Source: a virus | Virus record (IMG/VR): IMGVR_UViG_3300047443_000090 | Coordinates: 1 to 64,000 of that record | Strand: one strand, 5' to 3' | Length of the DNA stretch: 64,000 nt | Shown: positions 1-64,000 of the stretch, piece after piece | Position numbering within the stretch: the first letter of the stretch is position 1 | Layout of the letters: each line of letters begins with the position of its first letter | Made by a program: the position numbers and the translations under genes | The notes under the pieces: generated by a model | Told to the model about the DNA's origin: nothing | The model's database searches: none | Seen by the model: only the letters and a program-made list of their open reading frames with translations

Positions 1-291
1 GGCGCGCAGCTCCAGAGAATCCACGCCTCCAGCGTCTATCACGATGTCATCGAACTTACCGGCCAGCCGCCGCACCTCGTCGGCCAGCGTGGAGCCGTAC
101 ACCGACACGCAAGTGATGTGGGGTGTGTGCTTCTCGTTGGCTCTTGTGGCCGCCCACTGGGCCGCGCTCTGTTGCTTATCCGCGTTGACCAGCAGCACGT
201 CCCTGCCCTGTATGGCGCGCAGCACGGCCATGTTGACCGCCATCGTGGTTTTGCCGGTGCCGCCCTTTTCGCCGCCGAACAAGATAATCAT
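1..291 (-). CDS. parA: ParA-like partition ATPase (5' part only)
   Basis: The protein starts at 291 and runs off the left edge, so only the first 97 residues are visible. Residues 9-16 read KGGTGKTT, the deviant Walker A motif of the ParA/MinD/Soj family. They are followed by a DKQQSAAQWA stretch, typical of short ParA proteins that lack an N-terminal DNA-binding domain, and by VIDAGG in the Walker A' region. A strong Shine-Dalgarno AAGGGG precedes the ATG. ParA ATPases bind nucleoid DNA and move a ParB-bound centromere, so this protein probably segregates the element as a low-copy plasmid. A good promoter (321-349) and a pentameric array lie directly upstream. The partner may be the ParB-like protein at 1048-2001. 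Confidence 0.9.
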   Translation of the reverse strand, partial: MIILFGGEKGGTGKTTMAVNMAVLRAIQGRDVLLVNADKQQSAAQWAATRANEKHTPHITCVSVYGSTLADEVRRLAGKFDDIVIDAGGVDSLELRA

Positions 292-320
292 GTAATTTCC
301 CCTTGGTAAGTTGACGCATG

Positions 321-349
321 ATTATCAAATTGATTCCGCGCTTTGGCAA
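321..349 (-). promoter_or_regulatory. Predicted sigma-70 promoter of parA
   Basis: On the minus strand TTGCCA (344-349) and GATAAT (321-326) are separated by exactly 17 bp, and the parA ATG at 291 follows. This matches sigma-70 consensus at 4 of 6 and 5 of 6 positions. It suggests parA has its own transcription unit, separate from the recT-parB operon. Confidence 0.6.
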
Positions 350-383
350 GCAAAATCTGATACCGCATTGAACTATTCCACAT

Positions 384-829
384 GGAACCTAACCATCCCA
401 TACGATACGGCACGCAATAGTTTGGTATGCAACCATGTTATGTGGTTTGATTTCAATTGGTATGGTACGGCATCAAACGGTACGGGATGGTGTGAAATGG
501 TACGGTGTGGTGTGATTCGGTTTGCTACGGTGTGGTTCCTATGCTGCGGCGAAGCCCCGAAACACGGGGTTCCGGGCGCGCGTGCGCCGCATTTGGTGTG
601 GTTCGGTACGCTACCACTTGGCATGGTGCGGTGCGCAATGGTTGAGTATGGTGTGGTGTGAAACGGTGTGATTTGGTACTAGATGGTGTGGTTGCGTGCG
701 GCACGCGGCGCGGCGTGCTGCCATTAAGTGTGGTTGCGTGTGGTGTGGTGCGGTTCTATTCGGTACGATGCGCTTTGGTTGCATATCGCATCGTACCGTT
801 AGGCGTGGTGTGGTGTCACATGGCGCGGT
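384..829. repeat. Degenerate pentanucleotide array, GG every 5 bp
   Basis: This GT-rich stretch is built on a 5-bp period. Almost every GG on the plus strand falls on one register in each of three blocks: 384-534 (first G at positions 4 mod 5), 595-700 (0 mod 5) and 732-827 (2 mod 5). About forty GGs obey this. Typical units are TATGG, TACGG, TGTGG and TGCGG. A five-base period is incompatible with coding, and ORFs read across it look like translated repeat. It lies between a ParB-like gene and parA, so a centromere (parS-like) role is plausible. Formation of two-quartet G-quadruplexes or a recombination-stimulating GT tract are alternatives. Confidence 0.85.
555..588. other. Tandem hairpins splitting the pentamer array
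   Basis: Between the first two blocks lie two small GC hairpins: CCCCG/CGGGG around a five-base loop (555-569) and GGCGC/GCGCC (575-588). The pentamer register shifts by one base across them. They could be a transcription pause, a nuclease target or debris of an insertion. No T-run follows, so they are not classic terminators. Confidence 0.5.
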
Positions 830-1064
830 GCTTCCACTTGCATCCGGCGCACTTCGGATCGTTGCGGGTATGGATGCTGTACTGGCACTCGGCAGTCATC
901 ACATGGGGAACCTGCACGATGCGAGGGATGCGGGTCGTGTAGCCCTGCGCCCCTTCCGGGCCGCCAAGCGGTTGCTCAAGCCATCCATCTTGCGCAGGGT
1001 AGGTGCGTGCGGCCAGCGCTTCCCCGCGCTGGCCGTCGTAGCAGCCGTTACGCGGCGGCGTCAT
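816..1064 (-). CDS. Small cysteine-containing protein of unknown function
   Basis: 82 aa; its start overlaps the end of the ParB-like gene by 17 nt, so it is probably translationally coupled to it. The C-terminal third carries the cysteine pattern ECQ..., KCAGCKWKH, which could bind a metal ion. I recognise no family. The 3' end of the gene runs into the third block of the pentamer array, whose register continues inside the coding sequence. This means either the array has encroached on the gene or the gene end is not under strong selection. Its place beside parB-like and the array makes a partition or silencing accessory role possible, but this is only inference. Confidence 0.6.
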   Translation of the reverse strand: MTPPRNGCYDGQRGEALAARTYPAQDGWLEQPLGGPEGAQGYTTRIPRIVQVPHVMTAECQYSIHTRNDPKCAGCKWKHRAM

Positions 1065-2001
1065 TGGCTCCCTCGGTCGCCGGTGCCGCCGCCTTCTCGC
1101 GCAGCTTCAGCACGTCATCATGCGCCGCGCGCAGCTCGGCCAGCAGGGCGGCGGGCATTTCAACTATGACGGTCGCGCCATCCGGCATGATGTCCAGCTC
1201 GTGCGCTGTCATGGTCGATGGCAGCACGTTGAACAGCGTGCCGATGCTGTCTGTGAAGCGCGCCACCAGCTTACGCGGGATGGCGGCACCCTGCACGGTC
1301 TTTTTCGTCACCTTGCTTTTGCCGCTGGCCTTGGCCTTCTCCAGCGCCTCTTGGATCACCTTACCGGCGTCGCTGCCATGCTCGCGGATTATGCCCACGG
1401 CGACTGTTCCGGCAACTTCGCCAGCGCGGACGGATTCCCGTACATCGGGATTGGCGCGCGCCAGCATCAGGCAGTTTTCGATGTGCGTGACGGACTTGCC
1501 CATGCGCTTCGCAATGCGCGTCACGTCCCAGTTCAGGGCGATCAGCTCGGCGTATTTCTCGCCCTGCACCAGCGGCGTTATCCCGAGAGACTGGCCGCTC
1601 GACAGCATGTGCGCGATCTGTTCGTCAATGCCGCCCTTGAATTCAACAGCGGACATTTCAGGAATGTCTCGGCCACTTGAAAGCCCGGCGCGGTATTCCT
1701 CGATCAGCTCGCGCACCGCCCACATGCGGTGCTCGCCATCGACCATGAAAATAGTGGATTTCGTGGCCGTCCGCTCAACGGCCACGTCGATAGGTTTGAG
1801 CTTCACGCCGCCCCGGATCGACTCTTTAATGTTGTCGATATGCTCTCGGCTGACCGGGCGGTTAAAACCGGGGCGAATCTCGACCTTGAATGGATCGACC
1901 TTGAAGCTGGTTTCTTTCGAGACGCCTTCGATGCTCTTGTCCTCGGCGGCGGCCTTCAGGGACGCGAATTTCTGTTCTTCGGTAGCGGTCTTGTTCATCA
2001 T
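1048..2001 (-). CDS. ParB/KorB-like DNA-binding protein
   Basis: 317 aa. Residues about 30-120 resemble the ParB/Srx N-terminal fold (RPGFNRPV..., DGEHRMWAVRELIEEY, where the DGEHR segment matches the family's nucleotide-binding GxxR region). A helix-turn-helix follows (LGITPLVQGEKYAELI, then a recognition-helix-like KSVTHIENCLML), as in ParB and KorB. The C-terminal part (about 215-317) is divergent, helical and Ala-rich. ParB proteins bind centromere sites and activate ParA; many phage homologues instead act as transcription factors. It starts by ATGA overlap with rdgC upstream. Together with parA and the pentamer array it suggests a partition module, although parA is transcribed separately. 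Confidence 0.8.
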   Translation of the reverse strand: MMNKTATEEQKFASLKAAAEDKSIEGVSKETSFKVDPFKVEIRPGFNRPVSREHIDNIKESIRGGVKLKPIDVAVERTATKSTIFMVDGEHRMWAVRELIEEYRAGLSSGRDIPEMSAVEFKGGIDEQIAHMLSSGQSLGITPLVQGEKYAELIALNWDVTRIAKRMGKSVTHIENCLMLARANPDVRESVRAGEVAGTVAVGIIREHGSDAGKVIQEALEKAKASGKSKVTKKTVQGAAIPRKLVARFTDSIGTLFNVLPSTMTAHELDIMPDGATVIVEMPAALLAELRAAHDDVLKLREKAAAPATEGANDAAA

Positions 2002-3113
2002 GCGGCTTTCTGGTTGGTGCTGGAGGTCGGCGTGAGGCGGGCGAGGTTCCCGTTGGGGGACAATGTACTGACAGAGCTGTCCAATGTGATCGGCTTGCCG
2101 CTGACCGTCAGCGAAATGGTTGCGCCGTCCTGAGCGGCCATCTGGTGCAGCTTGCGCACCACGTCCTGCACGCCGTCAGCCGGGGCCGGTGCTGCGCTGG
2201 CGGTATCGGTGGTGCCATCGACAGCAGCGAAGCCGCCCAGTTCCTCAACCAGCTCGGCCATCAGCTTTGCCAGCTCGCCGGTAATCAGCATCGCGTTGTT
2301 ATCAAAGCGCTCGTCCTCGTTGCGTGGCGAGACATCGCTTTCGGTCATCACGTCGAGCAGCTTCACGGTTTTGATTGCCAGCCCTTCGGTCAGTACGAAC
2401 GAGATTTTGCTATCCCACGTCATCGCCAGTCGCACGCATTGCTTGCCTGCGGCGATGTGGCGCTTCATTTCGTCAGCTTCGAGTGTGTGGCGCTTGTAAG
2501 TGATGCTGGCCTTGCTTTCGCCGGTCGCGCGCAGGGTGGCGTCAGTGTCCAACGTGAAGCCTGCGGGTGCTTCATCGGTGTTGAGCCAGTCGGTCATCGC
2601 GGCGACTGGCGAGCGCTGCACGCGCAGGCTTTCCAGTGGCATACGGTCTACCGCCTTCAGCAACAACTTAACAACGTCGTCGGCCTTCGATGGGCTGGAG
2701 GCGTCTACTACCAGCCAGCCATTCTTGCGATCAATCCAGACCCATGTGTGCGCGTCTTTCGGGAATGCCTTTGCCAGCAGCTCATCGTAGACGCGCTCTT
2801 TCAGCTCCTTGCGGGCATTTTTGCCCGGCGCGAAGCCTTGCTCTTTCTCCATGACTACGGCGCGCTTTGTGACTTCGGCATTGATGACAGCGCCGGGCAG
2901 CACTTTGGTTTGAGTCTGGAGGCGCAGGATCATTTGATCGTTGACCACATGGACAAGCGGCCCATTTTCGCGCGGTGGCACCCAGCCTTGGCGCATCGCT
3001 TCATGGCTGGTGCATGGGGTGAATGCTTGAGCGGTGATGGCTTCGATAAGCGCCTCGGTGGTCAGCGAGTAGTTGCACGGCAGGCGGTAGATTTGGAGGT
3101 TGCGGAGGTTCAT
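1998..3113 (-). CDS. rdgC: RdgC, recombination-associated protein
   Basis: 371 aa. The start (NLQIYRLPCNYSLTTEAL, then AFTPCTSHEAMRQGWVPP) closely follows the RdgC family, as do KVLPGAVINAEV, TWVWIDRKNGWLVVDASS and the C-terminal MLITGELAKLMAELVEELGG. RdgC forms a ring-shaped dimer around DNA and restrains RecA-mediated strand exchange. It is longer than the about 303-aa E. coli protein because of a tail (residues about 300-371) rich in Ala, Thr and Ser. In this operon it sits with RecT and an exonuclease, so the phage carries both a recombination engine and a modulator. Confidence 0.93.
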   Translation of the reverse strand: MNLRNLQIYRLPCNYSLTTEALIEAITAQAFTPCTSHEAMRQGWVPPRENGPLVHVVNDQMILRLQTQTKVLPGAVINAEVTKRAVVMEKEQGFAPGKNARKELKERVYDELLAKAFPKDAHTWVWIDRKNGWLVVDASSPSKADDVVKLLLKAVDRMPLESLRVQRSPVAAMTDWLNTDEAPAGFTLDTDATLRATGESKASITYKRHTLEADEMKRHIAAGKQCVRLAMTWDSKISFVLTEGLAIKTVKLLDVMTESDVSPRNEDERFDNNAMLITGELAKLMAELVEELGGFAAVDGTTDTASAAPAPADGVQDVVRKLHQMAAQDGATISLTVSGKPITLDSSVSTLSPNGNLARLTPTSSTNQKAA

Positions 3114-3169
3114 TTTTTTGCTTCGATGTGGTTGTAAATACGGGCAGGGCGGGCCTGCCCGGTTGGTTC

Positions 3170-4000
3170 TTATGCGGCCATGCGGAGGCGGGACGCGGCA
3201 ATGCGTGCTTCCTCGAATGGCTCAACGCCGGGGATGCGCAGAGCGTCGCGCTGGGCCTTCGCCATTTCGTTCAAGCCGGTCATCTTGACTTCGATCCAGT
3301 CGTGATAGGCCGGGTTGTCAGCAATGAAGCGCAGCAGGGCCGGGAGGTCGGTTACGCGGGCCTTCCACACGTCGGTGGTGGTGACGCCTTGGACGGTTGG
3401 CACATTGGTGGCGGCGGTGGCAGCGCTAACGACAGCGGTTGTCTGATCCAGCGCGCAGGCCATTTCCTGTGCTGTCTCGGCAGCGGTCAGGGCAGCAGTA
3501 ACGCCAGCGGCATCGCCTTCGGTCATCAGCTTGGCGGCCAGCTCCGACTGCGTGCGCGCTTCTTCAGCCTGCCGGGCGCTCTCGGCGGCGAGCTGGACGC
3601 GCTGATCGGCGGCGATCTTGTCGAGCAGCGTTTGCTGAATAGCGGCCTTGCGCTTTTGCTCCTGTTCATAGGCCAGCATCCCGGCCTTGTGCGCCTTGAT
3701 AGCGCCGTCGAGGCAGTCGAGCGCCGGGGAGAACAGCGCCATGACGGCCTTTTTCGCCGCGTCCATTGGCCGGGTGATAGAGAAACGCTTATCTTCCAGC
3801 TCCTTATACTTCGCCTGCATATCGACCAGCTCGGCGGCGGCCAGCTCGTACATCATCGGGCTATCAATGACGGTGGCGCACAGACTTTCGCGCATCGCGC
3901 TCGCCACGGTCATCAAGTCTGCGCCCTTGGGGGCGTTGACTGGCAACAGCGTCATATCGGTGGCGTCGTCGTTCGCTGCCTTGGTTTTTTTACTTGCCAT
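3170..4000 (-). CDS. Coiled-coil protein of the phage recombination cluster
   Basis: 276 aa. Residues about 60-150 are strongly charged and predicted coiled coil (DMQAKYKELEDKRFSITRPMDAAKKA..., YEQEQKRKAAIQQ). The C-terminal 80 residues (VWKARVTDLPALLRFI..., LNEMAKAQRDALRIPGVEPFEE) resemble a conserved tail seen in phage proteins next to RecT or nuclease genes. Exact biochemical role is unknown; a recombination accessory or nuclease-inhibitor-like function is the best guess. The start overlaps the end of the exonuclease gene by 11 nt. Confidence 0.75.
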   Translation of the reverse strand: MASKKTKAANDDATDMTLLPVNAPKGADLMTVASAMRESLCATVIDSPMMYELAAAELVDMQAKYKELEDKRFSITRPMDAAKKAVMALFSPALDCLDGAIKAHKAGMLAYEQEQKRKAAIQQTLLDKIAADQRVQLAAESARQAEEARTQSELAAKLMTEGDAAGVTAALTAAETAQEMACALDQTTAVVSAATAATNVPTVQGVTTTDVWKARVTDLPALLRFIADNPAYHDWIEVKMTGLNEMAKAQRDALRIPGVEPFEEARIAASRLRMAA

Positions 4001-4589
4001 GTTTGGCTCTCCATTTGTGTATCGTTTCCTGTGCTCGCATGACGGTCAGCAGGGACATAAAGCAGGGTAGGTCTGTAGGGTCGGTGAATTCCTGAAGGCG
4101 GTAGCTACCGTCCGGGCGCAGGCCCAGCGCATACCGCTTCACGATTCCAGCGCCTTCTAGGTTGTGCATTTCCTTGTAGGCGGCGAGCTGGGGGCCGATG
4201 ACTGGCCCCAGCACCATCATTTTCTTGATGTCCAAAACCGCCTTGGTGCCACGAATCACGCCTGTCCGGTCGGAGGTTCCGCAGTACCCAAACGTCGGGT
4301 GATACATGCGCTTTTCCACGGTGTCCGGCACAAACCCTACTTCATGGCGAAACAACTTCCAGCCATCAAGGTAGGGCTTCAGGATCGGGTCAAGGTCGCC
4401 TTCGTCAAGCTGATCGGTGTCGTACAGTTCGGTGGTCAGGTGAACCATCGAACCAAGCTCGCTTGCTGCCTTCAGGCGCTCCGGGTGGATCATCGAGTAA
4501 TCGACCAGTGGCTTTAGAATCGTCGTCACGGATGGGACGATTACGCCGTTGAATCGGTACTCATGGCGTTCTTCGTTAAATTCAAGCAT
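3990..4589 (-). CDS. PD-(D/E)XK exonuclease of phage recombination
   Basis: 199 aa. The N-terminus (EYRFNGVIVPSVTTILKP) is typical of RecB/Cas4-like phage nucleases. The core reads GYCGTSDRTGVI...AVLDIKKM: an Asp in the GTxD-like strand followed by DxK (D-I-K), the PD-(D/E)XK catalytic signature. A QLAAY motif follows, as in the AddB/Cas4-type C-terminal helix. It would resect double-strand ends to give single strands for the RecT annealase encoded 5 bp upstream. The family norm is about 200-300 aa, so the protein looks complete. Confidence 0.85.
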   Translation of the reverse strand: MLEFNEERHEYRFNGVIVPSVTTILKPLVDYSMIHPERLKAASELGSMVHLTTELYDTDQLDEGDLDPILKPYLDGWKLFRHEVGFVPDTVEKRMYHPTFGYCGTSDRTGVIRGTKAVLDIKKMMVLGPVIGPQLAAYKEMHNLEGAGIVKRYALGLRPDGSYRLQEFTDPTDLPCFMSLLTVMRAQETIHKWRAKHGK

Positions 4590-4593
4590 GGCG

Positions 4594-5793
4594 TTACTTC
4601 GGGTCTTTCAGCCAAGCGAGAACTGCGGGGAACTGGGCGTCGCGCAGGTTGGCAGGCTCCACGCCGAATTTGCTCACAAACAGATCGGGGGTGATTTGCT
4701 TGGCCGCGATTTGCTGGTTTACAAAACCTACTTTCGCTGCCGACAGTGCCGGGCCTTCTTGCGCCGCTGCCGCGACGGCTGGGGCGGTATCGGCTGCGGT
4801 CTGCTGCTGCGCCGGTTCCTCGATCAGCGAGCCTTGCGGGGAATCCATAGTTGCGGCTGCGGCTTGCGCCTCGGCGCTCATTTCGCCGGTATCGGCATCG
4901 ACGCCCGGCTTTGCTTCCGGGGCCGCAGGCAAGACATCCTTCACGTTGTCTGCATCGGCAGCGTCAGCCTTGGCGGTCTTGGCGCGTGGTGCGCGAGGCT
5001 TGCGTTCTTCGGCGGCGGCTGCTGCCATCGCCTCCGGGGTCGGCACTGGGGCGGCGTAGGTGCCGTCAGCCTGCGGAGCTACGTCGATGATGTCGTGAAT
5101 TTCATCGGCGCTCGGCAGGCCCATGAGCAGCTCGGGGTTGTGCGCGCGACCGAAGAAGGCGGCGGCTCGGTACTGGAGCATCAACTGTGGCATCGTCATC
5201 CACTTGCTGCCGTTGCGCGTGTACCAGCCCTCTTGCACGGCCAGCTCAATCGTGACGGCAGGCGATTCGATGATGTCGCCGGTCGCCTTATCTTTTGTCC
5301 ATGCGACGCAGCGCGCGTTGACGATGCGAACGGTCTTGGTGGTGGCCTGCTTGACGTTGTTGATCCATTCGTAGACGGTTTGAATGGCGTCCACTTCGCC
5401 TAATTGCTCGTAGCGAAAACGCAGATTGTGCGCGTACAGGCCGCTATTGTTGATGAGGGCGATGATGAACGGGCTAGACCAGCTCGGGCGGCCATCAATG
5501 ACGTGCAGGTTTTGCATCACTTGCAGCGGCGATGCGTCCATGCGCTGCGCGAGGTCGAGTGCGACCATGCAGTTCGACAGCGCAGCCGGGTTCTGTTCCC
5601 ACTTCTGATCCCTGCCGTAGCCCTTGGACACGACGGCCTGATATGGCGCGGGAACCATTGTCGAGGTCGCGAACAGTTTGGCTGTGCGCTGCATGAACTC
5701 GAAGGATGCGAGGTTGTTGAACCCCATTGTTACCATCGCGCCGTCATGCGCCGCTGCAACGGCCTGCAATGAGACTTGCGAATTTTCGCTCAT
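4594..5793 (-). CDS. recT: RecT-type single-strand annealing protein
   Basis: 399 aa from the ATG at 5793, which has an upstream GAAAGG; a longer reading frame to 5922 lacks a ribosome site and would cover the 50-aa gene. Conserved RecT features are visible: NPAALSNCMVALDLAQRMDASPLQVMQNLHVIDGRP region, GSKWMTMPQLMLQYRAAAFF and PELLMGLPSADEIHD. The C-terminal 140 residues are an Ala/Pro-rich linker followed by a small helical tail, which is longer than in Rac RecT. RecT coats single strands and anneals homologous DNA. It forms a pair with the downstream exonuclease, so the phage has a complete Red/RecET-like system. Confidence 0.9.
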   Translation of the reverse strand: MSENSQVSLQAVAAAHDGAMVTMGFNNLASFEFMQRTAKLFATSTMVPAPYQAVVSKGYGRDQKWEQNPAALSNCMVALDLAQRMDASPLQVMQNLHVIDGRPSWSSPFIIALINNSGLYAHNLRFRYEQLGEVDAIQTVYEWINNVKQATTKTVRIVNARCVAWTKDKATGDIIESPAVTIELAVQEGWYTRNGSKWMTMPQLMLQYRAAAFFGRAHNPELLMGLPSADEIHDIIDVAPQADGTYAAPVPTPEAMAAAAAEERKPRAPRAKTAKADAADADNVKDVLPAAPEAKPGVDADTGEMSAEAQAAAATMDSPQGSLIEEPAQQQTAADTAPAVAAAAQEGPALSAAKVGFVNQQIAAKQITPDLFVSKFGVEPANLRDAQFPAVLAWLKDPK

Positions 5794-5825
5794 TTTCTTA
5801 CCTTTCAAAGTTGGTTTGCTGGGGC

Positions 5826-5978
5826 TTACTCTGCTGGCTGGCTGACGATGCGAAGTGCCATCGGCATGTGCGGGTATGGATGCAGGCCGCGTTGTTGGAT
5901 ATACAGGCGGGCCAAAACCCACTTTGCCGCCAGTCGCCGGTCGGAGAACATGCCCCGCGCCTTTGCTGTGGTGCTCAT
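5826..5978 (-). CDS. 50-aa basic microprotein upstream of recT
   Basis: Starts at 5978 by ATGA overlap with the gene upstream and ends 33 bp before recT. The sequence begins MSTTAKARGMFSDRRLAAKW and is rich in Arg and Ala. No family recognised. Overlap with its neighbour and a proper spacing to recT support expression as part of the leftward operon. Confidence 0.6.
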   Translation of the reverse strand: MSTTAKARGMFSDRRLAAKWVLARLYIQQRGLHPYPHMPMALRIVSQPAE

Positions 5979-6115
5979 TTCGCTTTCACCATCACGGCGC
6001 ACAGATTGCCGAAGCGCTCTGATGCTGACGCATGGACTTGCGAGCTACTGGAGCCCACTTGGTCAAACTTGTACTCGCCATGCTCGGTACGAACTTTTAC
6101 GCTGAAGGTGCTCAT
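5975..6115 (-). CDS. 46-aa microprotein, first gene of the leftward operon
   Basis: Starts MSTFSVKVRTEHGEYKFDQV and looks like a small beta-strand protein. It is the first ORF after the promoter at 6202-6230 and overlaps the next gene by four bases (ATGA). In many phages the first gene of the leftward operon is a small regulator or host-takeover peptide, but nothing in this sequence proves that here. Confidence 0.6.
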   Translation of the reverse strand: MSTFSVKVRTEHGEYKFDQVGSSSSQVHASASERFGNLCAVMVKAK

Positions 6116-6201
6116 GTGTGATCCCATTCAAGTAGAGGTGGTTGCCGTGCGCTGATGCCAGCGCGGCGCTTTTCATCGGTCGGAAAAAATACCGATAAGA
6201 A

Positions 6202-6230
6202 ATTATAGGAGTGCCGATATAGATTGGCAA
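6202..6230 (-). promoter_or_regulatory. Leftward early promoter (PL-like)
   Basis: Minus-strand TTGCCA (6225-6230), 17-bp spacer and perfect TATAAT (6202-6207). Two TATCGG boxes (TATCGGCACT inside the spacer, TATCGGTATT just downstream) flank the -10 and may be operator half-sites. It should drive the recT-exonuclease-rdgC-parB operon. The spacer/-10 segment CACTCCTATA recurs at the promoter near 12330. Confidence 0.75.
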
Positions 6231-6426
6231 TAGTCGCCGTGCAATAAATCTAATTTTTTGACGAATTAATCCATATATATGTGTTTTATGCGCAACTTAT
6301 AGGCAGATTGCCAGCCGCGAAAGCTGTGAATTCTCACAAATTGTCACAGAATCGTAAGCAGTTGTTACGCTCGGCAATGCTCTGGAAAGGTTGCTTGCGC
6401 ATTGGGATGGGGGAAATGTAGGGGCG

Positions 6427-6450
6427 AAAAAAAACCCGCCGAAGCGGGTT
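6427..6450 (-). terminator. Rho-independent terminator of the repressor gene
   Basis: Minus strand: stem AACCCGC/GCGGGTT with a four-base loop followed by eight T. It lies 19 bp past the repressor stop and separates it from the leftward operon. Confidence 0.88.
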
Positions 6451-6468
6451 GAGAGTGTCTGAATAGGT

Positions 6469-7146
6469 CTACACGCCCATTCTTAGAACTAGCCTTCCTT
6501 TGATTGTTAGCTGGCTTGCCTGCTCTGCGCTGTAATCCTCATCTGGAAAGCGCACTTTGTCTGCGTTGTCGCTGCGAAGGGCTACCCTGCCATCAGCCCG
6601 CCGCGAGACGCGCTTTACTCGGAGCCCATCGGGAGTATCCAGCAGGTAGATGCTGCCATCTTGCAGCTCATAGCAGGCGGTATCGAAGAACAGAACATCG
6701 CCGTGCATGATGTAGTTAGCCATCGAATCGCCGTCAGCGTACAAGGCGACTAGGTTCTTTGCCTTTACACGAAGCCTCTCAAGCTCATGGGCCGAGATTG
6801 CAATAGGTGTGTAGTCTGGATTGTCAAAGCCAAGCCTCCCATTCCCACAACTCCCCTTGCACTCTAGTAGCGGGACGTACTGTAGAGAGCTATCTATCGT
6901 TGCGGGCGTGTTTTCAGGGCTTATGTCTCTTTCGCCCAGCCCAGTTTCCAGCCAAAGGGCGCGAACGCCAAGGACTGCGGCAATTGAGGCCAAGCTCCCG
7001 CTTGTATTGGATGCCCCCGATTCAAGTCCAGATATGGTTGGCTGCGTGAGCCGGGCAAGTCGGGCGAGTTCAGTCTGAGACATTCCAAGCGCTTTCCTTC
7101 GCTCACGAACTCTCTGCCCAGTAGTATTTTTTTCTTGATTCAACAT
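6469..7146 (-). CDS. CI-type phage repressor (XRE HTH + S24 peptidase)
   Basis: 225 aa. Residues 11-65 are an XRE helix-turn-helix (VRERRKALGMSQTELARLARL...TISGLESG). Residues about 125-215 are a LexA/CI S24 peptidase: DGDSMANYIMHGD with Ser141 as nucleophile and the general base Lys178 in DGLRVKRVS. A Cys-Gly pair at 100-101 could be the self-cleavage site. The protein should keep early promoters off during lysogeny and be inactivated by RecA filaments after DNA damage. It is divergent from the rightward early operon, the usual immunity arrangement, so the element is temperate. Confidence 0.93.
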   Translation of the reverse strand: MLNQEKNTTGQRVRERRKALGMSQTELARLARLTQPTISGLESGASNTSGSLASIAAVLGVRALWLETGLGERDISPENTPATIDSSLQYVPLLECKGSCGNGRLGFDNPDYTPIAISAHELERLRVKAKNLVALYADGDSMANYIMHGDVLFFDTACYELQDGSIYLLDTPDGLRVKRVSRRADGRVALRSDNADKVRFPDEDYSAEQASQLTIKGRLVLRMGV

Positions 7147-7209
7147 ATCCGTTCCTGTGTGTCACTTAAGCAATTTTGCCAACTATCGCCTTTATACACC
7201 ATATCACCA

Positions 7210-7260
7210 TAGAAATAAAGTGCAATTTATACATTATTTCTATAAATAAATATATTTCTT
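7210..7260. promoter_or_regulatory. Probable repressor operators
   Basis: The half-site TATTTCTA occurs at 7235-7242, inverted at 7210-7217 (TAGAAATA), and as TATTTCTT at 7253-7260. All lie in the AT-rich gap between the divergent repressor and early genes. Regular spacing (25 and 18 bp) fits cooperative repressor binding. This is inferred from position and symmetry only. Confidence 0.5.
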
Positions 7261-7265
7261 CGGTA

Positions 7266-7294
7266 TTGTGGCAATCAATAGGCATGCTTATAAT
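7266..7294 (+). promoter_or_regulatory. Rightward early promoter (PR-like)
   Basis: TTGTGG (7266-7271), 17-bp spacer, perfect TATAAT (7289-7294). It lies just right of the putative operators and upstream of the 7371 gene, as in lambdoid immunity regions. Confidence 0.72.
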
Positions 7295-7370
7295 GCGTTA
7301 GGTCAACATTGCACTATCTTTCAGCATTGTTGCTAAAAGACAATTCTCAACATGGAATCCCGAGTAAAGC

Positions 7371-7532
7371 ATGAAACAGATCAAATATTCAATGAATGGC
7401 TCGAACCTGAGCCGCTGCCGCCAGTTGGATGGTAGCGCCGCAGTCGAGGTTGTGCCTATCGCTTTGGTAGTGAGTGGCGAAAAATTCACGGCTATGAACG
7501 GCAGCAGTAGTGCGCAGAAAGCGACTCTCTGA
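7371..7532 (+). CDS. 53-aa early protein of unknown function
   Basis: First ORF after the rightward promoter; its stop overlaps the next start (TGATG). Begins MKQIKYSMNGSNLSRCRQLD. It occupies the Cro position but shows no clear HTH. An alternative 27-aa frame from 7353 overlaps it; the coupling to the next gene favours this one. Confidence 0.55.
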   Translation: MKQIKYSMNGSNLSRCRQLDGSAAVEVVPIALVVSGEKFTAMNGSSSAQKATL

Positions 7533-8083
7533 TGGCCCGCAACAAACACGGCAGCGCGGCACGCCGCAGCAAGCCACACGCCCCGCGATCTGTAAATCGG
7601 TTCGCGGCTTTTGCCGTGCTGATCAACAACCACGAAAAACAGATTGAAGCCGCCAAGGTTGCCGAGCTGCGCGAGCGCATGAAACAGCCGCTCGATACAG
7701 ACCAGAAGCAGAGCATCAACATCGCCTATCGCATCGCGTTTGACGCGCTGGCTAGTGGCACCGGGCAGGAGGGTGATTGGCACGTAGTCGTCTGCGCGCT
7801 GAATATCGCTGTCGTCCTGTGCGAGCGCGACATCGGCAAGGAATTTGAGGCCGACATCATTGCTGCGATGGACGCAATTTTCCGCGTCCAAATGGGCCAG
7901 CAGAAAACCGGCAAGTGGGCGCTTGACCCAATCGCAAACGTGTCCGACTGCCGCGCTATCGAGCACGCTTTCGACGTGCATGAAGCGCAAGTGGAAATCG
8001 CGACCCATGCCGAACTGGCGTCGGCGTTGGGCGAAGTCCACCGCCGCATGGAGCTGGGCAACGTTTATAAGGAGGCGGCGTAA
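7532..8083 (+). CDS. 183-aa early protein, unknown
   Basis: Basic N-terminus (MARNKHGSAARRSKPHAPRS) followed by a helical body: a charged stretch NHEKQIEAAKVAELRERMKQ, then ALNIAVVLCERDIGKEFEADI. It is coupled on both sides (TGATG upstream, TAATG downstream). No family recognised with confidence. Its place in the early operon between the immunity region and the replication genes suggests early host or replication functions. A 247-aa antisense ORF over it is rejected as a shadow. Confidence 0.8.
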   Translation: MARNKHGSAARRSKPHAPRSVNRFAAFAVLINNHEKQIEAAKVAELRERMKQPLDTDQKQSINIAYRIAFDALASGTGQEGDWHVVVCALNIAVVLCERDIGKEFEADIIAAMDAIFRVQMGQQKTGKWALDPIANVSDCRAIEHAFDVHEAQVEIATHAELASALGEVHRRMELGNVYKEAA

Positions 8084-8355
8084 TGTTTTTCCGATTAGAC
8101 AAAAAAGATGACGCCGAGTGCTCTGTCCCCCACTTCGCTGGGGTTATGGGGCACCGGATCAACAGCTTAGTCTCGCGCATGAAGCGCGATGGCGTGCTTG
8201 AGCAATTCGGTCGCCCAGCCCAGCGACTCGTCAACGGCGGCTACTTTGCCGTGACGGAGCAGGGCGAAGGCCGGTTCGGCGTCGAGCTGACCGGCAAGGG
8301 CCAAATTTGGCTCGCTCGCAAATACCCCGCTGGCTTCGATCTGGAGGCCGCGTGA
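8083..8355 (+). CDS. 90-aa winged-helix-like protein
   Basis: The pattern MGHRINSLVSRMKRDGVLEQFGRPAQR followed by YFAVTEQGEGRFGVELTGKG resembles a winged helix: recognition helix, then a beta wing. It may bind DNA and regulate early genes. TAATG overlap upstream and GTGA overlap downstream. Confidence 0.7.
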   Translation: MFFRLDKKDDAECSVPHFAGVMGHRINSLVSRMKRDGVLEQFGRPAQRLVNGGYFAVTEQGEGRFGVELTGKGQIWLARKYPAGFDLEAA

Positions 8356-8528
8356 ACACGTCCACGGTCGTCACTGGGCGTAGCAACGTGCTCACTTGCC
8401 GCCTGATCCGCAAGCGCTGCTTTTGTGGCCGTCAGGTGACGGCACGGCAGCTCAAGCAGTATTCGGCTTGCGCTAAGTGCTACGCGGAAGCGGTCGAAGA
8501 ATCGAAGCATGCTTATGCTGCGTCGTAG
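8352..8528 (+). CDS. 58-aa zinc-ribbon protein
   Basis: Starts at GTG 8352, overlapping the preceding stop (GTGA); an upstream in-frame ATG at 8307 lies inside the previous gene and is less likely. Four cysteines (C-x5-CFCG ... CAKCY) make a treble-clef or zinc-ribbon arrangement. Such small zinc proteins are common in phage early operons; function unknown. Confidence 0.65.
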   Translation: MNTSTVVTGRSNVLTCRLIRKRCFCGRQVTARQLKQYSACAKCYAEAVEESKHAYAAS

Positions 8529-9006
8529 CGAATTCAAGCGCGGCGAAAATCGGCTGACCTCTACCACGCCCATGAAGCGTGGTACGTCAACCCTCGCCAG
8601 AAAGCCAATGGCGCAAGCGCGGGTTACTGCGCGCCCGCCAGAGGTTGACCCGGTAAGCGGCGGCGCTGTAAAGCCGCCTGCGAAGCCGCGCGCTCGCCTC
8701 AAAACTACCCGCCCGAAGAAGACCCCTATCCGCTCAAGTGCGCGCGACGAGGAATGCACGTTGCGCTTTCACGGCGTCTGCAACTACCGCACCGATACGA
8801 CTGTCCTGTGTCATCGGAATGGCGCAGGCGCGGGCATGAAAAGCGCGGACACGGACGCCTGCTATGGATGCTTCGCGTGCCATACGATGCTCGATGGGCA
8901 CGCGCCCCGGCCCGCATGGCTGACGCGCGATGCAATGCTGGCGACGTTCGAGATTGCGGTGGGATTGACGCGCGCGCGGCTGGCTACAAAGGGGTTGCTC
9001 GAATGA
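8509..9006 (+). CDS. DUF1364-family nuclease-like protein
   Basis: 165 aa. Residues about 75-140 carry the DUF1364 pattern: IRSSARDEECTLRFHGVC..., TVLCHRNGAGAGMKSADTDACYGCFACHTMLDG. Conserved Cys and His residues resemble an HNH-like treble clef. The N-terminal 70 residues are basic, low in complexity and rich in Arg, Lys and Pro, so they are possibly a DNA-contacting tail. DUF1364 genes sit beside phage replication genes and are thought to process DNA, but activity is unproven. Start could be 8509 or 8515. Confidence 0.75.
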   Translation: MLMLRRSEFKRGENRLTSTTPMKRGTSTLARKPMAQARVTARPPEVDPVSGGAVKPPAKPRARLKTTRPKKTPIRSSARDEECTLRFHGVCNYRTDTTVLCHRNGAGAGMKSADTDACYGCFACHTMLDGHAPRPAWLTRDAMLATFEIAVGLTRARLATKGLLE

Positions 9007-9128
9007 GCGGCCACAAAAACAAAAGCCGCCACCTGTTTGCAGCAGGGGGCGGCTCGAAGCAACTTAGAAAGCAAAAAATGAACAGAGCAATAGTATCACA
9101 GAACAATGTTTTTAGGGGTGGGAAATGA
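9003..9128 (+). CDS. 41-aa basic microprotein
   Basis: Overlaps both neighbours by ATGA. Strongly basic (MSGHKNKSRHLF, KQLRKQKMNR). The coding region includes an AGCCGCC/GGCGGCT inverted repeat (about 9026-9056) that could fold in the mRNA before the replication gene. It may mainly be a coupling ORF for the initiator. Confidence 0.5.
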   Translation: MSGHKNKSRHLFAAGGGSKQLRKQKMNRAIVSQNNVFRGGK

Positions 9129-9997
9129 ACCATTCCTTTGACATAGAACACGCGAAAGAGTACGGCATTCCAGAGGCCGTCATTATCGCCAACTTCCAAT
9201 TCTGGATTGGTCGCAACAAGGCCAATGGCGAGAACGAGCGGGAGGGCCGCACATGGACGTACAACAGCGTCAGGGCGCTCGAAGAACTGTTCCCATACAT
9301 GACGGGGAACGCGATTCGTCGCGCGCTGGAGAGCCTTGTAACGCAGGAGGTGCTGCTGTCGGGCACGTTCAACGCCCGCGCCGCAGACCGCACAAAATGG
9401 TTTGCATTTGCTGACGAAGGTAGGTTCCTGCCGGTATTTCCCCATTTGGCAAAAAACACAAATGGAACTGGCAAAAAGGCACCAATCCATTTGGCAGAAA
9501 ACACAAATGGAATTGGCAAATCTGCCAAATCTCTAATAACGAAAGATATAACCACAGATATAACCACAGATATCTCTCCTACTGAGCTGAGTTCGGATGA
9601 CCTTTTCGAGCTGGCGTGGGCCGCTTACCCGAAGCGACCGGGAGCGAGTAAGAAGGATTCGCTGAAGGGTTGGAATGCTCGCCTGAAGGCTGGTGCTGAT
9701 CCCCGGACGATCATCGAAGGCGTTAGAGGCTATGCGGCCTATGTGGTCGCCAAGGGCACCGAACCGGAGTTCGTAAAGCAGCCCGCCACGTTCTTCGGCC
9801 CCGGCGAGCACTACCTCGCAGACTGGACGCCGCCGCAAGCGCCCGCCGCTGGCGCGCAGCAGCCCGGCAAGAAATTCGACCCTTCCGCATACGTTAATTC
9901 AGGAGCACGCCATGTCGCAAACGCAACGCCACCTCGCACCAGTGAGCAGCATCAGCCCTACACCATCGACGCTCAATTCGTGGAGCGCCCCGCGTGA
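9125..9997 (+). CDS. Phage replication initiator (DnaD/O-like)
   Basis: 290 aa. The N-terminal half has a winged-helix character (SFDIEHAKEYGIPEAVIIANFQFWI..., MTGNAIRRALESLVTQEVLLS), typical of phage replication organisers. The centre contains repeated HLA(K/E)NTNG(T/I)GK units and an ITTDITTDIS linker. The C-terminal part (FELAWAAYPKRPGASKKDSLKGW) is the replisome-organiser tail often seen in such proteins. It would bind the phage origin; direct repeats at 9450-9560 within the gene may be the origin, as in lambda O. Its 3' end overlaps the next gene by 86 nt. Confidence 0.75.
   Translation: MNHSFDIEHAKEYGIPEAVIIANFQFWIGRNKANGENEREGRTWTYNSVRALEELFPYMTGNAIRRALESLVTQEVLLSGTFNARAADRTKWFAFADEGRFLPVFPHLAKNTNGTGKKAPIHLAENTNGIGKSAKSLITKDITTDITTDISPTELSSDDLFELAWAAYPKRPGASKKDSLKGWNARLKAGADPRTIIEGVRGYAAYVVAKGTEPEFVKQPATFFGPGEHYLADWTPPQAPAAGAQQPGKKFDPSAYVNSGARHVANATPPRTSEQHQPYTIDAQFVERPA
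9447..9574 (+). repeat. Direct repeats inside the replication gene (possible origin)
   Basis: The motif CATTTGGCA(G/A)AAAACACAAATGGAA occurs twice (about 9445-9468 and 9487-9512), each with internal CATTTG/CAAATG symmetry, followed by a tandem ATATAACCACAG duplication near 9545-9565. Location in an O-like gene recalls the iteron origin of lambda. AT content is locally raised. Confidence 0.5.
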
Positions 9998-10733
9998 GCT
10001 GAATGACGGCACTGGAAAAATGCTGTCGGCCATCGACAAGCTGTATGCACGGTTCGACGGCATGTACATGCAAAAGTGGAAGTCGAACTTCCCAAGCACT
10101 TCCGCAATCGACAACTGGAATCTGGCTTGGGCTGACGCGCTTTCCCGGCATGGCATCAAGCCAAGCGTAGCGTTTGCGGCTGTGCAGAAGTGCGAGGCCG
10201 CCTTCCCGTGGCCGCCATCGCTGCCCGAGTTCATCGCACTGTGCAGGCCGCCGCTGGACTACGAGCAGGCTTTCCATGACGCAGTGGCCCAGTTGCAAAA
10301 GCGCCATAGCGACGAGCACGACGATTTCTGGCCGCAGCCAGCGATCTACTGGGCCGCCATCGACTACGGCCAGTTCGAGCTGCGCAATGCCAGCTACGGC
10401 CAAGCCGCCGCCCGCTGGAAACGCCTCTTGGACAAACGCTTGGAAGGCGAGTGCCCAGCGGTGCAACCATTCGCGCTCCAGCTCGCCGCCCCGGCCCGCA
10501 ATGCCGAGGGGGCCGCGATAACGTCCGAGGAAGCCAAGGCCGCAGCAATGGCGGCAATGGCGAACCTCGCGGCAAAGCGGCCATCGCGTGATGTGGCGAT
10601 TGACCGGGCGCGCGCTGTAATCGCCCGGCGCGCGGCGGGCGAGCTGGTGACGCCGTTCCAGTTCTCCCATGCAAAGGAAGTGCTGGCCCGGCTGTGTGGT
10701 TCCGATGCGGATAGCCCCGCCAACGATGAATAA
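9912..10733 (+). CDS. Lambda P-like helicase loader
   Basis: 273 aa; ATG 9912 has CAGGAG seven bases upstream. Residues about 38-115 match the replication protein P family: FDGMYMQKWKSNFPSTSAI..., WADALSRHGIKPSVAFAAV, then FPWPPSLPEFIALCRPP. P proteins bring host DnaB helicase to the initiator at the origin. The C-terminus is Ala-rich with a helical end. The 86-nt overlap with the initiator is unusually long and implies strict coupling of the two partners. Confidence 0.8.
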   Translation: MSQTQRHLAPVSSISPTPSTLNSWSAPRELNDGTGKMLSAIDKLYARFDGMYMQKWKSNFPSTSAIDNWNLAWADALSRHGIKPSVAFAAVQKCEAAFPWPPSLPEFIALCRPPLDYEQAFHDAVAQLQKRHSDEHDDFWPQPAIYWAAIDYGQFELRNASYGQAAARWKRLLDKRLEGECPAVQPFALQLAAPARNAEGAAITSEEAKAAAMAAMANLAAKRPSRDVAIDRARAVIARRAAGELVTPFQFSHAKEVLARLCGSDADSPANDE

Positions 10734-10753
10734 TTAACCGAATGGAATACGCC

Positions 10754-11833
10754 ATGAAACAACAAATTCTCGCCCTGATTAAATCGAACCCGAACATTCG
10801 CACGGTTGAAATCTCCGACAAGCTGGACATCGACAGCGACCGCATCCAGCCCATGATTGCCGCCGAGCTGGGTAGCGGCGCGGTAGTGGTCGAGCCGATC
10901 CGCGCGCCGAACGGCTGCATCGTCCATTCATTCCGCTATGCCAGCGCTGCGCCAGCTACCGGCGTGGCCGCAGCCAGTGCTGGCCCGGTTCCAGCGCGCG
11001 TAGTGCGTGCCATGCCGCCAGCCATGCGCAAGGCCATCGCCCCGGTAGCCGCGCCAGCGCCCGCCGCCCAGCCGGGGCCGATGGCCGCCGCGCTGGAAAT
11101 CGACGTGCCGGTGACGCGCAAGACCGGCGTGCCCCTCATTGCGGTAGCGCCCGACCCGGCCAAAGCGCCGCGCAAGGAAGGCCCGAGCCGCGTAGAGCTG
11201 GCAGTCAAATTCCTGCACGATAGCGGCAAGCCGGTATCTGGCCTCGCCATGCGTGACGCAATGGGGCTGACCAAGGGCCAAAGCCCGGTGAACTTCCTCA
11301 CTGGTGCGGTTCGCGGTAAGCGCGTGGCGTGGGACGCCGAGAAAAAGGAATGGTCGCTGGGCGTGGCCGAGCTGGAGAAGCCGGTTGCTGTCGAGCCGCC
11401 TAAGCCGTTCGTTCTGCCGACATTCGTCCCCGGCCAAGGGATCATTGTCGATGACGCGCGCGCCGAGCTGCCGAAAGCCCAGGTTGCGCCAGCCCCGGCG
11501 TCGGCGCTGCCGATCAGCATGCCAGCGTGGACAATATCCGCCTCCGGGCATGACATGGGCATTGGCATGGCATCGCCGACGCATGGTAGCGTAGCTATTG
11601 GCAATGCCTTCATGGTGAACGCAGGCGAAAGGTTTAGCCATCCGACTGGCCCGCTCACCGTGCGAATCGCGCCGCGCGAGGAAACGTTCGTCGCGGGCCT
11701 GATGTCGAATGGCGATCTGCGGATAGAGCAAAACGGTTTCAACACGGTACTCCCCGAGCGCCACGCCCGCGCGCTGTGGGACTACATGCGCAAGGTCGCC
11801 TACTCCCAGTGGCCTACGGCGGCGGCGTTATGA
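10754..11833 (+). CDS. 359-aa protein with N-terminal winged helix
   Basis: Start taken at 10754, which has GGAA upstream; 10742 is an alternative. Residues 1-50 look like a winged helix of the MarR/DNA-binding type (ALIKSNPNIRTVEISDKLDIDSDRIQ). A long Ala/Pro-rich linker (about 65-130) is followed by a second DNA-binding-like domain (RVELAVKFLHDSGKPVSGLAMRDAMGLTKG). The C-terminal segment (about 295-359) is a beta-rich domain. Position after the replication genes suggests a replication accessory or a regulator. No family name assigned. Confidence 0.75.
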   Translation: MKQQILALIKSNPNIRTVEISDKLDIDSDRIQPMIAAELGSGAVVVEPIRAPNGCIVHSFRYASAAPATGVAAASAGPVPARVVRAMPPAMRKAIAPVAAPAPAAQPGPMAAALEIDVPVTRKTGVPLIAVAPDPAKAPRKEGPSRVELAVKFLHDSGKPVSGLAMRDAMGLTKGQSPVNFLTGAVRGKRVAWDAEKKEWSLGVAELEKPVAVEPPKPFVLPTFVPGQGIIVDDARAELPKAQVAPAPASALPISMPAWTISASGHDMGIGMASPTHGSVAIGNAFMVNAGERFSHPTGPLTVRIAPREETFVAGLMSNGDLRIEQNGFNTVLPERHARALWDYMRKVAYSQWPTAAAL

Positions 11834-12075
11834 GCGCTACGCATTGCGAGTGGTGCCTGTCGTTCGATGGCCGAGTGAAGAAGGGGCGCGAGTGCTGCGA
11901 GCTGCGCGAGCTGGCTGGGATGCCCAAGCAGGCCCGGCAGGAAGTCTACAGCAAGGTGCGGCGCGAGGATGGGGCCGACGCACTGGCAGCGCTGACGAGC
12001 GCAGTAGCGGGCGAATACCAGCGTCGGTTAGAGCACCGGGCGGCTTTCGGTTCTTTTGTTCGTCAAAAAATATAG
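11830..12075 (+). CDS. 81-aa cysteine-containing protein
   Basis: ATGA overlap with the preceding gene. N-terminal Cys pattern CEWCLSFDG...GRECCELRELAGMP could hold one metal ion; the rest is helical. This type of small protein is frequent in phage ninR-like regions. Function unknown. Confidence 0.7.
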   Translation: MSATHCEWCLSFDGRVKKGRECCELRELAGMPKQARQEVYSKVRREDGADALAALTSAVAGEYQRRLEHRAAFGSFVRQKI

Positions 12076-12086
12076 GAATTCAAATA

Positions 12087-12317
12087 ATGTCGCCAGATAA
12101 TCTTACTTTGCGGGAGCAGTTGCTAATTGACCGCAATAGGCGGCTGGAAGCGACCCTACAAGCCTATGACGGATTGTTGAACACCCGAGCAGCGGACAGA
12201 ATGAGAAAGCGTGTAGCGGAGCTGGAAAGCACGCTGGCGGCGATTTCCGATTCAGGGGTGTGCAAGGGTGAGCTTGGGGATAAAGTGACAATGATTTTGC
12301 GCAACAAATTTCGCTAA
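12087..12317 (+). CDS. 76-aa helical protein
   Basis: ATG 12087 follows a TAGGAATTCAAATA leader. Predicted coiled coil (LREQLLIDRNRRLEATLQAYDGLL, RMRKRVAELESTLAA). The longer frame from 11844 is a shadow of the previous gene. Function unknown. Confidence 0.65.
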   Translation: MSPDNLTLREQLLIDRNRRLEATLQAYDGLLNTRAADRMRKRVAELESTLAAISDSGVCKGELGDKVTMILRNKFR

Positions 12318-12322
12318 AAATA

Positions 12323-12352
12323 TTGACACTCCTATATATTCCTGTCAGTAAT
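12323..12352 (+). promoter_or_regulatory. Predicted promoter before the HTH gene
   Basis: Consensus TTGACA (12323-12328) and AGTAAT (12347-12352) with 18 bp between. The spacer contains ACTCCTATATATTCC, very like the leftward early promoter segment at 6202-6215. It would start a transcript that first meets the hairpin at 12352-12391. Confidence 0.55.
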
Positions 12353-12391
12353 AGGGACGTCGGTTAGGAAACTATCGACGCCCCTATTTTT
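12352..12391 (+). terminator. Attenuator/terminator in the 5' leader
   Basis: Arms TAGGGACGTCG (12352-12362) and CGACGCCCCTA (12376-12386) pair at 10 of 11 positions around a 13-base loop and are followed by TTTTTCTTT. It lies between the promoter and the next start codon (12408), so it is either the end of the upstream operon or an attenuator for the middle operon. Confidence 0.65.
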
Positions 12392-12407
12392 CTTTCTGGA
12401 GTCCCAC

Positions 12408-12722
12408 ATGAGTGTTGTTGCAGCGGCAGTAAAAACCGATATCCCGTTCGTCGCGCTGACCGAGGATCACCTCGCAAACCCTGACTATGCCCCCGGCAAT
12501 CTGCTGGACGCCCTGATCGCGCGCATGCAACTGAAGAACGATGCTGCGCTGGCCCGCGTGCTGCTGCTGCCGCCGCCTGTCATCAGCAAAATCCGCCGCA
12601 AGCAGGTTGGTATCACCCCGGCCATCATGGTTCGCATCCATGACATCACCGGCCTGTCGATCAGCGAAATTCGCGGCCACATGGGCGTGAAGTCGCAATT
12701 CGCACTGTACGTGGCGAAGTAA
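12408..12722 (+). CDS. HTH (XRE-like) regulator
   Basis: 104 aa. Residues about 43-95 form a Cro/CI-type HTH: LKNDAALARVLLLPPPVISKIRR...ITPAIMVRIHDITGLSISEIR. A good GGAG is placed eight bases before the ATG. It has its own promoter and attenuator, so it may be a Cro- or late-switch-like regulator. Confidence 0.72.
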   Translation: MSVVAAAVKTDIPFVALTEDHLANPDYAPGNLLDALIARMQLKNDAALARVLLLPPPVISKIRRKQVGITPAIMVRIHDITGLSISEIRGHMGVKSQFALYVAK

Positions 12723-12732
12723 GGCGGCCACG

Positions 12733-13188
12733 ATGTACGCAAGGCACAACTCCATAACCCACAAGGTATTGACGGCACTGGTCAACAGCGGCAACCGCCG
12801 CCTGACCGGCGCGGAGATTAGCCAGATCATCAGCGTGCCGCTGGAGCAAGTGAACCAGCGCACGCCGAACATGGCCGCGCGTGGCATCGTCAGCCGTAAC
12901 AAACTCCCCGGCGACCGCTGCGGGTTCTTCCACTACTACCTGACCCCGGAGCAGTACAGCTCTGCGCGCGCACGGTATGAGTTCGGCCCGCCGCCCGACG
13001 AGGCCGTTGTCACGCTTGTAGTGGACACCGTAGACATTCCCCAGCGGCTCGCGCTGCTGAAGCGCATCAACGAGTCGGTATCGGTATTCGCTGGCAATGC
13101 TGTGCTGAAGGCAATGATCGGTGACTACGAGCGCACGCTCGCGCTGCGCAACAAGATTTCCGATAGTAGGGATGACGCATGGCTGTGA
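12733..13188 (+). CDS. 151-aa winged-helix-like protein
   Basis: N-terminal HTH pattern (ALVNSGNRRLTGAEISQIISVPLEQVNQRTPNMAARGIVSR) followed by a wing (GFFHYYLTPEQYSSAR). The C-terminal half is helical. It may bind DNA. Overlaps the next gene by 10 nt. Confidence 0.7.
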   Translation: MYARHNSITHKVLTALVNSGNRRLTGAEISQIISVPLEQVNQRTPNMAARGIVSRNKLPGDRCGFFHYYLTPEQYSSARARYEFGPPPDEAVVTLVVDTVDIPQRLALLKRINESVSVFAGNAVLKAMIGDYERTLALRNKISDSRDDAWL

Positions 13189-13607
13189 AGCAAAAGCGCT
13201 GGAGCCATGCCGACCTCGCCGCGCATGTGGCTGGCGGTGCCGCCGCGCCCGGCAAGGCAAAGCAGCCAAAGTACCGTAACCGCAAGGTGGTGGTGGATGG
13301 CGTGACGTTTGACAGCGCCGGGGAGCAGGCCCGCCACGCCGAGCTGTGCCAGCTCCAGCGCGCCGGGGCTATCACCGACCTGAAGATGGGCGTGTACTTC
13401 GAGCTGGCCCCGTCCTGCCACTTGGGCGGCAAGGCTCGCAAGCCCGCGCTGCGCTATAAGGCCGACTTCAGCTACATGGAGGGCGGCGCACTGGTGGTCG
13501 AGGATTTCAAGAGCGCCATCACCCTGAAAAACCCGGTCTACCGGATCAAGAAGCACCTGATGATGACCGTCCACGGCATCGCAATACGGGAGTCGAAGAA
13601 CAAATGA
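13179..13607 (+). CDS. DUF1064-family phage endonuclease-like protein
   Basis: 142 aa. KYRNRKVVVDGVTFDSAGEQARHAEL, ALRYKADFSYMEGGALVVEDFKS and VYRIKKHLM match DUF1064, a PD-(D/E)XK-like fold with catalytic-type residues in KADF and VEDFK. Phage members are annotated as endonucleases or Holliday-junction-type nucleases by context; direct evidence is limited. Suitable for branch resolution before packaging. Confidence 0.82.
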   Translation: MAVKQKRWSHADLAAHVAGGAAAPGKAKQPKYRNRKVVVDGVTFDSAGEQARHAELCQLQRAGAITDLKMGVYFELAPSCHLGGKARKPALRYKADFSYMEGGALVVEDFKSAITLKNPVYRIKKHLMMTVHGIAIRESKNK

Positions 13608-13990
13608 GCAGAGCCGCCCCTATCAATGGCTACCGCATGGACTCTGCAAAGTCCGTGGCCGCAATGGATGCAGTCATCGAGGCTATGCGCGAGCTGAAGC
13701 GTGCAACGGCGCGCGAGCTGGCCGAGGCAACCGGCATGAGCCTGCGCACGGTTGAGCGGTACATCGTCCATTTGCGTAACGTCGAGAGCCTGTGCGTCCT
13801 CGTCCCGCACAACCCTAAGCTGGTGGCCGGTGCTATCTACGGGATGGGTGCAGGGCAGCACGGCGGCGCATTTGAAACGGACACCGTTACCCAGCGCATG
13901 GTTGGCGCGAGCGACTGGGAGCGCGGCCAGCATGCGCACCGTAGCGGCCTGCTGGCCGCACTGTTCCCGTTCAACCGCGAGCAGGCGTAG
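13604..13990 (+). CDS. 128-aa HTH protein
   Basis: ATGA overlap with DUF1064. Residues 20-62 (SVAAMDAVIEAMRELKRATA..., ELAEATGMSLRTVERYIVHL) form a winged HTH like that of DeoR/MarR regulators. The rest has no recognised domain. Probably a DNA-binding regulator. Confidence 0.72.
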   Translation: MSRAAPINGYRMDSAKSVAAMDAVIEAMRELKRATARELAEATGMSLRTVERYIVHLRNVESLCVLVPHNPKLVAGAIYGMGAGQHGGAFETDTVTQRMVGASDWERGQHAHRSGLLAALFPFNREQA

Positions 13991-13994
13991 GCAC

Positions 13995-14456
13995 ATGGAA
14001 ATTCTGCTGATTAAGCACAAAGAGGGCTTTCTGTACCCGAGCGATGAGCACGAGGGAGAAAAGCTCAAGCGTTTCAAGGTGGGCGCAGTCATCCGGTGCG
14101 ATGTCGCGCAGATGCGCAACTACCTCTTTCACCGCAAGTTCTTCGCGCTGCTGAATGTGGGCTTCGATGCGTTCACCCCGGAAATGACGGAATACCAAGG
14201 GTGGGCGGTGCAGAAGGATATTGATTCGTTCCGAGAGGAAGTAATCATCGCGGCAGGCTTCTACGTGGTAACGGCGACGATCAAGGGGACAGTTCGGCTG
14301 CGCCCGAAGTCAATCAAGTTCTCGCGCATGGATCAGGCGACTTTTGAGCGGCTCTATAGCCAAGTCGCAAATGTGTTGTTGGAAAAGGTTTTGCGGCATT
14401 ACGGCAATCGCGCCAATTTGGATAACGTGGTCAATCAAGTTTTGGGGTTTGTATGA
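13995..14456 (+). CDS. DUF1367-family phage protein
   Basis: 153 aa from ATG 13995. FKVGAVIRCDVAQMRNYLFHRKFFALLNVGF, TFERLYSQVANVL and the C-terminal helix fit DUF1367, a family seen in ninB-like regions of lambdoid phages. Its role is unproven; recombination or annealing accessory is the usual suggestion. ATGA overlap with the next gene. Confidence 0.82.
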   Translation: MEILLIKHKEGFLYPSDEHEGEKLKRFKVGAVIRCDVAQMRNYLFHRKFFALLNVGFDAFTPEMTEYQGWAVQKDIDSFREEVIIAAGFYVVTATIKGTVRLRPKSIKFSRMDQATFERLYSQVANVLLEKVLRHYGNRANLDNVVNQVLGFV

Positions 14457-15157
14457 TCGAGCAGGAAATCATCATTGCAGCAGAGGGCGCGGCCAAAGCC
14501 CCGGTAAAACGGTTCGTGCGCAACAACGACGCGCCGCTGGAGCTGGAGGTTATGCGGGAGCGCATTGTTTCCGCGCGCGTGATGAACGGCCTTACCGCCG
14601 TGGAAGCGTCGCACCGCCTTGGGTACAAGAACAGCACGCAACTGAGCCAGATCGAGAGCGGCGAACGCAAGGTGCCGAGCGACTGGCAGTTCATCAAGCG
14701 CATGGCGGCGGCGTACTCGGTGAGCATCGACTACCTGATGGGCCTATCCCCGCACCCTGAGCGCGATGCCGTCGCAGCAGAGTCGTTTGCCATCCTGCGC
14801 GGCTTCGAGCAGCTCCAGCAGGCGCAGGCCGCCGCCATGACTACCGCATTCATCAAGTTCGGCACGGAGCGCGAGGCCGCCCGCATTGACCTGCAAAGCG
14901 CGTGCGCGTCGATGGACACCGTGATTGACGCAATGGCTACAGTTCGCCGCCTGTGCCCCGAGTTCGATGAGGACGTGCGCGGCGGGAACAAGCTGATGCA
15001 GGCCGTGTCGCGCTTGGAGGCGACGGCAATCCCGCTGCGTGACGCACTGAAGCGCCGGGCACTGGTAGAGAAGCACGCCCTGGCAATCGCGCGCGGGAAG
15101 GAGGGGCCGCTGTCCTCCTACGTGGATGACAGCCAATCTAGTTTGGACTTGGAGTAG
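14453..15157 (+). CDS. XRE-family HTH regulator, possible late activator
   Basis: 234 aa. Residues about 32-95 contain an XRE domain: MRERIVSARVMNGLTAVEASHRLGYKNSTQLSQIESG..., PSDWQFIKRMAAAYSVSIDYLMG. The C-terminal 130 residues are helical without a recognised domain. It lies at the end of the early operon just before the membrane protein and terminase, which suits a late-gene or copy-number regulator. Confidence 0.78.
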   Translation: MIEQEIIIAAEGAAKAPVKRFVRNNDAPLELEVMRERIVSARVMNGLTAVEASHRLGYKNSTQLSQIESGERKVPSDWQFIKRMAAAYSVSIDYLMGLSPHPERDAVAAESFAILRGFEQLQQAQAAAMTTAFIKFGTEREAARIDLQSACASMDTVIDAMATVRRLCPEFDEDVRGGNKLMQAVSRLEATAIPLRDALKRRALVEKHALAIARGKEGPLSSYVDDSQSSLDLE

Positions 15158-15160
15158 GGC

Positions 15161-15340
15161 ATGGGTGTTGTGGAAGTGGTGGGGATGGTGACTGTCGCGG
15201 TATGCAGCTATGGGCTGCTGGAGCTGGTCGCGCCGGGAGAGAGTGCTTTCAGCAGGAGGGGCGTCGCAGCCTTGGTGCTCATCGCCGGGTTGCAGGCCGG
15301 GGCGGTGCTGATGGAGGGGGCGCACAAATGGCACGCCTGA
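15161..15340 (+). CDS. 59-aa two-TM membrane protein
   Basis: Two hydrophobic segments (VEVVGMVTVAVCSYGLLELVA and GVAALVLIAGLQAGAVLMEG) separated by a short polar loop. Overlaps the small-terminase start by 13 nt. Size and topology are like pinholins or small phage membrane proteins, but no endolysin is adjacent, so holin is only a possibility. Confidence 0.65.
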   Translation: MGVVEVVGMVTVAVCSYGLLELVAPGESAFSRRGVAALVLIAGLQAGAVLMEGAHKWHA

Positions 15341-16224
15341 GCAAAGAGCAGTGGGCAGAGGCGCGCGCCAAGTGGGAGTCAAGCCCCGATGTGTCGTTTC
15401 AGGACATCGCGCAGCAGTACGGTTGCAGCCGCCCCGCAGTAGGGCAGAAGGCAGAGAAGGATGGATGGACGAGGGGAGGGGAGAACACGCCTGCCCCAGC
15501 TCCAGCCCCGGCCCCGAAGAAGGCCGATACCCCGAAAGTTTCGCCCCCCTCGAAAGTTTCGGCCAAGCCCCCGAAAGTTTCGGGTAGCGGGGAGGGGAAT
15601 GCGCCATCGCAGCCAGAGTCAGAGCCTCCCGCATCCCTCCCGGCACTGTCGCAGCGTGACCGGGAAAGGATGCTTGGTCTGCGCCCTATGGGCCGCCCCA
15701 GTGACTACCGCCCCGAGTTCGTTAGCGAAATGATTTCCTACTTCGATATAGAGGTGGAGCGGGTTATAGAGGTGGACGTGCAGGACAAGGATGGTAAGAC
15801 CCGCACCGAACAGAAGGTAGTCGCCAACACATTCCCGACCCTGACGCGCTTCGCTGCAAAGATAGGCGTCACGCGGCAGACCTTGCACGACTGGGCGACC
15901 GCGAAAGAGAAAGATGGCTCCCCCAAATACCCGGACTTTTCTTACGCATACGCACGAGCAAAGGACTCGCAGGAAAGTTTGCTGGTCGAGGGCGGCATGG
16001 CTGGGGTATATGAAGCGCGGTTCGCCGTGTTCGCCGCGAAGAATCTGGCGGGCTGGAAGGATCAGGTTGAGACAACCGGTGAGGTGGTTCACACAATGGC
16101 TGCGGCTTCGGAGCTGGATGACCTGTACGCCGCTGGTGCCGCCGCGATGGCCGCCAATCGCATCAAGGTGGCCGAGCGCAAGCGCCGCGCTCTCGATGCC
16201 GAGGACGTGGAAGTGAGGGAATAG
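15328..16224 (+). CDS. terS: Small terminase subunit
   Basis: 298 aa; start at 15328. Residues 18-46 are an HTH (VSFQDIAQQYGCSRPAVGQKAEKDGW). Residues about 170-260 look like the DNA-packaging small-subunit core (TLTRFAAKIGVTRQTLHDWATAKEK..., FSYAYARAKDSQESLLVEGGMAGVYEARFAVFAAKNLAGW), which includes a second HTH. The linker (55-100) contains three PKVS/SKVS motifs encoded by palindromic CGAAAGTTTCG repeats. TerS recognises the pac/cos site and hands DNA to TerL encoded 2 bp downstream. Confidence 0.83.
   Translation: MARLSKEQWAEARAKWESSPDVSFQDIAQQYGCSRPAVGQKAEKDGWTRGGENTPAPAPAPAPKKADTPKVSPPSKVSAKPPKVSGSGEGNAPSQPESEPPASLPALSQRDRERMLGLRPMGRPSDYRPEFVSEMISYFDIEVERVIEVDVQDKDGKTRTEQKVVANTFPTLTRFAAKIGVTRQTLHDWATAKEKDGSPKYPDFSYAYARAKDSQESLLVEGGMAGVYEARFAVFAAKNLAGWKDQVETTGEVVHTMAAASELDDLYAAGAAAMAANRIKVAERKRRALDAEDVEVRE
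15533..15582. repeat. Three palindromic CGAAAGTTTCG sites (candidate pac)
   Basis: CGAAAGTTTCG occurs at 15533-15543, 15551-15561 and 15572-15582, 18 and 21 bp apart, so about two helical turns. It is a perfect five-base inverted repeat around a central G. Many pac phages have their packaging-start site inside the terS gene, so this is a candidate TerS-binding cluster. Protein-level repeat expansion is an alternative explanation. Confidence 0.6.
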
Positions 16225-16226
16225 CC

Positions 16227-17765
16227 GTGGCCGCAAGAGTTACCCGCACCCTACTGGATGACCCGCGCTACCCTGATTTCGTCAAGCGCTACGCCTTCGA
16301 CCTCCCCCGGTTCGCTATCGAGGTGTGCCGCATCATCCCGACGCATCAGCAATGGGAAATGTTCGAGAGCGTGCAAGACCCCGGCTCGCGCACGTCAATC
16401 GCGTCCGGCCACGGCACCGGCAAGACCGCAGGCTATGGCGTCATCGGCTTTTGGCACTTGCTCTGCTATCACCTGTCCAACACTATCCTATCGGCCCCGA
16501 AGCTGACGACCGTTTCTGACGGTGTGTGGAAAGAGTTTTCCGACTTGGTGGGCAAGATCAAGAGCGGGCCGCACGCATGGATTACCGAGTTTTTCGAGGT
16601 GCAGGCCGAGCGCGTTTTCGTGAAGGGCTTCAAGCTGTCGTGGTGGATCGTCGCCAAGACCGCGCCGCGCGGCTCGCCTGAGAATCTGGCCGGTGCTCAC
16701 CGCGACTGGCTCTTGTTCCTTGTCGATGAGGCGTCCGGCGTCCCTGATGCGAACTTCGGCGTGATTACCGGCGCGCTGACGGACAAGCGCAACCGCATGT
16801 GCATCGCGTCGCAGCCCACGCGCGCATCGGGTTTCTTCTATGACACGCACCACACGCTTTCGATTGGCGAGGGCGGCGCGTGGAACAACCTCGTTTTCAG
16901 CTCCGAAGACTCGCCTATCGTGTCGGTCGAGTTCTGCATGGAGAAGAAGAAGCAGTACACGCCCGAGGAATACGATATCAAGGTGCTGGGCCGGTTCTCC
17001 GAGCAGTCGAGCAAGTACCTGCTGGGGCCGAAGGCGATTCAAGCGTGCGTGGGCTTGAAGGTTATCCGCGATGACGAGGAATTCGGCTGGCTGCTGCCGG
17101 TGGACGTGGGCGGCGGCGGCTACCGCGATAAGAGCGTGGTGCTCGCCCTGAAGGTGACTGGCGAGGGCGAGTTTGGCGATATGGCCCGCCGCGTCCAGCT
17201 CGTGCGCGTGCCGGTTTGCTCCAACAGCCAGGACGTTTCAGACCTCCCCGGCGTCATCATCAACGAGGCCGGACAGCGCAACAACTCGATGGCGCTCGTT
17301 GACGCGGGCGGCATCGGCTTGGGCGTGGTCAAGCAGCTCGAAAAGGCCGACTTCCATCACTTCATCAAGGTCAATTGGGGCTCCCCTAACTTCCGCAAGG
17401 AATACAAGGATCGCTACGTCAACCAGCGCGCGCAGGCGATATGCGGGCTGTCCCGCGCCGTGCAGGAGGGCCGCTTTGGCATTGACGAGGATATAGACCC
17501 GGCCATCGTGAAGCAGATTGTGCGTGAGGGCTCGCGCATCCCGTACCACTGGGACGAGCGCGCGCGCCGCTACATCGCCAAGAAAGAGGATATGAAGAAA
17601 GACGGCATACCATCGCCGGACATTTGGGACTCGTGTTCATTCTCGTTCCTCGAAAGCGCGCACTACAATCTGAGCGGCGAAGAAGCGGCCAACGACAGCG
17701 ATGCGCTGGGCAGCGCACGCAAGCGCCTGCTGGCGTCGCTGGGCATGGATCAGGAGGCCGCATGA
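16227..17765 (+). CDS. terL: Large terminase subunit (ATPase/nuclease)
   Basis: 512 aa, GTG start. Walker A SGHGTGKT at about 59-66 and Walker B LFLVDEASG at about 161-168; a coupling-like SQPTRASG follows near 195. The C-terminal RNase H-like nuclease is indicated by DVGGGGYRDKSVV (about 293) and ALVDAGGIGLG (about 354), each with the expected acidic residue, and a third acid near PSPDIWDS. It translocates DNA into the prohead and cuts it. Size is typical. Confidence 0.93.
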   Translation: MAARVTRTLLDDPRYPDFVKRYAFDLPRFAIEVCRIIPTHQQWEMFESVQDPGSRTSIASGHGTGKTAGYGVIGFWHLLCYHLSNTILSAPKLTTVSDGVWKEFSDLVGKIKSGPHAWITEFFEVQAERVFVKGFKLSWWIVAKTAPRGSPENLAGAHRDWLLFLVDEASGVPDANFGVITGALTDKRNRMCIASQPTRASGFFYDTHHTLSIGEGGAWNNLVFSSEDSPIVSVEFCMEKKKQYTPEEYDIKVLGRFSEQSSKYLLGPKAIQACVGLKVIRDDEEFGWLLPVDVGGGGYRDKSVVLALKVTGEGEFGDMARRVQLVRVPVCSNSQDVSDLPGVIINEAGQRNNSMALVDAGGIGLGVVKQLEKADFHHFIKVNWGSPNFRKEYKDRYVNQRAQAICGLSRAVQEGRFGIDEDIDPAIVKQIVREGSRIPYHWDERARRYIAKKEDMKKDGIPSPDIWDSCSFSFLESAHYNLSGEEAANDSDALGSARKRLLASLGMDQEAA

Positions 17766-18121
17766 GGGAAGGCATAGGCGAGAGCCATTGCGCTGATCTG
17801 GCGGGCTTTACGGCCTTCTTCCGGCCCGGCTTCCTGCCGTGGCTGGTGCGCAATGAGCCAATCTACCGGCAATTCGAGCGGCAAACGCTGGAGCTGATAA
17901 GCGACGGCTGGCAGCACTTTGCGGCGCGCACCATCGTGGAGGAAATCCGGCACTACACGCGGTTGCGCGAGGCTGGCGCGTGCTCGTTCAAGATCAACGA
18001 CCACATGGCCCCTGATCTGGCGCGCGCGTTCGTGATCCGGCATCCCCAGCACGCCCTGCTATGGGAATACCGGCGCGACGACGCGGCGCAGTTTCTTGCT
18101 GCTGTCAGGCGCGGCGGATAA
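17762..18121 (+). CDS. 119-aa protein after terL, unknown
   Basis: ATGA overlap with terL. Helical, with conserved-looking ARTIVEEIRHYTRL and FKINDHMAPDLARAFVIRHPQHALLWEYR, which resembles a family of small phage proteins found next to terminase genes in host-related prophages. I do not recognise a function. It ends the long rightward operon. Confidence 0.75.
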   Translation: MREGIGESHCADLAGFTAFFRPGFLPWLVRNEPIYRQFERQTLELISDGWQHFAARTIVEEIRHYTRLREAGACSFKINDHMAPDLARAFVIRHPQHALLWEYRRDDAAQFLAAVRRGG

Positions 18122-18148
18122 AAAAAAGCCCCGGCTTGCGCTGGGGCT
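18121..18148 (-). terminator. Terminator at the end of leftward transcription
   Basis: Stem AGCCCC/GGGGCT with T-run only on the minus strand (A7 at 18121-18127). It faces the leftward accessory block and protects the terminase operon from antisense transcription. Confidence 0.7.
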
Positions 18149-18562
18149 GAAATTGCTAGGTTTATAAACAAATACAACACGGCAAGTATATCACCTGTCG
18201 CCCGATGGCGTGAGTCGTCCTGTATTTCCCACAGGGCGAGAATTGAGGAAACGCAGCAACATACCTTTCCAGCAGGTACGCAATCGAACACTATCGGACG
18301 TGTCAAGGTGGAAGTGTACGGAAGTATGCCTTTTGACATTTGTACTTAGGTCAGCAATCGTACACCTCATTCGTACACCTATCGGCATTGCCCGGCTCGA
18401 TTAGCGGGCCTACACGGCACAAGGGCGCGGTTTTGGCACTCTGCCTTGTCCGGCGAAAATAAAGCGCTCTACGGGGCTTTCCGTGAGCCGGGCTTTTCTT
18501 GTTTGCCGCCCCTGATTTCCGGCAGCGCAGCGCCGTTTCGGGGATCGCCGGGCGCGCTCCGC

Positions 18563-18593
18563 TTGACTTTCCGTGCGTTAACTGCGATATAAT
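18563..18593 (+). promoter_or_regulatory. Promoter-like sequence opposing the 30-aa ORF
   Basis: TTGACT (18563-18568) and perfect TATAAT (18588-18593), 19-bp spacer. A transcript from here would run antisense through the small ORF 18641-18733. Slightly long spacing lowers confidence. Confidence 0.45.
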
Positions 18594-18633
18594 AAAAAAA
18601 GAGCCCCGGACGGTTGCTACCCGTTCGAGGCTC
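18594..18633 (-). terminator. Terminator of the 30-aa ORF
   Basis: Minus strand hairpin with outer stem GAGCC/GGCTC and inner CGAACGGG/CCGTCCG pairing around a six-base loop, ending in seven T. It starts eight bases after the ORF stop. Confidence 0.75.
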
Positions 18634-18640
18634 CGAGTGA

Positions 18641-18733
18641 TTAGCAGATCATCATCAATAGGGCTAGAGCAACTGCCTTATCGACGTGAATGCTAAACTC
18701 AAACTGCTTTCCGAGCTTTATAGTCATTTTCAT
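18641..18733 (-). CDS. 30-aa hydrophobic-tailed peptide (type I toxin candidate)
   Basis: Preceded by a near-perfect ribosome site (AAAGGAGGT) nine bases before the ATG. The peptide has a basic amphipathic first half (MKMTIKLGKQFEFSIHVDK) and a hydrophobic end (AVALALLMMIC). It lies between two terminators, so it is an isolated unit. A promoter-like element on the other strand could give an antisense RNA. This layout resembles type I toxin-antitoxin loci, but the sequence matches none I know. Confidence 0.5.
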   Translation of the reverse strand: MKMTIKLGKQFEFSIHVDKAVALALLMMIC

Positions 18734-18770
18734 CAATAGCTACCTCCTTTCGGGAGTGAGCTTACGAGAC

Positions 18771-18816
18771 AAAAACGCCCCCGTTCTACTTCTCAGGGAA
18801 AAACGGGGGCGTTTCT
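18771..18816 (-). terminator. Strong terminator downstream of 18841 gene
   Basis: Thirteen-base inverted repeat AAACGCCCCCGTT / AACGGGGGCGTTT around a 16-base loop. It ends the leftward operon running from 21102; the short T-runs on both sides allow some bidirectional action. Confidence 0.75.
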
Positions 18817-18840
18817 CGGCTCGACACCCCCGCCCGCATT

Positions 18841-19092
18841 CTATCCTTCCTCATTGCATTTTTGCAATACTGTTGCGCTACTCGGCAGGTTTGCGAAAAA
18901 GGCTTCTGCGCGGGCGTTGCTGGGCGCGGCGAGCGCTTCGGAATTGAGTTCGGCCACTTTCATCCAAAACAATTCGTGCTTTGCGGCGCTCAACTCATCG
19001 CGCAGGCGGGCGTTGTCCTTTGCCTCGCTTGCGGCCAGCTTCGCCAGCTCCAGCGGCGTGCGGCTCGCCAAGAGGTGATCGACTAGACTCAT
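18841..19092 (-). CDS. 83-aa helical protein
   Basis: Start at 19092 (ATGA overlap with its neighbour); the longer frame to 19158 is not needed. Begins MSLVDHLLASRTPLELAKLA and is Ala/Glu-rich, probably coiled coil. Last gene of the leftward unit. Function unknown. Confidence 0.7.
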   Translation of the reverse strand: MSLVDHLLASRTPLELAKLAASEAKDNARLRDELSAAKHELFWMKVAELNSEALAAPSNARAEAFFANLPSSATVLQKCNEEG

Positions 19093-19397
19093 TTCGCGTC
19101 GGCCAGTGCGGCGTCGATATCGGCGCACAGGCTTACGGCTGGTGCTACGTCCTTCCACATTCCCAGCGTGGCGCGCGCTTCACGCAGCAACCCCAATATT
19201 CGCGCCGCATCCTTGGCTTCGCCCTGCTGCGCCGCAACCAATTCAGCGGCTGCATGGCGCGCGTCGCGGTGGCCTACTCTGTATGCGATTTTGTTGGTGC
19301 CTTCCGTGTATGGCGGGTCGCACGGCAGGTTCATGATTGCGATGTGCAGCGCGTTGGCCTGCTCTGTCTGTTCGTGGCTATTGGTGGTCATGTTCAT
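19089..19397 (-). CDS. 102-aa accessory protein
   Basis: Begins MNMTTNSHEQTEQANALHIA. Helical, with one Cys-Asp-Pro-Pro segment and a GHRDARHAAAELVAAQQ stretch. ATGA overlap with the downstream gene. No family recognised. Confidence 0.7.
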   Translation of the reverse strand: MNMTTNSHEQTEQANALHIAIMNLPCDPPYTEGTNKIAYRVGHRDARHAAAELVAAQQGEAKDAARILGLLREARATLGMWKDVAPAVSLCADIDAALADAK

Positions 19398-19441
19398 CCT
19401 GTGGTCATGGTGCGGCTCGAAGTGCGCCGCCTCACTGGCAA

Positions 19442-19460
19442 AGCCCGCTCATGGCGGGCT
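19442..19460 (-). terminator. Weak stem-loop after the 113-aa gene
   Basis: AGCCCGC/GCGGGCT hairpin with loop TCATG; minus-strand side followed by TTTG only. Possible partial terminator or mRNA-stabilising hairpin. Confidence 0.45.
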
Positions 19461-19482
19461 GTGGCGCTTCAGTAGGGCGAAT

Positions 19483-19824
19483 TCAGCATGAAAGGTCGAG
19501 GCGCAACCGGATGCGCTCGATCATAGGTGAAACTTGTTCCCATTTCAGCGTGCCGGGATCGCTGCCGAGGCCAATGCACAAGTACACGCCAGCGATGATA
19601 ATCCCAACTGGGTAGTACGGGTCATAGCGGGGATAGCCCGGCTCGTGAATTCGATTGGTGACATCATTGAAGGCGCACTCCGACTCAAGCTCATCGAGCG
19701 TATCGGATACGGTGGCGCCATCGCTCACATGAAAGTGCAATAGGAATATTTCTTGTTCGGCGGGCGTGAGCGCTGCTTCGGCAGCTTTAAAAACGTCCTT
19801 TTCCATCTTGGCATCTTTGTTCAT
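19483..19824 (-). CDS. 113-aa acidic accessory protein
   Basis: Residues 1-60 are acidic and helical (AAEAALTPAEQEIFLLHFHVSDG); residues 65-90 hold a hydrophobic strand GYPRYDPYYPVGIIIAGVYLCIGL that could be a buried hairpin or a membrane segment. It follows the 100-aa gene by 5 bp. Function unknown. Confidence 0.7.
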   Translation of the reverse strand: MNKDAKMEKDVFKAAEAALTPAEQEIFLLHFHVSDGATVSDTLDELESECAFNDVTNRIHEPGYPRYDPYYPVGIIIAGVYLCIGLGSDPGTLKWEQVSPMIERIRLRLDLSC

Positions 19825-19829
19825 CCCGA

Positions 19830-20132
19830 TCAGCCCTTTTGGATTTTATGGAAAAGGAGCTTTTGGAACTCGGTTCGCAGCTCGTCGGCCCCAGCTTGTC
19901 GCCCGGCGTTGTAGACGACTTCAACAATATTCGCCAGCGTCAACTCGCGGCTGTCGAAGCAGCCTACAATCGGGTGCCGGATTCCTGCCGGGAAAGCGTT
20001 ATCGTTCATGCCCACAAAGCCCAGCGGCCCCAATGCAGCGAGGGCGTCGGCTTTGGCGCGATGGCTTTGCTGCCATTCTTCGGGTGCAATATAGTCGAGG
20101 TGGTCAGCGGGTAATGGGGACTGCTGTGTCAT
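19830..20132 (-). CDS. 100-aa accessory protein
   Basis: Begins MTQQSPLPADHLDYIAPEEW; contains FVGMNDNAFPAGIRHPIVGC and a helical C-terminus. No family recognised. Part of the leftward unit driven by the promoter at 21154-21182. Confidence 0.7.
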   Translation of the reverse strand: MTQQSPLPADHLDYIAPEEWQQSHRAKADALAALGPLGFVGMNDNAFPAGIRHPIVGCFDSRELTLANIVEVVYNAGRQAGADELRTEFQKLLFHKIQKG

Positions 20133-20216
20133 TGGGAATCCTATTAGTGGTAGTTGGAACTGGAAAGGCCCGCTTGTGGCGGTATTAATTACCCGGAATT
20201 CCGGGGATTTAATTGG

Positions 20217-20459
20217 TCAGGCTGGCGTCACCTTGACGCGCTTCGTGTACGGGGCGCGCGTCGCCATGATCTTCTCTGGCGTCATGCCCAGCCCATCAGC
20301 GATGCGGTGGATTTCCGCGATGGCCTCGGCGCGGCTGTCGCGCTGGCTGGTAGTGATCTTGTCGGCCACGGCGGCTTGCAGCGCCTTCAGCTCGGTGAGT
20401 ACAAGGCTGTCCATCAGGGTAGTGATTTCAGCCAGTGCCAGTTGGGAGTAGGTCGTCAT
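20217..20459 (-). CDS. H-NS N-terminal-like small protein
   Basis: 80 aa from ATG 20459. LTELKALQAAVADKITTSQRDSRAEAIAEIHRIADGLGMTPEKIM has the character of the H-NS/BpH3 oligomerisation region and linker: a coiled coil, then the (E/A)xIxxIxxxxxxxGLT motif. The usual DNA-binding (YRDP..TW.G.GR.P) domain is missing; only a short basic tail (YTKRVKVTPA) remains. Truncated H-NS proteins of mobile elements can poison or modulate host H-NS. Similarity is by eye only. Confidence 0.5.
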   Translation of the reverse strand: MTTYSQLALAEITTLMDSLVLTELKALQAAVADKITTSQRDSRAEAIAEIHRIADGLGMTPEKIMATRAPYTKRVKVTPA

Positions 20460-20479
20460 TTCATTGTCTTTCAAGTGAT

Positions 20480-20501
20480 GCGCCAGCCGGGTTGCTGGCG
20501 C
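20480..20501 (-). other. Stem-loop between two accessory genes
   Basis: Perfect GCGCCAGC/GCTGGCGC inverted repeat with loop CGGGTT, sited just after the 192-aa gene. No T-run on either side, so it is more likely an mRNA end or stability element than a full terminator. Confidence 0.5.
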
Positions 20502-20523
20502 GGGTTGTTAGGATTCCAGTGAA

Positions 20524-21102
20524 CTAATAAGGTATGTCGTAGTGGAGCAGATCAAGCTGTGCGAGCCTGATGCGCTCGCGCTCGGCATCGGTAAGGGGAG
20601 GCGTCGGGCGCAGAGCTTCCATCTTCGCGCCAATGGCCTCGGCCTCGGCTTCCAGCTCCGCGATGGCGGCGCGCGACTGGGCGGCCCAGCAGGACGGATG
20701 CTGGCCCGGCCCGGCGTCGCCGTACAGGGCGCACTCGGAGCGGTATTGCGTCATCGCCTCGGCGTCGCTTTCGCGGATCGAGTCGATGTGCTCCCCGATT
20801 TCCGCATGGCGCGCGGCCAGCGTGTCGTAGTCGTCCGACAGTGCCGGTGCGGCGGCGACTGGCTCGGCTTCAGGCTCGCAATGGCGCTCGAAACCAACCA
20901 CGGTGCCGAAGTCCGAAACGGTGCGGACGTGCTTCACGGCGCGCATCGTCGGCAGCGTGGCGGCCTCGCAATACGCCTCGCGGATAGCGGCGTCGATAGA
21001 GTGCCCGGCCATTTCTTCAAAGCGGGCCGCCGCCTTGTCGAGCGTCTTGTAATTGCGCTTGGTGCTGCCGTCAGTGTCGCGGGTGATTACGGTGTAGTTC
21101 AT
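20524..21102 (-). CDS. 192-aa accessory protein, first gene after promoter copy A
   Basis: Starts MNYTVITRDTDGSTKRNYKT, a beta-rich N-terminal domain of about 70 aa, then an Ala/Pro/Glu linker and a charged helical C-terminus (IAELEAEAEAIGAKMEALRP). No recognised family. It follows the repeated promoter by about 50 bp, so it should be the lead gene of a regulated unit. Confidence 0.75.
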   Translation of the reverse strand: MNYTVITRDTDGSTKRNYKTLDKAAARFEEMAGHSIDAAIREAYCEAATLPTMRAVKHVRTVSDFGTVVGFERHCEPEAEPVAAAPALSDDYDTLAARHAEIGEHIDSIRESDAEAMTQYRSECALYGDAGPGQHPSCWAAQSRAAIAELEAEAEAIGAKMEALRPTPPLTDAERERIRLAQLDLLHYDIPY

Positions 21103-21153
21103 CGTCGTGCCCTATGTGTGCCAGCCGCGCCCTGTGCGCTGCCCATAACCGAT

Positions 21154-21182
21154 ACTGTATGCGCTCACGTTTATGGCGTCAA
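21154..21182 (-). promoter_or_regulatory. Repeated promoter, copy A
   Basis: Minus strand TTGACG, 17 bp, TACAGT, with the invariant GTGAGCGCATACA block overlapping the -10. Leader after it (GGTTATGGGC, GC-rich) is shared with copies B and, in part, C. Drives 20524-21102 and following genes. Confidence 0.8.
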
Positions 21183-21215
21183 GCGGTATTTGCATGGGCA
21201 CACGAAAAGCCGTGG

Positions 21216-21617
21216 TTACAGCCCGGCCAAGTCGTTGCGCGGGTAGATCAAAACCTTCTTGTCGATGTCGGCGCATTCGCTATCGAGGCAATGGCGGCTT
21301 ACCATCTTCATGCCCTTGGTAAGCCACTTCAGCGCGTCGGCGCGCGCTGGCGGTGATCTACGACAGCCGTACCTGCGGAAGTATTGCCTGTCCACGCGCG
21401 CGCGCCGAAAGCTGTAGCGGCGGCCCACTTCTTCCAGATCAATCAGGAGGTCGAGGTCATTGGGCGCTTGGCTCCCCTTGACCGTCGAGCCGAATACCCA
21501 AATGCGTTTGATGCGGACGGCCTCATGGCTGCACAAGGGCGTAGCCAGTAGGCCGTTGACCGATTGAACGCGCCGCGCGACCTCGTTGGCGTAGCGTAGG
21601 GCTGTCGCCAGCTTCAT
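21216..21617 (-). CDS. Nucleotidyltransferase-fold protein (MNT-like)
   Basis: 133 aa. [23 protein letters not shown] contains the pol-beta-type motif: G43-S44 and the metal-binding pair D54/D56. It is short, like the minimal nucleotidyltransferases that act as MNT antitoxins or AMP/CMP-transferring modifiers. No HEPN partner was found; the neighbour is a serine resolvase, overlapping by ATGA. The region after residue 65 is basic ([19 protein letters not shown]) and may be divergent. A modifying role on the resolvase or on a host target is speculation. Confidence 0.78.
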
Positions 21618-22210
21618 TGCTTATGCGCCAGTGTGGCGGCGTTGTCCCGCACGCGCATGATGGTCTGCCGGGTGGTGCTCATGTGGCGCGCAACCTGCGC
21701 GATGGGCACTCCAGCGTCTACCAGTTCAAGCGCAGCGGCGCGCTGGCCCTCGTCCAGTGCTGGCGGTCGCCCGAAGCGCTTACCGGCCTTGCGTGCCCGC
21801 GTCAGGCCCGCGTTGGTGCGCTCGATCAGCAAGTCCCGCTCGAACTCCGCGACGGCTGCGATAACGCCCATCGTCATCTTGCCCGCTGGGCTGGTCAGGT
21901 CGATCCCGCCCAGTGCGAGGCAATGCACGCGCACGCCGAAGTGCTCCAGCTTCGTGACGGTGGTGCGCAAGTCCATCGCGTTGCGGCCCAGCCGGTCGAG
22001 CTTGGTCACAACGAGGATGTCGCCGGGCTCCAGCCGGTCGAGTAGCTTGGTGAAGCCAGGACGCTCGCTCGCGGCGACGGAGCCGCTGATGGTTTCCTGC
22101 ACCACGCGCGCGGGCTCCACGGCGAAGCCTGCCGCGACAATCTCGGCGGTCTGGTTGCTGGTGTGCTGGTCGCCGGTAGACACGCGGCAGTAGGCAAATA
22201 CTCGGCTCAT
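21614..22210 (-). CDS. Serine recombinase (resolvase/invertase family)
   Basis: 198 aa from ATG 22210. N-terminal catalytic domain: YCRVSTGDQ with nucleophile Ser11, [52 protein letters not shown] (the E helix). C-terminal [24 protein letters not shown]. Size matches Tn3/gamma-delta resolvases and Gin/Cin. On a phage-plasmid it would resolve multimers, like Cre of P1; the tail-fibre region shows no invertible segment, arguing against a tail-switching invertase. Confidence 0.92.
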
Positions 22211-22212
22211 AT

Positions 22213-22404
22213 TCAACGCTCCGTGATAGGGGCTGCGATGCAGCCGGAATGACTGGCCCACTGAAAGACCTCAAGCCCTTGGCGCTTCCATGAGCGTATT
22301 TGTAGGCGGCGCTGCTTGGCGTTACCGGAGGCTTTAGACGTGGTTATCGAGCCGCTTTTTGACCGGAGGTTGAACGTGCCGCACATAAAAGTTGATAGGT
22401 TCAT
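22213..22404 (-). CDS. Possible 63-aa basic protein
   Basis: ATG 22404 lies 16 bases before the upstream gene's stop and the frame ends 3 bp before the resolvase. Sequence is basic ([18 protein letters not shown]). No family; could equally be an untranslated leader of the resolvase gene. Confidence 0.35.
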
Positions 22405-22419
22405 ATTTTGTCAGGCTTT

Positions 22420-23097
22420 CTATTTGAGGGTCGGGCCGCCTTTGGCCGCTACGTGGGCAGCGACAAGATTGCGCCAATACTCGGCGTCCTTCCGCGCGGC
22501 GTCGCGCTCGTGCTGCTGGCGCGTGAACAGGGCTGCGGCATCGGTCAGCGTGACGTACACGGTGTTGGTGTCGTCGCGGTGCTTGCCCGCCATCCGGTTT
22601 GCGATGGTGTAGTAGGTGTGTTGCTCCAGTTCGGACAGGTCGGCCCCGAACGGCTCCCGCCAGTGTGAGGTAAGGAACAGGTCGTGACGGCCATCGGGAA
22701 TGAGGCACGCCGCAGTTTCGTACTGAATCGAGTTGATCCGATTGCCCTGCACAGTGATTTGCACAGGAAGGTAGCGGACAAGAGCGGGAGGCTGCGCAAC
22801 AGGGCTATCCGGCGTCGAGCAGTCAGCCGAAGCGCATGGCCCGGTAACGGTTTGCTCGCATGTTTCGCAGTAGGTAGCGCCGCTATGCGAGGCGGCGAGC
22901 TTGCGGATCGTCAGTACAGCGGCATCAGTCGCCGTGCCGTCTGCATCCATCCAGTCCGGCGCGACATCATTCAGCGCCGCGCAGACAGCGTGCCATGCGT
23001 CGGCTTGGCTGGCGAGGGCTGGCGAGAACGCTTCATCCTTCGGCAGAAATTGCAGCCCCGGCTGGGGTTCGGTAGCGGGCGGTTGGGTCTTGTTCAT
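22420..23097 (-). CDS. 225-aa accessory protein
   Basis: Start at 23097 with AAAGGAAC upstream. Residues about 85-110 hold a four-cysteine pattern (YCETCEQTVTGPCASADC) suggesting a zinc site. The middle (LVRYLPVQITVQGNRINSIQYETA) is beta-rich and the end is helical (RQQHERDAARKDAEYWRNLVAAH). This DAEYWRNL tail also occurs in other phage hypothetical proteins. No function assigned. Confidence 0.72.
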   Translation of the reverse strand: MNKTQPPATEPQPGLQFLPKDEAFSPALASQADAWHAVCAALNDVAPDWMDADGTATDAAVLTIRKLAASHSGATYCETCEQTVTGPCASADCSTPDSPVAQPPALVRYLPVQITVQGNRINSIQYETAACLIPDGRHDLFLTSHWREPFGADLSELEQHTYYTIANRMAGKHRDDTNTVYVTLTDAAALFTRQQHERDAARKDAEYWRNLVAAHVAAKGGPTLK

Positions 23098-23129
23098 GGG
23101 GTTCCTTTGGGTGGTAGTGGTGGTGGCGA

Positions 23130-23477
23130 TTACTCGCGCTCTGCGATAGATTGCGCTGTGATCTGCCACCAAGACCATGCCAGATGCGCCTGCATCAGTT
23201 TGTAGTTGCCGGACTGGTCGCGCTCGATGGCTTTCGGGCTTGCGCCGTTGTCGGAGTATTTCGCCTCAAAGAATGGTCGTTCGGCCTCGGCGTCGAAATC
23301 GCGCGCGGCGCGGGCGGCGCGCAGCTCGCGCCCCTGCTTTTCGGCGGCGGCCATCTGCGCGGCGGCGAGCGCAGCCGCATATCCATTGGGGGCTTCGGTG
23401 TTGAGCGTCGCGGCTAAGGCGATCAGCTTGTCCAGCTCCGACGCTTCGATGGCGGGCGGTTGGGTCTTGTTGGTCAT
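23130..23477 (-). CDS. 115-aa accessory protein
   Basis: Begins MTNKTQPPAIEASELDKLIA, sharing the NKTQPPA-start with the next gene (MNKTQPPATEP). This suggests that the two N-termini are related by duplication. Rest is Ala-rich and helical, with a Trp-rich end (HLAWSWWQITAQS). Confidence 0.72.
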   Translation of the reverse strand: MTNKTQPPAIEASELDKLIALAATLNTEAPNGYAAALAAAQMAAAEKQGRELRAARAARDFDAEAERPFFEAKYSDNGASPKAIERDQSGNYKLMQAHLAWSWWQITAQSIAERE

Positions 23478-23486
23478 GGCGTTCCT

Positions 23487-23987
23487 TCAGGCGGTGGCGG
23501 TGGCTTCAACGGGCATGAATATTTCATGCACGCGCGGCGATTCCAGAAAAGTCGATTTGACGACGGCGCGCAGTCCCTTGCCCATCGTCCCGAATAGGCC
23601 GTAGGATTTCCAGTTGCACGCCTTGCCGTCGCGGACGGTGCCCGTATCGCACTCGTAGGGGTCGGTAGAGTGGCCTTCGCAGGATGGGCAAACGTACTTG
23701 CCGGAAGGGAAGGCAGACTTGAACGCATTGGGCGACTCGAACACGCGCACGTCGCCCAGCTTCGGGAAGTTGGCCTCTTGGTAGAAGTTGATGGCGCTGT
23801 AGTCGCGGCGGCTCTCGATGGCGGCCAGCACGGCATCCGGGGTCATATCCAGCGCGGCAGCGTATTCAGGCAGCACCCGGTCGAGCAGGGCTTGCACCCG
23901 GTTGACGCGCTGCTGGCCTTCCTTGCCCGGCCAGCTATCGGCGCATTCCTTGGCGATCTTGTTGATGATTTCTACGGTAGTTGGCAT
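23487..23987 (-). CDS. 166-aa protein with zinc-finger-like centre
   Basis: Start at 23987. Helical N-terminus (IINKIAKECADSWPG..., VNRVQALLDRVLPEYAAALDMTPDAVLAAIESR), then YVCPSCEGHSTDPYECDTGTVRDGKACNW with four cysteines in a zinc-ribbon pattern. Function unknown. An inverted repeat lies upstream at 24028-24057. Confidence 0.75.
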   Translation of the reverse strand: MPTTVEIINKIAKECADSWPGKEGQQRVNRVQALLDRVLPEYAAALDMTPDAVLAAIESRRDYSAINFYQEANFPKLGDVRVFESPNAFKSAFPSGKYVCPSCEGHSTDPYECDTGTVRDGKACNWKSYGLFGTMGKGLRAVVKSTFLESPRVHEIFMPVEATATA

Positions 23988-24027
23988 GTTGATGTGTCCG
24001 AAATGGGTGTGCGAATAATACATGTAT

Positions 24028-24057
24028 GTACGAAATTAATAAAGCCTAGTTTCGTAC
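24028..24057. promoter_or_regulatory. Inverted repeat GTACGAAA/TTTCGTAC
   Basis: Two perfect 8-base arms separated by 14 bp, about two helical turns centre to centre, in an AT-rich gap before the 23987 start. Probable operator for a dimeric regulator; the regulator is unknown. Confidence 0.5.
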
Positions 24058-24094
24058 CTCTTTTACTGTGGTGTACGGCGGTGGTCGATTCCGG

Positions 24095-24286
24095 TCAGTC
24101 GGCAGCGGCGGGGACGTTGTGTGCGGGTATGAATTCCATGCCGTTGAACTGCCTCAACTTGATGACCTTCCCGCATTGGTCGCATATGGTGTGGCCGTCC
24201 TTCTCGCTGACGCTGTAGAAATCGCGTCCGACGATGCGATAGCCGCTTGCCTCGCACCTGTTTGGGTTCCTGCGTTTGGCTTTCAT
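24095..24286 (-). CDS. 63-aa zinc-finger-like protein
   Basis: Contains ...ICDQCGKVIKLRQFNGMEFIPAHNV and an earlier Cys (PNRCEASG), giving a C...CxxC...H arrangement typical of tiny phage zinc ribbons. Basic N-terminus MKAKRRNPNR. Function unknown. Confidence 0.72.
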   Translation of the reverse strand: MKAKRRNPNRCEASGYRIVGRDFYSVSEKDGHTICDQCGKVIKLRQFNGMEFIPAHNVPAAAD

Positions 24287-24299
24287 GGTTCGATCCCGA

Positions 24300-24635
24300 T
24301 CAGAGAGGTTCGCCCGCTTCGTTGAAGTAGGGGCCGTCCGGGCCGCGCTCCATCGACTCGGTATCGGCCCGCGTCCAGCGCCCGCTGTCGAAATCCTCGC
24401 GGTCGGATTGCTCGCTGTCCCACTTGATCGGCTGGCCGTTGTAGAACCATTCCGCGCCGAGGTCGGAGGCGTCGCAATGGGATTCCTTGCCGTCCGCGTC
24501 CTTCATATGCACGCAGCCGGTGAACTCCGGATCAGGAAACTCCAGCTCGGTGACGGTGAGGGTGACGCCGTTCAAGGTAACTTCATCGCCTGCGGTAATG
24601 CCGGTGCCGTCGTCGGTGCGGATCAGGTTAATCAT
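24300..24635 (-). CDS. 111-aa acidic protein
   Basis: Start at 24635, after the ribosome site GGAGAACCAC. The first half is beta-rich (LIRTDDGTGITAGDEVTLNGVTLTVTELEF), possibly an SH3-like barrel; the second half is acidic. Function unknown. The longer frame to 24815 is a shadow. Confidence 0.72.
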   Translation of the reverse strand: MINLIRTDDGTGITAGDEVTLNGVTLTVTELEFPDPEFTGCVHMKDADGKESHCDASDLGAEWFYNGQPIKWDSEQSDREDFDSGRWTRADTESMERGPDGPYFNEAGEPL

Positions 24636-24664
24636 GTGGTTCTCCGGGTAGTTGGTGGTTGAGG

Positions 24665-25033
24665 TTATTCGTCTGCGAGGCGGGCTTTGAAGTACACCGG
24701 GCCTTCGGAGCTGGTGAACATGCAATCCCTGTCCATATCGCGGCGCGCTTGCTTGATCGCGTCGGCCTTGCCGGTAGCGCTTACTTCGTGGTCGAAGCCG
24801 TCTTTCTCGTCCCATGCCGGGTACTTCTTCCGCACATGGACGATGTACTTGCGCAGCTCCGGGGCGGCCTTGCTCGGCGCGACTGGCGCGGGCGCGGCGG
24901 GCGGCTGGCGCAGGCCAAGTGCCACTTCTACGGCCTCAAGCGTGCCTTCGACAGCCGGGGCACCGTAGCCGTTGACGAAAGCGTAGTAGACGATTTGCCC
25001 CTCGCGCATCAGTTGACCAATTCGAGCATCCAT
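24665..25033 (-). CDS. 122-aa accessory protein, first gene after promoter copy B
   Basis: Starts MDARIGQLMREGQIVYYAFV after AGGAGG-like GGAGGAAACACG. The C-terminal 65 residues (LRKYIVHVRKKYPAWDEKDGFDHEVSATGKADAIKQARRDM) look like a small alpha/beta domain found in several phage accessory proteins. A Pro/Ala linker separates two halves. Confidence 0.75.
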   Translation of the reverse strand: MDARIGQLMREGQIVYYAFVNGYGAPAVEGTLEAVEVALGLRQPPAAPAPVAPSKAAPELRKYIVHVRKKYPAWDEKDGFDHEVSATGKADAIKQARRDMDRDCMFTSSEGPVYFKARLADE

Positions 25034-25080
25034 CGTGTTTCCTCCGTACCGCCGCGCCCAGTGCGCCGCCCATAACCGCT

Positions 25081-25109
25081 ACTGTATGCGCTCACGAAAT
25101 AAGAGTCAA
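25081..25109 (-). promoter_or_regulatory. Repeated promoter, copy B
   Basis: Minus strand TTGACT, 17 bp, TACAGT with invariant GTGAGCGCATACA. Preceded (upstream) by the terminator 25131-25154, giving a terminator-promoter cassette also seen at 59561-59635. Confidence 0.8.
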
Positions 25110-25130
25110 GCGGTTTATGCAGCAGGCAAT

Positions 25131-25154
25131 AAAAAAGCCCGGCGAACCGGGCTT
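25131..25154 (-). terminator. Rho-independent terminator
   Basis: Minus strand AAGCCCGG, TTCG loop, CCGGGCTT, then T6. Ends the unit 27138-25175 just before promoter copy B. Confidence 0.9.
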
Positions 25155-25174
25155 GCTGCGATGGGGAGGGGCGT

Positions 25175-25426
25175 TCAGCGGATCACGAATACCGGCACGC
25201 CGCCGCGCGCACCAATCTTGCACAGGCCGTAGCCCCGGTCGAAGTCGGCCTTCGCGACCTTGCTCGGCGCGACAGCTTCGGTGAGCTGGAGATAGCCCGG
25301 CTCGCAATTGTTGTTTGTCGCAGGGATGGCGACAAGCGTGTGGTGGTCGATGCCGTCAGCGACCGCCTGCTGAAGCAAGCCGATAAGCGCGCTGATGCTC
25401 AAGTGGGTGGGGCGGGCGGCCTTCAT
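25175..25426 (-). CDS. 83-aa accessory protein
   Basis: Start at 25426 (ATGA overlap with the gene before). Alpha/beta pattern: LSISALIGLLQQAVADGIDHHTLVAIP..., ending GVPVFVIR. Last gene of its unit, directly before a strong terminator. Function unknown. Confidence 0.72.
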   Translation of the reverse strand: MKAARPTHLSISALIGLLQQAVADGIDHHTLVAIPATNNNCEPGYLQLTEAVAPSKVAKADFDRGYGLCKIGARGGVPVFVIR

Positions 25427-25740
25427 GCCGCCTCCTGCGGCACGGCAGGGAGTTGGCGCAGCAGGGCGCTCCATGCGCTGTGCTCGCCAAAAAGCGGCTT
25501 GCGTTCATCGTCGGTCGATGCCTTCTCAAGCGCCGCGTCCAGCGCGTGCTTGCGGCCCAGTGCGAAGCCGTGCAGGAAGATTGCATCATCGCGCGGTACT
25601 TCGATATTGACGGCCCCGGCCTTGTCTGCGCGCCCGGCTGCTGTCTCGGCTTCGACCTTGGCATGGGTGCCGCCATCGTGGAGGTAGGTGGCAAGCAGGG
25701 ATGCCATTTTCTTGCTGATCTTCAGGGCGGTGGTGCTCAT
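25423..25740 (-). CDS. 105-aa accessory protein
   Basis: Begins MSTTALKISKKMASLLATYL; mixed helical protein with a DDERKPLFGEHSAWSALLRQL end. Overlaps neighbours on both sides by ATGA. Function unknown. Confidence 0.72.
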   Translation of the reverse strand: MSTTALKISKKMASLLATYLHDGGTHAKVEAETAAGRADKAGAVNIEVPRDDAIFLHGFALGRKHALDAALEKASTDDERKPLFGEHSAWSALLRQLPAVPQEAA

Positions 25741-26147
25741 GGTGTTTCCTTGGTGGTGGTGGATGGCTCGGCGGCGGCCAGCGCCGCCTTGATGGCGTCC
25801 CGCTCCGCGATCAGCCCCTTGTAAACCGGGCTGTCCTCGTAAATCTTTAGGCCGGGGCCGGATAGTACAGCCATCTTAGCGTGCAGCGGCAGCAAGTCTT
25901 TCTCAATGGCGCTCAGGGCGCGCTTGGCGGCCCGTACAAGCCCCGCCTGTGCGTTGCAGGCCGCAATGATCGCGTCGGCTGCGGCGATGCCCTTGGCGCA
26001 GTTCTGGCTGGCTCGCGCCTCGTCAACGGTGGTGTTCAGATTGATCCCGAATACGGCGACAAGCGAATTGCCCTCGGCGTCGGTGATGAAATTTGCGTTG
26101 TAGCCGTTCGCCATGCCGAGTTGCAGGGGGAGTTTCAAAGCGGTCAT
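25737..26147 (-). CDS. 136-aa accessory protein
   Basis: N-terminal beta hairpins (NANFITDAEGNSLVAVFGINLNTT) followed by helices (GIAAADAIIAACNAQAGLVRAAKRALSAIEKDL) and a PVYKGLIAERDAIKAAL end typical of small phage coiled-coil modules. Function unknown. Confidence 0.75.
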   Translation of the reverse strand: MTALKLPLQLGMANGYNANFITDAEGNSLVAVFGINLNTTVDEARASQNCAKGIAAADAIIAACNAQAGLVRAAKRALSAIEKDLLPLHAKMAVLSGPGLKIYEDSPVYKGLIAERDAIKAALAAAEPSTTTKETP

Positions 26148-26158
26148 AGTGTCTAAGG

Positions 26159-26296
26159 TTAGTTGGTGTAGGTGCCAGCGATCAGGCGGGCGGCGTAATG
26201 GTAAATGTGCTGGTCAATGACAGGTTGGCCGTACTGGGCGGCGAGGGCGGGGCGGCGCTCGCAGCACTTCTGCAACAGGATGGCGGTGATGCTCAT
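26159..26296 (-). CDS. 45-aa microprotein
   Basis: ATG 26296 with an AAAGGAAC ribosome site; begins MSITAILLQKCCERRPALAA. Fills the gap between its neighbours exactly, so it is likely translated. Function unknown. Confidence 0.6.
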   Translation of the reverse strand: MSITAILLQKCCERRPALAAQYGQPVIDQHIYHYAARLIAGTYTN

Positions 26297-26325
26297 GTGA
26301 CTGTTCCTTTCGTGAGGTTGAAGTC

Positions 26326-27138
26326 TTACCACTTATACCCAAGGCGCTCGAAGAAGTCGCGCACTTCCTTGTGCGTGTCGAATTCGGAGGTGCAGCACAG
26401 GGAGCGTATCGCGAGGTCGGCCAGTTCCTCGGTTACTTCCGGCGTGCGCGGCTCGGCCAGCTCGGCGCGGCGGCCAGTCTCCATGAAGGTGTCAACCGCG
26501 TTGACCTCGGCACCGGCAATGGCATCCGTCAGGCGGATATCGTCGTCGTGCTCGGCGGCGGTGCGGTACATCGCCAGTTCCTGCACCTTCGTGCGCGGCT
26601 TCGGGTTGAGCACTTCCTTAGTGATTTCGTCCATGCGCGCGGCGATCATTATGCGGTCAATGTGCTGGTCGATCAGCGCGGCCTCCGCGCGCTGCGCCGA
26701 ATAGACATTGGTGCGCTTGGCGGCGGCGGCTTCAATCGCGATGCCGACGCACAGCAAGCCCTTGAGCATCATTTGCTCGCCCGGCAGGCCGCGCCACTGG
26801 TCGATGATGGCCTGCGTGCGTTCGGTGACGGTCAGCAAAGGGCCGGTGGTGGCAGCGGTGGAAAACTTCATATTTGGGGTGGCGGTGGAGAGCTTCATAT
26901 TAGATTCCATAGTGGGTATGCGGCGTACTGGCTCGGCCATGCGCTCGCGGTGGGCCTCGATGTCGGCCATGCTGATGTCGCTCTTGTCGGACAGCTTGTA
27001 CGCGCCGGTCGCCAGCATTTCGGACAGCCATTCCTTCGCCTCGAATTCCTCGCCGTTGACGCTGAATTCCTTGGCGCGCTCCGCGCCGATGTAGCCCTTG
27101 TAGCCGTACAGGGTGTGAATGACCTTGATCGTTTTCAT
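26326..27138 (-). CDS. 270-aa accessory protein, first gene after promoter copy C
   Basis: Two parts: residues 1-75 (VIHTLYGYKGYIGAERAKEFSVNGEEFEAKEWLSEML), an alpha/beta domain; and a mainly helical C-terminal part with IDQWRGLPGEQMMLKGLLCVGIAIEAAAAKR. A near-duplicated MKLSTATPNMKFSTAAT lies between them (residues 81-97). No family recognised. Confidence 0.75.
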   Translation of the reverse strand: MKTIKVIHTLYGYKGYIGAERAKEFSVNGEEFEAKEWLSEMLATGAYKLSDKSDISMADIEAHRERMAEPVRRIPTMESNMKLSTATPNMKFSTAATTGPLLTVTERTQAIIDQWRGLPGEQMMLKGLLCVGIAIEAAAAKRTNVYSAQRAEAALIDQHIDRIMIAARMDEITKEVLNPKPRTKVQELAMYRTAAEHDDDIRLTDAIAGAEVNAVDTFMETGRRAELAEPRTPEVTEELADLAIRSLCCTSEFDTHKEVRDFFERLGYKW

Positions 27139-27187
27139 GTGGTGCCTTATGTGTGCTGGCCGCGCCCACGCGCCGCCCTTGTTCGAT

Positions 27188-27216
27188 ACTGTATGCGCTC
27201 ACGTTTACGGCGTCAA
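27188..27216 (-). promoter_or_regulatory. Repeated promoter, copy C
   Basis: Minus strand TTGACG, 17 bp, TACAGT; same GTGAGCGCATACA block. Reads into the 26326-27138 gene. Its leader keeps the GGGCGGCGC element of copies A and B. Confidence 0.8.
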
Positions 27217-27491
27217 GAGTTATTTGCGTGGGCCGCTAGGAAAACTGCGCGCGCTCCCGCGCAGGCCCGGCTTTACAGTTCTACCCAGTCAACGGCGGGA
27301 TTCCATTGATACCGGGCGCGAAGCCGGTCAGAGCGTGTTGCGGTGGTGCTGTTCACTGCGGCAAGCGCTGGTCGGTAGGACGGATTCGCGCAACACCCAA
27401 ATTCGTTTTATGATTATGCGAAGTTAAAAAGTCTTTTAAAATCAAACACTTACTTCGCATAATCTTTCTTATGTCAAATTGATAAGATTGC
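27217..27491. other. Divergent intergenic region before the rightward cassette
   Basis: 275 bp with no convincing gene. The left part is GC-rich; the right part (27395-27485) is very AT-rich and contains the 13-bp inverted repeat described separately. A 71-aa minus-strand frame here is a shadow. Confidence 0.55.
27412..27464. promoter_or_regulatory. Perfect 13-bp inverted repeat with CATAAT boxes
   Basis: GATTATGCGAAGT (27412-27424) and ACTTCGCATAATC (27452-27464) with a 27-bp AT-rich spacer. Each arm ends in a -10-like CATAAT/ATTATG. It may be an operator or a paired promoter for the rightward cassette at 27492-28041. Confidence 0.55.
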
Positions 27492-27650
27492 ATGATAAGT
27501 AACAGTAAACCCAAGGTGCGCCAGCGGGGCTTTGTCCTCATCAGCAATGCCTCGATCTGCGCTGCCATCGTCGTGGTGGCCGCTCTCGGCTGGGGCGTGG
27601 TTGAGTTGGCTCGCTGGGCGCTGTCCCATGTTCACCTGTCAATTGCTTGA
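27492..27650 (+). CDS. 52-aa single-TM membrane protein
   Basis: Positive N-terminus (MISNSKPKVRQRGF), then a TM helix (LISNASICAAIVVVAALGWGVVELA). Encoded against the direction of all surrounding genes. Likely inner-membrane protein; superinfection-exclusion or host-modifying role is possible by analogy with morons, not shown. Confidence 0.55.
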   Translation: MISNSKPKVRQRGFVLISNASICAAIVVVAALGWGVVELARWALSHVHLSIA

Positions 27651-27690
27651 CCCAGTTTTTTAACGTAGTGCAAACCAAAGGAGTGAGAGT

Positions 27691-28041
27691 ATGAAAGGTA
27701 TGAAACGCAGCATGTTCGCCGTCATGGCTATGGCCGCGATTGCATTCAGTGCAACCGCCGCGATGGCCGCGCCCGAAGCGCCCAGCATTCATAAAGCCAG
27801 CACCTACAAAGCCGCCCAGCCGGTCGCCGTGGTCGCTGTCGAAGCTGTCGCCGTCGATGTCGCCCGCGTGGCCGTATCGCCCGCTGGCCGCGCGCTGGTC
27901 GCAGTTCCCGCCCCGGTGCCGCTGATGCTGGCCCAGCCGGGCGGCGGCGAGCTGGTGATGGTATCGACCTCCCTGACCAAGTACGGCTCCCGCGCGGAAC
28001 TGGAGGCAGAGCACAGTTGGGGCCATAGTCAAAGCACCTAA
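27691..28041 (+). CDS. Exported protein (moron candidate)
   Basis: 116 aa with a clear signal peptide: MKGMKRSMF, hydrophobic AVMAMAAIAFSATAA, cleavage probably after AMA at residue 26. The mature part is rich in Val, Ala and Pro and repeats VAVVAVEAVAVDVARVAV; it may be periplasmic or surface-located. AAAGGAG ribosome site. Together with the 52-aa protein it forms a small rightward unit ending at the terminator 28081-28113: a lysogenic-conversion-like cassette. Confidence 0.75.
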   Translation: MKGMKRSMFAVMAMAAIAFSATAAMAAPEAPSIHKASTYKAAQPVAVVAVEAVAVDVARVAVSPAGRALVAVPAPVPLMLAQPGGGELVMVSTSLTKYGSRAELEAEHSWGHSQST

Positions 28042-28080
28042 ATCCTGGCGGTCGCCGTTATCTGAGAATGCGGCACCAAG

Positions 28081-28113
28081 AAAAAGCCCCGGTCTTTCGA
28101 GTCGGGGCTTTTT
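28081..28113. terminator. Bidirectional terminator
   Basis: Perfect 11-bp stem AAAAAGCCCCG/CGGGGCTTTTT around an 11-base loop, with T-runs available on both strands. It closes the rightward cassette and the leftward genes from 28506. Confidence 0.9.
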
Positions 28114-28128
28114 CCATTGTGGCGGGCG

Positions 28129-28506
28129 CTAGAACAGGCTGGCTTGAACTGGAGCGGCGGGTGGCAATGGCGATGGGGCTTGCGGAGCTGGCGCAGGCGG
28201 CGCTTTCTCTGCTGCCGGGCGGGATAGGTTGCGTTCATGGATCGCGCGCAGCCGTAGCGCGTTCTGGCGCGTCCAGCTATCGCGCGGAAGGTGCGCCCCG
28301 GTCGATCCGTCCCAGTCAGCGAACACAGCGTCAAGGAACCCGATGCTGCCGGGGTGCTGGCGTTGCAGCTCCACCAGTTCATCGGCCCAGCGCTGCCATG
28401 TGTGGTCGTCAATGATAGGGTCGTCCAGCTCGTAGTACAGGTACGAGTGGACGAGAATTTGCGTGCGCCGCTGCCGGATGCGTTCAGCGGGTGTCTGAGG
28501 CGTCAT
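28129..28506 (-). CDS. Protein with NAD-ligase domain Ia-like N-terminus
   Basis: 125 aa from ATG 28506. RIRQRRTQILVHSYLYYELDDPIIDDHTWQRWADELVELQRQHP strongly resembles the Ia domain of LigA, which binds NMN (HSYxYYxLDxPxIxDxxxD). The adenylation domain is missing. Such stand-alone domains occur in phage genomes; they may bind NAD or NMN. The Pro/Ala-rich tail ends QASLF, a possible sliding-clamp motif (QxxLF). ATGA overlap with the gene before it. Confidence 0.68.
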   Translation of the reverse strand: MTPQTPAERIRQRRTQILVHSYLYYELDDPIIDDHTWQRWADELVELQRQHPGSIGFLDAVFADWDGSTGAHLPRDSWTRQNALRLRAIHERNLSRPAAEKAPPAPAPQAPSPLPPAAPVQASLF

Positions 28507-28970
28507 TGGTGCCTTGCCTTCCCGCTTGCCAGCCCACCTGTTTGGGCAATCGACTGCATATGGCATTTCCGGCACCACAGCTCGGCGTCCTGATCGTCCG
28601 AATGAGGCATGTTGTGCTCATCAAAGTACATTTTTAGACCCTTGATGGCCCAAGGGCCATGCGTTACCCCGCATTTTGTGCATTCAGAGCGGGCGGCGAT
28701 TCGTTTCACGGCGGTCTTGTACGATGCAAACGAGGGCAGATTAGGTGTCGCGCTTCTGCGTCGAATTGATGAGCATTGCTTGCTGCATGTTTTGATTCTA
28801 TCGGCTTTGCTCGGCGTCTGCTCCATCGGTTTATCGCACGTTACGCACGCAGAAATGATCCGAACCTTGCTTCCTTCCGCTCGGCAGCCCATCCCGCAGT
28901 AGTTCACCGCAACTCTTTTTGCGTGCGAAGGAGCGCGGCGAAAACTATTCCCGCAAACCGGGCAGGACAT
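28503..28970 (-). CDS. HNH-like zinc-finger protein
   Basis: Start chosen at 28970, after a perfect GGAGGG; an alternative start at 29042 also has GAGGG and would add 24 residues. Several Cys pairs: MSCPVCGNSF, NYCGMGCRAEG, SACVTCDK, TCSKQC and ECTKCGVTHG...YFDEHNMPHSDDQDAELWCRKCHMQ. The last block looks like an HNH treble clef (DEHN as HNH core, CxxC zinc site). It could be a homing-type or DNA-processing nuclease. Three extra zinc modules before it may bind nucleic acid. Confidence 0.7.
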   Translation of the reverse strand: MSCPVCGNSFRRAPSHAKRVAVNYCGMGCRAEGSKVRIISACVTCDKPMEQTPSKADRIKTCSKQCSSIRRRSATPNLPSFASYKTAVKRIAARSECTKCGVTHGPWAIKGLKMYFDEHNMPHSDDQDAELWCRKCHMQSIAQTGGLASGKARHQ

Positions 28971-29065
28971 AAGAATCCCTCCGCATCCAGAGCCAAGAGC
29001 GCCGACACCGATGTCTCTCGGAGATTTGTTATAGACCAGCATTACGCTTCCCTCTAATTTTTGTT

Positions 29066-29269
29066 CTAGTCAATGAATGACCCGCTTGGGTTACTGCGCC
29101 GGTTCGCCTCCCCGGCGAATGTCTTGGGGCAGAAATCAACTTCGTGCGTGGTGCTGCCGCAGTAGGTGCAGCGCAGGCTTGTGCGCGCCGCGCTGCCGCC
29201 GTAGGTGCTCGGGCACAGCGCGACGGGATGCGAGCCGCCGCAGTAGGAGCAATAGGCGGTCAGCGGCAT
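29066..29269 (-). CDS. 67-aa double zinc-knuckle protein
   Basis: Two CCHC knuckles, C-x2-C-x4-H-x4-C: YCSYCGGSHPVALCP and RCTYCGSTTHEVDFCP. Zinc knuckles bind single-stranded nucleic acid. Small size and doublet recall retroviral nucleocapsid-type modules; in phages the role is unknown. Confidence 0.82.
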   Translation of the reverse strand: MPLTAYCSYCGGSHPVALCPSTYGGSAARTSLRCTYCGSTTHEVDFCPKTFAGEANRRSNPSGSFID

Positions 29270-29775
29270 GGTGCCAGGATCGGGTCGGATGGGTCCACAC
29301 CGTTCGCCTCGGCCATCGCACGGTAGGATTCATGCAGCTCGTGGCCGCCGTCGCTGATGGCGTCGAAGTCCATTTCGCCCTTGATGTACTTCATGCGGAC
29401 GGTCATGTTGTGATCCGCGCCGCGCATCAGGAACCCGGCACAGGTGGCCGGTTTCTTGGTGCCCGATTCGTGGCATGAAAACATTTTATCCGCCCGGTCG
29501 TAGGCGGTGCCCGCAGTCTCGCGGAATGCCCCTGCCGGGAAGGTGCCGGTCTGGTCTACGCGCCACGGACAGCCGCCGCACGGCTCGCGCCGATACTGGC
29601 CGCCGCCGCCAATAACCGATACAACCCGATGGTTCTCGTCTACCGGGCGAACGTCGGTGATGCGGGTCGGCTTACGCGCGGGCCGCATGATTTCAGGCGG
29701 AACCGTCATGCACCCTTTGATCGCCTCGATAGCGGCCTGCTGGTAGTCGCGCAGCTTCGGCAGGTTCTTAGCCAT
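29260..29775 (-). CDS. DUF6283-family cysteine-rich protein
   Basis: 171 aa. PCGGCPWRVDQTGTFPAGAF...KMFSCHESGTKKPATCAGFLMRG matches the DUF6283 pattern: a CxxCPW, a later FxCH and a final CAGF. These Cys/His residues probably form a metal or iron-sulfur site. The N-terminal 60 residues have the basic stretch RPARKPTRITDVRPV. Common in phage accessory blocks; function unknown. Confidence 0.8.
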   Translation of the reverse strand: MAKNLPKLRDYQQAAIEAIKGCMTVPPEIMRPARKPTRITDVRPVDENHRVVSVIGGGGQYRREPCGGCPWRVDQTGTFPAGAFRETAGTAYDRADKMFSCHESGTKKPATCAGFLMRGADHNMTVRMKYIKGEMDFDAISDGGHELHESYRAMAEANGVDPSDPILAPCR

Positions 29776-30028
29776 GTGTGGGCACCTTCAGCGAGAGCGG
29801 GTCGATGAACTGGATCATGGTAGCGTGCGGGGAAATCACGGTGCCATCGGCCAGCTCGACAATCGCAACCGGGTGCAGGCCGGGGCCATTATCGAATTCC
29901 TCGTAGTCGGTGCCGAAGCTGTGGAACCATGCGCGCTCGTGCAGCAGTTCACGAACCCATTTGGGGCTGTCCGGGTATTTGCGCATCGTGTAGACGCGCA
30001 CTGGGCGCGTGGTGGCGGTGTTACTCAT
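29768..30028 (-). CDS. 86-aa accessory protein
   Basis: Alpha/beta pattern (RVYTMRKYPDSPKWVRELLHERAWFHSFGTDYEEF, VAIVELADGTVISPHATMIQFI). C-terminal strand resembles small phage domains following DUF6283 genes. Overlaps the next gene by 8 nt. Function unknown. Confidence 0.72.
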   Translation of the reverse strand: MSNTATTRPVRVYTMRKYPDSPKWVRELLHERAWFHSFGTDYEEFDNGPGLHPVAIVELADGTVISPHATMIQFIDPLSLKVPTHG

Positions 30029-30626
30029 GGCTCGCGGCCTCCTGTTGCTGGGGCGCGAGGAATTCGACGCCCTTGTGATTGCTGAAGCCGGACAGAATCA
30101 TAGCGGTGATGAAATAGAAGTTGCGGCCCTTGTCGTAGATGACTTCTTCCTTGTCGGTGCCCGCGCTCAGGATCATCTTGGCGCGCTCGCTGTAGGATTT
30201 GTCGCCTATGGTGAAGCGCAGCCTGTCGCCCGCGCGCACTTGCCCTGCCCCGGTGACGGGCTTCCATTCGGGCGCTGGCGGGGTGTACGGCACGACCGGC
30301 TTGCCGCACTCATTGGCGACGCGCTCGACTGCTTCGCGGCGATACGACCAAATGCGGACGTTCCCATTGTCGGCGTACACGGCCCATGCGGGGCCATCGG
30401 GGATCGGCGTGACGTGCCCCAGCGACCAGCAGCCGCTCACGCCGTCCATCCAGACGACGGAGGTATGCCCGCTCAGGATTTGCGCCTCGGTGCGCGTGGT
30501 GGTGATGATCGGCTTGTCTGAGCCGCCGTAGAGATTGACAGCGACGCGGCCACCGACTTTGCAGGCGGCATTGAAGGCGTCGCACTCGGCTTGCAGCGCG
30601 GCGAGGTCTGGTTTTTTGTATGTCAT
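30021..30626 (-). CDS. 201-aa accessory protein
   Basis: N-terminal domain VGGRVAVNLYGGSDKPIITTTRTEAQILSGHTSVVWMDGVSGCWSL looks like an SH3/beta-barrel module; C-terminal part (AGDRLRFTIGDKSYSERAKMILSAGT) is another small beta domain. Function unknown. Overlaps the next gene slightly. Confidence 0.74.
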   Translation of the reverse strand: MTYKKPDLAALQAECDAFNAACKVGGRVAVNLYGGSDKPIITTTRTEAQILSGHTSVVWMDGVSGCWSLGHVTPIPDGPAWAVYADNGNVRIWSYRREAVERVANECGKPVVPYTPPAPEWKPVTGAGQVRAGDRLRFTIGDKSYSERAKMILSAGTDKEEVIYDKGRNFYFITAMILSGFSNHKGVEFLAPQQQEAASHE

Positions 30627-30628
30627 TC

Positions 30629-30715
30629 TTATTCCTTGTTAGCCCAGCAGATGCCCAGCGCGACGATAATCACGCCGATGATCTTCGCCAGCTCGATAAT
30701 CTCCGCGCCGGTCAT
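30629..30715 (-). CDS. 28-aa transmembrane peptide
   Basis: MTGAEIIELAKIIGVIIVAL then GICWANKE: one hydrophobic helix. The ATG overlaps the upstream stop (ATGA), so it is expected to be co-translated. Too small for most annotation pipelines. Confidence 0.55.
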   Translation of the reverse strand: MTGAEIIELAKIIGVIIVALGICWANKE

Positions 30716-31047
30716 GCTGGCACCGCTGCGGCAATGAGGGCGTCAATCTTGGCCTTGTGTGCGGCCTCAATCGCCTTGGTGCTGGCGGTGATGGCGGCGA
30801 CTTGTTCATTGCTGATCGCATGAACCGCAAGCGCTTCTTCTTTGGTGTCGCACAGGTACAGGGCCGACTTGCGCGCGATGTAGTCGCCCTCATCCTCGCC
30901 GTGGCGATTCGTGAGGTAGATGCGCTGCCCGGAGGTCTTCACGACCATGCGTGGGCTGGCGCAGATGGTGTGGTACATGAAGGATTCTTTGCAGAGCCAT
31001 TGGCCTGCATTGATGTCAGTGTCGGTGGTGATTTTGGTGATAGCCAT
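30712..31047 (-). CDS. 111-aa accessory protein, first gene after promoter copy D
   Basis: Start at 31047 is required, because the promoter TSS lies near 31069. Begins MAITKITTDTDINAGQWLCK; a strand-rich body (RMVVKTSGQRIYLTNRHGEDEGDYI) and a helical tail. Function unknown. Confidence 0.74.
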   Translation of the reverse strand: MAITKITTDTDINAGQWLCKESFMYHTICASPRMVVKTSGQRIYLTNRHGEDEGDYIARKSALYLCDTKEEALAVHAISNEQVAAITASTKAIEAAHKAKIDALIAAAVPA

Positions 31048-31075
31048 GCGGGTTCTCTCTGTTGTTTGAGTTGGC

Positions 31076-31105
31076 ATTGTATGCGCTCACATTGCGGACG
31101 GTCAA
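31076..31105 (-). promoter_or_regulatory. Repeated promoter, copy D
   Basis: Minus strand TTGACC, 18 bp, TACAAT with invariant GTGAGCGCATACA. The best -10 of the set. Its leader sequence is not shared with A-C. Confidence 0.8.
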
Positions 31106-31133
31106 GCTAGATCGTCCGCAATGGGGCATTTTC

Positions 31134-31511
31134 TTACGGCATGCAGTGCGGCGAGCTGCCGCATGCCATGTGATTGTCGATGTCGAATTCCTCGGGCTCG
31201 CTATACCATTCCCGCTTGCTCTCGCAATGGCGGCATTCGTATGTGAGGCGGCCTTTGTCGTTGTGCCAGAGCCCATCGGGCAGCTCGTCGCCCTGCTGCT
31301 CGCGCATCCATTCGGCGTGCTCGCCGGGCTTGCAGTCCGGGCACGGCGGGCGCGCAACGCTCGGATCGTCGCCGTCTGCATCCATATCGCTCATGTAGCC
31401 ATCGGTACACATCAGGTCTGGATAGCGCGTGGTGCCGCTATAGCCTTGCTTGCAGCAGCCGGTGACAGGCGGCAGCGCGCGGCTGTGCTTGCGTCGCTGG
31501 TGCGCGTTCAT
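31134..31511 (-). CDS. 125-aa cysteine-rich accessory protein
   Basis: Contains CCKQG, MCTDG, PCPDCKPGEH and ECRHCESKREWY: two clear CxxC pairs, hence a zinc-binding fold. Ends ACGSSPHCMP. Overlaps the next gene by ATGA. Function unknown; part of the Cys-rich cluster in this block. Confidence 0.72.
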   Translation of the reverse strand: MNAHQRRKHSRALPPVTGCCKQGYSGTTRYPDLMCTDGYMSDMDADGDDPSVARPPCPDCKPGEHAEWMREQQGDELPDGLWHNDKGRLTYECRHCESKREWYSEPEEFDIDNHMACGSSPHCMP

Positions 31512-32062
31512 GCGTGCCCGCCTTGCTGGTGGTGGCCAAGCGCGGCGAGCTGCGCGTGATCCATCGTATCGGCCATGATGCTGGGCGTCAGGCTGGCGCG
31601 GCGCATGTAGTCAGCGATGGCGTCGTGGCCGCCCTCCCCGCCAATTGCGACTGGCGCGGCGTGTACCGGCATGTACGCCTTGATGCGCAGGTAATCGGTG
31701 TAGCCAATGCGCGCCAGATTGCAGGCGCGCGCCAGCGTGTCCATAGCGGCGGCTGGCGAGCCTTCCGCCATGCTGACTGGCCCAATCGCGCCGACGACTT
31801 GGGCAAGGTCGATGTTGTCAATAGCGCGGCGCACCGCCTCGGGGTTGGTGCGGTTCATTGGATTGTCGATGGAGGCCCGGCATGCTTCGCGCACGGCGCG
31901 GGCGACGGCCATAGCATCCGGGGCCGGGTATTGGTTCTCGACGCGGAAGCCAACGCGGATAGCCTCGTCGGCCTCTTTAGCGCTGCAAGTGTGTTTGAGC
32001 TGGCCGCTATTCTGGTGGATGACCCATGAGGCCGCGCGGTGGTCAATGTCCATGTCTCGCAT
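31508..32062 (-). CDS. 184-aa accessory protein
   Basis: Helical protein without cysteine pairs; ...AMAVARAVREACRASIDNPMN... and IGYTDYLRIKAYMPV. Lies 2 bp after the 181-aa gene. Function unknown. Confidence 0.72.
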   Translation of the reverse strand: MRDMDIDHRAASWVIHQNSGQLKHTCSAKEADEAIRVGFRVENQYPAPDAMAVARAVREACRASIDNPMNRTNPEAVRRAIDNIDLAQVVGAIGPVSMAEGSPAAAMDTLARACNLARIGYTDYLRIKAYMPVHAAPVAIGGEGGHDAIADYMRRASLTPSIMADTMDHAQLAALGHHQQGGHA

Positions 32063-32064
32063 AA

Positions 32065-32610
32065 TCAGCCCACGCTCTTGAGGATGGCTTGCAACTGGCG
32101 CAGCTTTTGCGTGTCCTCGGCGCTCGATTCCATTTGCATTTGCGCATCCACGGCGGCATTGCCCACGTCCGTGGCGAGCTGGCGCAAATCATCGGCCATT
32201 TTAGCGGCGCGCGCGGCCAGCAGGCCAAGGCTGTCGATTGCGGTTTGCGGTGCTGTCGGCTGGGCGGCGGCTGGCTTGGTCTTGGCTGAAATGGTTGTCA
32301 TGGCGCGGCTCTCTGCTATCTCGTTGGTTGGTGTTTGTTCTGGTTCGGGTGCAGGCTTTTTTTCGGTGGCGTCACGCACGCCTACGCGGCGGAACTTACC
32401 TTGCAATGGCTCCGTGATGAGCCCCGCAGTTATCAGGGCGTTTATAGCGCCCCCCATTACCCGGTGGTGCGCGCTGACGCTGTTGCGGCTCATTTCCGCG
32501 TAAATCTGTGATTGGCTCCACGCCTCCGAGATAGGCACGGAGGCATACACCTTCTGCGCTACCGATGACAGGCCGGAATGGATGATTTTGAATCGGGATG
32601 AACTGAGCAT
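32065..32610 (-). CDS. 181-aa protein with HTH-like N-terminus
   Basis: Start at 32610, two bases after the preceding stop (TAACATG). VPISEAWSQSQIYAEMSRNSVSAHHRVMGGAINALITAGLITEPLQGKFRRVG looks like a winged helix. A Pro-rich linker leads to a helical C-terminus (LGLLAARAAKMADDLRQLATDVG). Possibly a DNA-binding regulator of the leftward block. Confidence 0.72.
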   Translation of the reverse strand: MLSSSRFKIIHSGLSSVAQKVYASVPISEAWSQSQIYAEMSRNSVSAHHRVMGGAINALITAGLITEPLQGKFRRVGVRDATEKKPAPEPEQTPTNEIAESRAMTTISAKTKPAAAQPTAPQTAIDSLGLLAARAAKMADDLRQLATDVGNAAVDAQMQMESSAEDTQKLRQLQAILKSVG

Positions 32611-32611
32611 G

Positions 32612-32872
32612 TTAGAACCTGAGCCCGCCATTGCCGTGCGAGTCCGTAGCGGCGCGCTGGTGGCACGCGCTGCCGCAGAAGTGTTCTTGTGCTGGCGGCG
32701 TCACCTTGCCCCGGCTGAAGCGGCTGTAGCGGCTTACTGGCGCGGGGATGGTGCGCTTGATGGCGGTTTCTACGTTGACCGGCTCGAAGCAGCCGCCGCA
32801 CTTGATGATGGCGGCGCTGACCTGTTGCGTCGCGGCGTTCGGTGGTGAGGTGGGAAGTGGCATTTGTGGCAT
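32612..32872 (-). CDS. 86-aa zinc-finger-like protein, first of the leftward block
   Basis: Start at 32872, GGAGAACCG upstream. CGGCFEPVNV... and EHFCGSACHQR give two Cys pairs about 42 residues apart, like a short zinc ribbon. Being first after the promoter at 32907-32935 it may be the earliest product of the block. Confidence 0.7.
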   Translation of the reverse strand: MPQMPLPTSPPNAATQQVSAAIIKCGGCFEPVNVETAIKRTIPAPVSRYSRFSRGKVTPPAQEHFCGSACHQRAATDSHGNGGLRF

Positions 32873-32906
32873 CGGTTCTCCAATATTTCGGTTAATGAAT
32901 ATAGGC

Positions 32907-32935
32907 ATCCTAATACAAAAATATACAGCAGGCAA
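32907..32935 (-). promoter_or_regulatory. Possible promoter of the leftward accessory block
   Basis: Minus strand TTGCCT (32930-32935), 17 bp, TAGGAT (32907-32912). It lacks the GTGAGCGCATACA block of the repeated promoters, so it would be independently controlled. Moderate match only. Confidence 0.4.
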
Positions 32936-33024
32936 TGGAAAGCCCCTTAAAAAATCGGGATGGCGATAATTGGCATAGGAAAATGGGCCGCAGCAGCAAT
33001 AGGCCGGGCCGGTAACATCGGGCG

Positions 33025-33315
33025 ATGGACAATATTTCAGCAAACGATTTGCAGGGCATGGTGTCGCACTGGGTTGCGACGCCGCCCAATGGCTACCTCG
33101 GCAGCAGCTACGGCGCGGATATTCTCGCCATGCTGCAAACGCCAATGAAAACGGGCTTGGCCGATGGCTTACTCAACAAGTTGCGCGTTGATGTCCCGCT
33201 GGCGGGCGCGCTGCCACCGGCTGCGCTCAATATGTACGCGGTTGATAAAGGCCCGGACAGGCGAGAAATCTACATCGACGCATCCGGCACGCTGGTTGCA
33301 CTGGGGGGTAAATAA
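33025..33315 (+). CDS. 96-aa putative baseplate component
   Basis: First gene of the tail operon, 0 bp before the baseplate J-like gene. Begins MDNISANDLQGMVSHWVATP and ends in ...REIYIDASGTLVALGGK. Size and place suggest a gp25/W-like wedge part, but no clear motif was seen. Confidence 0.6.
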   Translation: MDNISANDLQGMVSHWVATPPNGYLGSSYGADILAMLQTPMKTGLADGLLNKLRVDVPLAGALPPAALNMYAVDKGPDRREIYIDASGTLVALGGK

Positions 33316-34752
33316 ATGGCACTTACACGCGATGATTTTATGCAGGCTATCGCCGCTGAAATCTCCAATCAACCACTGGCCGCCCAGTTTTATCAGGCGG
33401 GCGACCCGCGCTTGCTGGCGCAAATGGGCGCTATGGCAACCATGCTGACGATGATTTCCCAGCAGATTGACGTACAGAGCATGGAGCCGTTCCTGAAGAC
33501 GCGCGACACGACCGTGCTGGCCGACGCGACCATGAAGGGCATACTGCCGTTTGCGCGCCCTGCCCGCGTCACGCTGCTAGTGGAGAACGACGACCCATCC
33601 GGGTCTATCACGGTTTCCATTGGCCGCCGCCTCATTGGCGAGCAGGGCCGCGTCTACGTGGCAGAGACAGCCGCGACCATTGCAGCCGGGCAGTCGGGCA
33701 CTATCTCGGCCAAGCAACTGACCACACGGACGTTCTCGCATACGGTGAGCGGATCGGTGCCCTTTTACCCGGTGCAGATTCCAGAATCGACAGACCCGGA
33801 GCAGTACATCAGCGGCGTGCTGGTATCTATCGCCGGGGTGCAGTACCCCTATGCCCCGGAGTTCTCGAATCTCGACGCGAACGAGCCCGGCTTCGCACTG
33901 GAAACGGACGAGCTGCGCCGCCTGTTCGCAAAGTTCGGCTGGCGCGACACCTTCGGCGTGCAGCCAGCGAACGGCACGGTAATCGACTTCATAATCGAGG
34001 AAACGAACGGGCAGTCTGCCCTTACCGCAAACCAGCCATTCACATTCGAGGGCTCGGCACAAGCTGCTGATCGCAACTCGAAAATCACGCTGTCGTCGGT
34101 CACTTTCGTGGGCGCTAACCCGGTCGATATCCAGACCATGCGCGAGTGGGCGCAGTACCCCAGCACCTATGACGCCTCGGCGGTCTACCTCGGGAACTTC
34201 GATTTCCTCGTCCGGCGCAATCTGGCCGATCTCCGATTCCTGTCGGTCTGGAACGAGCAGATTGAGGAAAGCGTACGCGGCGCGAACGTGAGCAACATCA
34301 ATACGCTGTTCGTTACCGCGCTCATGGACGGCACTACTACCGCGTGGCTGCAATCCACTATCGGCCAAATCATCAGGGATGCCGACGACTCGTACAAAAT
34401 CAAGTTTGTCACGGCTGTGGAGGTTGAGGTTCCTGTCACGATCAACGCCCAAGTGTCGGTAGTTCATGACCCGGCTGAAGTGGGCAGCAAAATCCGTTCG
34501 ATCCTGTCCGGCCTGTACGGGCGCGACGCGACGGCGGTCAAGAGCGGCATGATGGTGCCGAATTCCAAGCGCATCTATGACGCGCTGAGAGCCGGTGTGC
34601 CTGCGCTGGCCGACGCCCTGAGTGATTTTCAGGTGACTATCCCCGCGCCCGCGCCCGCCATGAAGCCTGAGCACTACCGCTATGTGTCTGACGCATCCAT
34701 GACGGTCAACGTCACCCAATCGACTTACAACTCGGGCCTGTTCAGCCACTAA
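33316..34752 (+). CDS. Baseplate J-like wedge protein
   Basis: 478 aa. Features typical of baseplate assembly protein J/gp6: N-terminal helices (MQAIAAEISNQPLAAQFYQAGDPRLLAQMGAMATML), a central beta domain with ...VSIGRRLIGEQGRVYVAETAATI (an extended J-like beta-strand region), and the C-terminal EVEVPVTINAQVSVVHDP...RDATAVKSGMMVPNSKRIYDALRAG. It forms the wedge ring of contractile-tail baseplates, so the virion is a myovirus. Confidence 0.82.
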   Translation: MALTRDDFMQAIAAEISNQPLAAQFYQAGDPRLLAQMGAMATMLTMISQQIDVQSMEPFLKTRDTTVLADATMKGILPFARPARVTLLVENDDPSGSITVSIGRRLIGEQGRVYVAETAATIAAGQSGTISAKQLTTRTFSHTVSGSVPFYPVQIPESTDPEQYISGVLVSIAGVQYPYAPEFSNLDANEPGFALETDELRRLFAKFGWRDTFGVQPANGTVIDFIIEETNGQSALTANQPFTFEGSAQAADRNSKITLSSVTFVGANPVDIQTMREWAQYPSTYDASAVYLGNFDFLVRRNLADLRFLSVWNEQIEESVRGANVSNINTLFVTALMDGTTTAWLQSTIGQIIRDADDSYKIKFVTAVEVEVPVTINAQVSVVHDPAEVGSKIRSILSGLYGRDATAVKSGMMVPNSKRIYDALRAGVPALADALSDFQVTIPAPAPAMKPEHYRYVSDASMTVNVTQSTYNSGLFSH

Positions 34753-34755
34753 GCC

Positions 34756-36147
34756 ATGACGAACTTTGTAACCCCAATCGCTGCGCCAGCGCTTCAACCG
34801 CTGGCGAATAGCTTTGAATATGACCAGCTCGAAAGCGAGCTGAAGGCGGTATTCTCAACCGTCTTTGAGAGCCTTGTCCGTGACCGCGAGCGCAACCTCA
34901 ATATGTACGGCATGGCGCACATCGGCGGCGATGACCTGATGGCTAGTAGCCTGAAGGCTGACGGGATCGCAATGGTGCGCCGCAGCTCGACACGGATGCA
35001 GTTCTTGATGAAGGCAGAGCGCTCGCGCAACCCGCGCCGTGGCCTGCTGTTCATCAAGAAGTACCTGCAATCCATCTGGCCGAACATTTGGGTTTGTGAG
35101 CCGCTGTGGCAGCCGGTGAGCGATACTGTCAACTACCCTTCCGCTGCGATACCCCTCACGTCAGAATTGAGCATCGGCTCGGGCGTGACTGCGGATTACG
35201 CGGGCGGTGCGGTAGGCGACCCGGTGGCGCTATACCGCACTGATGGGACTGGTAAAAACCTGCTGTACACCACGCCGCGCACCAATGCCTTGCGCAACAA
35301 CACAATGCAAGGGGCCGTTAGCGGAACGCCGGGGACGCTTCCTACGAACTGGACGCTTGGAGCCGCACCCGGCCTGACGCAGCAGGTTGTTGGCGTGGGC
35401 TCGACTGGGGGTATCTCCTATATCGACGTTCGCGTTTTCGGTACGCCTACTTCCGTTGCAAACAGTTCTGCATTTCACTTCGATCTCCACGCAGTAGTTA
35501 ATGCGGCAGTAGGCGAGAGCTGGACGGCCAGTGCATTCATCGCGCTCATTGCGGGATCGCTCGCAAACGTCGCCAACTTCGGTATCGGCTTTCGTGAGAG
35601 CGATGCCGCTGGGACTGCCCTTGTAACCGGATTGGGTGCGGCGGTCGCGCCTACGGCGACCCTGACGCGCTACAGCGAAACGCACATTAATACGAATGCT
35701 GGGACGGCTAAGGCGAATTGCAACATTCGGTGGACGAATATCAATACCGTGTCGCCGGTAGATTTCACCCTGCGCATCGGTATGCCGCAGCTAGAGCAAT
35801 CGAGCGTGGCAACGTCACCGATCCCGACGACGAACGCCGCAGTAACCGTGACGGACTACTCCATTTCCGCGAGCGGCGTGGCGACGTTCGCCAGCGGCCC
35901 GCCGCCCACGAACGTTCGATACTTCCGCACCAGCCGCACCCGCATCACCCTGCCGGTGTCGGTGGACAACGGCCTCGGCCTGACGGAAATCGCAAAGGCG
36001 TTCCGCTCCACGCTGGCCGCGCGCCTGATGCTGGAATTCAAGCTGGGTACGGTTTTCGACAATAGCGGCAATAACGGCGGGCTTGCGCTCGCAAATGCCA
36101 CCATCGGCATCATGCCAATCACACTTATCGGCACGCTTCAAAACTAA
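34756..36147 (+). CDS. Baseplate/tail protein with inserted carbohydrate-binding-like domain
   Basis: 463 aa. Residues 1-145 and 365-463 look like one phage tail protein. A domain of about 220 residues (about 146-365) interrupts it: RTNALRNNTMQGAVSG..., VFGTPTSVANSSAFHFDL, NVANFGIGFRESDAAG..., CNIRWTNINTVSPVDFTLRIGMPQLEQSSVATSPI. This segment has the jelly-roll character of carbohydrate-binding phage domains, ending in the common LRIGxPQLEQ...SxIPTT signature. It is less GC-rich than the flanks and was probably acquired as a host-surface-binding module. Confidence 0.72.
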   Translation: MTNFVTPIAAPALQPLANSFEYDQLESELKAVFSTVFESLVRDRERNLNMYGMAHIGGDDLMASSLKADGIAMVRRSSTRMQFLMKAERSRNPRRGLLFIKKYLQSIWPNIWVCEPLWQPVSDTVNYPSAAIPLTSELSIGSGVTADYAGGAVGDPVALYRTDGTGKNLLYTTPRTNALRNNTMQGAVSGTPGTLPTNWTLGAAPGLTQQVVGVGSTGGISYIDVRVFGTPTSVANSSAFHFDLHAVVNAAVGESWTASAFIALIAGSLANVANFGIGFRESDAAGTALVTGLGAAVAPTATLTRYSETHINTNAGTAKANCNIRWTNINTVSPVDFTLRIGMPQLEQSSVATSPIPTTNAAVTVTDYSISASGVATFASGPPPTNVRYFRTSRTRITLPVSVDNGLGLTEIAKAFRSTLAARLMLEFKLGTVFDNSGNNGGLALANATIGIMPITLIGTLQN

Positions 36148-36156
36148 GAGGATCAC

Positions 36157-37008
36157 ATGGCTCAAAAGACAGAAATCATCCGTTACAACGTGCGCGAGCG
36201 GGGCCGCGCCCATCGGGGCAAGGATCGCAATTTTGATCTGCGCGCGCTGGCGTCGCTGGTCAACTCGCCAGAGATTCAGGAGCGCGTAAAGAACCGCGAC
36301 ATGGTGGGCTATTACGGCCACTGGCAGCGCATGAAGTTCGGCCTGACGCCACCAGAAACAGTCATCGTAGATGGCCGCAACGTGAATCTTGAACCGGCTA
36401 TCGTGACGACGATGCTGCGCGCCGACGCTGACGGCAACATCGAGCACCAGACCGAATTCCTCGACACGGCAGCGGGCAAGATTGCCGCGCGCCTGCACAA
36501 GAGCAAAACGGGCGGGTTCTCCAGCGCGATCAATGCCGTCCCGCGCGGCAACTTCGACGTGGCAACCGCGTTTGCCGGTTTCGATTATGTGCTGGAGCCG
36601 AACTACACGACCAATCGCGGCTATATTTTCGACAGCGCCGGGGCAGCCGCAGAAGGCTCCATCTTCGATTTCGTGATGCAGGACTACCACACGGGCACCG
36701 CGCACATGGCGACGCTGTACGACAGCCTGCAAGGCGATCACATGCTGGCGTTGCAGACCTTGCAGCGCGTGCAGGAAGAAAACATGGAGCTGCTGTCGAT
36801 TCTGGCCGCATCCAATAGCCGCGCCGTGCTCGATGGCGTGGATAACGCCGTTGCGCCGCGCATGGTGGCAAAGAAGGCCACGACGGATTTTGCCCGCACC
36901 GCCGCCATGTTCCGCAATGCCGATCTGGTGGGCCTCGAAAAGCTACCTGATCCAAAGGGCGATATGGTTCTCGATCAGGTGGCGGCACACTACGGGATGG
37001 CGCGATGA
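36157..37008 (+). CDS. Putative prohead maturation protease (gp21/S80-like)
   Basis: 283 aa, GAGG ribosome site. VGYYGHWQRMKFGLTPPETVIVDG, then EHQTEFLDTAAGKIAARLHKSKTGGFSSAINAVPRG. The arrangement (His in GYYGHW, then a GFSSA serine about 80 residues later) resembles serine prohead proteases of T4-like and jumbo phages. C-terminal half is helical and may be scaffold-like. Its place among tail genes is unusual for a protease, so this call is tentative. Confidence 0.5.
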   Translation: MAQKTEIIRYNVRERGRAHRGKDRNFDLRALASLVNSPEIQERVKNRDMVGYYGHWQRMKFGLTPPETVIVDGRNVNLEPAIVTTMLRADADGNIEHQTEFLDTAAGKIAARLHKSKTGGFSSAINAVPRGNFDVATAFAGFDYVLEPNYTTNRGYIFDSAGAAAEGSIFDFVMQDYHTGTAHMATLYDSLQGDHMLALQTLQRVQEENMELLSILAASNSRAVLDGVDNAVAPRMVAKKATTDFARTAAMFRNADLVGLEKLPDPKGDMVLDQVAAHYGMAR

Positions 37009-37772
37009 GCCTGCGCACGCCATTGGAAGTGGCGTTTGGCGGGTACTTGGGCCGCTTCTATAGCCAGCTCATAGCAGATACGCCTGCGATGGCCGAATAC
37101 GTCAAGCGCGGCCTTGCAAAGTCGATTTCATGGGTTCCGGGCCGGATGATAGACGGCGTGGAGGACATGCTGTCAGAGTGGCGCAAGAATGACAACTCGG
37201 GCGGCCCCGGCGAATCGTCGTTCCTGCCTGTCATGCTGGTTGCCATGAGCAAGGATTTTGTAACCGCCCTGCCCGATTGGGGCGTAGCTCTCGGCACGCC
37301 GGTTGATTTCGTGATCCCCGAAGACCCGGAGCAGCGCGCGTATAAGATTCGGCTTTCCATGAATGAATACCGCTGCCAGATAGTCATAATCGCAGCGGAG
37401 GTGCATACCGCGCACAGCTTGGCTATGCAGCTCAACCTGTACGCGAACGGGCCGGATGGGCGGCGCTTTAAGCATATCCACATGCACGCGGGGTTCCCGC
37501 TGGAGTTCCCCGCCGTGCTGGAAAACATCGACATCGGCGCAATGGACAACAAGAGCGAGCAGAAGAACCTTACCGTTCTGGTTGCCGAAATCAACCTGCG
37601 CGCCGCCATACCGCTGATTCAAGCGCCGCGCGCTGATGAGCCGAATGATGGCGGCACGGCCCCAGCGGGCTATCCGGTGGTCATGGAGGTGAATTCGTTT
37701 GACGCGGTGAGCCTGAATAAGATCAGGACGTATGTCGATGGCGATGAAATCAAGACGGAGTTTTCCCGGTGA
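37005..37772 (+). CDS. 255-aa tail/neck structural protein
   Basis: ATGA overlap with its neighbours. GWVPGRM-like core, LPDWGVALGTPVDFVIPEDPEQRAYKIRL and a long beta-rich middle (MNEYRCQIVIIAAEVHTAHSLAMQL). Likely a tail-terminator or sheath-associated protein by position. No firm family. Confidence 0.65.
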   Translation: MSLRTPLEVAFGGYLGRFYSQLIADTPAMAEYVKRGLAKSISWVPGRMIDGVEDMLSEWRKNDNSGGPGESSFLPVMLVAMSKDFVTALPDWGVALGTPVDFVIPEDPEQRAYKIRLSMNEYRCQIVIIAAEVHTAHSLAMQLNLYANGPDGRRFKHIHMHAGFPLEFPAVLENIDIGAMDNKSEQKNLTVLVAEINLRAAIPLIQAPRADEPNDGGTAPAGYPVVMEVNSFDAVSLNKIRTYVDGDEIKTEFSR

Positions 37773-38230
37773 GTTCGATTCGTGTAGCGGCTGAAATTAC
37801 CGGGTATGCTGGCCCCGCTGTGTGCTTGCTGGGCGCGCTCGACGTGGATAGCGGGCTGTTCATCGTCGCCAAAGAGCTGAAGTTTGGCGAGCGCCCGGAC
37901 GGTGCTGTCATTGTGTCGAACGACCCGCGATCAGAGCAGCGCGATAGCCTGTTCACGGAGGAAAAATTGCAGGACGCAATCCGCCTGTTCTTCCGCGCGC
38001 AGGCTACCGGCGTTGTGGAGCTTCTGCCGACTGTGACAAAGCATGAGCCGTCCCATCGAATCGAATCTGATGGAATTGGCGAAAAGGGCACAAGATACCG
38101 CCTATCGCCTGACATCACGAACGGAAACGTAGCTGTCCTGGCCCTGCTGTCGGCATCGGACAGCACGTACCGGGCGCAGGCCGCGACTGACTTTTCGACC
38201 GAACTAGCCGAAATGTTCATGACGATCTAG
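37769..38230 (+). CDS. 153-aa structural protein, unknown
   Basis: ATGA overlap. Beta-rich (VCLLGALDVDSGLFIVAKELKFGERPDGAVIVSND, IRLFFRAQATGVVELLPTV). Between tail genes, so likely a tail or baseplate component. No motif recognised. Confidence 0.65.
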   Translation: MSSIRVAAEITGYAGPAVCLLGALDVDSGLFIVAKELKFGERPDGAVIVSNDPRSEQRDSLFTEEKLQDAIRLFFRAQATGVVELLPTVTKHEPSHRIESDGIGEKGTRYRLSPDITNGNVAVLALLSASDSTYRAQAATDFSTELAEMFMTI

Positions 38231-38255
38231 CCATAGGAAAATAGCGCACTCCCCG

Positions 38256-38295
38256 CCTCGAAGCGAGCCGCAAAATATATCGGTTCACTTCGAGG
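38256..38295 (+). promoter_or_regulatory. Inverted repeat covering the tail-fibre ribosome site
   Basis: CCTCGAAG (38256-38263) pairs with CTTCGAGG (38288-38295), whose last four bases GAGG are the tail-fibre Shine-Dalgarno, six bases before the ATG. Folding would hide the ribosome site, a translational throttle. Confidence 0.55.
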
Positions 38296-38300
38296 TAACG

Positions 38301-39782
38301 ATGCCCACACCAAACCTTAACCCTAAAATCACGCAAGCCGGTCTAGCGCTGTTCCCTGCGCCATCGGTGCCCGGCTTCCATATCGAGCTGACGCACGTTG
38401 CGCTGGGCACCAGCATGTACGCGCCGCTCGGCAGCGAGACAGCCCTGAAAGCCGAAGTCGCCCGGTTCCCAATCCTTAGCGGCACAAACCCATCGCCGCG
38501 ACAGGTGCAAGTCGGCCTCACGATCACGGACACGGACCCTAGTGGCAAGAGCGCGAACGGCAAGGGCGTTGGCGAAATCGGCTTTTACTCTGGCACTACC
38601 CTGTTCGCAATCTGGAGCCAGCCTACCGAACCTCTGTTCTACAAGTCGGCGGCGTTCGATATTCCGCTGGCCTACACGCTCGATGTCTCGATCCTCCCGG
38701 CTGGCTCGGTGACGATCACGGTTGACGCCCAGCAGGCCGGGCTGTCGTCGTTCATCCTCGCGCACGAGGCGAAGGTAGACCCGCACCCGCAATACCTCAC
38801 GGTGGTTGAGGGCGATGCTGCCTATGCGCCAAAGAGCCATACCACGGCAACCGATCCGCACCCGCAGTATTTGACGCCAGCAGAGGGCGATGTGGCATAC
38901 ACGCCCCTCTCCCACGCCAGCGCGACCGATCCGCACCCCCAATACCTGACGCCAGCAGAAGGTGCTGCCGCCTACGCGCCGCTGAGTCACACGTCGGCAA
39001 CCGATCCGCACCCGCAATACCTGACGCCAGCCGAAGGCGACGCCGCGTATATAAAACAAGGTGGCGGCCCCGGTCAGTCTGGTAATAAACTGAACATGGG
39101 CTGGACTGGCACTGGGGTTAAAGTATCGGTCGATAATGTTGACCTTGGGAGTATTGCCTTCCAAAGCTGGGTAAATCAACTTTTCACCGACCTCGTTGGC
39201 GCAGCGCCGCAGACTCTAAACCAGATCAACGAGCTGGCCGCTGCAATCGGTTCCGATCCGAATTTCGCAGTCACGATGTCCAACGCGCTGGCCGGTAAAG
39301 AGGCGAAATTCGCTTCCGGTACGCGCCTCGTGTTTTCGCAAGGTGCAGCGCCGACCGGCTGGACTCAAGTAACCGACGACTCGGCCAATAACCGTATGCT
39401 GCGCGTGGTAAACGGCGCTGGCGGCGGCACTGGCGGTTATCACGATCCATCGTATAACAACGTAGTCGCAGCCCACACCCACGGCTTCTCGACCGGCAAC
39501 GTCAGCGCGGATCACGCGCACGGTATTGGCGACCCCGGCCACGTTCACGGCGGCGGCATGATGGTTGGCAACCTCAACTATGGTGCGGGCGGTAACTCAT
39601 ACCTCGAAGAAGGTGCGGGCGCACCGAACTACACGCGCGAGTGGATGACTGGCGCAGCTACCGGCATTTGGCTTGGCGGTGCTACCTCTAACCACACTCA
39701 CTCCGGTTCTACCGACAACGGTTCGTCGTCTACGAACTGGGAGCCTCGCTACATCAACCTGATTATCTGCTACAAGAACTAA
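38301..39782 (+). CDS. Tail fibre with DUF3751-like N-terminus and collar-type tip
   Basis: 493 aa. The first 150 residues (AGLALFPAPSVPGFHIELTHVALGTSMYAPLGSETALK..., VGEIGFYSGTTLFAIWS, PLAYTLDVSILPAGSV) fit the phage tail-collar/fibre N-terminal domain (DUF3751) that attaches to the baseplate. Four DPHPQYL repeats (about 160-260) form a shaft. The tip (residues about 345-493: TRLVFSQGAAPTGWTQV, AHTHGFS, DHAHGIGDPGHVHGG, NHTHSG, WEPRYINLIICYKN) is a collar/receptor-binding domain rich in HxH motifs that may bind metal. Confidence 0.88.
   Translation: MPTPNLNPKITQAGLALFPAPSVPGFHIELTHVALGTSMYAPLGSETALKAEVARFPILSGTNPSPRQVQVGLTITDTDPSGKSANGKGVGEIGFYSGTTLFAIWSQPTEPLFYKSAAFDIPLAYTLDVSILPAGSVTITVDAQQAGLSSFILAHEAKVDPHPQYLTVVEGDAAYAPKSHTTATDPHPQYLTPAEGDVAYTPLSHASATDPHPQYLTPAEGAAAYAPLSHTSATDPHPQYLTPAEGDAAYIKQGGGPGQSGNKLNMGWTGTGVKVSVDNVDLGSIAFQSWVNQLFTDLVGAAPQTLNQINELAAAIGSDPNFAVTMSNALAGKEAKFASGTRLVFSQGAAPTGWTQVTDDSANNRMLRVVNGAGGGTGGYHDPSYNNVVAAHTHGFSTGNVSADHAHGIGDPGHVHGGGMMVGNLNYGAGGNSYLEEGAGAPNYTREWMTGAATGIWLGGATSNHTHSGSTDNGSSSTNWEPRYINLIICYKN
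38778..39048 (+). repeat. Four in-frame DPHPQYL repeats in the fibre
   Basis: Repeat unit of about 25 residues (DPHPQYLTPAEGDAAYAPLS, then HTSAT) in four copies, near-identical at DNA level. This is a trimeric-shaft building block typical of tail fibres; unequal recombination could change shaft length. Confidence 0.85.
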
Positions 39783-39791
39783 GGAGCCGAA

Positions 39792-40031
39792 ATGAGCAAA
39801 ATTACCGGGCACCAATGGGGCGACGATATGCGCTATATCGGCGCATACGAGTTCCCAAACAACCTCGACAAAGAGGAAATACACCTGCCGCCGCGTACTA
39901 CCCTGCTGGAGCCTCCTATGGGCCTTCCAGTCGATCAGGAGGCCGCGTGGTTTGAGCGGGGCCAGCGCTGGATCGTTCGCGGCGTGATGATGTCGCACAT
40001 GCCTACCCGCGAGGTGCCGGATGAGCATTAA
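39792..40031 (+). CDS. 79-aa tail-fibre partner (assembly-chaperone-like)
   Basis: AGGAG ribosome site, directly after the fibre. MSKITGHQWGDDMRYIGAYE...LDKEEIHLPPRTTLLEPP... matches the layout of short tail-fibre assembly proteins (SPxGxYxGxxxhpp...). It likely helps fold or attach the fibre. Confidence 0.65.
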   Translation: MSKITGHQWGDDMRYIGAYEFPNNLDKEEIHLPPRTTLLEPPMGLPVDQEAAWFERGQRWIVRGVMMSHMPTREVPDEH

Positions 40032-40362
40032 TACCGTCATCACTTGCCCGCTTGGCTCCAAGTGCGAGGAAGTCCGCGACAACGCGATTCACCGCTGCGC
40101 GTGGTCTATCCAAATCGCCGGGCAAAACCCGCAGACCGGCGAGACAAAGGACGAGCACGCCTGCGCTATGGCATGGATGCCCATTTTGCTGATTGAGAAT
40201 TCCAAGCAGCAGCGCGGCACGACCGTGGCTATCGAATCGTTCCGCAATGAGACTGTGCAGAGCAACGAGGCAAGCCGCGCGATGATGATGGCCGCCGCGT
40301 CCCTGCCAGCTATGGCGAAGCTGGCTCATGCCGCGCGCACGCATGGCGAGGTGGTGGGATGA
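40021..40362 (+). CDS. 113-aa protein of the tail region
   Basis: Cysteine-containing N-terminus (TCPLGSKCEEV..., HRCAWSIQIAG) and a helical C-terminus. Overlaps both neighbours (11 nt; ATGA). Function unknown. Confidence 0.7.
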   Translation: MSINTVITCPLGSKCEEVRDNAIHRCAWSIQIAGQNPQTGETKDEHACAMAWMPILLIENSKQQRGTTVAIESFRNETVQSNEASRAMMMAAASLPAMAKLAHAARTHGEVVG

Positions 40363-40958
40363 TCCGCGCCATGTGGGTGATGGTCTATGCTGTCGCGGTG
40401 CTGGTGAGCTTGGCTATCGACGTGGCCGCGCGCTTCTGCCTGAACTGGATCGTTGCGGCGCTGTGCGACGACAGCGGGAACCTGCCGCGCTGCCTGCGCT
40501 GGTTCCAGACCTTTGACGACGACTGCGACGCCGGTATGCGCGCGCGCCGTAACGAGCTGCGCCAGAGCCCGCCCGGCGATACATGGGCGGCGTTCGCCCC
40601 CTTCCCCGTTACGTGGCTAGACCGCTACCGTAACCGTGCGCTATGGCTGTTCCGCAATAGCTCCTACGGGTTTTCTTACTACCTTTTCGGTCGCTCGTTC
40701 AAGCCGTGGAAATGGGTTGTTGCCCGCCACATCGACACACCGGCCCTGACGCTGTTCATTGCGACCGGCCCGCGCGGCGCGTTCAACGTCTACTATCACG
40801 GCCAGTTCGGCATGTGCAAGCTCGGCTGGAAGGCGTGGAACTACTACGTTCCCGCCGCTGGTGATTCCCCCGCGCGGTGGAAGGCATCCCCTTGGGGGTC
40901 TATGTGGCGCGTTCCTATGACGTTCTCGATCAACCCGTTCAAGCGCAAGGTGGGCTGA
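40359..40958 (+). CDS. DUF7338-like membrane protein
   Basis: 199 aa. One N-terminal TM (MWVMVYAVAVLVSLAIDVAA) followed by LPRCLRWFQTFDDDCDAGMRARR, WLDRYRNRALWLFRNSSYGFSYYLFGRSF and an aromatic C-terminal domain (GWKAWNYYVPAAGD). It resembles a family of phage proteins (DUF7338) found beside tail fibres; function unknown, possibly envelope interaction. Confidence 0.72.
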   Translation: MIRAMWVMVYAVAVLVSLAIDVAARFCLNWIVAALCDDSGNLPRCLRWFQTFDDDCDAGMRARRNELRQSPPGDTWAAFAPFPVTWLDRYRNRALWLFRNSSYGFSYYLFGRSFKPWKWVVARHIDTPALTLFIATGPRGAFNVYYHGQFGMCKLGWKAWNYYVPAAGDSPARWKASPWGSMWRVPMTFSINPFKRKVG

Positions 40959-41275
40959 TGCCGTCGCCAATTTCAGCGGCCCGGTTCGTTACCGCCGTGC
41001 GGGCGTTCGCCGTGCAAACGCCGAACTGGGGCACGGCTATCCGCTACTACACGAAGCCGGACGAGCGCAACGACATCACGCTCATCGCCGACCGCGTGTA
41101 CGGCGACCGCAGCGCATTCATGGCCGTGTTTGCAGCGGCGGGCATGGACACGCTGGAGCAGCAGCTAGACGAGCAATTGCTTGTCCTGCCGACCTATCAA
41201 CAATTGCAGATCATCAAGCGACAAACAGGATATTTGACCGATGCCGAACAACTCGCGTATAGCTCCCTCAGTTAA
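40958..41275 (+). CDS. LysM/tail-X-like small baseplate protein
   Basis: 105 aa. C-terminal half ITLIADRVYGDRSAFMAVFAAAGMDTLEQQLDEQLLVLPTYQQLQII has the pattern of the LysM-like tail protein X (IAxxxYGDRSxxxxIxxAN...L.G..L.LP). Tail X sits on the baseplate hub. TGATG overlap upstream and a 35-nt overlap with the next gene. Confidence 0.65.
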   Translation: MPSPISAARFVTAVRAFAVQTPNWGTAIRYYTKPDERNDITLIADRVYGDRSAFMAVFAAAGMDTLEQQLDEQLLVLPTYQQLQIIKRQTGYLTDAEQLAYSSLS

Positions 41276-42272
41276 GGCGGCACTGGCCGGGGCAGTCTCG
41301 GTCAAGCGCGAGGCCGCCGACGCCGCAGCGTTCGATCTGGCGCGCAGGCAGGCCGCTACGACCATCCTGCGCCCGAATGAGGTATCGGGCGAGTATGACG
41401 CTGGCCGCCTGCTGACGACTACCCTGCGCGGCGAGGTGCGCGCGCTGACGCATGACGACATTCGCGCGTTCCAGAACAACGTCGCCCGGCTGAAAAAGAA
41501 ATTCAAGGGCGGCATCACGGCCCAGTCCGTAATCGACCTCGCGCTGGGCACCGACAAGGATCGCGCGAACAAGCAGATCAACATGGCGGTTCCGGCCCAC
41601 ATACACGATGGGAAAGTGCATTTCATCACGAATGCCGGGCCTGACTCCAATGTGTCGCGGCACCACGTCCATGTGCAGTTTCTGGACTTTGACGCGGCGG
41701 TTGGCGCGTCGCCAAACGACCCTAAGAAGCTGGGCAAGCTGGTGGCGAATGGGCGGCTGCTGTTTGATTGCGACTGCGGGCGGCACACGTTCTGGTATCG
41801 GTACATCGCAACCATCGGCAAGTACAACACTGGCCGCGCGGAGACTGGCTATCCGAAGGTCAGGAACCCGAAGCTGATGGGCGTGGCGTGCAAGCACGTC
41901 CTGCGCACCATGCACGTCATCCTGAAGGATCAGGCGGTTCAAGTGAAGATCGCCGGGGCGGTGCTGAAGGCGCGCGCGGTGCTCGACGGCGGCAAGGTCA
42001 AGGCGGAAAAGGTCAAGGTCGCGGAGCTGCGCAAAATGGCCGAGGCGCAGCAGGCCAAGCGCAAGACGAGCACGAACCTTAAAACCAGTGATGAAAAGAA
42101 GCAGGCGGCGGCCATCAGGAAGGCCAAAACCGATATGAAAAAGGCGGCGACGGAGCAGGCCAAGCCGACGAATGCAATGCGACAGGTGGCGCGGCACGCG
42201 CAGTCACTTCTGGCGCTGGGCGCTATCACGCAGGCGCAATTTGACCAAATCGTAAAAGGAGCTGGGAAGTGA
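41241..42272 (+). CDS. Structural protein with SWIM-like zinc motif
   Basis: 343 aa. CDCGRHTFWYRYIATIGKYN...GVACKHVLRTM has the SWIM zinc-finger order C-x-C-x(n)-C-x-H. Upstream a RHHVHVQF segment. The C-terminal 130 residues are Lys/Ala-rich and coiled-coil. SWIM domains usually bind DNA or proteins, so this may sit at the DNA-facing part of the particle; found among tail genes. Confidence 0.62.
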   Translation: MPNNSRIAPSVKAALAGAVSVKREAADAAAFDLARRQAATTILRPNEVSGEYDAGRLLTTTLRGEVRALTHDDIRAFQNNVARLKKKFKGGITAQSVIDLALGTDKDRANKQINMAVPAHIHDGKVHFITNAGPDSNVSRHHVHVQFLDFDAAVGASPNDPKKLGKLVANGRLLFDCDCGRHTFWYRYIATIGKYNTGRAETGYPKVRNPKLMGVACKHVLRTMHVILKDQAVQVKIAGAVLKARAVLDGGKVKAEKVKVAELRKMAEAQQAKRKTSTNLKTSDEKKQAAAIRKAKTDMKKAATEQAKPTNAMRQVARHAQSLLALGAITQAQFDQIVKGAGK

Positions 42273-42766
42273 TTAACAACGTACCGATCAAGATCATGGA
42301 GGCGTCGCGCATTGTCACGCTGCGCCATCCAAACTCCCTCGACTGCGGCGTGTACCGCAAGACCTTGCTACGCCCGCCAGAGGGGCCGCTGATGGGCGGC
42401 CTATCGACGCTGGGCGGGCTGGGCGTGCTCAAGAACGAGGACGATCCCGATTTCGAGTATGTCTTGCTCGGGCCGGGGAAGTTGCATATTACGAGCCGTT
42501 TTGACGGCGGTGAAATGTTCGACCGTGGCGACGGCATCGCTTCGGACGAGCCAATGCAGGAGGCGAATATTGTGTCCGTCAAGGTGCCGGGCTTCGAGCC
42601 GAAGAAGGGCGACCTTGTGGCGGCCATGCCGGGCGGCGGCGTGGTGATAGGGTTCGAGATTATCGGCACGACCGGCAATGTGTCGATCTACCCGTACACG
42701 ACGAAGTTTGTCATCGCGCCGCGCGACGAGCTGCACGACCTCGCGCCGTGGACGCCAGCGCCCTAA
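42269..42766 (+). CDS. 165-aa structural protein
   Basis: ATGA overlap. Beta-rich (ASRIVTLRHPNSLDCGVYRKTLLRPPEG, FEYVLLGPGKLHITSRFDGGEMF, VVIGFEIIGTTGNVSIYPY). Last gene of the tail operon, ending by overlapping stops with the converging gene at 42763. Function unknown. Confidence 0.65.
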   Translation: MINNVPIKIMEASRIVTLRHPNSLDCGVYRKTLLRPPEGPLMGGLSTLGGLGVLKNEDDPDFEYVLLGPGKLHITSRFDGGEMFDRGDGIASDEPMQEANIVSVKVPGFEPKKGDLVAAMPGGGVVIGFEIIGTTGNVSIYPYTTKFVIAPRDELHDLAPWTPAP

Positions 42767-43080
42767 AAGAGAGAAAATCGCGGGTTCTTCATAAACAGGA
42801 ACGTCCCCGCTTCAACGAAAGCGTTCTGTCGAACCTGCGCCGCGCGCTGGGGCGGTATGTCCAGCTTCACGCCCGGCGCGTGGAACATCATATCGCCAGC
42901 CTCAAGGTCAAAGCCGTTCGCCTTGAATAGCGACCGCAGAGCCCTCTCCTGCCGCGCATGCTGCGCCTTCAGCCGCGTGTTGGCCGCGTCTACTGCCTTC
43001 AGTATCGCATCGAATGAAAGCTGTTCGCCCTGATACGTGACGTTGGCCGTAGCGGTGGCCTGCAAGCGCGCGGCGGGCAT
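42763..43080 (-). CDS. 105-aa accessory protein
   Basis: Beta start (RLQATATANVTYQGEQLSFDAI), then helices (LKAQHARQERALRSLFKANGF) and PGVKLDIPPQRAAQ. Its TAG stop overlaps the opposite TAA. Function unknown. Confidence 0.7.
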   Translation of the reverse strand: MPAARLQATATANVTYQGEQLSFDAILKAVDAANTRLKAQHARQERALRSLFKANGFDLEAGDMMFHAPGVKLDIPPQRAAQVRQNAFVEAGTFLFMKNPRFSLF

Positions 43081-43082
43081 GG

Positions 43083-43598
43083 TTAGCCTTCCATGCCAGT
43101 GTAGTTGCCCTGCGCCGCCAGAAGCGTCAACGCCGCTTCGATGGCGTGCTGAATCGCACCTTTGGCGGTGCTGCCGCCTGTCAGCTTATTGAGGGCTTCA
43201 CCGGCATCCGGGCTGATCCACGTCGTCAAGCGCCGCTCGCCGCGCTCGCGCTTCGCAGCGTCCGACTTGCCGCGCCGCTCTGCTGCCGACATAGCAGGCT
43301 GCCTCTCCCGCGCCTTGGTGGCCGTGCGCTTCGCGCCCTTCTTTGGCACTACAGCGAAATCCTTGCCCATGAGGCTGCTGGCTGCGAATACCTCGCCCGG
43401 CGCGGCCAGCGCAGTAGCGCGCTCGACCTTATTGCCGGTGTCGCAGAAGTGCGTAGTGACGTGCCCCAGCGATACCCACAACCCGCAGGCGTTGAGGGCT
43501 TCTACCGCCTTGTTCCTAGAGGTGGTGGCCACGATGACGCGCACTTGCTTTCCGTCGATGAAGTCGGAGCCAGCGAATACTTTGATTTTGCTTTCCAT
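43083..43598 (-). CDS. 171-aa protein with RHH-like C-terminus
   Basis: N-terminal alpha/beta part (IKVFAGSDFIDGKQVRVIVATTSRNKAVEAL). Basic middle (KKGAKRTATKARERQ). The end RRLTTWISPDAGEALNKLTGGSTAKGAIQHAIEAAL resembles a ribbon-helix-helix DNA-binding domain. It may be a regulator of this leftward unit. Confidence 0.68.
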   Translation of the reverse strand: MESKIKVFAGSDFIDGKQVRVIVATTSRNKAVEALNACGLWVSLGHVTTHFCDTGNKVERATALAAPGEVFAASSLMGKDFAVVPKKGAKRTATKARERQPAMSAAERRGKSDAAKRERGERRLTTWISPDAGEALNKLTGGSTAKGAIQHAIEAALTLLAAQGNYTGMEG

Positions 43599-43623
43599 GA
43601 TGCTTGCTTTCGATGTGATGCCG

Positions 43624-44001
43624 TTATTGTTTCATCGCCAGCAGGACGTGCTGGCCGGGTATTTCCGAGAGCGCCTTTTCCGGGTAGTCGCAAGCCTGCC
43701 AAACGACATTTACGACCGCGTGCCCGTTGCTGCCGTGCCCGGCGACAAAGCCGAGATAGCCTTCCGGCGTCCACACTTGCTGGCCGGGCGCGAACTGGCG
43801 CGGCGTGTCATCGACCAACACCGGATCGCCTGCGGGCTTGAATTGCTTGCCGAACTCTGTCAGCAGCGCGGCGGCTTGGTACTGGTCAGCCTCTTGGAAC
43901 ACGCGCCCGAGCAGCGTAAGGAAGTCGCCGGTTGCCTTCGCGCCCGGCTTCTCCGATGCGGCTTGCAGCTCGCGCTTGATGGCGTTGAAATGAGCTTCCA
44001 T
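43624..44001 (-). CDS. 125-aa accessory protein
   Basis: Start at 44001 just after the preceding stop. Helical N-terminus, then PGQQVWTPEGYLGFVAGHGSNGHAVVNV, an SH3-like beta motif. Function unknown. Confidence 0.7.
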   Translation of the reverse strand: MEAHFNAIKRELQAASEKPGAKATGDFLTLLGRVFQEADQYQAAALLTEFGKQFKPAGDPVLVDDTPRQFAPGQQVWTPEGYLGFVAGHGSNGHAVVNVVWQACDYPEKALSEIPGQHVLLAMKQ

Positions 44002-44002
44002 G

Positions 44003-44314
44003 TTATTCGTAGTGGCTGTCATTGTCGCCGCCAAAGTCGTCAAGGTACATGCCGCCCGATACCGGGTCATTTTCGCCCGGCAGATGGTTGAGGCTCACTT
44101 GCGGCTCAATCCACTTGTTGCTGGGCTGGGCGTCCGGGTAGGCGGCCAGCGCTGTTTCGGCGTCCGGGTAGGCGTCGATAAAGCATTTCATCGACTGGCC
44201 TTCGAGGACGGAGCCGCGCTCGTAGGTGCCCCAGCCGTAGACGCAGATGGGATTCTGCCCCATGCCCGGCTTGTATTCGTAGGTGTAGCACTCGTACTGT
44301 TCGCTCTTGCTCAT
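44003..44314 (-). CDS. 103-aa acidic accessory protein
   Basis: MSKSEQYECYTYEYKPGMGQ; Tyr- and Asp-rich, ending NDSHYE. Repeated DAYPDAETALAAYPDAQP. Function unknown; small acidic proteins can be DNA mimics, but this is only an idea. Confidence 0.68.
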   Translation of the reverse strand: MSKSEQYECYTYEYKPGMGQNPICVYGWGTYERGSVLEGQSMKCFIDAYPDAETALAAYPDAQPSNKWIEPQVSLNHLPGENDPVSGGMYLDDFGGDNDSHYE

Positions 44315-44349
44315 ATTGGTTCCTTGGTGGTTGCTTGAAAAAGTTGGGG

Positions 44350-44913
44350 CTAAAAACCGAAGTTCGAGGCGCAGATAGGGCCGATTCCTCTTTCGATAGA
44401 GTCTGGATCGGTCAGCTCTCGACCGCAGCAGGCGCAAATGCCGGTCTGCTGGCCGTAGGCGACTGCCGACTTGATCGGGTCAGCGCACAGCGTCACAATC
44501 TGCGCGCGCTGTTCGTCGCTGCAATCGCGCGAGCCGGTGAACTGGCCGTCAGCGATTTTGCCGAGGTATGCGTCGGATGCGGTGACGTAGATCGCGCCAG
44601 CGTTGCGCCCGGTGGCCGGGGCCATCTTCAGTACGAAATCGCCAAGGCGCAGTTTTGGACGCTTCAGGCCGTTCTCGGTGGCCGTGGCGAAAGCGACTTG
44701 CACCGCGCCCACACCGGCAGAGCCGACTTCGACGCCAGCGGCGGCCACCGGGGCGGCAGCGTTGCGAGCGACGATCCGGGCGACCGCTGCAATCTGGTTA
44801 TCGGTCAGCGTGCCCTTGGACTTCAGTTGACGATCCAGCGAGAACGCGAAGTCGTTAGACGGCGCGTGCTGAATGATCCACTTGATTTCTGGTGCGTTTG
44901 ACTTCAGTTCCAT
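44350..44913 (-). CDS. DUF6011-containing protein
   Basis: 187 aa. C-terminus TGICACCGRELTDPDSIERGIGPICASNFGF is the DUF6011 zinc motif (CxxCGRxLxxxxSxxxGxGPxC). The N-terminal part is Ala/Val-rich with ENGLKRPKLRLGDFVLKMA. DUF6011 is found in phage and host proteins with nucleic-acid context; function unknown. First gene after promoter copy E. Confidence 0.82.
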   Translation of the reverse strand: MELKSNAPEIKWIIQHAPSNDFAFSLDRQLKSKGTLTDNQIAAVARIVARNAAAPVAAAGVEVGSAGVGAVQVAFATATENGLKRPKLRLGDFVLKMAPATGRNAGAIYVTASDAYLGKIADGQFTGSRDCSDEQRAQIVTLCADPIKSAVAYGQQTGICACCGRELTDPDSIERGIGPICASNFGF

Positions 44914-44944
44914 GACGGCCCCCGGTGCGTTGTTGATACTGCGT

Positions 44945-44973
44945 AGTGTATGCGCTCACACATTAAGCGTCAA
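44945..44973 (-). promoter_or_regulatory. Repeated promoter, copy E
   Basis: Minus strand TTGACG, 17 bp, TACACT with invariant GTGAGCGCATACA. Drives 44350-44913 and following small genes. Confidence 0.8.
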
Positions 44974-44990
44974 GCTGTTTTTGGGGTAGC

Positions 44991-45006
44991 GCCCGGCGAA
45001 CCGGGC
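44991..45006 (-). terminator. Stem-loop after the 305-aa gene
   Basis: GCCCGG-CGAA-CCGGGC hairpin immediately before promoter copy E, with CCCCAAAAA rather than T-run on the minus strand. Likely a degenerate copy of the terminator part of the terminator-promoter cassette. Confidence 0.5.
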
Positions 45007-45013
45007 GGTTTCA

Positions 45014-45931
45014 TTATTGCGGCTGTGCCGTCTTCGTCAAATCGGCCAGTTTTGCCGTGGATTCGTCAAGATAGCGCTTCCAGTACTCCGCGTCCTTATC
45101 TGATTCTGCCTTCTTCAGCAGCTTGGTATATTCCTTGATGTCGCGCTCGGCTCGCTTGATGTCGCTGGCCAGCTCTTTGGCGGCTTTCTCTGCCTTCAGG
45201 CGCGGCAGATCGTCAATGCGGGCCAATTCCTTCAGGCAGGCCAAGCAGGTTACTTCTTCCCGGTTCTCGGTCGTCATCTTGTAGGTCTGCGCGCCCTGAG
45301 CGGAGGAAACGCAAGCACTGCTCTTGCGGCCATACCTAATTGCAGCGAAGTGCAGGCGAGGCGCATTGGCGGCCTTGTCGGCGGCGGTGACTGGCTTCAG
45401 CGGCTCCAGCTTCCAGTTGTTCAATCGGGCGGTCATGTACTCGATGCTCATTTCCGCTTCTTTGATGTTGCGGCGAAGGTGCTTGAGCCATTCTGCCGAC
45501 AGCTCTTTGATGGCCGCTTCGATGGTCTTCGCATCGCTGTAGCTCTGCCATTTTTTCACTTCCTTGCCTTGGGAGTCGATTGCTACCGGCAGGCCGCTTT
45601 CCGCCAGCTTTACAGTGACGAGGATAGGGTAGATCAGGTCGCCAGCGCGGGTAACTTGGCGGTACATCATGCGAATCTTGCCATCCTCGGCCAGCGGGTT
45701 CTTTTTCAGGGTGGCGATTTCGCCCTTCTTCGCGGCCACGTAGGCATTTGCGTGCTCGATGCCGCGCGCCAGCAGGTCGCACGAAAGCTGGTAAGGCTTC
45801 GCGCCGGAACCGAAGCAAGCGCCTTGCTGCCAGCCGTTTTGGATCGTGTAGCCATGCTTGGCGATAGCGTGCTCGTGCGACTTCTGTTCACGCCCGCAAA
45901 TCTGACAATTCCCGAAAAATTCAGCAGCCAT
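45014..45931 (-). CDS. 305-aa accessory protein with zinc sites and coiled coil
   Basis: N-terminal NCQICGREQKSHEHAIAKHGY is a zinc-finger-like start (CxxC then HxH). Middle is helical; CLACLKELARIDD forms a second Cys pair. C-terminal coiled coil (KAEKAAKELASDIKRAERDIKEYTKLLKKAESDKDAEYWKRYLDESTAKL). Shares the DAEYW motif with the 22420 gene. Function unknown. Confidence 0.74.
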   Translation of the reverse strand: MAAEFFGNCQICGREQKSHEHAIAKHGYTIQNGWQQGACFGSGAKPYQLSCDLLARGIEHANAYVAAKKGEIATLKKNPLAEDGKIRMMYRQVTRAGDLIYPILVTVKLAESGLPVAIDSQGKEVKKWQSYSDAKTIEAAIKELSAEWLKHLRRNIKEAEMSIEYMTARLNNWKLEPLKPVTAADKAANAPRLHFAAIRYGRKSSACVSSAQGAQTYKMTTENREEVTCLACLKELARIDDLPRLKAEKAAKELASDIKRAERDIKEYTKLLKKAESDKDAEYWKRYLDESTAKLADLTKTAQPQ

Positions 45932-45959
45932 TGCAACCTCCGTGTGTTTGTATGTCGCT

Positions 45960-45988
45960 ACTGTATGCGCTCACGTTTATTGCGTCAA
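45960..45988 (-). promoter_or_regulatory. Repeated promoter, copy F
   Basis: Minus strand TTGACG, 17 bp, TACAGT with invariant GTGAGCGCATACA. Reads into the 45014-45931 gene; divergent from the polyvalent operon at 46064. Confidence 0.8.
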
Positions 45989-46063
45989 GTGTTTTTTTGC
46001 GACGGCGCAAATGAGCAGGAAAACAGGCGGCCCCGGCGCATCGCCAGCCAATGACAATGGCGT

Positions 46064-48418
46064 ATGGACAAATTCGCTTATATCGACCACGCCGCGCACT
46101 CCGGGGCGAACGGCAACAACCAGCGCCAAGAGGCGACGCAGGCCCAGCAGGACGCCGGGAACTATGCCAAGGGCCGCTTGACCCTGCATGGCCTGCGCAT
46201 CGCCATCGAAACGCCGCGCGGCACCCGGCGCGAGTGGCGCGCAAAGGACGGCACCAGCGGTAGCAACCTGCTGAAGTTCCACTACGGGTACTTCGAGGGC
46301 ATAAGGGGCGCTGACGGCGACGAGCTGGATTGCAGCATCGGGCCGTGGCCTGAAGCTCCGCTCGCTTACGTGGTGAACCAGTACATGCGCGGCCAGTTTG
46401 ACGAGCACAAGGTAATGCTGGGGTTTCCAGACCGCCGCACGGCAATCGCTGGCTACCTGAGCAACTACAGCCCCGGCTGGCAGGGCATGAATAGCTGCAT
46501 TTCCTGTTCGATATCGCAGCTCAAATGGTGGCTGGCAAACGGTAATTTGAAACGCCAGCTCACGCAAGATCAACTCCCCTATGAAGGAACGGACGACACG
46601 ATGGAAAAGGTACTTTGGGATAGCGCGCACAATCCGATGCGCTCGACGCTCGACAAGGTTTTGTACAGCCTGCGCGAGCATGACGCGGGCAATGGCCTGC
46701 TGTTCGACGCGGTGAGCATGGCCGAGATTCTGGCCGACTCGGACGGCGTGATGACGCTGGACGCGCTGGTTCTCCCCTACGCCCGGATTGAGCAGCGCAT
46801 GACGCTGCTGCAAAAGGTTCTGGATCGCGCGGGCGAAGCCGTCAAGGTGGCCGCTATGCAGGTGTCCGAGCCATTCACGCAGCGCGGCTCGACCAACGTC
46901 GCAGTAATCTACGAGCTGTCGGACGGCCAAACCATTTCTATTTTCTTCCACAATCCCGATGTGACGCCGAAGAAAATCACGCCAAGCGATGACGTGATTT
47001 CGTGGAAATGGCTGTTGAACAAAAAGGACATCACCGTTGCTGTCGCGCCGGAACGTGGCCGCGACCTGGACGTTCGCACGGTGGCATCGCGCATCATGCG
47101 GCTGGCCGAGAAAAATAGCGCCCGGTTCATCGCCGCCAACGGCAAGCGCGCCGAAAAGCTGCAAGTGATTTCCGACCTGAAGGGCGAGCTGGAAACGAAG
47201 AAAGAAACCCTGAGCGGGCTGGAGCGCCAGATTGAGGTTGCGATGCAGGAGCGCGAGCTGGCGGGCTTGGACGAGCCGCCAGAGCCTATCGTCCCGCCCG
47301 AGCCTGAACCGGAACCGGCCCCAGCGGCTACGCTGAACGTGGACGGCATCAAGGCCGTGATTACGTCTGACGAGCCTATGCCGGGCGTCGCCGTGGGCGC
47401 GAACTGGGTAGTGATGAACGCCCCGCGCCCGCTGCTGGGCACCGAAACGATGTCCGATGGCGAATTCCTCGACGGTCGTTTCTACGCTGCCATCGACCCG
47501 AACGACTACATGGCGCAAGCCTACGTCGATGCGAACGTGAAGCTCGCTGCGAGCGTGGTGTTCGTGGCTGACGAGGCGACGCAGACCGAAATGGCGCTCA
47601 ACACGATCAATCAGGACTACCTGCCCGCCTACATGAAAATGGACGAAGGCGAGCGCAAGACGGCTCTGAGCGGCTTCATCGCCAAGCTCAACGGCTTCAC
47701 CTATGGCGCGATGAAGGAGCTGGCCGCCAAGGGTATGCCGGTGGTAGCGGAGCCAGAGCCGGAACCGCAGCCAGAACCCGAGCCGAAGCCCGAGCCTGCG
47801 CCTACGTGGCGCAGCAAGTACATCGTGATCGAGTTGGTTGACCGATTCCGCGTCGCTGGCCTCAATGCCAACCCGATCAGCCCGTCCTACCCGACGCGCG
47901 CCGAAGCCGAGGCCGCTGCCGCCGCCTATTTCGCTGGCGGCGACAACTTCCCGGCACCGTCCGACTCCGACGAATTCGCGGCGCAAGAGGCTGAAAAGTT
48001 GGCTGCTGAAAAGCGGGCCGCCGAGCAGGCCGCACGCGAAGCCGCCGAGCAGGCCGAGCGCGATGCAGAGGCGGCACGCCAAGCCGAGGCAGCAGCGCAG
48101 GCGCAGCGCGACGCGGAGGCCGCCGCAGCCAACGAGGCAGCCAATATTGTAGTGCCGGTTGCAGAGGTAGCGCCGCAGCCTGAGCCTGTAGTGGAGCCAA
48201 GCGCGACCGGCGACAATCAAGAAGCTGCCGATGGCGATTTCCTCGCGCTGGCGGCAGCGGGCGACGTGGATTTCTACGATAAGGCCGTAACCGACCGCCT
48301 CGCCGCACTGGCGAAGCAATACACCGACCCCGAAGGCGCGTATCTCGATCTGGTCATGCAGGCCAAGACCGCCGCCAAACAGTTCTTCATCGCTGAGTTC
48401 AAAAAGAAGGTGGCCTAA
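46064..48418 (+). CDS. DarA-like polyvalent protein with pyrophosphatase-like domain
   Basis: 784 aa. Residues about 35-165 look like the inorganic-pyrophosphatase-like domain of phage polyvalent proteins (GYFEGIRGADGDELDCSIGP, YVVNQYMRGQFDEHKVMLGF). Residues about 195-365 resemble the DarA N-terminal domain (NVAVIYELSDGQTISIFFHNPD, ISWKWLLNKKDITVAV, RIMRLAEKNSARF). Two EP-rich linkers (about 418-432, 565-580) separate a beta domain, then a long Ala/Glu/Gln helix (655-715). Such proteins enter the cell with DNA and block restriction (P1 DarA). Weak ribosome site. First of four coupled giant genes. Confidence 0.72.
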   Translation: MDKFAYIDHAAHSGANGNNQRQEATQAQQDAGNYAKGRLTLHGLRIAIETPRGTRREWRAKDGTSGSNLLKFHYGYFEGIRGADGDELDCSIGPWPEAPLAYVVNQYMRGQFDEHKVMLGFPDRRTAIAGYLSNYSPGWQGMNSCISCSISQLKWWLANGNLKRQLTQDQLPYEGTDDTMEKVLWDSAHNPMRSTLDKVLYSLREHDAGNGLLFDAVSMAEILADSDGVMTLDALVLPYARIEQRMTLLQKVLDRAGEAVKVAAMQVSEPFTQRGSTNVAVIYELSDGQTISIFFHNPDVTPKKITPSDDVISWKWLLNKKDITVAVAPERGRDLDVRTVASRIMRLAEKNSARFIAANGKRAEKLQVISDLKGELETKKETLSGLERQIEVAMQERELAGLDEPPEPIVPPEPEPEPAPAATLNVDGIKAVITSDEPMPGVAVGANWVVMNAPRPLLGTETMSDGEFLDGRFYAAIDPNDYMAQAYVDANVKLAASVVFVADEATQTEMALNTINQDYLPAYMKMDEGERKTALSGFIAKLNGFTYGAMKELAAKGMPVVAEPEPEPQPEPEPKPEPAPTWRSKYIVIELVDRFRVAGLNANPISPSYPTRAEAEAAAAAYFAGGDNFPAPSDSDEFAAQEAEKLAAEKRAAEQAAREAAEQAERDAEAARQAEAAAQAQRDAEAAAANEAANIVVPVAEVAPQPEPVVEPSATGDNQEAADGDFLALAAAGDVDFYDKAVTDRLAALAKQYTDPEGAYLDLVMQAKTAAKQFFIAEFKKKVA

Positions 48419-50346
48419 TGAAGCAGGGGCAAGACGAATTCTTTGCCGTCGTCGGTGAAGGCGCTGCCCTGTTGAAAAATCTGGACGAGAAATCGTCCGG
48501 GTTTTTTGACGACCTGAACCGGCTGCGGGAAATCCTCGCCATTCTCGGCTATGAGTCGGCGGTGAAGCCGCTGCAATTCTCGCTGGCCGACAAGGAAGCC
48601 TCTGCCAAGGCGCTGTGGAGCTACCTTGGCAATGGCTTGGGCCTGCTGCCGGACGCATTGGCGGTATTCGAGGCGGAAACGGTGGCTGATCTGGCATCGC
48701 TGGCTGGCGACAAGAGCCTGAACCATGCGGCGCAGGAATGGGCAATCGACAACGGGAGGAAGCCGCAGGCGCACTTGGCGACAACGAAGCTGGCCGCGTT
48801 CGAGAACCTTGCGGCGCGCGGCGTGGATCATGGCGTGGAGCAGTCCGCGCTGGAGGGTGCTATGCGGGATGCCGACACGCTGCTGGCGCAGAGCTTGGAG
48901 GATAACCCGGCGTACAGCGCAGCACGCGCGCACTATGACAAAGTGGGTAGGGATCGCACTGAGCAACTGGCCGAAATAAGCGAGAAGATAAAAGCTGCCC
49001 GCGTGGCCCGCGATTCGCAATATGGCAAAGAGCGCGCCGAGGCAGAGCAAATTCTTGAGGACTTGCTCAACGAAAGGGCGGCTTTAGCTGCGCCACTGGA
49101 CGAGGCGCAGATTGCGGCATGGGATGCGGTAAAGGCGACCCATGCGAAATTCAACGAGGATCGGGTGGCCGGGCACCGTGCGCTATTCGAGGAAAACGGC
49201 CAGAAGATCATCGCCAAGGTGGCCGAGGCATCGCCTATTACGCCCGAGCAGGCGCAGGCGTGGGCGAGCGAGCAGATCATTGACGACAACGCCAAGGCGA
49301 AGCTCAAGCGACTGGGCTACAAGCCCGATGACGTGGTGCGCGATATGGCCGAGTTCTACCGCCTCACTGGCGGCAAGGCGTCGGCAATCCGCATTGGCCT
49401 TGACGGTGGCCGCCGCGCGAATGCGGTGGGCATTACCGAGCGGCTGGGCGAGAAGGTTATCAATCTCGGCGGGCACTTCAACAAAACCGTGCTGTTCCAC
49501 GAGCTTGCGCACCATTTGGAGAATGACCCGATTGCGAAGGCAGCATCCAATGGATTCCTGATTAAGCGCCGAGAGAGCGAGCAGCCGCACCGCCTGCGCG
49601 ACCTGACCGGCAACAAGGGCTATGACGCGCGCGAGGTGGCCTATAAGGACGGCTTCACCGACCCGTATGTTGGCAAAATCTACCGTGATGGCGTAACGGA
49701 AGTGTGGTCGATGGGCGTGCAGTACCTCGCAAACCCCAAGGACGCGGCCATCTTCGCGGCGAAAGACCCGGAAATGTTCAAGCTGATTACTGGCTACCTG
49801 ACCATGCCGACGACGCCAGCAATGAGCGCCAAGCTGAATATGCACAAGGGCGCTATCGGGGATGCTATCGAGAAGAAGCAGAACAAAGAAGCCCAGTACG
49901 AGCAGGCCGTGAAATACCTCGCTGCCCAAGCCGTGATTGCGAAAGACGACTGGTTCGATACGCTTGACCGCGAGGGCACGGTTTATGATCTGCTGTCGTC
50001 GTATGTGCTCTACAAGGCGAAAAAAGACCCTGCGCAGTATGTCGGCTCGAACGGCGACTACCGCGTATTTTCTGGCGTGTTCCGCAACCCGGCCACCAAG
50101 CGCAACGCCAAGGGGTACATGATTGTCGATACCAGCACTGGCGGCGACGCCAGCAGCTATCGTCGCTCCATTCCCGACCATGAAATCATCAATGGCGATC
50201 TGGAGCAAGTGCAGGCCGTTATTGCAGTTGCCAAGACAAACGGAACTGGCCTGTTTAGCGCGGCATGGAACTATTTTAGGAATGGCTCATATAGCGACCA
50301 AAAGCAAAATCTGGTTGACTTTGTTGGCGCGGAGAAACTGAAATGA
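48418..50346 (+). CDS. Polyvalent protein with HExxH metallopeptidase-like domain
   Basis: 642 aa, TAATG-coupled. N-terminal half is helical with a long coiled coil (EQLAEISEKIKAARVARDSQYGKERAEAEQILEDLL). Residues 361-365 read HELAH within FNKTVLFHELAHHLE: a zincin motif; a Glu near 428 (TEVWSMG) is a candidate third ligand. A Tyr-Val rich C-terminal domain follows. The zincin could cleave host defence or structural proteins after injection; substrate unknown. Confidence 0.75.
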   Translation: MKQGQDEFFAVVGEGAALLKNLDEKSSGFFDDLNRLREILAILGYESAVKPLQFSLADKEASAKALWSYLGNGLGLLPDALAVFEAETVADLASLAGDKSLNHAAQEWAIDNGRKPQAHLATTKLAAFENLAARGVDHGVEQSALEGAMRDADTLLAQSLEDNPAYSAARAHYDKVGRDRTEQLAEISEKIKAARVARDSQYGKERAEAEQILEDLLNERAALAAPLDEAQIAAWDAVKATHAKFNEDRVAGHRALFEENGQKIIAKVAEASPITPEQAQAWASEQIIDDNAKAKLKRLGYKPDDVVRDMAEFYRLTGGKASAIRIGLDGGRRANAVGITERLGEKVINLGGHFNKTVLFHELAHHLENDPIAKAASNGFLIKRRESEQPHRLRDLTGNKGYDAREVAYKDGFTDPYVGKIYRDGVTEVWSMGVQYLANPKDAAIFAAKDPEMFKLITGYLTMPTTPAMSAKLNMHKGAIGDAIEKKQNKEAQYEQAVKYLAAQAVIAKDDWFDTLDREGTVYDLLSSYVLYKAKKDPAQYVGSNGDYRVFSGVFRNPATKRNAKGYMIVDTSTGGDASSYRRSIPDHEIINGDLEQVQAVIAVAKTNGTGLFSAAWNYFRNGSYSDQKQNLVDFVGAEKLK

Positions 50347-52181
50347 TAACGACCGAATACAGCGTAGCAACGCCGCATGGCGTGTTCATGGCCCAGTGGG
50401 ACGAGGACGAGGAAAGCCCAGTCAAGTACAGCGGCGATGATGGTGCAATATCCTACTTCAAAGCGTATCTCGACCTGAATTCTATCTCCGGGCCGGGCGG
50501 CGCGCTGGTGCGATTCGACGCGCTGGAACCCGCCGACCTGTACGGGTTTTGCCAGTCTGAAAAGTACGGCATTTTCGTCGCCCCGACACCGGACGACATC
50601 ATGGACGATATGGAACAAGAACACGAAGGACAGAAAATGATTACTGTGCTGGACGCCGTGAGCGACGCCAAAGCCTTTGAGCTGATAGGCGAGGGCGCGC
50701 AAATCCTGAGCCGTCTTAACGAGGACTCGGAAACCTTTTTTGCCGACATCGGCACGCTGCGCGAAATTATTCAGCAGTTGGGAGATGACGCCCCCGAGCA
50801 GATCATCGCGGCAGCTCTGACCGGCACGGAGCTGGGCGACTTCCCCGATACGCCCGAGGGCCGCGTCGCCCTGCGCTCCGCAGCGAAAGACTACTTCGCC
50901 AAGCTCCAAGGCACAAAGGTGTTCAATGCGTCACTGAACGCCGATATTGGCTTCGCGCGCGAAGGCATCAAAAAGGCACTCTCCTTCAGCGCTGATCCGC
51001 GCAAACTCAAGCTGATCCCAGCCCTGCCCAAAATCCTCGCCTCCGCCGTGGACGCGAAGAAGCTGGCCCTGCGCGGCGATGACCCGCGCGTGGTGGCGAT
51101 GCACGTTCTCAAGGCTGATGTGGTGGTGGGCGACGCCACGCTGACGGTGCGTGTCGTCGTAAAAGAGCGCGATGATGGCTCGTTCTTCTACGACCACAGC
51201 GTAAATAAAGGGGACTTGGGTGGAAGCACGGAGGTACTCGATTCCGTCGATAGCACGGGTCTTTCGCTGATCGCCCTACTCTGCACCGAGCCGTCGATGC
51301 AGCAAGTCCTTATGGATAGTGTAAGCCAATCCGGCGAAGTGTTCAACCTGTTCATCGAAGGCGAAGCTCTGGAAGAACTCACCGCTGAAGCCGCCCCTCA
51401 ACCCGAACAATACGACGTGTCCATGCAAACTCTTATCTCCATCGCTGCCAATTCCATCGCGGAGCTGCGCCGCATCGACGTGTACCGCGTGCTGAATAGC
51501 GCGGGCAACCAGCGCGAAGCACTGGCGAATTTCATCATCGCAAACCGCCCGGACTTGCAAAAGGAAGTTCTGGACGTGATGGCCGAGGAATGGCCTGAGC
51601 TGGGCTACAGCGCCCCGGCTGCGCCTGCGGTGGCGGGCGGTGGCAATGCCGAGCTGGAGGCGGCAGGGTTCAAGAACGTGAGCGGCAACGAGTGGGCCAA
51701 GGGCGTGCAGGGCGAGAGCGGCAAGCTCAACCTCAACATTCGCGTGTTCGGCACCCCGGAGCAGTTCAAGCTGAAAAAGTCGGCATCGTTCACTGGCGGC
51801 ATCAGCGGCTCGCCATCGCAAGAGGTGGGAACCTACAACACCGCCGCCGAAGTGGTCGCAGCGGCGCAAGCCGAAGCCGCAGCCTATGCGCCCGCCGCCG
51901 AGCTGCTGACCCCGAGCGAGGACGGCCAGCCCAAGCAGCTCGAAGTGCCGCCAGTGCCGGAAGCTGGCAAAGCGCCCGAGGCAACGCCGCAGCGCGCCGC
52001 CGACATTACCTTCCTGAGCGCGGTAATCGCGCACCAAGTCGATATGTGGGCCGATGATCTGGCCGACAAAATCGAGGCGCTGGGCGGCACCTATGCGGGC
52101 GATGCCGAGGTAGAAAAGCTGTGGGGCGACGCCATCAACGCCTACACCGATTTCATGTCTGCGGAAATGTCCAAGGGCTAA
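50343..52181 (+). CDS. Polyvalent protein with LPD3-like domain
   Basis: 612 aa, ATGA overlap. Residues 1-90 form a small separate domain (YSVATPHGVFMAQWDEDEE). Residues about 190-300 match the LPD3 pattern: FNASLNADIGFAREGIKKALSFSADPRKLKLIPALPKILASAV followed by a beta-rich end with VRVVVKERDDGSFFYDH. The rest is helical with an Ala/Pro/Glu linker (about 500-550). LPD3 occurs in proteins of phages and conjugative elements that act on incoming DNA or the host cell. Ends at a strong terminator. Confidence 0.7.
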   Translation: MITTEYSVATPHGVFMAQWDEDEESPVKYSGDDGAISYFKAYLDLNSISGPGGALVRFDALEPADLYGFCQSEKYGIFVAPTPDDIMDDMEQEHEGQKMITVLDAVSDAKAFELIGEGAQILSRLNEDSETFFADIGTLREIIQQLGDDAPEQIIAAALTGTELGDFPDTPEGRVALRSAAKDYFAKLQGTKVFNASLNADIGFAREGIKKALSFSADPRKLKLIPALPKILASAVDAKKLALRGDDPRVVAMHVLKADVVVGDATLTVRVVVKERDDGSFFYDHSVNKGDLGGSTEVLDSVDSTGLSLIALLCTEPSMQQVLMDSVSQSGEVFNLFIEGEALEELTAEAAPQPEQYDVSMQTLISIAANSIAELRRIDVYRVLNSAGNQREALANFIIANRPDLQKEVLDVMAEEWPELGYSAPAAPAVAGGGNAELEAAGFKNVSGNEWAKGVQGESGKLNLNIRVFGTPEQFKLKKSASFTGGISGSPSQEVGTYNTAAEVVAAAQAEAAAYAPAAELLTPSEDGQPKQLEVPPVPEAGKAPEATPQRAADITFLSAVIAHQVDMWADDLADKIEALGGTYAGDAEVEKLWGDAINAYTDFMSAEMSKG

Positions 52182-52216
52182 AAGCGACGAGGAAAACCGC
52201 CGGAATTCAGGCAACG

Positions 52217-52255
52217 AACGGGCAGCATACTTAACTGTACGCTGCCCGTTTTTTT
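52217..52255 (+). terminator. Strong terminator before the darB-like gene
   Basis: Ten-bp stem AACGGGCAGC/GCTGCCCGTT (with extra inner pairs) and T7. Only 19 bp separate it from the next ATG, too little for an independent promoter, so read-through or processing must supply the darB-like gene. Confidence 0.88.
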
Positions 52256-52274
52256 CACCTGACCCGGAAGTTTA

Positions 52275-55200
52275 ATGAGAATTTTTGACGACACTTCACC
52301 CGGCAACCCACTTGCCAATTTCAAGCTCGCCGCCGAGTTTGCCAAGCTCAAAAAAGAGCGCACGGCCATAGCGGATCAAACCGACAGTGCATCCCGCCTG
52401 CGCCTGCTGAAGATCGGCGTTCGCATTCGCGCGATCATACTGGAGCTGGGCAAGCGCCCTGCCCCTGCCCCTGCGCCAGCGCCGACCCAGTTGCAGGGCA
52501 CGCCCGCAGCCGACACGGCGAAGTATTACCCGGAGGAAGGCAAGCGCACCAAAGGCCAGCGCCAGAAGGACAACAATGCGGCCATCGCCCTACTGGCGAA
52601 GATCAAGGCTGGCGAGGTTGCCGTAACCGACGCCGAGCGCGAAGTGCTGGCGAAGTACAGCGGCAATGGCGGCGGCCTGACGGACGCCAACGGCCTTACC
52701 GGCTCGCCATACGAGTATTACACCCCGAAGCCAATCGCGGGCGCGGTGTGGGGCTTGCTGGAAGAACTGGGCTTCAAGGGCGGCACCGTGCTCGACCCAT
52801 CGGCAGGTTCCGGCGTATTTACTGCCATGCGCCCAGCCGGTGCTGTGATGACGCAGATTGAGCTGGATGCAACTTCTGGCGCGATCAACGGCGCAATCAA
52901 TGACGGCCCGACCGTGAGCACGACCGTTTCCCCGTTTGAGGCGGTGGCCGCCGCGACGCCGGATGAAATGTACGACGCCATCGTAACCAACGTGCCATTC
53001 GGTGATCTGGCTATGCGCGGCGACAACCCGGAAAAGGACAAGCGTTTCCAGAAGTCGAACCTGCAAGAGTATTTCGTTCTGCGCTCGCTGCAAAAGCTGA
53101 AGCCGAACGGGCTGGCCGCGTTCATCGTGCCGAAGTCCATCATGAGCGGCCTGTCGGCCAAGGAATCGAAGCTGCGCCTGAGCGCGTCGATGATGGCCGA
53201 GTTTGTCGGCGCGTACCGCTTGCCGAATAGTATTTTCACTACGGCGAGCGCCGACGTGACGACTGACCTGATCGTGTTCCGCAAGTTCTCGCGCGAAGCG
53301 GCGACGAAAATCGCGGAGCTGCAAGAGCAGAACCCGGCTTTGCTGTCCCAAGCCAATGTGCTGTGGGATGAATTCCTGAGCGGTAAATACTTCGCTGGCG
53401 CGGGCCGCAAGTACATTTTGGGCGAGGAAGGCACGACCAACGGCAAATACGGCGAAGTGGCCGCCATCATCAACGACGACAGCATTGCGAACATCGCCAA
53501 GCTGATTAAGCGTTTCCCGCACTCGCATATCGACTGGGCGCTGCTGAATGCCACCGAAACCGCGCCTATCGTCTACAACGACGGCGACGTGATCCATGCG
53601 AACGGTCAAACGCTGGAATTCAAGGACGGCCAGTGGGAAGCGCTCGACTCCAATTCCGCCGAAGATAAGACCATGCAGGCTCTCGGCCCGAAGATGCAAA
53701 AGCCGCTGGATTGCGTCAACAACGGCATCACTTGGGAGCAGGCGAAAAAATGGATGGACTATGAGGGCATCAAGGGCCGCCATATCTCCATCCCATCATG
53801 GCTGGTGGCAGTCGGCAAGGCGTCGGACGGCATCCCCCAAAGTGAGTTTCAGGGCTGGTGGGAGGCAATCGCCGCTGGCCTGTCCGTCATGGGTCTGATG
53901 CAGGAATCGAGCAGCGTTGAGCCGTACAACTACAAGGATGGCTACCCTGTCCTGTCGGCGCAGCTCGCGCGCGTCCAATCCTACGGCAACAAGACCTTTG
54001 GCCGGGCCGCCAAGCTCATCAAAGACGGTTTGCTGAGTATCCGCAATGCGCGCGCCAAAGGCGCTTATACGCCGTTCTGGCTGGGCGAAATCCGCGCAAG
54101 CCAAGACGCCGTGGCGCTGACCCCTACCCAGCTCTACGAAAAGGTGAAATACGAGGCCGAAGATGAATCCGGCTACGTCACCGTGGATCGTCTGCGCGAG
54201 GCTATGCCCGACTTCGACCCACTGGAAAATGCCGAGTGGTGCGTGTCTGCTGATGGCAAGTCCGTGACGCACGCGAACGACTACTACAGCGGCAGCTATG
54301 CCGACTTCCTGCAAAATGCAGCCGCAGAGCTGGAAGCCTGCAACGACCCGGCTATCCGCGCCAAGCTGGTGATGCAGCACGACGCCGCGAAAGAGCGCTT
54401 GAACATGGTCGATGTGTCGTCCATGACGTTCAACCTGTTCACGCCGCACATTACGATGCTGCAAAAGCTCGAATTCCTGCGCGCCTACGTCAGCCCCGAC
54501 ATTTTCATGACGACCGACGCCAACGGGCGCGACGTGTTCGACATCAAGCAGCCGTCGCTGGGCAAGTTCGCATCCGAGGAAGAAGCCGCAAAGCATAAGT
54601 CCATGCAGCGGTTCGTCAAGGGCTATCTGAAGAACCAGAACATCACGACGCAGAGCAAGGCGACCGACGTGGAGGACGACCCGGCGAAAGAGGCAGCGCT
54701 GGTGATGCGAATCAAGGAAATCGCGGACAAGGCGAAGGCCCAATTCGATGCGTGGGCGCGCGCCAACGACGAGATTCAGGCCGGGCTGCACACTCGCCTG
54801 AATTCGCCTGACGCGCTGCGCTTCATTCAGGAGCCGGACGGCACGCCGCTGGACATTCCAAACCTGAATGTGGCCGACTTCAAACCGCACCCATACCAGT
54901 ATGGCGCGGTGCGCCGTTTCTCCCGCAACTTCGGCGGCGTGCTGGGCTTCGACGTGGGCCTTGGCAAGACCCTGACCGCGCTCGCGGCTACCCAGTATTG
55001 CCAGAGCATCGGCGTCAAGCGAAAGACCGGCTTCGTCGTCCCGAATGCGACCCTGACCAACTGGAAAAAAGAAGCGGGTAAGGCGTATCTGGACACGTCC
55101 GATTGCCTGTTCGTGGGTCTGGTGGTCAAGAATGGCAAGAGCAAGATTGACGCGGCACAGGTCAAGGCTGATCTGAATGCGATCCGCGAGAACCGCCACG

Positions 55201-58200
55201 CGAAAATCTTTATGACGCTGGAAGCGTTCAAGATGATCCCGGTGCGCGACGAAACGATGGCCGCCTACGTCACCTACCTGACCGAGAACGACGACGCTTA
55301 CCTGCTGGCCGAGGAAGACGCCAACAAGAAAAAGGCCAACATCGCCGCCGATGCCAAGTCGAAGAACGTCAAGGCGACCGGCGAGAAGTCCGGCGCTATC
55401 CCGTTCTTCGAGGATATGGGCATCGACAGCTTGGTGCTGGACGAGGCGCACAATTACAAGAACAGCAAAATGACCAGCTCCCAGTTCAAGGGCGCGAAGT
55501 ATTTGGCTGACCCGAGCAAGTCGCAGCGCGGCATGGATATGCAGGCTAAGGCGTGGTACGTGCGCGGCCTGACTGCGCGCAATGACGGCGTGCTCTCCCT
55601 GACCGCTACCCCAGTCACCAATTCGCCGCTGGAAGTCTACGCCATGCTGACGCTGGCACTGGGCGAGCGCGAAGTGAATGCTATGTACGGCGTGAGCGGT
55701 GCAGACTCGTTCATGGCGGGCGCGTGCGATATCGAAGAACGCGACGAGGAAAACATCGTCGGCATCGTTCGCCCGATCCGCGTTTTCAGCGGGTTGCAGA
55801 ATGCCGGGCTGCTGCGCCGCCTGCTGCAAACCTCCGCAGTCATCAAGACCGCCGAGGACGTAAAGGCCGATGGCCTGAATATCTCTGTGCCCGACGCTGA
55901 CGAGGTTGATACTTCGGTCGATATCGGCCAAGAGTCCTTCAACAAGATCATCGCCTACAAGGAAGAATACATACTGGCGGTAGCGGCGGTGATGGCCGGT
56001 GGCGCATCCGAGGAAGACAAGTTGGCCGGTAGCCCGTTCAACCTGATCCGCAAAATGACGAAAGTCATCAACGATCCCGAGCTGGACAGTGGCGTGTTTG
56101 TGTTCAAGCACGACAAGGCGCAGGCCGACGCCGCAGCCAAGGCAATCGCCTCGTTCAACGCCAAGAACATTGTTGAGGAACGCGACTACAGCGACGACAA
56201 CGCCGACCCGGCAGACATCAAGACGCGCATCATCAAGGACGTTGAAACCGGCCAGTCCGTGACCAAGTTCCTTATCACGGTGCGCGCGCGGGCGGCCTCC
56301 AGCGGCAAGGCAATCGAGCTGCTGTCTACCGACTACGAAACGCAGGAGGCGCTGCTGAAGCTGCTGGCCGCGAACGGCATTGAGCCGGGCGTCAACATCA
56401 GCCCGAAGCTGGCCGCCGTCATCGAGAACTTCCGCGCCGAAGCTGCTACGCCCCGCTGGATGGGACAGGCCAAGCAAATCATTTTCTGCGACGAATTGAG
56501 CCTGCACCACAAGATCAAGCTGGCGCTGACGCAGGCCGTGGGCGTGGCGTCGGGCAAAATCAAGATCGTCAACGCCGTGTCGGTCGATACTGCCGGTATG
56601 CAGGACGTGCAGGACGGATTCAACGCCGATGGCGAGGAAAACAAGTACACCGTCGTCATCGCCAACAAAAAGGCGGAAGTCGGCATCAACCTGCAAAAAG
56701 GCACGCAGGCGATTCACCACATGACTATCGGCTGGACGCCTGACTCGATTCACCAGCGCAACGGGCGCGGCGTCCGTCAGGGCAACCCGGTCAGCAAGGT
56801 CAACGTCTACCACTATGACGGCGAGGGCACCTTCGACGGCTACAAGCGCAAGCTGGTGGGCATCAAGGCCGATTGGATTGGCTCGCTGATGTCGGGCGAT
56901 TCTTCTTCGATCAAGATCGAGGGCGATATGTCCAAGGAAGATTACGAAATGCTGGCGAACGCCGTGGGCGACGCTACCGCGATGACTCGTATCAGCGAGG
57001 AAATCGAGCTGCGCAATCAGCGCCAGAAGCGGGCCGCCATGAAGGTGTCCCAGCTCCAAAGCCTGCGCATCATCGAGGCGCAAACGCAATGGCTGGCGAA
57101 GTTCGGCGTGGTAGCAGGCCGAGAATCGCAGGGCTTTAATGCCTGGATCAAGAGCAAGCTGGCCGCAGCCGCTACTACCCGCAATACCATCAGCGGCTTG
57201 CGTGTCCGTCTGGATGAAACGGAAGGCCCGATTCTGGCCGCTCGCCTGCGCAAGCAGATTGCCGAGCTGGAAGCCAAGCGCGTTGAGCAGTTGGCGATGC
57301 TGGGCGGCCTCCCCGTCGATTCGTCCGGCACCCCGATTGCGCCGACGAACGACTGGAGCGGCATCAGCGATGAAATGAAGCAGACCGCCGCCTATGCGAA
57401 CTGGCAGAAGGCCGTCAACATCGCAGGGCGCATGTCTGACGAGGCCGCCGTGAGTTTCAACGCTCGCGCAAGCGATGGCTATTCTACCGATGCACTGGAA
57501 GCGTTCAAGACCGGCGACGCGGCAATCATTGCCGGTGCGCTGGCGATGGTTGGCGACTTCGTAGAGCATGAGGGCTCGCTGATGGTAGTGCGCCAGCCTG
57601 TCTACCAACGTAGCGGCACGGAGCTGGAAGGCTACGACCCGGTAGGCAAGGCAAGTACCACGCTGCTGCGCTTGACTGGCGCGAAGTTCGTCACGAAAGG
57701 CTCCCCGGCGTGGGCGGCGTCTGTGCAGCGCGCGGTGGCGCTCGATGTCGCAGCCATTGAATCGACCACTTCGGGATTCTCTGCCGGTAGCGTCTACCTG
57801 TATTCCACGTTCATTGCTGACGTGCGCGAATCCCTGCCGGTGGCGATCCCATCGCAGTCGATGTCTGCCGATAGCTTCACGTTCCGCGCGCCTGTGTTCC
57901 CGTTCCCTATCCGCGAGGACAAGAAAGGCGGCGCGATGACGGAGCAGATCAAGGCCGAGCAAGCGCCGCTGATTAAGTCGTTTGACCGCTACGGCTACAT
58001 TTCGCTGCACGACCTCCGCAGCGTTGGTGAGGCTGTGCGCGGCACGAGTGAGGCGAAGGTGATGGCTTTGCGCGTGTACGCTATCGCCCACAAAATGCGC
58101 GCAACGCCTGATGATCTGATGGAAATCGTTGGCACTGACGTGAGTGGGACGCTTGAATCGCTTGGGACATTGAACGACTTTTTCAAGGCGCTGCCGAGCG

Positions 58201-59090
58201 GCGTTGCTGGCGTGAAGTCGCCCGATGAATTGGACGCATGGGCGCTGGCGTGGATGAACGCCAATCAGGAATTGGTGCAGGTAGACGACTTGCAAGCCGC
58301 GCTGGGCTACAAGTTCAAGGGCTACCTTGCTACCGCCAACAAGATTGACGACGGCAAAGAGCGCTGGTTTAAGGTCGGCGTGGAGCAGAAATACTACTTC
58401 CACAAGCAGGCGACGGAAGCGCTGCGCGATGCTGTCTCCAATGGCCTGCTTACCGATGCCCTTATTGATGAATCGTCGTCATACACGGTGCCAACTTGGT
58501 TTGTTTCGCATAACCGTGATGCCTTTGCCGGTGTCCTGTTCACCGAAAACGGCGAGTACCGCGAGCTGAAAGTCGGCGTCGAGGAATTGCGCGCCCACAT
58601 GGGCCTCAATGCCAAAGCGCGCCTTTATGTCGAGAACATGGGCGATGCAATGTCTCTGGTGAGCTACTTTGTCGAGAGCGCATGGGCTAATCTGAAGGCT
58701 CTGGCGAAGAAGTGCAAGGCCGTGGCTGCGCTCGATGCCGCTGGCGTGGACGTGGATGGAATGCTGAAGGCTCTGAATGGCATTCCCGGTATATTATCTG
58801 CCACGCTGGGCATCAAAGACGAAATGAAGCCAGTGGATCGTTATTCGGCCAGCTATCTGTACAGGGCAAACGAATACGTCCTGCTGAAAACGGTGCGCGG
58901 TTCGGAAACGCATGAGAAAATCGCTTCGGCGGGCGCTGCTGGCCTGCAAGGGCGCACGTTCGATAATACTGCAAAAGCGTTCCGCGTGAACCTGAAGGAC
59001 AGCGAGGTATTCAGCGACGGCAAGCCGGTAGCATCGGTCGCAACACTGTTCGCGCACTTGGGCTTGAACATCAAGGACTTCACCCTGTAA
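52275..59090 (+). CDS. DarB-like giant methyltransferase-helicase
   Basis: 2271 aa, near the 2255 aa of P1 DarB. Residues about 140-340 hold an N6-adenine methyltransferase-like domain: DPSAGSGVF (SAM-binding motif I, about 175) and NVPFG in place of the usual NPPF (about 238). A helicase follows: GLGKT Walker A (about 894-898), DEAHN motif II (about 1052), QRNGRGVRQG motif VI (about 1492), an SNF2/DEAD superfamily-2 arrangement. The last 700 residues have no recognised motif. Such proteins protect phage DNA from type I restriction. The NVPF change may weaken catalysis. Confidence 0.85.
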   Translation: MRIFDDTSPGNPLANFKLAAEFAKLKKERTAIADQTDSASRLRLLKIGVRIRAIILELGKRPAPAPAPAPTQLQGTPAADTAKYYPEEGKRTKGQRQKDNNAAIALLAKIKAGEVAVTDAEREVLAKYSGNGGGLTDANGLTGSPYEYYTPKPIAGAVWGLLEELGFKGGTVLDPSAGSGVFTAMRPAGAVMTQIELDATSGAINGAINDGPTVSTTVSPFEAVAAATPDEMYDAIVTNVPFGDLAMRGDNPEKDKRFQKSNLQEYFVLRSLQKLKPNGLAAFIVPKSIMSGLSAKESKLRLSASMMAEFVGAYRLPNSIFTTASADVTTDLIVFRKFSREAATKIAELQEQNPALLSQANVLWDEFLSGKYFAGAGRKYILGEEGTTNGKYGEVAAIINDDSIANIAKLIKRFPHSHIDWALLNATETAPIVYNDGDVIHANGQTLEFKDGQWEALDSNSAEDKTMQALGPKMQKPLDCVNNGITWEQAKKWMDYEGIKGRHISIPSWLVAVGKASDGIPQSEFQGWWEAIAAGLSVMGLMQESSSVEPYNYKDGYPVLSAQLARVQSYGNKTFGRAAKLIKDGLLSIRNARAKGAYTPFWLGEIRASQDAVALTPTQLYEKVKYEAEDESGYVTVDRLREAMPDFDPLENAEWCVSADGKSVTHANDYYSGSYADFLQNAAAELEACNDPAIRAKLVMQHDAAKERLNMVDVSSMTFNLFTPHITMLQKLEFLRAYVSPDIFMTTDANGRDVFDIKQPSLGKFASEEEAAKHKSMQRFVKGYLKNQNITTQSKATDVEDDPAKEAALVMRIKEIADKAKAQFDAWARANDEIQAGLHTRLNSPDALRFIQEPDGTPLDIPNLNVADFKPHPYQYGAVRRFSRNFGGVLGFDVGLGKTLTALAATQYCQSIGVKRKTGFVVPNATLTNWKKEAGKAYLDTSDCLFVGLVVKNGKSKIDAAQVKADLNAIRENRHAKIFMTLEAFKMIPVRDETMAAYVTYLTENDDAYLLAEEDANKKKANIAADAKSKNVKATGEKSGAIPFFEDMGIDSLVLDEAHNYKNSKMTSSQFKGAKYLADPSKSQRGMDMQAKAWYVRGLTARNDGVLSLTATPVTNSPLEVYAMLTLALGEREVNAMYGVSGADSFMAGACDIEERDEENIVGIVRPIRVFSGLQNAGLLRRLLQTSAVIKTAEDVKADGLNISVPDADEVDTSVDIGQESFNKIIAYKEEYILAVAAVMAGGASEEDKLAGSPFNLIRKMTKVINDPELDSGVFVFKHDKAQADAAAKAIASFNAKNIVEERDYSDDNADPADIKTRIIKDVETGQSVTKFLITVRARAASSGKAIELLSTDYETQEALLKLLAANGIEPGVNISPKLAAVIENFRAEAATPRWMGQAKQIIFCDELSLHHKIKLALTQAVGVASGKIKIVNAVSVDTAGMQDVQDGFNADGEENKYTVVIANKKAEVGINLQKGTQAIHHMTIGWTPDSIHQRNGRGVRQGNPVSKVNVYHYDGEGTFDGYKRKLVGIKADWIGSLMSGDSSSIKIEGDMSKEDYEMLANAVGDATAMTRISEEIELRNQRQKRAAMKVSQLQSLRIIEAQTQWLAKFGVVAGRESQGFNAWIKSKLAAAATTRNTISGLRVRLDETEGPILAARLRKQIAELEAKRVEQLAMLGGLPVDSSGTPIAPTNDWSGISDEMKQTAAYANWQKAVNIAGRMSDEAAVSFNARASDGYSTDALEAFKTGDAAIIAGALAMVGDFVEHEGSLMVVRQPVYQRSGTELEGYDPVGKASTTLLRLTGAKFVTKGSPAWAASVQRAVALDVAAIESTTSGFSAGSVYLYSTFIADVRESLPVAIPSQSMSADSFTFRAPVFPFPIREDKKGGAMTEQIKAEQAPLIKSFDRYGYISLHDLRSVGEAVRGTSEAKVMALRVYAIAHKMRATPDDLMEIVGTDVSGTLESLGTLNDFFKALPSGVAGVKSPDELDAWALAWMNANQELVQVDDLQAALGYKFKGYLATANKIDDGKERWFKVGVEQKYYFHKQATEALRDAVSNGLLTDALIDESSSYTVPTWFVSHNRDAFAGVLFTENGEYRELKVGVEELRAHMGLNAKARLYVENMGDAMSLVSYFVESAWANLKALAKKCKAVAALDAAGVDVDGMLKALNGIPGILSATLGIKDEMKPVDRYSASYLYRANEYVLLKTVRGSETHEKIASAGAAGLQGRTFDNTAKAFRVNLKDSEVFSDGKPVASVATLFAHLGLNIKDFTL

Positions 59091-59097
59091 CCAGACC

Positions 59098-59119
59098 GCC
59101 GCCCCTTCGCCGGGGCGGC
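59098..59119 (+). other. GC-rich stem-loop after the giant gene
   Basis: GCCGCCCC-TTCGCC-GGGGCGGC, an eight-bp perfect stem. No T-run; may slow exonuclease decay of the very long mRNA or pause transcription. Confidence 0.6.
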
Positions 59120-59136
59120 ACTGAAGGAATAAAAAT

Positions 59137-59550
59137 ATGAGCGATACCGATTACAAGATTGACCCCGAATTCCTGCGCGGCAAACTGGCCGGGCTGCAAA
59201 AGCAAGTTGGCGCGGGCAAGCCGCTGCTGCCGATTTTCGTTGAGCAGACCCGCAAGGTGCTGGCGAAAGACCAGAATAACTACCTGCGGTATGGCCCCTA
59301 CTGGTGGGCTATCAAGCGCATCCTGCGCGCGGGCGGCGTGGCCGTGGGAACCTACGACGAGCCGATGTGGGCTACCGAGTACGAAATGAAGGGCGATGAC
59401 GGCAGCGTGAGCGCTGAAATCACTTTGCTGGCCGCGTGGGAGTTCGCAGAGGACAACATGGGCCAGTTCGGCGTGCTGACGAATGAATACGAGCTGGACG
59501 GTCGCACGTTCGTTCTGTTCGACCCGGATCAGACCGGGCGCGGCAAGTAA
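59137..59550 (+). CDS. 137-aa accessory protein
   Basis: Begins MSDTDYKIDPEFLRGKLAGL; includes DQNNYLRYGPYWWAIKRILRAGGV and an acidic end. Lies between the giant gene and a terminator. Function unknown. Confidence 0.72.
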   Translation: MSDTDYKIDPEFLRGKLAGLQKQVGAGKPLLPIFVEQTRKVLAKDQNNYLRYGPYWWAIKRILRAGGVAVGTYDEPMWATEYEMKGDDGSVSAEITLLAAWEFAEDNMGQFGVLTNEYELDGRTFVLFDPDQTGRGK

Positions 59551-59560
59551 AAGCAGGTTT

Positions 59561-59585
59561 AAGCCCGGTTCTCCGGGCTTTTTTA
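59561..59585 (+). terminator. Rho-independent terminator
   Basis: AAGCCCGG-TTCT-CCGGGCTT followed by TTTTATT. Same sequence as the terminator at 25131-25154 on the other strand; together with promoter copy G it forms the terminator-promoter cassette. Confidence 0.9.
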
Positions 59586-59606
59586 TTGCCTGCTGCAAAA
59601 AACCGC

Positions 59607-59635
59607 TTGACGGCATAAACGTGAGCGCATACAGT
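59607..59635 (+). promoter_or_regulatory. Repeated promoter, copy G
   Basis: TTGACG, 17 bp, TACAGT on the plus strand with the invariant GTGAGCGCATACA. The only copy on this strand. Drives the 59-aa gene and perhaps the 138-aa gene. Confidence 0.8.
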
Positions 59636-59681
59636 ATCGGTTATGTGCTGCGCACCGCGCGGCAGGCAACCGGAGAATAGT

Positions 59682-59861
59682 ATGAACGCAACCATCACCA
59701 GCAAGACCATCAATGCTTCTTTCGCTAGAGCTGGAACCCGCGTCGAAGTGATCCGCAAGTGCGCCGATGACGAGTGCATCCTCCCCAACGCTTACATCGT
59801 CCGGTTTGCGAACGACATACGGATGCGCCTTCATGCGCTCGATCTGGCGATTGACGCCTAA
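59682..59861 (+). CDS. 59-aa accessory protein
   Basis: Start at 59682 with CGGAG upstream; a longer in-frame start at 59643 lies almost at the predicted TSS. Beta-rich (ASFARAGTRVEVIRKCADDECILPNAYIVRF). Function unknown. Confidence 0.68.
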   Translation: MNATITSKTINASFARAGTRVEVIRKCADDECILPNAYIVRFANDIRMRLHALDLAIDA

Positions 59862-59870
59862 ACAACCAGT

Positions 59871-59890
59871 GCCCGCCCCGAGCGGGCTTT
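59871..59890 (+). terminator. Terminator-like hairpin
   Basis: GCCCGC/GCGGGC with loop CCCGA followed by TTT. Ten bases after the 59-aa gene stop. Confidence 0.6.
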
Positions 59891-59937
59891 GTCAGTAGAA
59901 GGCGGCGCACTGAGCGCGGCGATAATTGGAGAGAAGC

Positions 59938-60354
59938 ATGGCATTCAAGATCACAAAAACCGACGACAAACGAATCCGCGAGGCGCTGGAAAAGCTGGCC
60001 GCCGCCCGCTCGAAGCTCGAAGATGAAGTGTTCGTATTCAACGACGCGCAGGCCAAGGCGCGCGATGCCCTGCAAGTCCACATCGACGCCCACGACGAGG
60101 CGGCGCAGGAAGTGCGCGGGCTGATCGAGGATATTCACCGCGAGGCCGACGAGGAATTCGACGGCAAATCGGAGAAGTGGCAGGAGAGCGACAAGGGCGA
60201 GGCGGCCCGCGAATGGATCGACTCCGTTGAAGCACTTGTGGGCGAGATTGAGGACGCCGACGCTAACCAGCTCCCCGGCGGTATAGAGGCGGATAGCCTG
60301 CTGCCGAGCGACCCGGTTGATGAGTACGACGCGCTAGACAAGGAACCGCAGTAA
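59938..60354 (+). CDS. 138-aa acidic coiled-coil protein
   Basis: GGAGAG ribosome site. Long helix (REALEKLAAARSKLEDEVFVFNDAQAKARDAL) and a very acidic second half (DSVEALVGEIEDADANQL). Resembles small helical phage proteins near portals; function unknown. Confidence 0.74.
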   Translation: MAFKITKTDDKRIREALEKLAAARSKLEDEVFVFNDAQAKARDALQVHIDAHDEAAQEVRGLIEDIHREADEEFDGKSEKWQESDKGEAAREWIDSVEALVGEIEDADANQLPGGIEADSLLPSDPVDEYDALDKEPQ

Positions 60355-60366
60355 CCCGCCCAGTAG

Positions 60367-60387
60367 GCCCGCTTCGGCGGGCTTTTT
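60367..60387 (+). terminator. Rho-independent terminator
   Basis: GCCCGC-TTCG-GCGGGC followed by T5. Ends the small-gene unit before the portal gene. Confidence 0.88.
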
Positions 60388-60463
60388 CATTCGTGGAAAA
60401 CTCGCGCCAGCCGGGCGCAATGCACGCGCAACAATGATGGTTGACACATTACCGTGAGCAGCC

Positions 60464-62062
60464 ATGCTACAAGAACAATCCTCCAAAGCGCGCGGCTTTT
60501 TAGCCAAGGTGTTCGGCTCGAAGAACGTAGCCGCGAATACCATAACCGATGTCGAGCAGCAGGACGCCTTGACGGATGGCCTGTCTATTTCTACCCTGCT
60601 TGGCAGTACCAAGCGCAACGCCAGAAACCGCCAACAAATCTACATGAAGTGGCTCGATATGATCGGTGATCCGATTGTATCGACCGCATTGCGCCTGCAC
60701 GTCACGGCGGCGCTGGGCGGGCACGAAACATCGGGCGATGTCGTTTTCATCGAGAGCGCGCCGGAATTCAAGGATGACAAGGCATCGCAGAAGATTGTCG
60801 ATGAACTGCGCGCAGACCTCACCGGCATATTCAACCGCATTGCGTACACCGTCGCGTTCAACGGCGCGGGCTACGGCGACGCCTACGGGCGCGTGTACAC
60901 GGACGGCAAGAACGGCGTTGTTGATGTCTACGTGGACGAGATTGTCCATCCGTCGATGGTGACAGCCTACGAGCGCGGAAACACGACTGTGGGCTTTGTG
61001 GTCGCATCCGGGCAGAGGTTCACCGAGCGGCTGGACTTGCAACAGATGGCGCGCATGAAGATGCCGCGCATGGTCTACATTCCGCAGGTTCGCGCCTTGG
61101 AAAAGGCGATCCGCATCGCGCTCAAAGAAGATGATATCAACGCGCTCCCGATCCTCCCAGCCCTGTTCGGCGGATCGTTCCTAGACAGCGCAGAAGGCCC
61201 GTATGACGCGCTTTCGGCTGCGTTGGCTGGCTTGGTCGGCCAACGTGTTCTGGATTCGATTGACGAGTCTATGCTGACCGTCAATATGGACTCGATGACG
61301 AAGGAGCAGCGCAAGTCCTACATGGTCAATCTGAAGGCCATTTTGACCGCCTCGAAGAAGCGCGCCGAGGACGCAATCAGCAGCGGCAAGCCGGTTCTGT
61401 CGCGCGTCTATAACATCATGCCCACGTATGGCGAAAAGCAGTTGACGGCGCTTAACGGTAGCCTGACTGGCGGCGGCGGGCGCGGCCAAAGCGGCAGCAT
61501 CAGTATTGAGGACGTTCTGTTCCATGCAAAGCTGCTGTCCGGCGCAATCGGTATCGACCTCTCGATGCTGGGCTTTGCCGAGCTGCTGTCTGGTGGTCTT
61601 GGCGACGGCGGGTTCTTCCGCACGTCTGCGCAGGCCGCCGAGCGCTCGCGCCTGCTTCGCGTGGGGATGACGGAGTTTTTCAACCACATCATCAACATTC
61701 ACACCTTCAACAAATACGGCATGGTCTACAAGCCGAACGAGCGCCCGTGGATGGTCAACTTCTACGGCTCCATTTCCGCCCTTGAATCCGAACGGCAGCA
61801 CACGAAAACCGAATCCATGAATACCGGCGCGATACTGGCGCAAACGCTGGCCCAGTTGCGCGACTTGCGACTTGATGACAAGTCGCTTACCGAAATTCTG
61901 ACCAAGGTGATGCTGATGGATGAGAAGCAGGCCGAACTGATCGTCAAGGGCATGGCAAAGCCGCCGCCTGAAGATGGAGGCATGGGCGATATGGGCGGCG
62001 GCGGGCCGGGCGGCTTCGGCGGCAAGCCTGATGGCGCAGACTTTGGCGCGGGGCAGGAATGA
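60464..62062 (+). CDS. Portal-like protein
   Basis: 532 aa. NRQQIYMKWLDMIGDPIVSTALRLHVTAALGGHETSG, AFNGAGYGDAYGRVYTDG and MVYIPQVRALEKAIRI fit the portal family that forms the dodecameric channel at one capsid vertex. A helical middle (SKKRAEDAISSGKPVLSRVYNIMPTYGEKQL) and a Gly-rich tail (MGDMGGGGPGGFGGKPDG) follow. The terminase genes lie 43 kb away, an unusual separation. Confidence 0.78.
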   Translation: MLQEQSSKARGFLAKVFGSKNVAANTITDVEQQDALTDGLSISTLLGSTKRNARNRQQIYMKWLDMIGDPIVSTALRLHVTAALGGHETSGDVVFIESAPEFKDDKASQKIVDELRADLTGIFNRIAYTVAFNGAGYGDAYGRVYTDGKNGVVDVYVDEIVHPSMVTAYERGNTTVGFVVASGQRFTERLDLQQMARMKMPRMVYIPQVRALEKAIRIALKEDDINALPILPALFGGSFLDSAEGPYDALSAALAGLVGQRVLDSIDESMLTVNMDSMTKEQRKSYMVNLKAILTASKKRAEDAISSGKPVLSRVYNIMPTYGEKQLTALNGSLTGGGGRGQSGSISIEDVLFHAKLLSGAIGIDLSMLGFAELLSGGLGDGGFFRTSAQAAERSRLLRVGMTEFFNHIINIHTFNKYGMVYKPNERPWMVNFYGSISALESERQHTKTESMNTGAILAQTLAQLRDLRLDDKSLTEILTKVMLMDEKQAELIVKGMAKPPPEDGGMGDMGGGGPGGFGGKPDGADFGAGQE

Positions 62063-62844
62063 GCCTTTTCGACACCATAGCCAGTAAGGTTAAATCCAGT
62101 GTGGAAAGCAAGCTCCCCTCCATTGGTGTTGTAGGTGCGGCGCTTGGCGGGGCCGCTATCGGCAAGTTTGTTCCGAAGAAGTTTCAGGGGGCCGCCGCCC
62201 GCGCGCTGCGCGGCGACATCAGCGGCGCTATTTCCTCTGGCATTACCGGCTTCATTGCTGGCGCGGCTGCGAAAAAACTGGGAAAGAACAAGCTGCTGGG
62301 CGGCATCACAATAGGCGAGGCTCGCCGGATAGCGAGTGAAATTCAGTCGGTCAGCTATGCCAAGAAAAACCTGTGGTATCTGGAGCTTGGCGATGGTGCG
62401 GCGGTGGATGGTTTTGAGGACATCGCACACACGTTCAACCTCTTTGCGACTGATGTCTCCTTTACCCCTTGGACTATCCAAAGCGAGGCCAAAGACATAG
62501 GCATGGGCGTGATGGACATTGTGACCGGATCGGAGCGCACTGAGCTTCGCATCACCACATACGACGATACGGTGGGCACGATAAAAAGCTGGTTTGACGC
62601 AAAGTGCGCCTCTGTCTCGCGCCCTGATGGGACGATTGGCCTGCCGGTGGAATATCTGGTGAAAATCACCATAATCCAGTCGGCTACTGACGCAATCGGC
62701 GGCGCACTTTTCGGCAGCTACAAGCAAACATTCGTTATGCGCCCAACCTCGATTGAGGTTGAGCTGTCGCGCAGCGAGGACGCCTTGCAGCAGCTCCAAA
62801 TGACTTTTTCGCAGTTCGACACATTCATGTATCAAGGACAGTAA
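62059..62844 (+). CDS. Tail-tube/baseplate-cap-like protein
   Basis: 261 aa, ATGA overlap. The first 85 residues are Gly/Ala-rich and may be membrane-active (VVGAALGGAAIGKFVPKKFQ, ISSGITGFIAGAAAKK). The C-terminal 150 residues (DVSFTPWTIQSEAKDIGMGVMDIV..., TFVMRPTSIEVELSRSEDALQQLQMTFSQFDTFMY) resemble tail-tube or tube-initiator proteins of contractile tails. Family assignment is moderate. Confidence 0.58.
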   Translation: MSLFDTIASKVKSSVESKLPSIGVVGAALGGAAIGKFVPKKFQGAAARALRGDISGAISSGITGFIAGAAAKKLGKNKLLGGITIGEARRIASEIQSVSYAKKNLWYLELGDGAAVDGFEDIAHTFNLFATDVSFTPWTIQSEAKDIGMGVMDIVTGSERTELRITTYDDTVGTIKSWFDAKCASVSRPDGTIGLPVEYLVKITIIQSATDAIGGALFGSYKQTFVMRPTSIEVELSRSEDALQQLQMTFSQFDTFMYQGQ

Positions 62845-64000
62845 ATGTTTAATTCTGACCGCGATGGCTTTCTGATCCCCGACGCGCCACTTCGCACCGA
62901 CGAGCTGGCGCAGGGCATCATGGGCGTAAGGCGTAATACCGACACGATCATTGGTTTATTGAAGGGGCGGGCAAAGGCTGCAACCCTTCAGCGCGCCCGC
63001 GTTGTAGTGCAGGGCAGCGCCAGAGGCGCTACAGGCTCGCCATTATCCGCAGGCGAGCATCCGGGCGCACAGGCCCGCCGTGGGCCTTCAGGCGGCGCTA
63101 TGGGCTCGTCTGCCGATGCTGGCGCGCGCGTGGCGGGCGCGGCCCGCCGTGGACCGTCTGGAGGCGCTACGGACGCATTGCCAGAGCGTGACAGCCGTGG
63201 CCGATTCGTCGCAAAGCCAATCGGTGACGTGGCAAAGGCTGTTCGCCAGCTTACGCGGCAGCAGTCCCAGGATATGGCTGAAAATTCGCGCCGCGAGGCC
63301 GCGCGCGAAAACCGCGAGGGCGGCAGCGCGGCAGGCGGCGAGCAGCAGCGCGACGCGCGCGGGCGGTTTGGCGCGGGCGGCGGCGGCCCCAATGACGACA
63401 AGGAAGGCGGCGATAGCAAGAGCCTCACCCTTGCCATCCTGAAGGCTGCGGCTCAGGGCGGCGCTGCGGCGCTGGGATCGACTGAAAAAGTAGACCCGGC
63501 AATTGAATCGGCGCAGGAAATTCATGGCATGGTAAGCGGCGCGGTATCAGCGCTCAAAACTACCGGCAAACTTGGCATCGCGGTGGCCGGGCGCGCGTTC
63601 GGCAGCGCGAAAGAAAAGGATGTGCCGTGGTATCGCAAGCTGTTGCAGCAATTGAAGTTGATGCGCAGGGATGACGGCGAATTTCACCGTGCCGAGCTGC
63701 GCGCGCTGAATAACCGCGCTGGTGGCGGTGGCGGTGGCGGTGGCGGCGGTAGCGCGCTGCCTGACTGGGTGCCCAAGCTTCCGGGCGCTGTGCCTAAGCT
63801 GCTAGGGGCCGGTGCAAAGCTGCTTGGTAAGCTCGCGTTGCCAGCAGCCGCTATCGGGTCGGCTATCAAGTCATTTGGCACCAACACGAGCGATTATGCT
63901 GATCGCCTTGGGACAAAGGATGATGGCGGCATTGCAAAAAGCCTTGGCATACGCGCTGCCGGTGTGTTGGGCGACTTGGGGAGCACGCTCACACTCGGGC
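62845..64000 (+). CDS. Large tail protein, tail-lysozyme-like (3' truncated by window)
   Basis: 385 residues visible. N-terminal repeats ARRGPSGGA (twice) and two RGRF motifs (DSRGRFVAKPIG, DARGRFGAGGGG), a pattern seen in phage tail/tape-measure and tail-lysozyme proteins. A Gly-only run of ten residues (about 293-302) is a flexible linker. Then WVPKLPGAVPKLLGAGAKLLGKLALPAAAIGSAI and a TSDYADRLGT...SLGIRAAGVLGDLGSTLTLG segment, like domains that precede a peptidoglycan hydrolase. The catalytic part would be beyond the window. Confidence 0.6.
   Translation, partial: MFNSDRDGFLIPDAPLRTDELAQGIMGVRRNTDTIIGLLKGRAKAATLQRARVVVQGSARGATGSPLSAGEHPGAQARRGPSGGAMGSSADAGARVAGAARRGPSGGATDALPERDSRGRFVAKPIGDVAKAVRQLTRQQSQDMAENSRREAARENREGGSAAGGEQQRDARGRFGAGGGGPNDDKEGGDSKSLTLAILKAAAQGGAAALGSTEKVDPAIESAQEIHGMVSGAVSALKTTGKLGIAVAGRAFGSAKEKDVPWYRKLLQQLKLMRRDDGEFHRAELRALNNRAGGGGGGGGGGSALPDWVPKLPGAVPKLLGAGAKLLGKLALPAAAIGSAIKSFGTNTSDYADRLGTKDDGGIAKSLGIRAAGVLGDLGSTLTLG

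Follow-up and report, generated by a model that had tools for sequence, protein, structure and literature searches.

The window analyzed here is the 64,000-nucleotide stretch from positions 1 to 64,000 of virus record IMGVR_UViG_3300047443_000090, an 87,259-bp virus contig whose 127-bp terminal direct repeat indicates that the record is circular. Near the left end of the window a repeat array sits between two minus-strand genes: parA, of which the 5′ part occupies 1..291 and the remainder runs across the end of the record, and a gene at 1048..2001 for a 317-aa ParB-like (HTH) protein (PF17762; phrog_1033, E 2e-54). The parA product is 213 aa long, carries an N-terminal Walker box (KGGTGKTT), belongs to Pfam CbiA/AAA_31, and finds its best solved relative in ParF of TP228 (4dzz, E 2e-11); judged by these matches it is a small ParF-like ATPase. 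Between the array and parA lies a putative parA promoter, TTGCCA-17-GATAAT (321..349, minus strand, 10/12 consensus matches), which is the only strong promoter match directed at parA; in L005, a related locus, TTGCGT-17-GATAAT can be seen by eye at the equivalent place, a match too weak for the promoter search to list. Because these putative promoters lie between array and parA in the window, and similarly in L005, the array would be upstream of the parA transcript. The gene adjoining the ParB-like gene on its other side encodes a phage RdgC (PF04381, E 5e-102; window 1998-3113) that is kept in L003, L005, and L097, and a gene near the array looks RecT-like by eye.

After parA, and outside the window, a minus-strand gene at record 86192-86791 (L004:16193-16792) encodes a protein of 199 aa, and this in turn is followed by the gene for a TrfA-family initiator (PF07042, E 4e-30). 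Seven iterons of about 22 bp (TTCGTGTTTTGAGCTGC...) at L004:15885-16077 (record 85884-86076) overlap the start of the initiator ORF, a further inverted copy lies at L004:16173-16194, and together these plausibly represent the oriV of the phage-plasmid. The presence of a TrfA-family protein in the same genome might invite the idea that the array near parA is itself a set of replication iterons for this initiator; the ordinary 22-bp iterons are however found at the TrfA gene itself, the array lacks the 17-22-bp direct iterons of a TrfA origin, it is with parA that 5-bp arrays are repeatedly associated, and the array in L005 has no Rep gene beside it. Replication of the plasmid is accounted for by the TrfA-family initiator with its own iterons, and we give almost no credence to a replication role for the array.

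The initial annotation had described GG dinucleotides locked to a 5-bp register next to parA, and this description is borne out. Over positions 384-830 the GGs keep 5-bp spacing in three blocks, with phases modulo 5 of 4 (384-534), 0 (595-700), and 2 (707-827). Measured against 2000 dinucleotide shuffles, GG autocorrelation summed over multiples of 5 (lag-5 to lag-40) is 153, compared with 41.4 +/- 6.0 in the shuffled sequences and a shuffle maximum of 76, and peaks appear at lags 5, 10, 15, 20, and so on, each with z of 5 to 8. Off-register GGs are confined to one GGG (484-486) and a cluster in a GC-rich spacer at about 546-590. A 7-bp period has a z of 0.3 in the same array, and 8 bp is not among its best periods. 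When the genome was scanned in 120-bp windows, the 20 most strongly 5-bp-periodic ones all fell within 321-860, and none lay in the remainder of the window or in L004; in L175 (63.9-70.1 kb), scanned with the Y-S-R rule described below only, the maximum was 7/12 slots. The circular phage-plasmid genome of 87 kb contains the array a single time.

GG is nonetheless a partial signature, present in just 40/71 slots when the array is read as 71 consecutive 5-bp slots. The better rule is a Y-S-R slot (consensus A-Y-S-R-T): Y precedes the centre in 64/71 slots, the centre is G/C in 65/71, and R follows in 65/71, with slot quality about equal on the two alternating faces of the helix. The earlier suggestion that spacing rather than sequence is selected must accordingly be modified, since sequence too is under selection in the form of one Y-S-R per slot. 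Block 1 (384..536, phase 4) contains 27 slots counted from position 400, all of which have Y before the centre; the GC-rich spacer that follows (546..590) interrupts the register and includes a hairpin, CCCCG-aaaca-CGGGG, at 555-569; block 2 (592..702, phase 0) contains 23 slots and is separated from block 3 (725..830, phase 2, 21 slots) by a GC-rich imperfect hairpin, GGCACGC...GCGTGCTGCC, visible in the sequence at 700..722. Within block 3 an inverted repeat (761..798; 17-nt arms, 88%, 4-nt gap) presents in-register units in both orientations. The sole other spot in the window with 9/12 in-register Y-S-R slots, at 29642-29706, has no notable 5-bp autocorrelation peak and is probably a chance occurrence in coding sequence.

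We then folded each 5-bp array modulo 5 and sought an axis of complementarity, pooling 19 arrays from the window and related loci. A single axis emerged, centred on a base pair that in most cases is C/G, and the pooled consensus is A-Y-S-R-T; the pseudo-dyad has a mean r of 0.766 against a column-permutation null of 0.533 +/- 0.041, and is not significant in the window array taken alone (p 0.21). A two-fold symmetric ribbon-helix-helix (RHH) dimer would be well matched to a unit of this form.

The plasmid, genome, and viral loci used for comparison came from ParA searches. A 5-bp period with z >= 4 was found upstream of parA in 22/114 loci with related ParA, as against 0/114 inside parA, 0/106 downstream of the centromere-binding protein (CBP) gene, and 2/105 far upstream; an independent run, for which the shuffles differed, yielded 25 arrays including that of the window. 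Taken together, 22-24 of the 114 loci carry a 5-bp register immediately before parA, and these counts are to be read in the knowledge that the loci are not independent and that z differs from run to run. After removal of redundancy, eight loci reach a ParA identity of 54% or more, six of them with a period of 5 bp and two with 8 bp, and more widely 67/110 non-redundant ParA-related loci have no strong tandem period upstream. Other loci have, likewise upstream of parA, a strong tandem period of 8 bp (L015, L104), 9 bp (L115, L146, L159, L170), or 11 bp (L018, L031, L110, L120, L136, and phage D6 L014). On the ParA tree the clade of the window, which includes L005, L096, and L097, is uniformly 5 bp, and several changes of period are seen across the tree as a whole; within a single ParA family, then, the pitch of the centromere seems to switch. 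The three relatives in this clade retain both parA and parB, and all three have kept the array; neither of the two outcomes that the initial annotation had named as refuting its proposal, a lack of 5-bp autocorrelation above shuffles or loss of the array in such relatives, was observed. In L005, whose ParA is 73% identical, the gene order RdgC-ParB-array-ParA-RHH is the same as in the window, and the array holds a clear 5-bp register in different letters (RTSAY, for example ATCAC).

Perfect 5-mers proved to be of no diagnostic use: blind scans of viral contigs found a related ParA at 0/19 loci with ATSAT x4 and at 0/80 loci with YGGTN x5. One of these hits, an extended ATGAT/ATCAT-like pentamer tract at L181:1190-1320 in a 55.8-kb phage contig, has no parA in the 2.9 kb of sequence covered. 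Since perfect 5-mer tracts exist in viral contigs without parA, the register by itself is no proof of a centromere.

Comparison of close relatives reveals which features of the arrays persist. Between L101 and L103 the upstream flanks cannot be aligned, while the 115-bp array can be aligned ungapped, with 12 substitutions; all changes at Y, S, or R positions retain or restore the class. In L096 and L097 the flanks are conserved and the blocks reshuffled, with GG-type and CC-type blocks side by side in one array. As far as these alignments indicate, register and slot class persist, and strand and block order vary, a pattern which fits a protein that binds duplex DNA and disfavours G-quadruplex, single-strand loading, or RNA-level roles. 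The initial annotation had offered G-quadruplex formation or RecA/RecT loading as alternatives, and a strand-specific GT-rich element of this kind, or one bound at the RNA level, could indeed draw on the GT-rich plus strand and on the recombination genes nearby. It is contradicted by the L005 array, which is not GG-based, by the mixed GG and CC blocks of L096 and L097, by the location of the array upstream of the parA promoter, and by the fact that no (GG N1-7)3 GG motif occurs in the window array; we regard a strand-specific role as scarcely credible. The same comparisons bear on whether the array might be a functionless, decaying pentanucleotide microsatellite produced by TGTGG-like slippage. 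The 5-bp units, the transition-type variants, and the block reshuffling of L096 and L097 are all what slippage might leave behind, but the register is held across three blocks whose units differ, substitutions preserve the Y, S, and R classes, distant ParA relatives have the same slot consensus, and arrays lie at the same site upstream of parA and not in the control regions, so that decay without function seems very improbable.

As to what might bind the array, the initial annotation had named the 317-aa protein and an 82-aa protein; the product of the gene at record 86192-86791 is a likelier candidate than either. This 199-aa protein, which has no Pfam, PHROG, or NCBIfam match, has an Ala/Pro-rich linker and a strand-helix-helix C-terminal domain homologous to small proteins encoded downstream of parA in relatives. 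A profile built from 24 of these domains has matches to RHH proteins of the CopG family (6iya, E 6e-6) and to Arc (E 0.007), and its consensus 'pfnlRmpe' aligns to 'QFNLRWPRE' of Arc, in which the FNLRWP strand is the DNA-contacting ribbon. One downstream protein, that of L023, clears the Pfam RHH_1 cut-off, and AlphaFold2 models of the proteins of two relatives have, with high confidence, an extended segment followed by two C-terminal helices. A Foldseek structure search with the CBP models gave no significant match; the RHH domains of SegB, ParD, and Reg576 ranked near the top, but with E > 1. On the strength of these family resemblances, the likely reader of the array is the RHH-like protein encoded after parA. 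Its Ala/Pro-rich linker makes it, at 199 aa, longer than type Ib CBPs, for which 46-131 aa are quoted, and in many array-bearing relatives the corresponding protein has about 98-120 aa. An attempt to match the β-strand residue of the CBP (N-x-R, Q-x-R, S-x-R, V-x-R) to the sequence of the unit gave, by eye, no clean correspondence.

The alternative is that the array is the binding site of the 317-aa HTH protein in a type Ia-like system. The gene is adjacent to the array, is ParB-like by both phrog_1033 and PF17762 (the corresponding phage family numbers 296 phage records, and one initial genome scan with the 317-aa ParB as query returned no match), and is also present in the array-bearing L005, L096, and L097. 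It is however beside arrays only in this lineage, none of its relatives being found within the 2.5-kb flanks of the arrays in L098, L101, L103, L106, and L107; moreover, ParB proteins of that fold bind long inverted repeats (PMC5016525), and the small ParA and 5-bp units differ from the large ParA and long inverted-repeat sites of the type Ia ParB/parS arrangement. The sister phage L003 (L003:7110-9343) is instructive in this regard: its ParB and RdgC are 69% and 65% identical to those of the window, yet it has no Y-S-R array and a different ATPase with Walker box GNVGKST. L003 has exchanged its partition cassette for a StbB-like ATPase, a name that is our reading of Walker box and gene order, and still encodes an RHH-like protein 35% identical to that of the window. 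(A 5-bp periodicity in one stretch of L003, z 5.4, was discounted; in-register Y-S-R reached only 6/12, with a shuffle maximum of 7.) Because it is missing beside many arrays and present in L003 without one, the 317-aa protein is probably not the binder of the array, and we consider a type Ia-like system quite unlikely here.

Several features place the locus among type Ib partition systems, whose centromeres precede the operon and serve as binding sites for RHH proteins (PMC5016525): i) the ParA, at 213 aa, falls within the 192-308 aa range, has a deviant Walker box of the form KGGxxK[S/T], and lacks an N-terminal DNA-binding domain; ii) a gene for an RHH-like protein, identified by the family profile (E 6e-6) and by AF2 topology that fits, directly follows parA; and iii) the par operon is preceded by a repeat array, as it is in relatives. 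We consider it highly probable that a type Ib ParA system, which would maintain the 87-kb phage as a lysogenic plasmid, has its centromere (parS/parC) in this array, coated by RHH dimers. The proposal that a centromere lies next to parA is thus well supported by position, operon layout, conservation in relatives, and the RHH-like partner gene; the further suggestion that it represents a new centromere type is better replaced by that of a type Ib centromere in a 5-bp variant. It could still be argued that the array is solely the operator of the parA operon, with the RHH-like protein controlling transcription and the centromere located elsewhere, inasmuch as the array is directly upstream of the parA promoter and type Ib CBPs act as repressors (PMC5016525). 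About 70 slots over 450 bp nevertheless far exceed what an operator needs, scans of the rest of the genome turned up no second 5-bp array, and known type Ib centromeres also serve as operators; we think an operator without centromere function unlikely.

Known systems share much of this arrangement. The delta/omega system of Streptococcus pSM19035 (type Ib) likewise has a small ParA, an RHH CBP, and spacer-free short units in direct and inverted orientation upstream of par, and the ATCAC core of its heptad fits A-Y-S-R-Y, a resemblance rather than a test. Its parS comprises 7-10 contiguous 7-bp WATCACW repeats, each bound by one dimer, with at least four contiguous repeats needed for ParA activation and several sites per plasmid (PMC9499535), whereas here the period is 5 bp, not that of the omega heptad, and about 70 units are gathered at one site. 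In Myxococcus pMF1 parCAB, also type Ib, the iteron motif AGATGTCT is itself an imperfect complement repeat, but the motif has 8 bp, the sites are dispersed, and there is an additional ParC protein (PMC3235114). Sulfolobus SegAB resembles the present system in combining a ParA-type ATPase with an RHH CBP, and was the top-ranked (not significant) Foldseek match of a relative's CBP; it differs in being an archaeal chromosomal system. TP228 parFGH (type Ib) provides in ParF the best solved match to the ParA; its ParG, to which the CBP here has no detectable sequence match, is an RHH protein whose N-terminus is flexible, and its array is upstream of the operon. The pitch of TP228 parH is about 8 bp. 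Its degenerate tetramer boxes and AT-rich spacers (PMC7308502) differ from the abutting pentamers of the window array, which has neither and a period of 5.

We infer that RHH-like dimers would bind the 5-bp slots, whose pseudo-dyad runs through the central C:G pair, and cover some 450 bp immediately before the parA promoter; DNA coated in this way would stimulate the ATPase of ParA on the nucleoid, two plasmid copies would thereby be moved apart, and the same binding would probably repress the parA operon. A step of 5 bp (about 171 degrees) would place adjacent slots on opposite sides of the helix, and since this is half a helical turn, the coat could take the form of a zig-zag on two sides or of two interleaved 10-bp rails. 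Three long blocks would fit a need, like that of pSM19035, for at least four contiguous repeats. The filling of every 5-bp slot by an RHH dimer might be sterically hindered, as the omega dimer takes 7 bp; to our knowledge, packing at 5 bp would be closer than in any known RHH-DNA array. With somewhat less than even confidence, we put forward tentatively that some type Ib centromeres form a class of their own: RHH dimers would bind them every 5 bp on alternating faces and enclose the DNA from two sides, and within one ParA family a switch of the step among 5, 8, 9, and 11 bp would go along with a change of partner protein.

RHH centromeres in the open-access papers that our search covered have units of at least 7 bp, and this search found no 5-bp or pentamer partition repeat. 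Standard repeat finders may overlook such centromeres, the units being too degenerate, and in-register Y-S-R upstream of parA provides a rule for finding them. A half-turn register maintained over about 70 degenerate slots, and recurring in many phages and plasmids, raises the structural question of how RHH dimers would pack at 5-bp steps; and a family in which both the pitch and the unit of the centromere vary would make the co-evolution of DNA-binding protein and array, as well as plasmid incompatibility, open to test.
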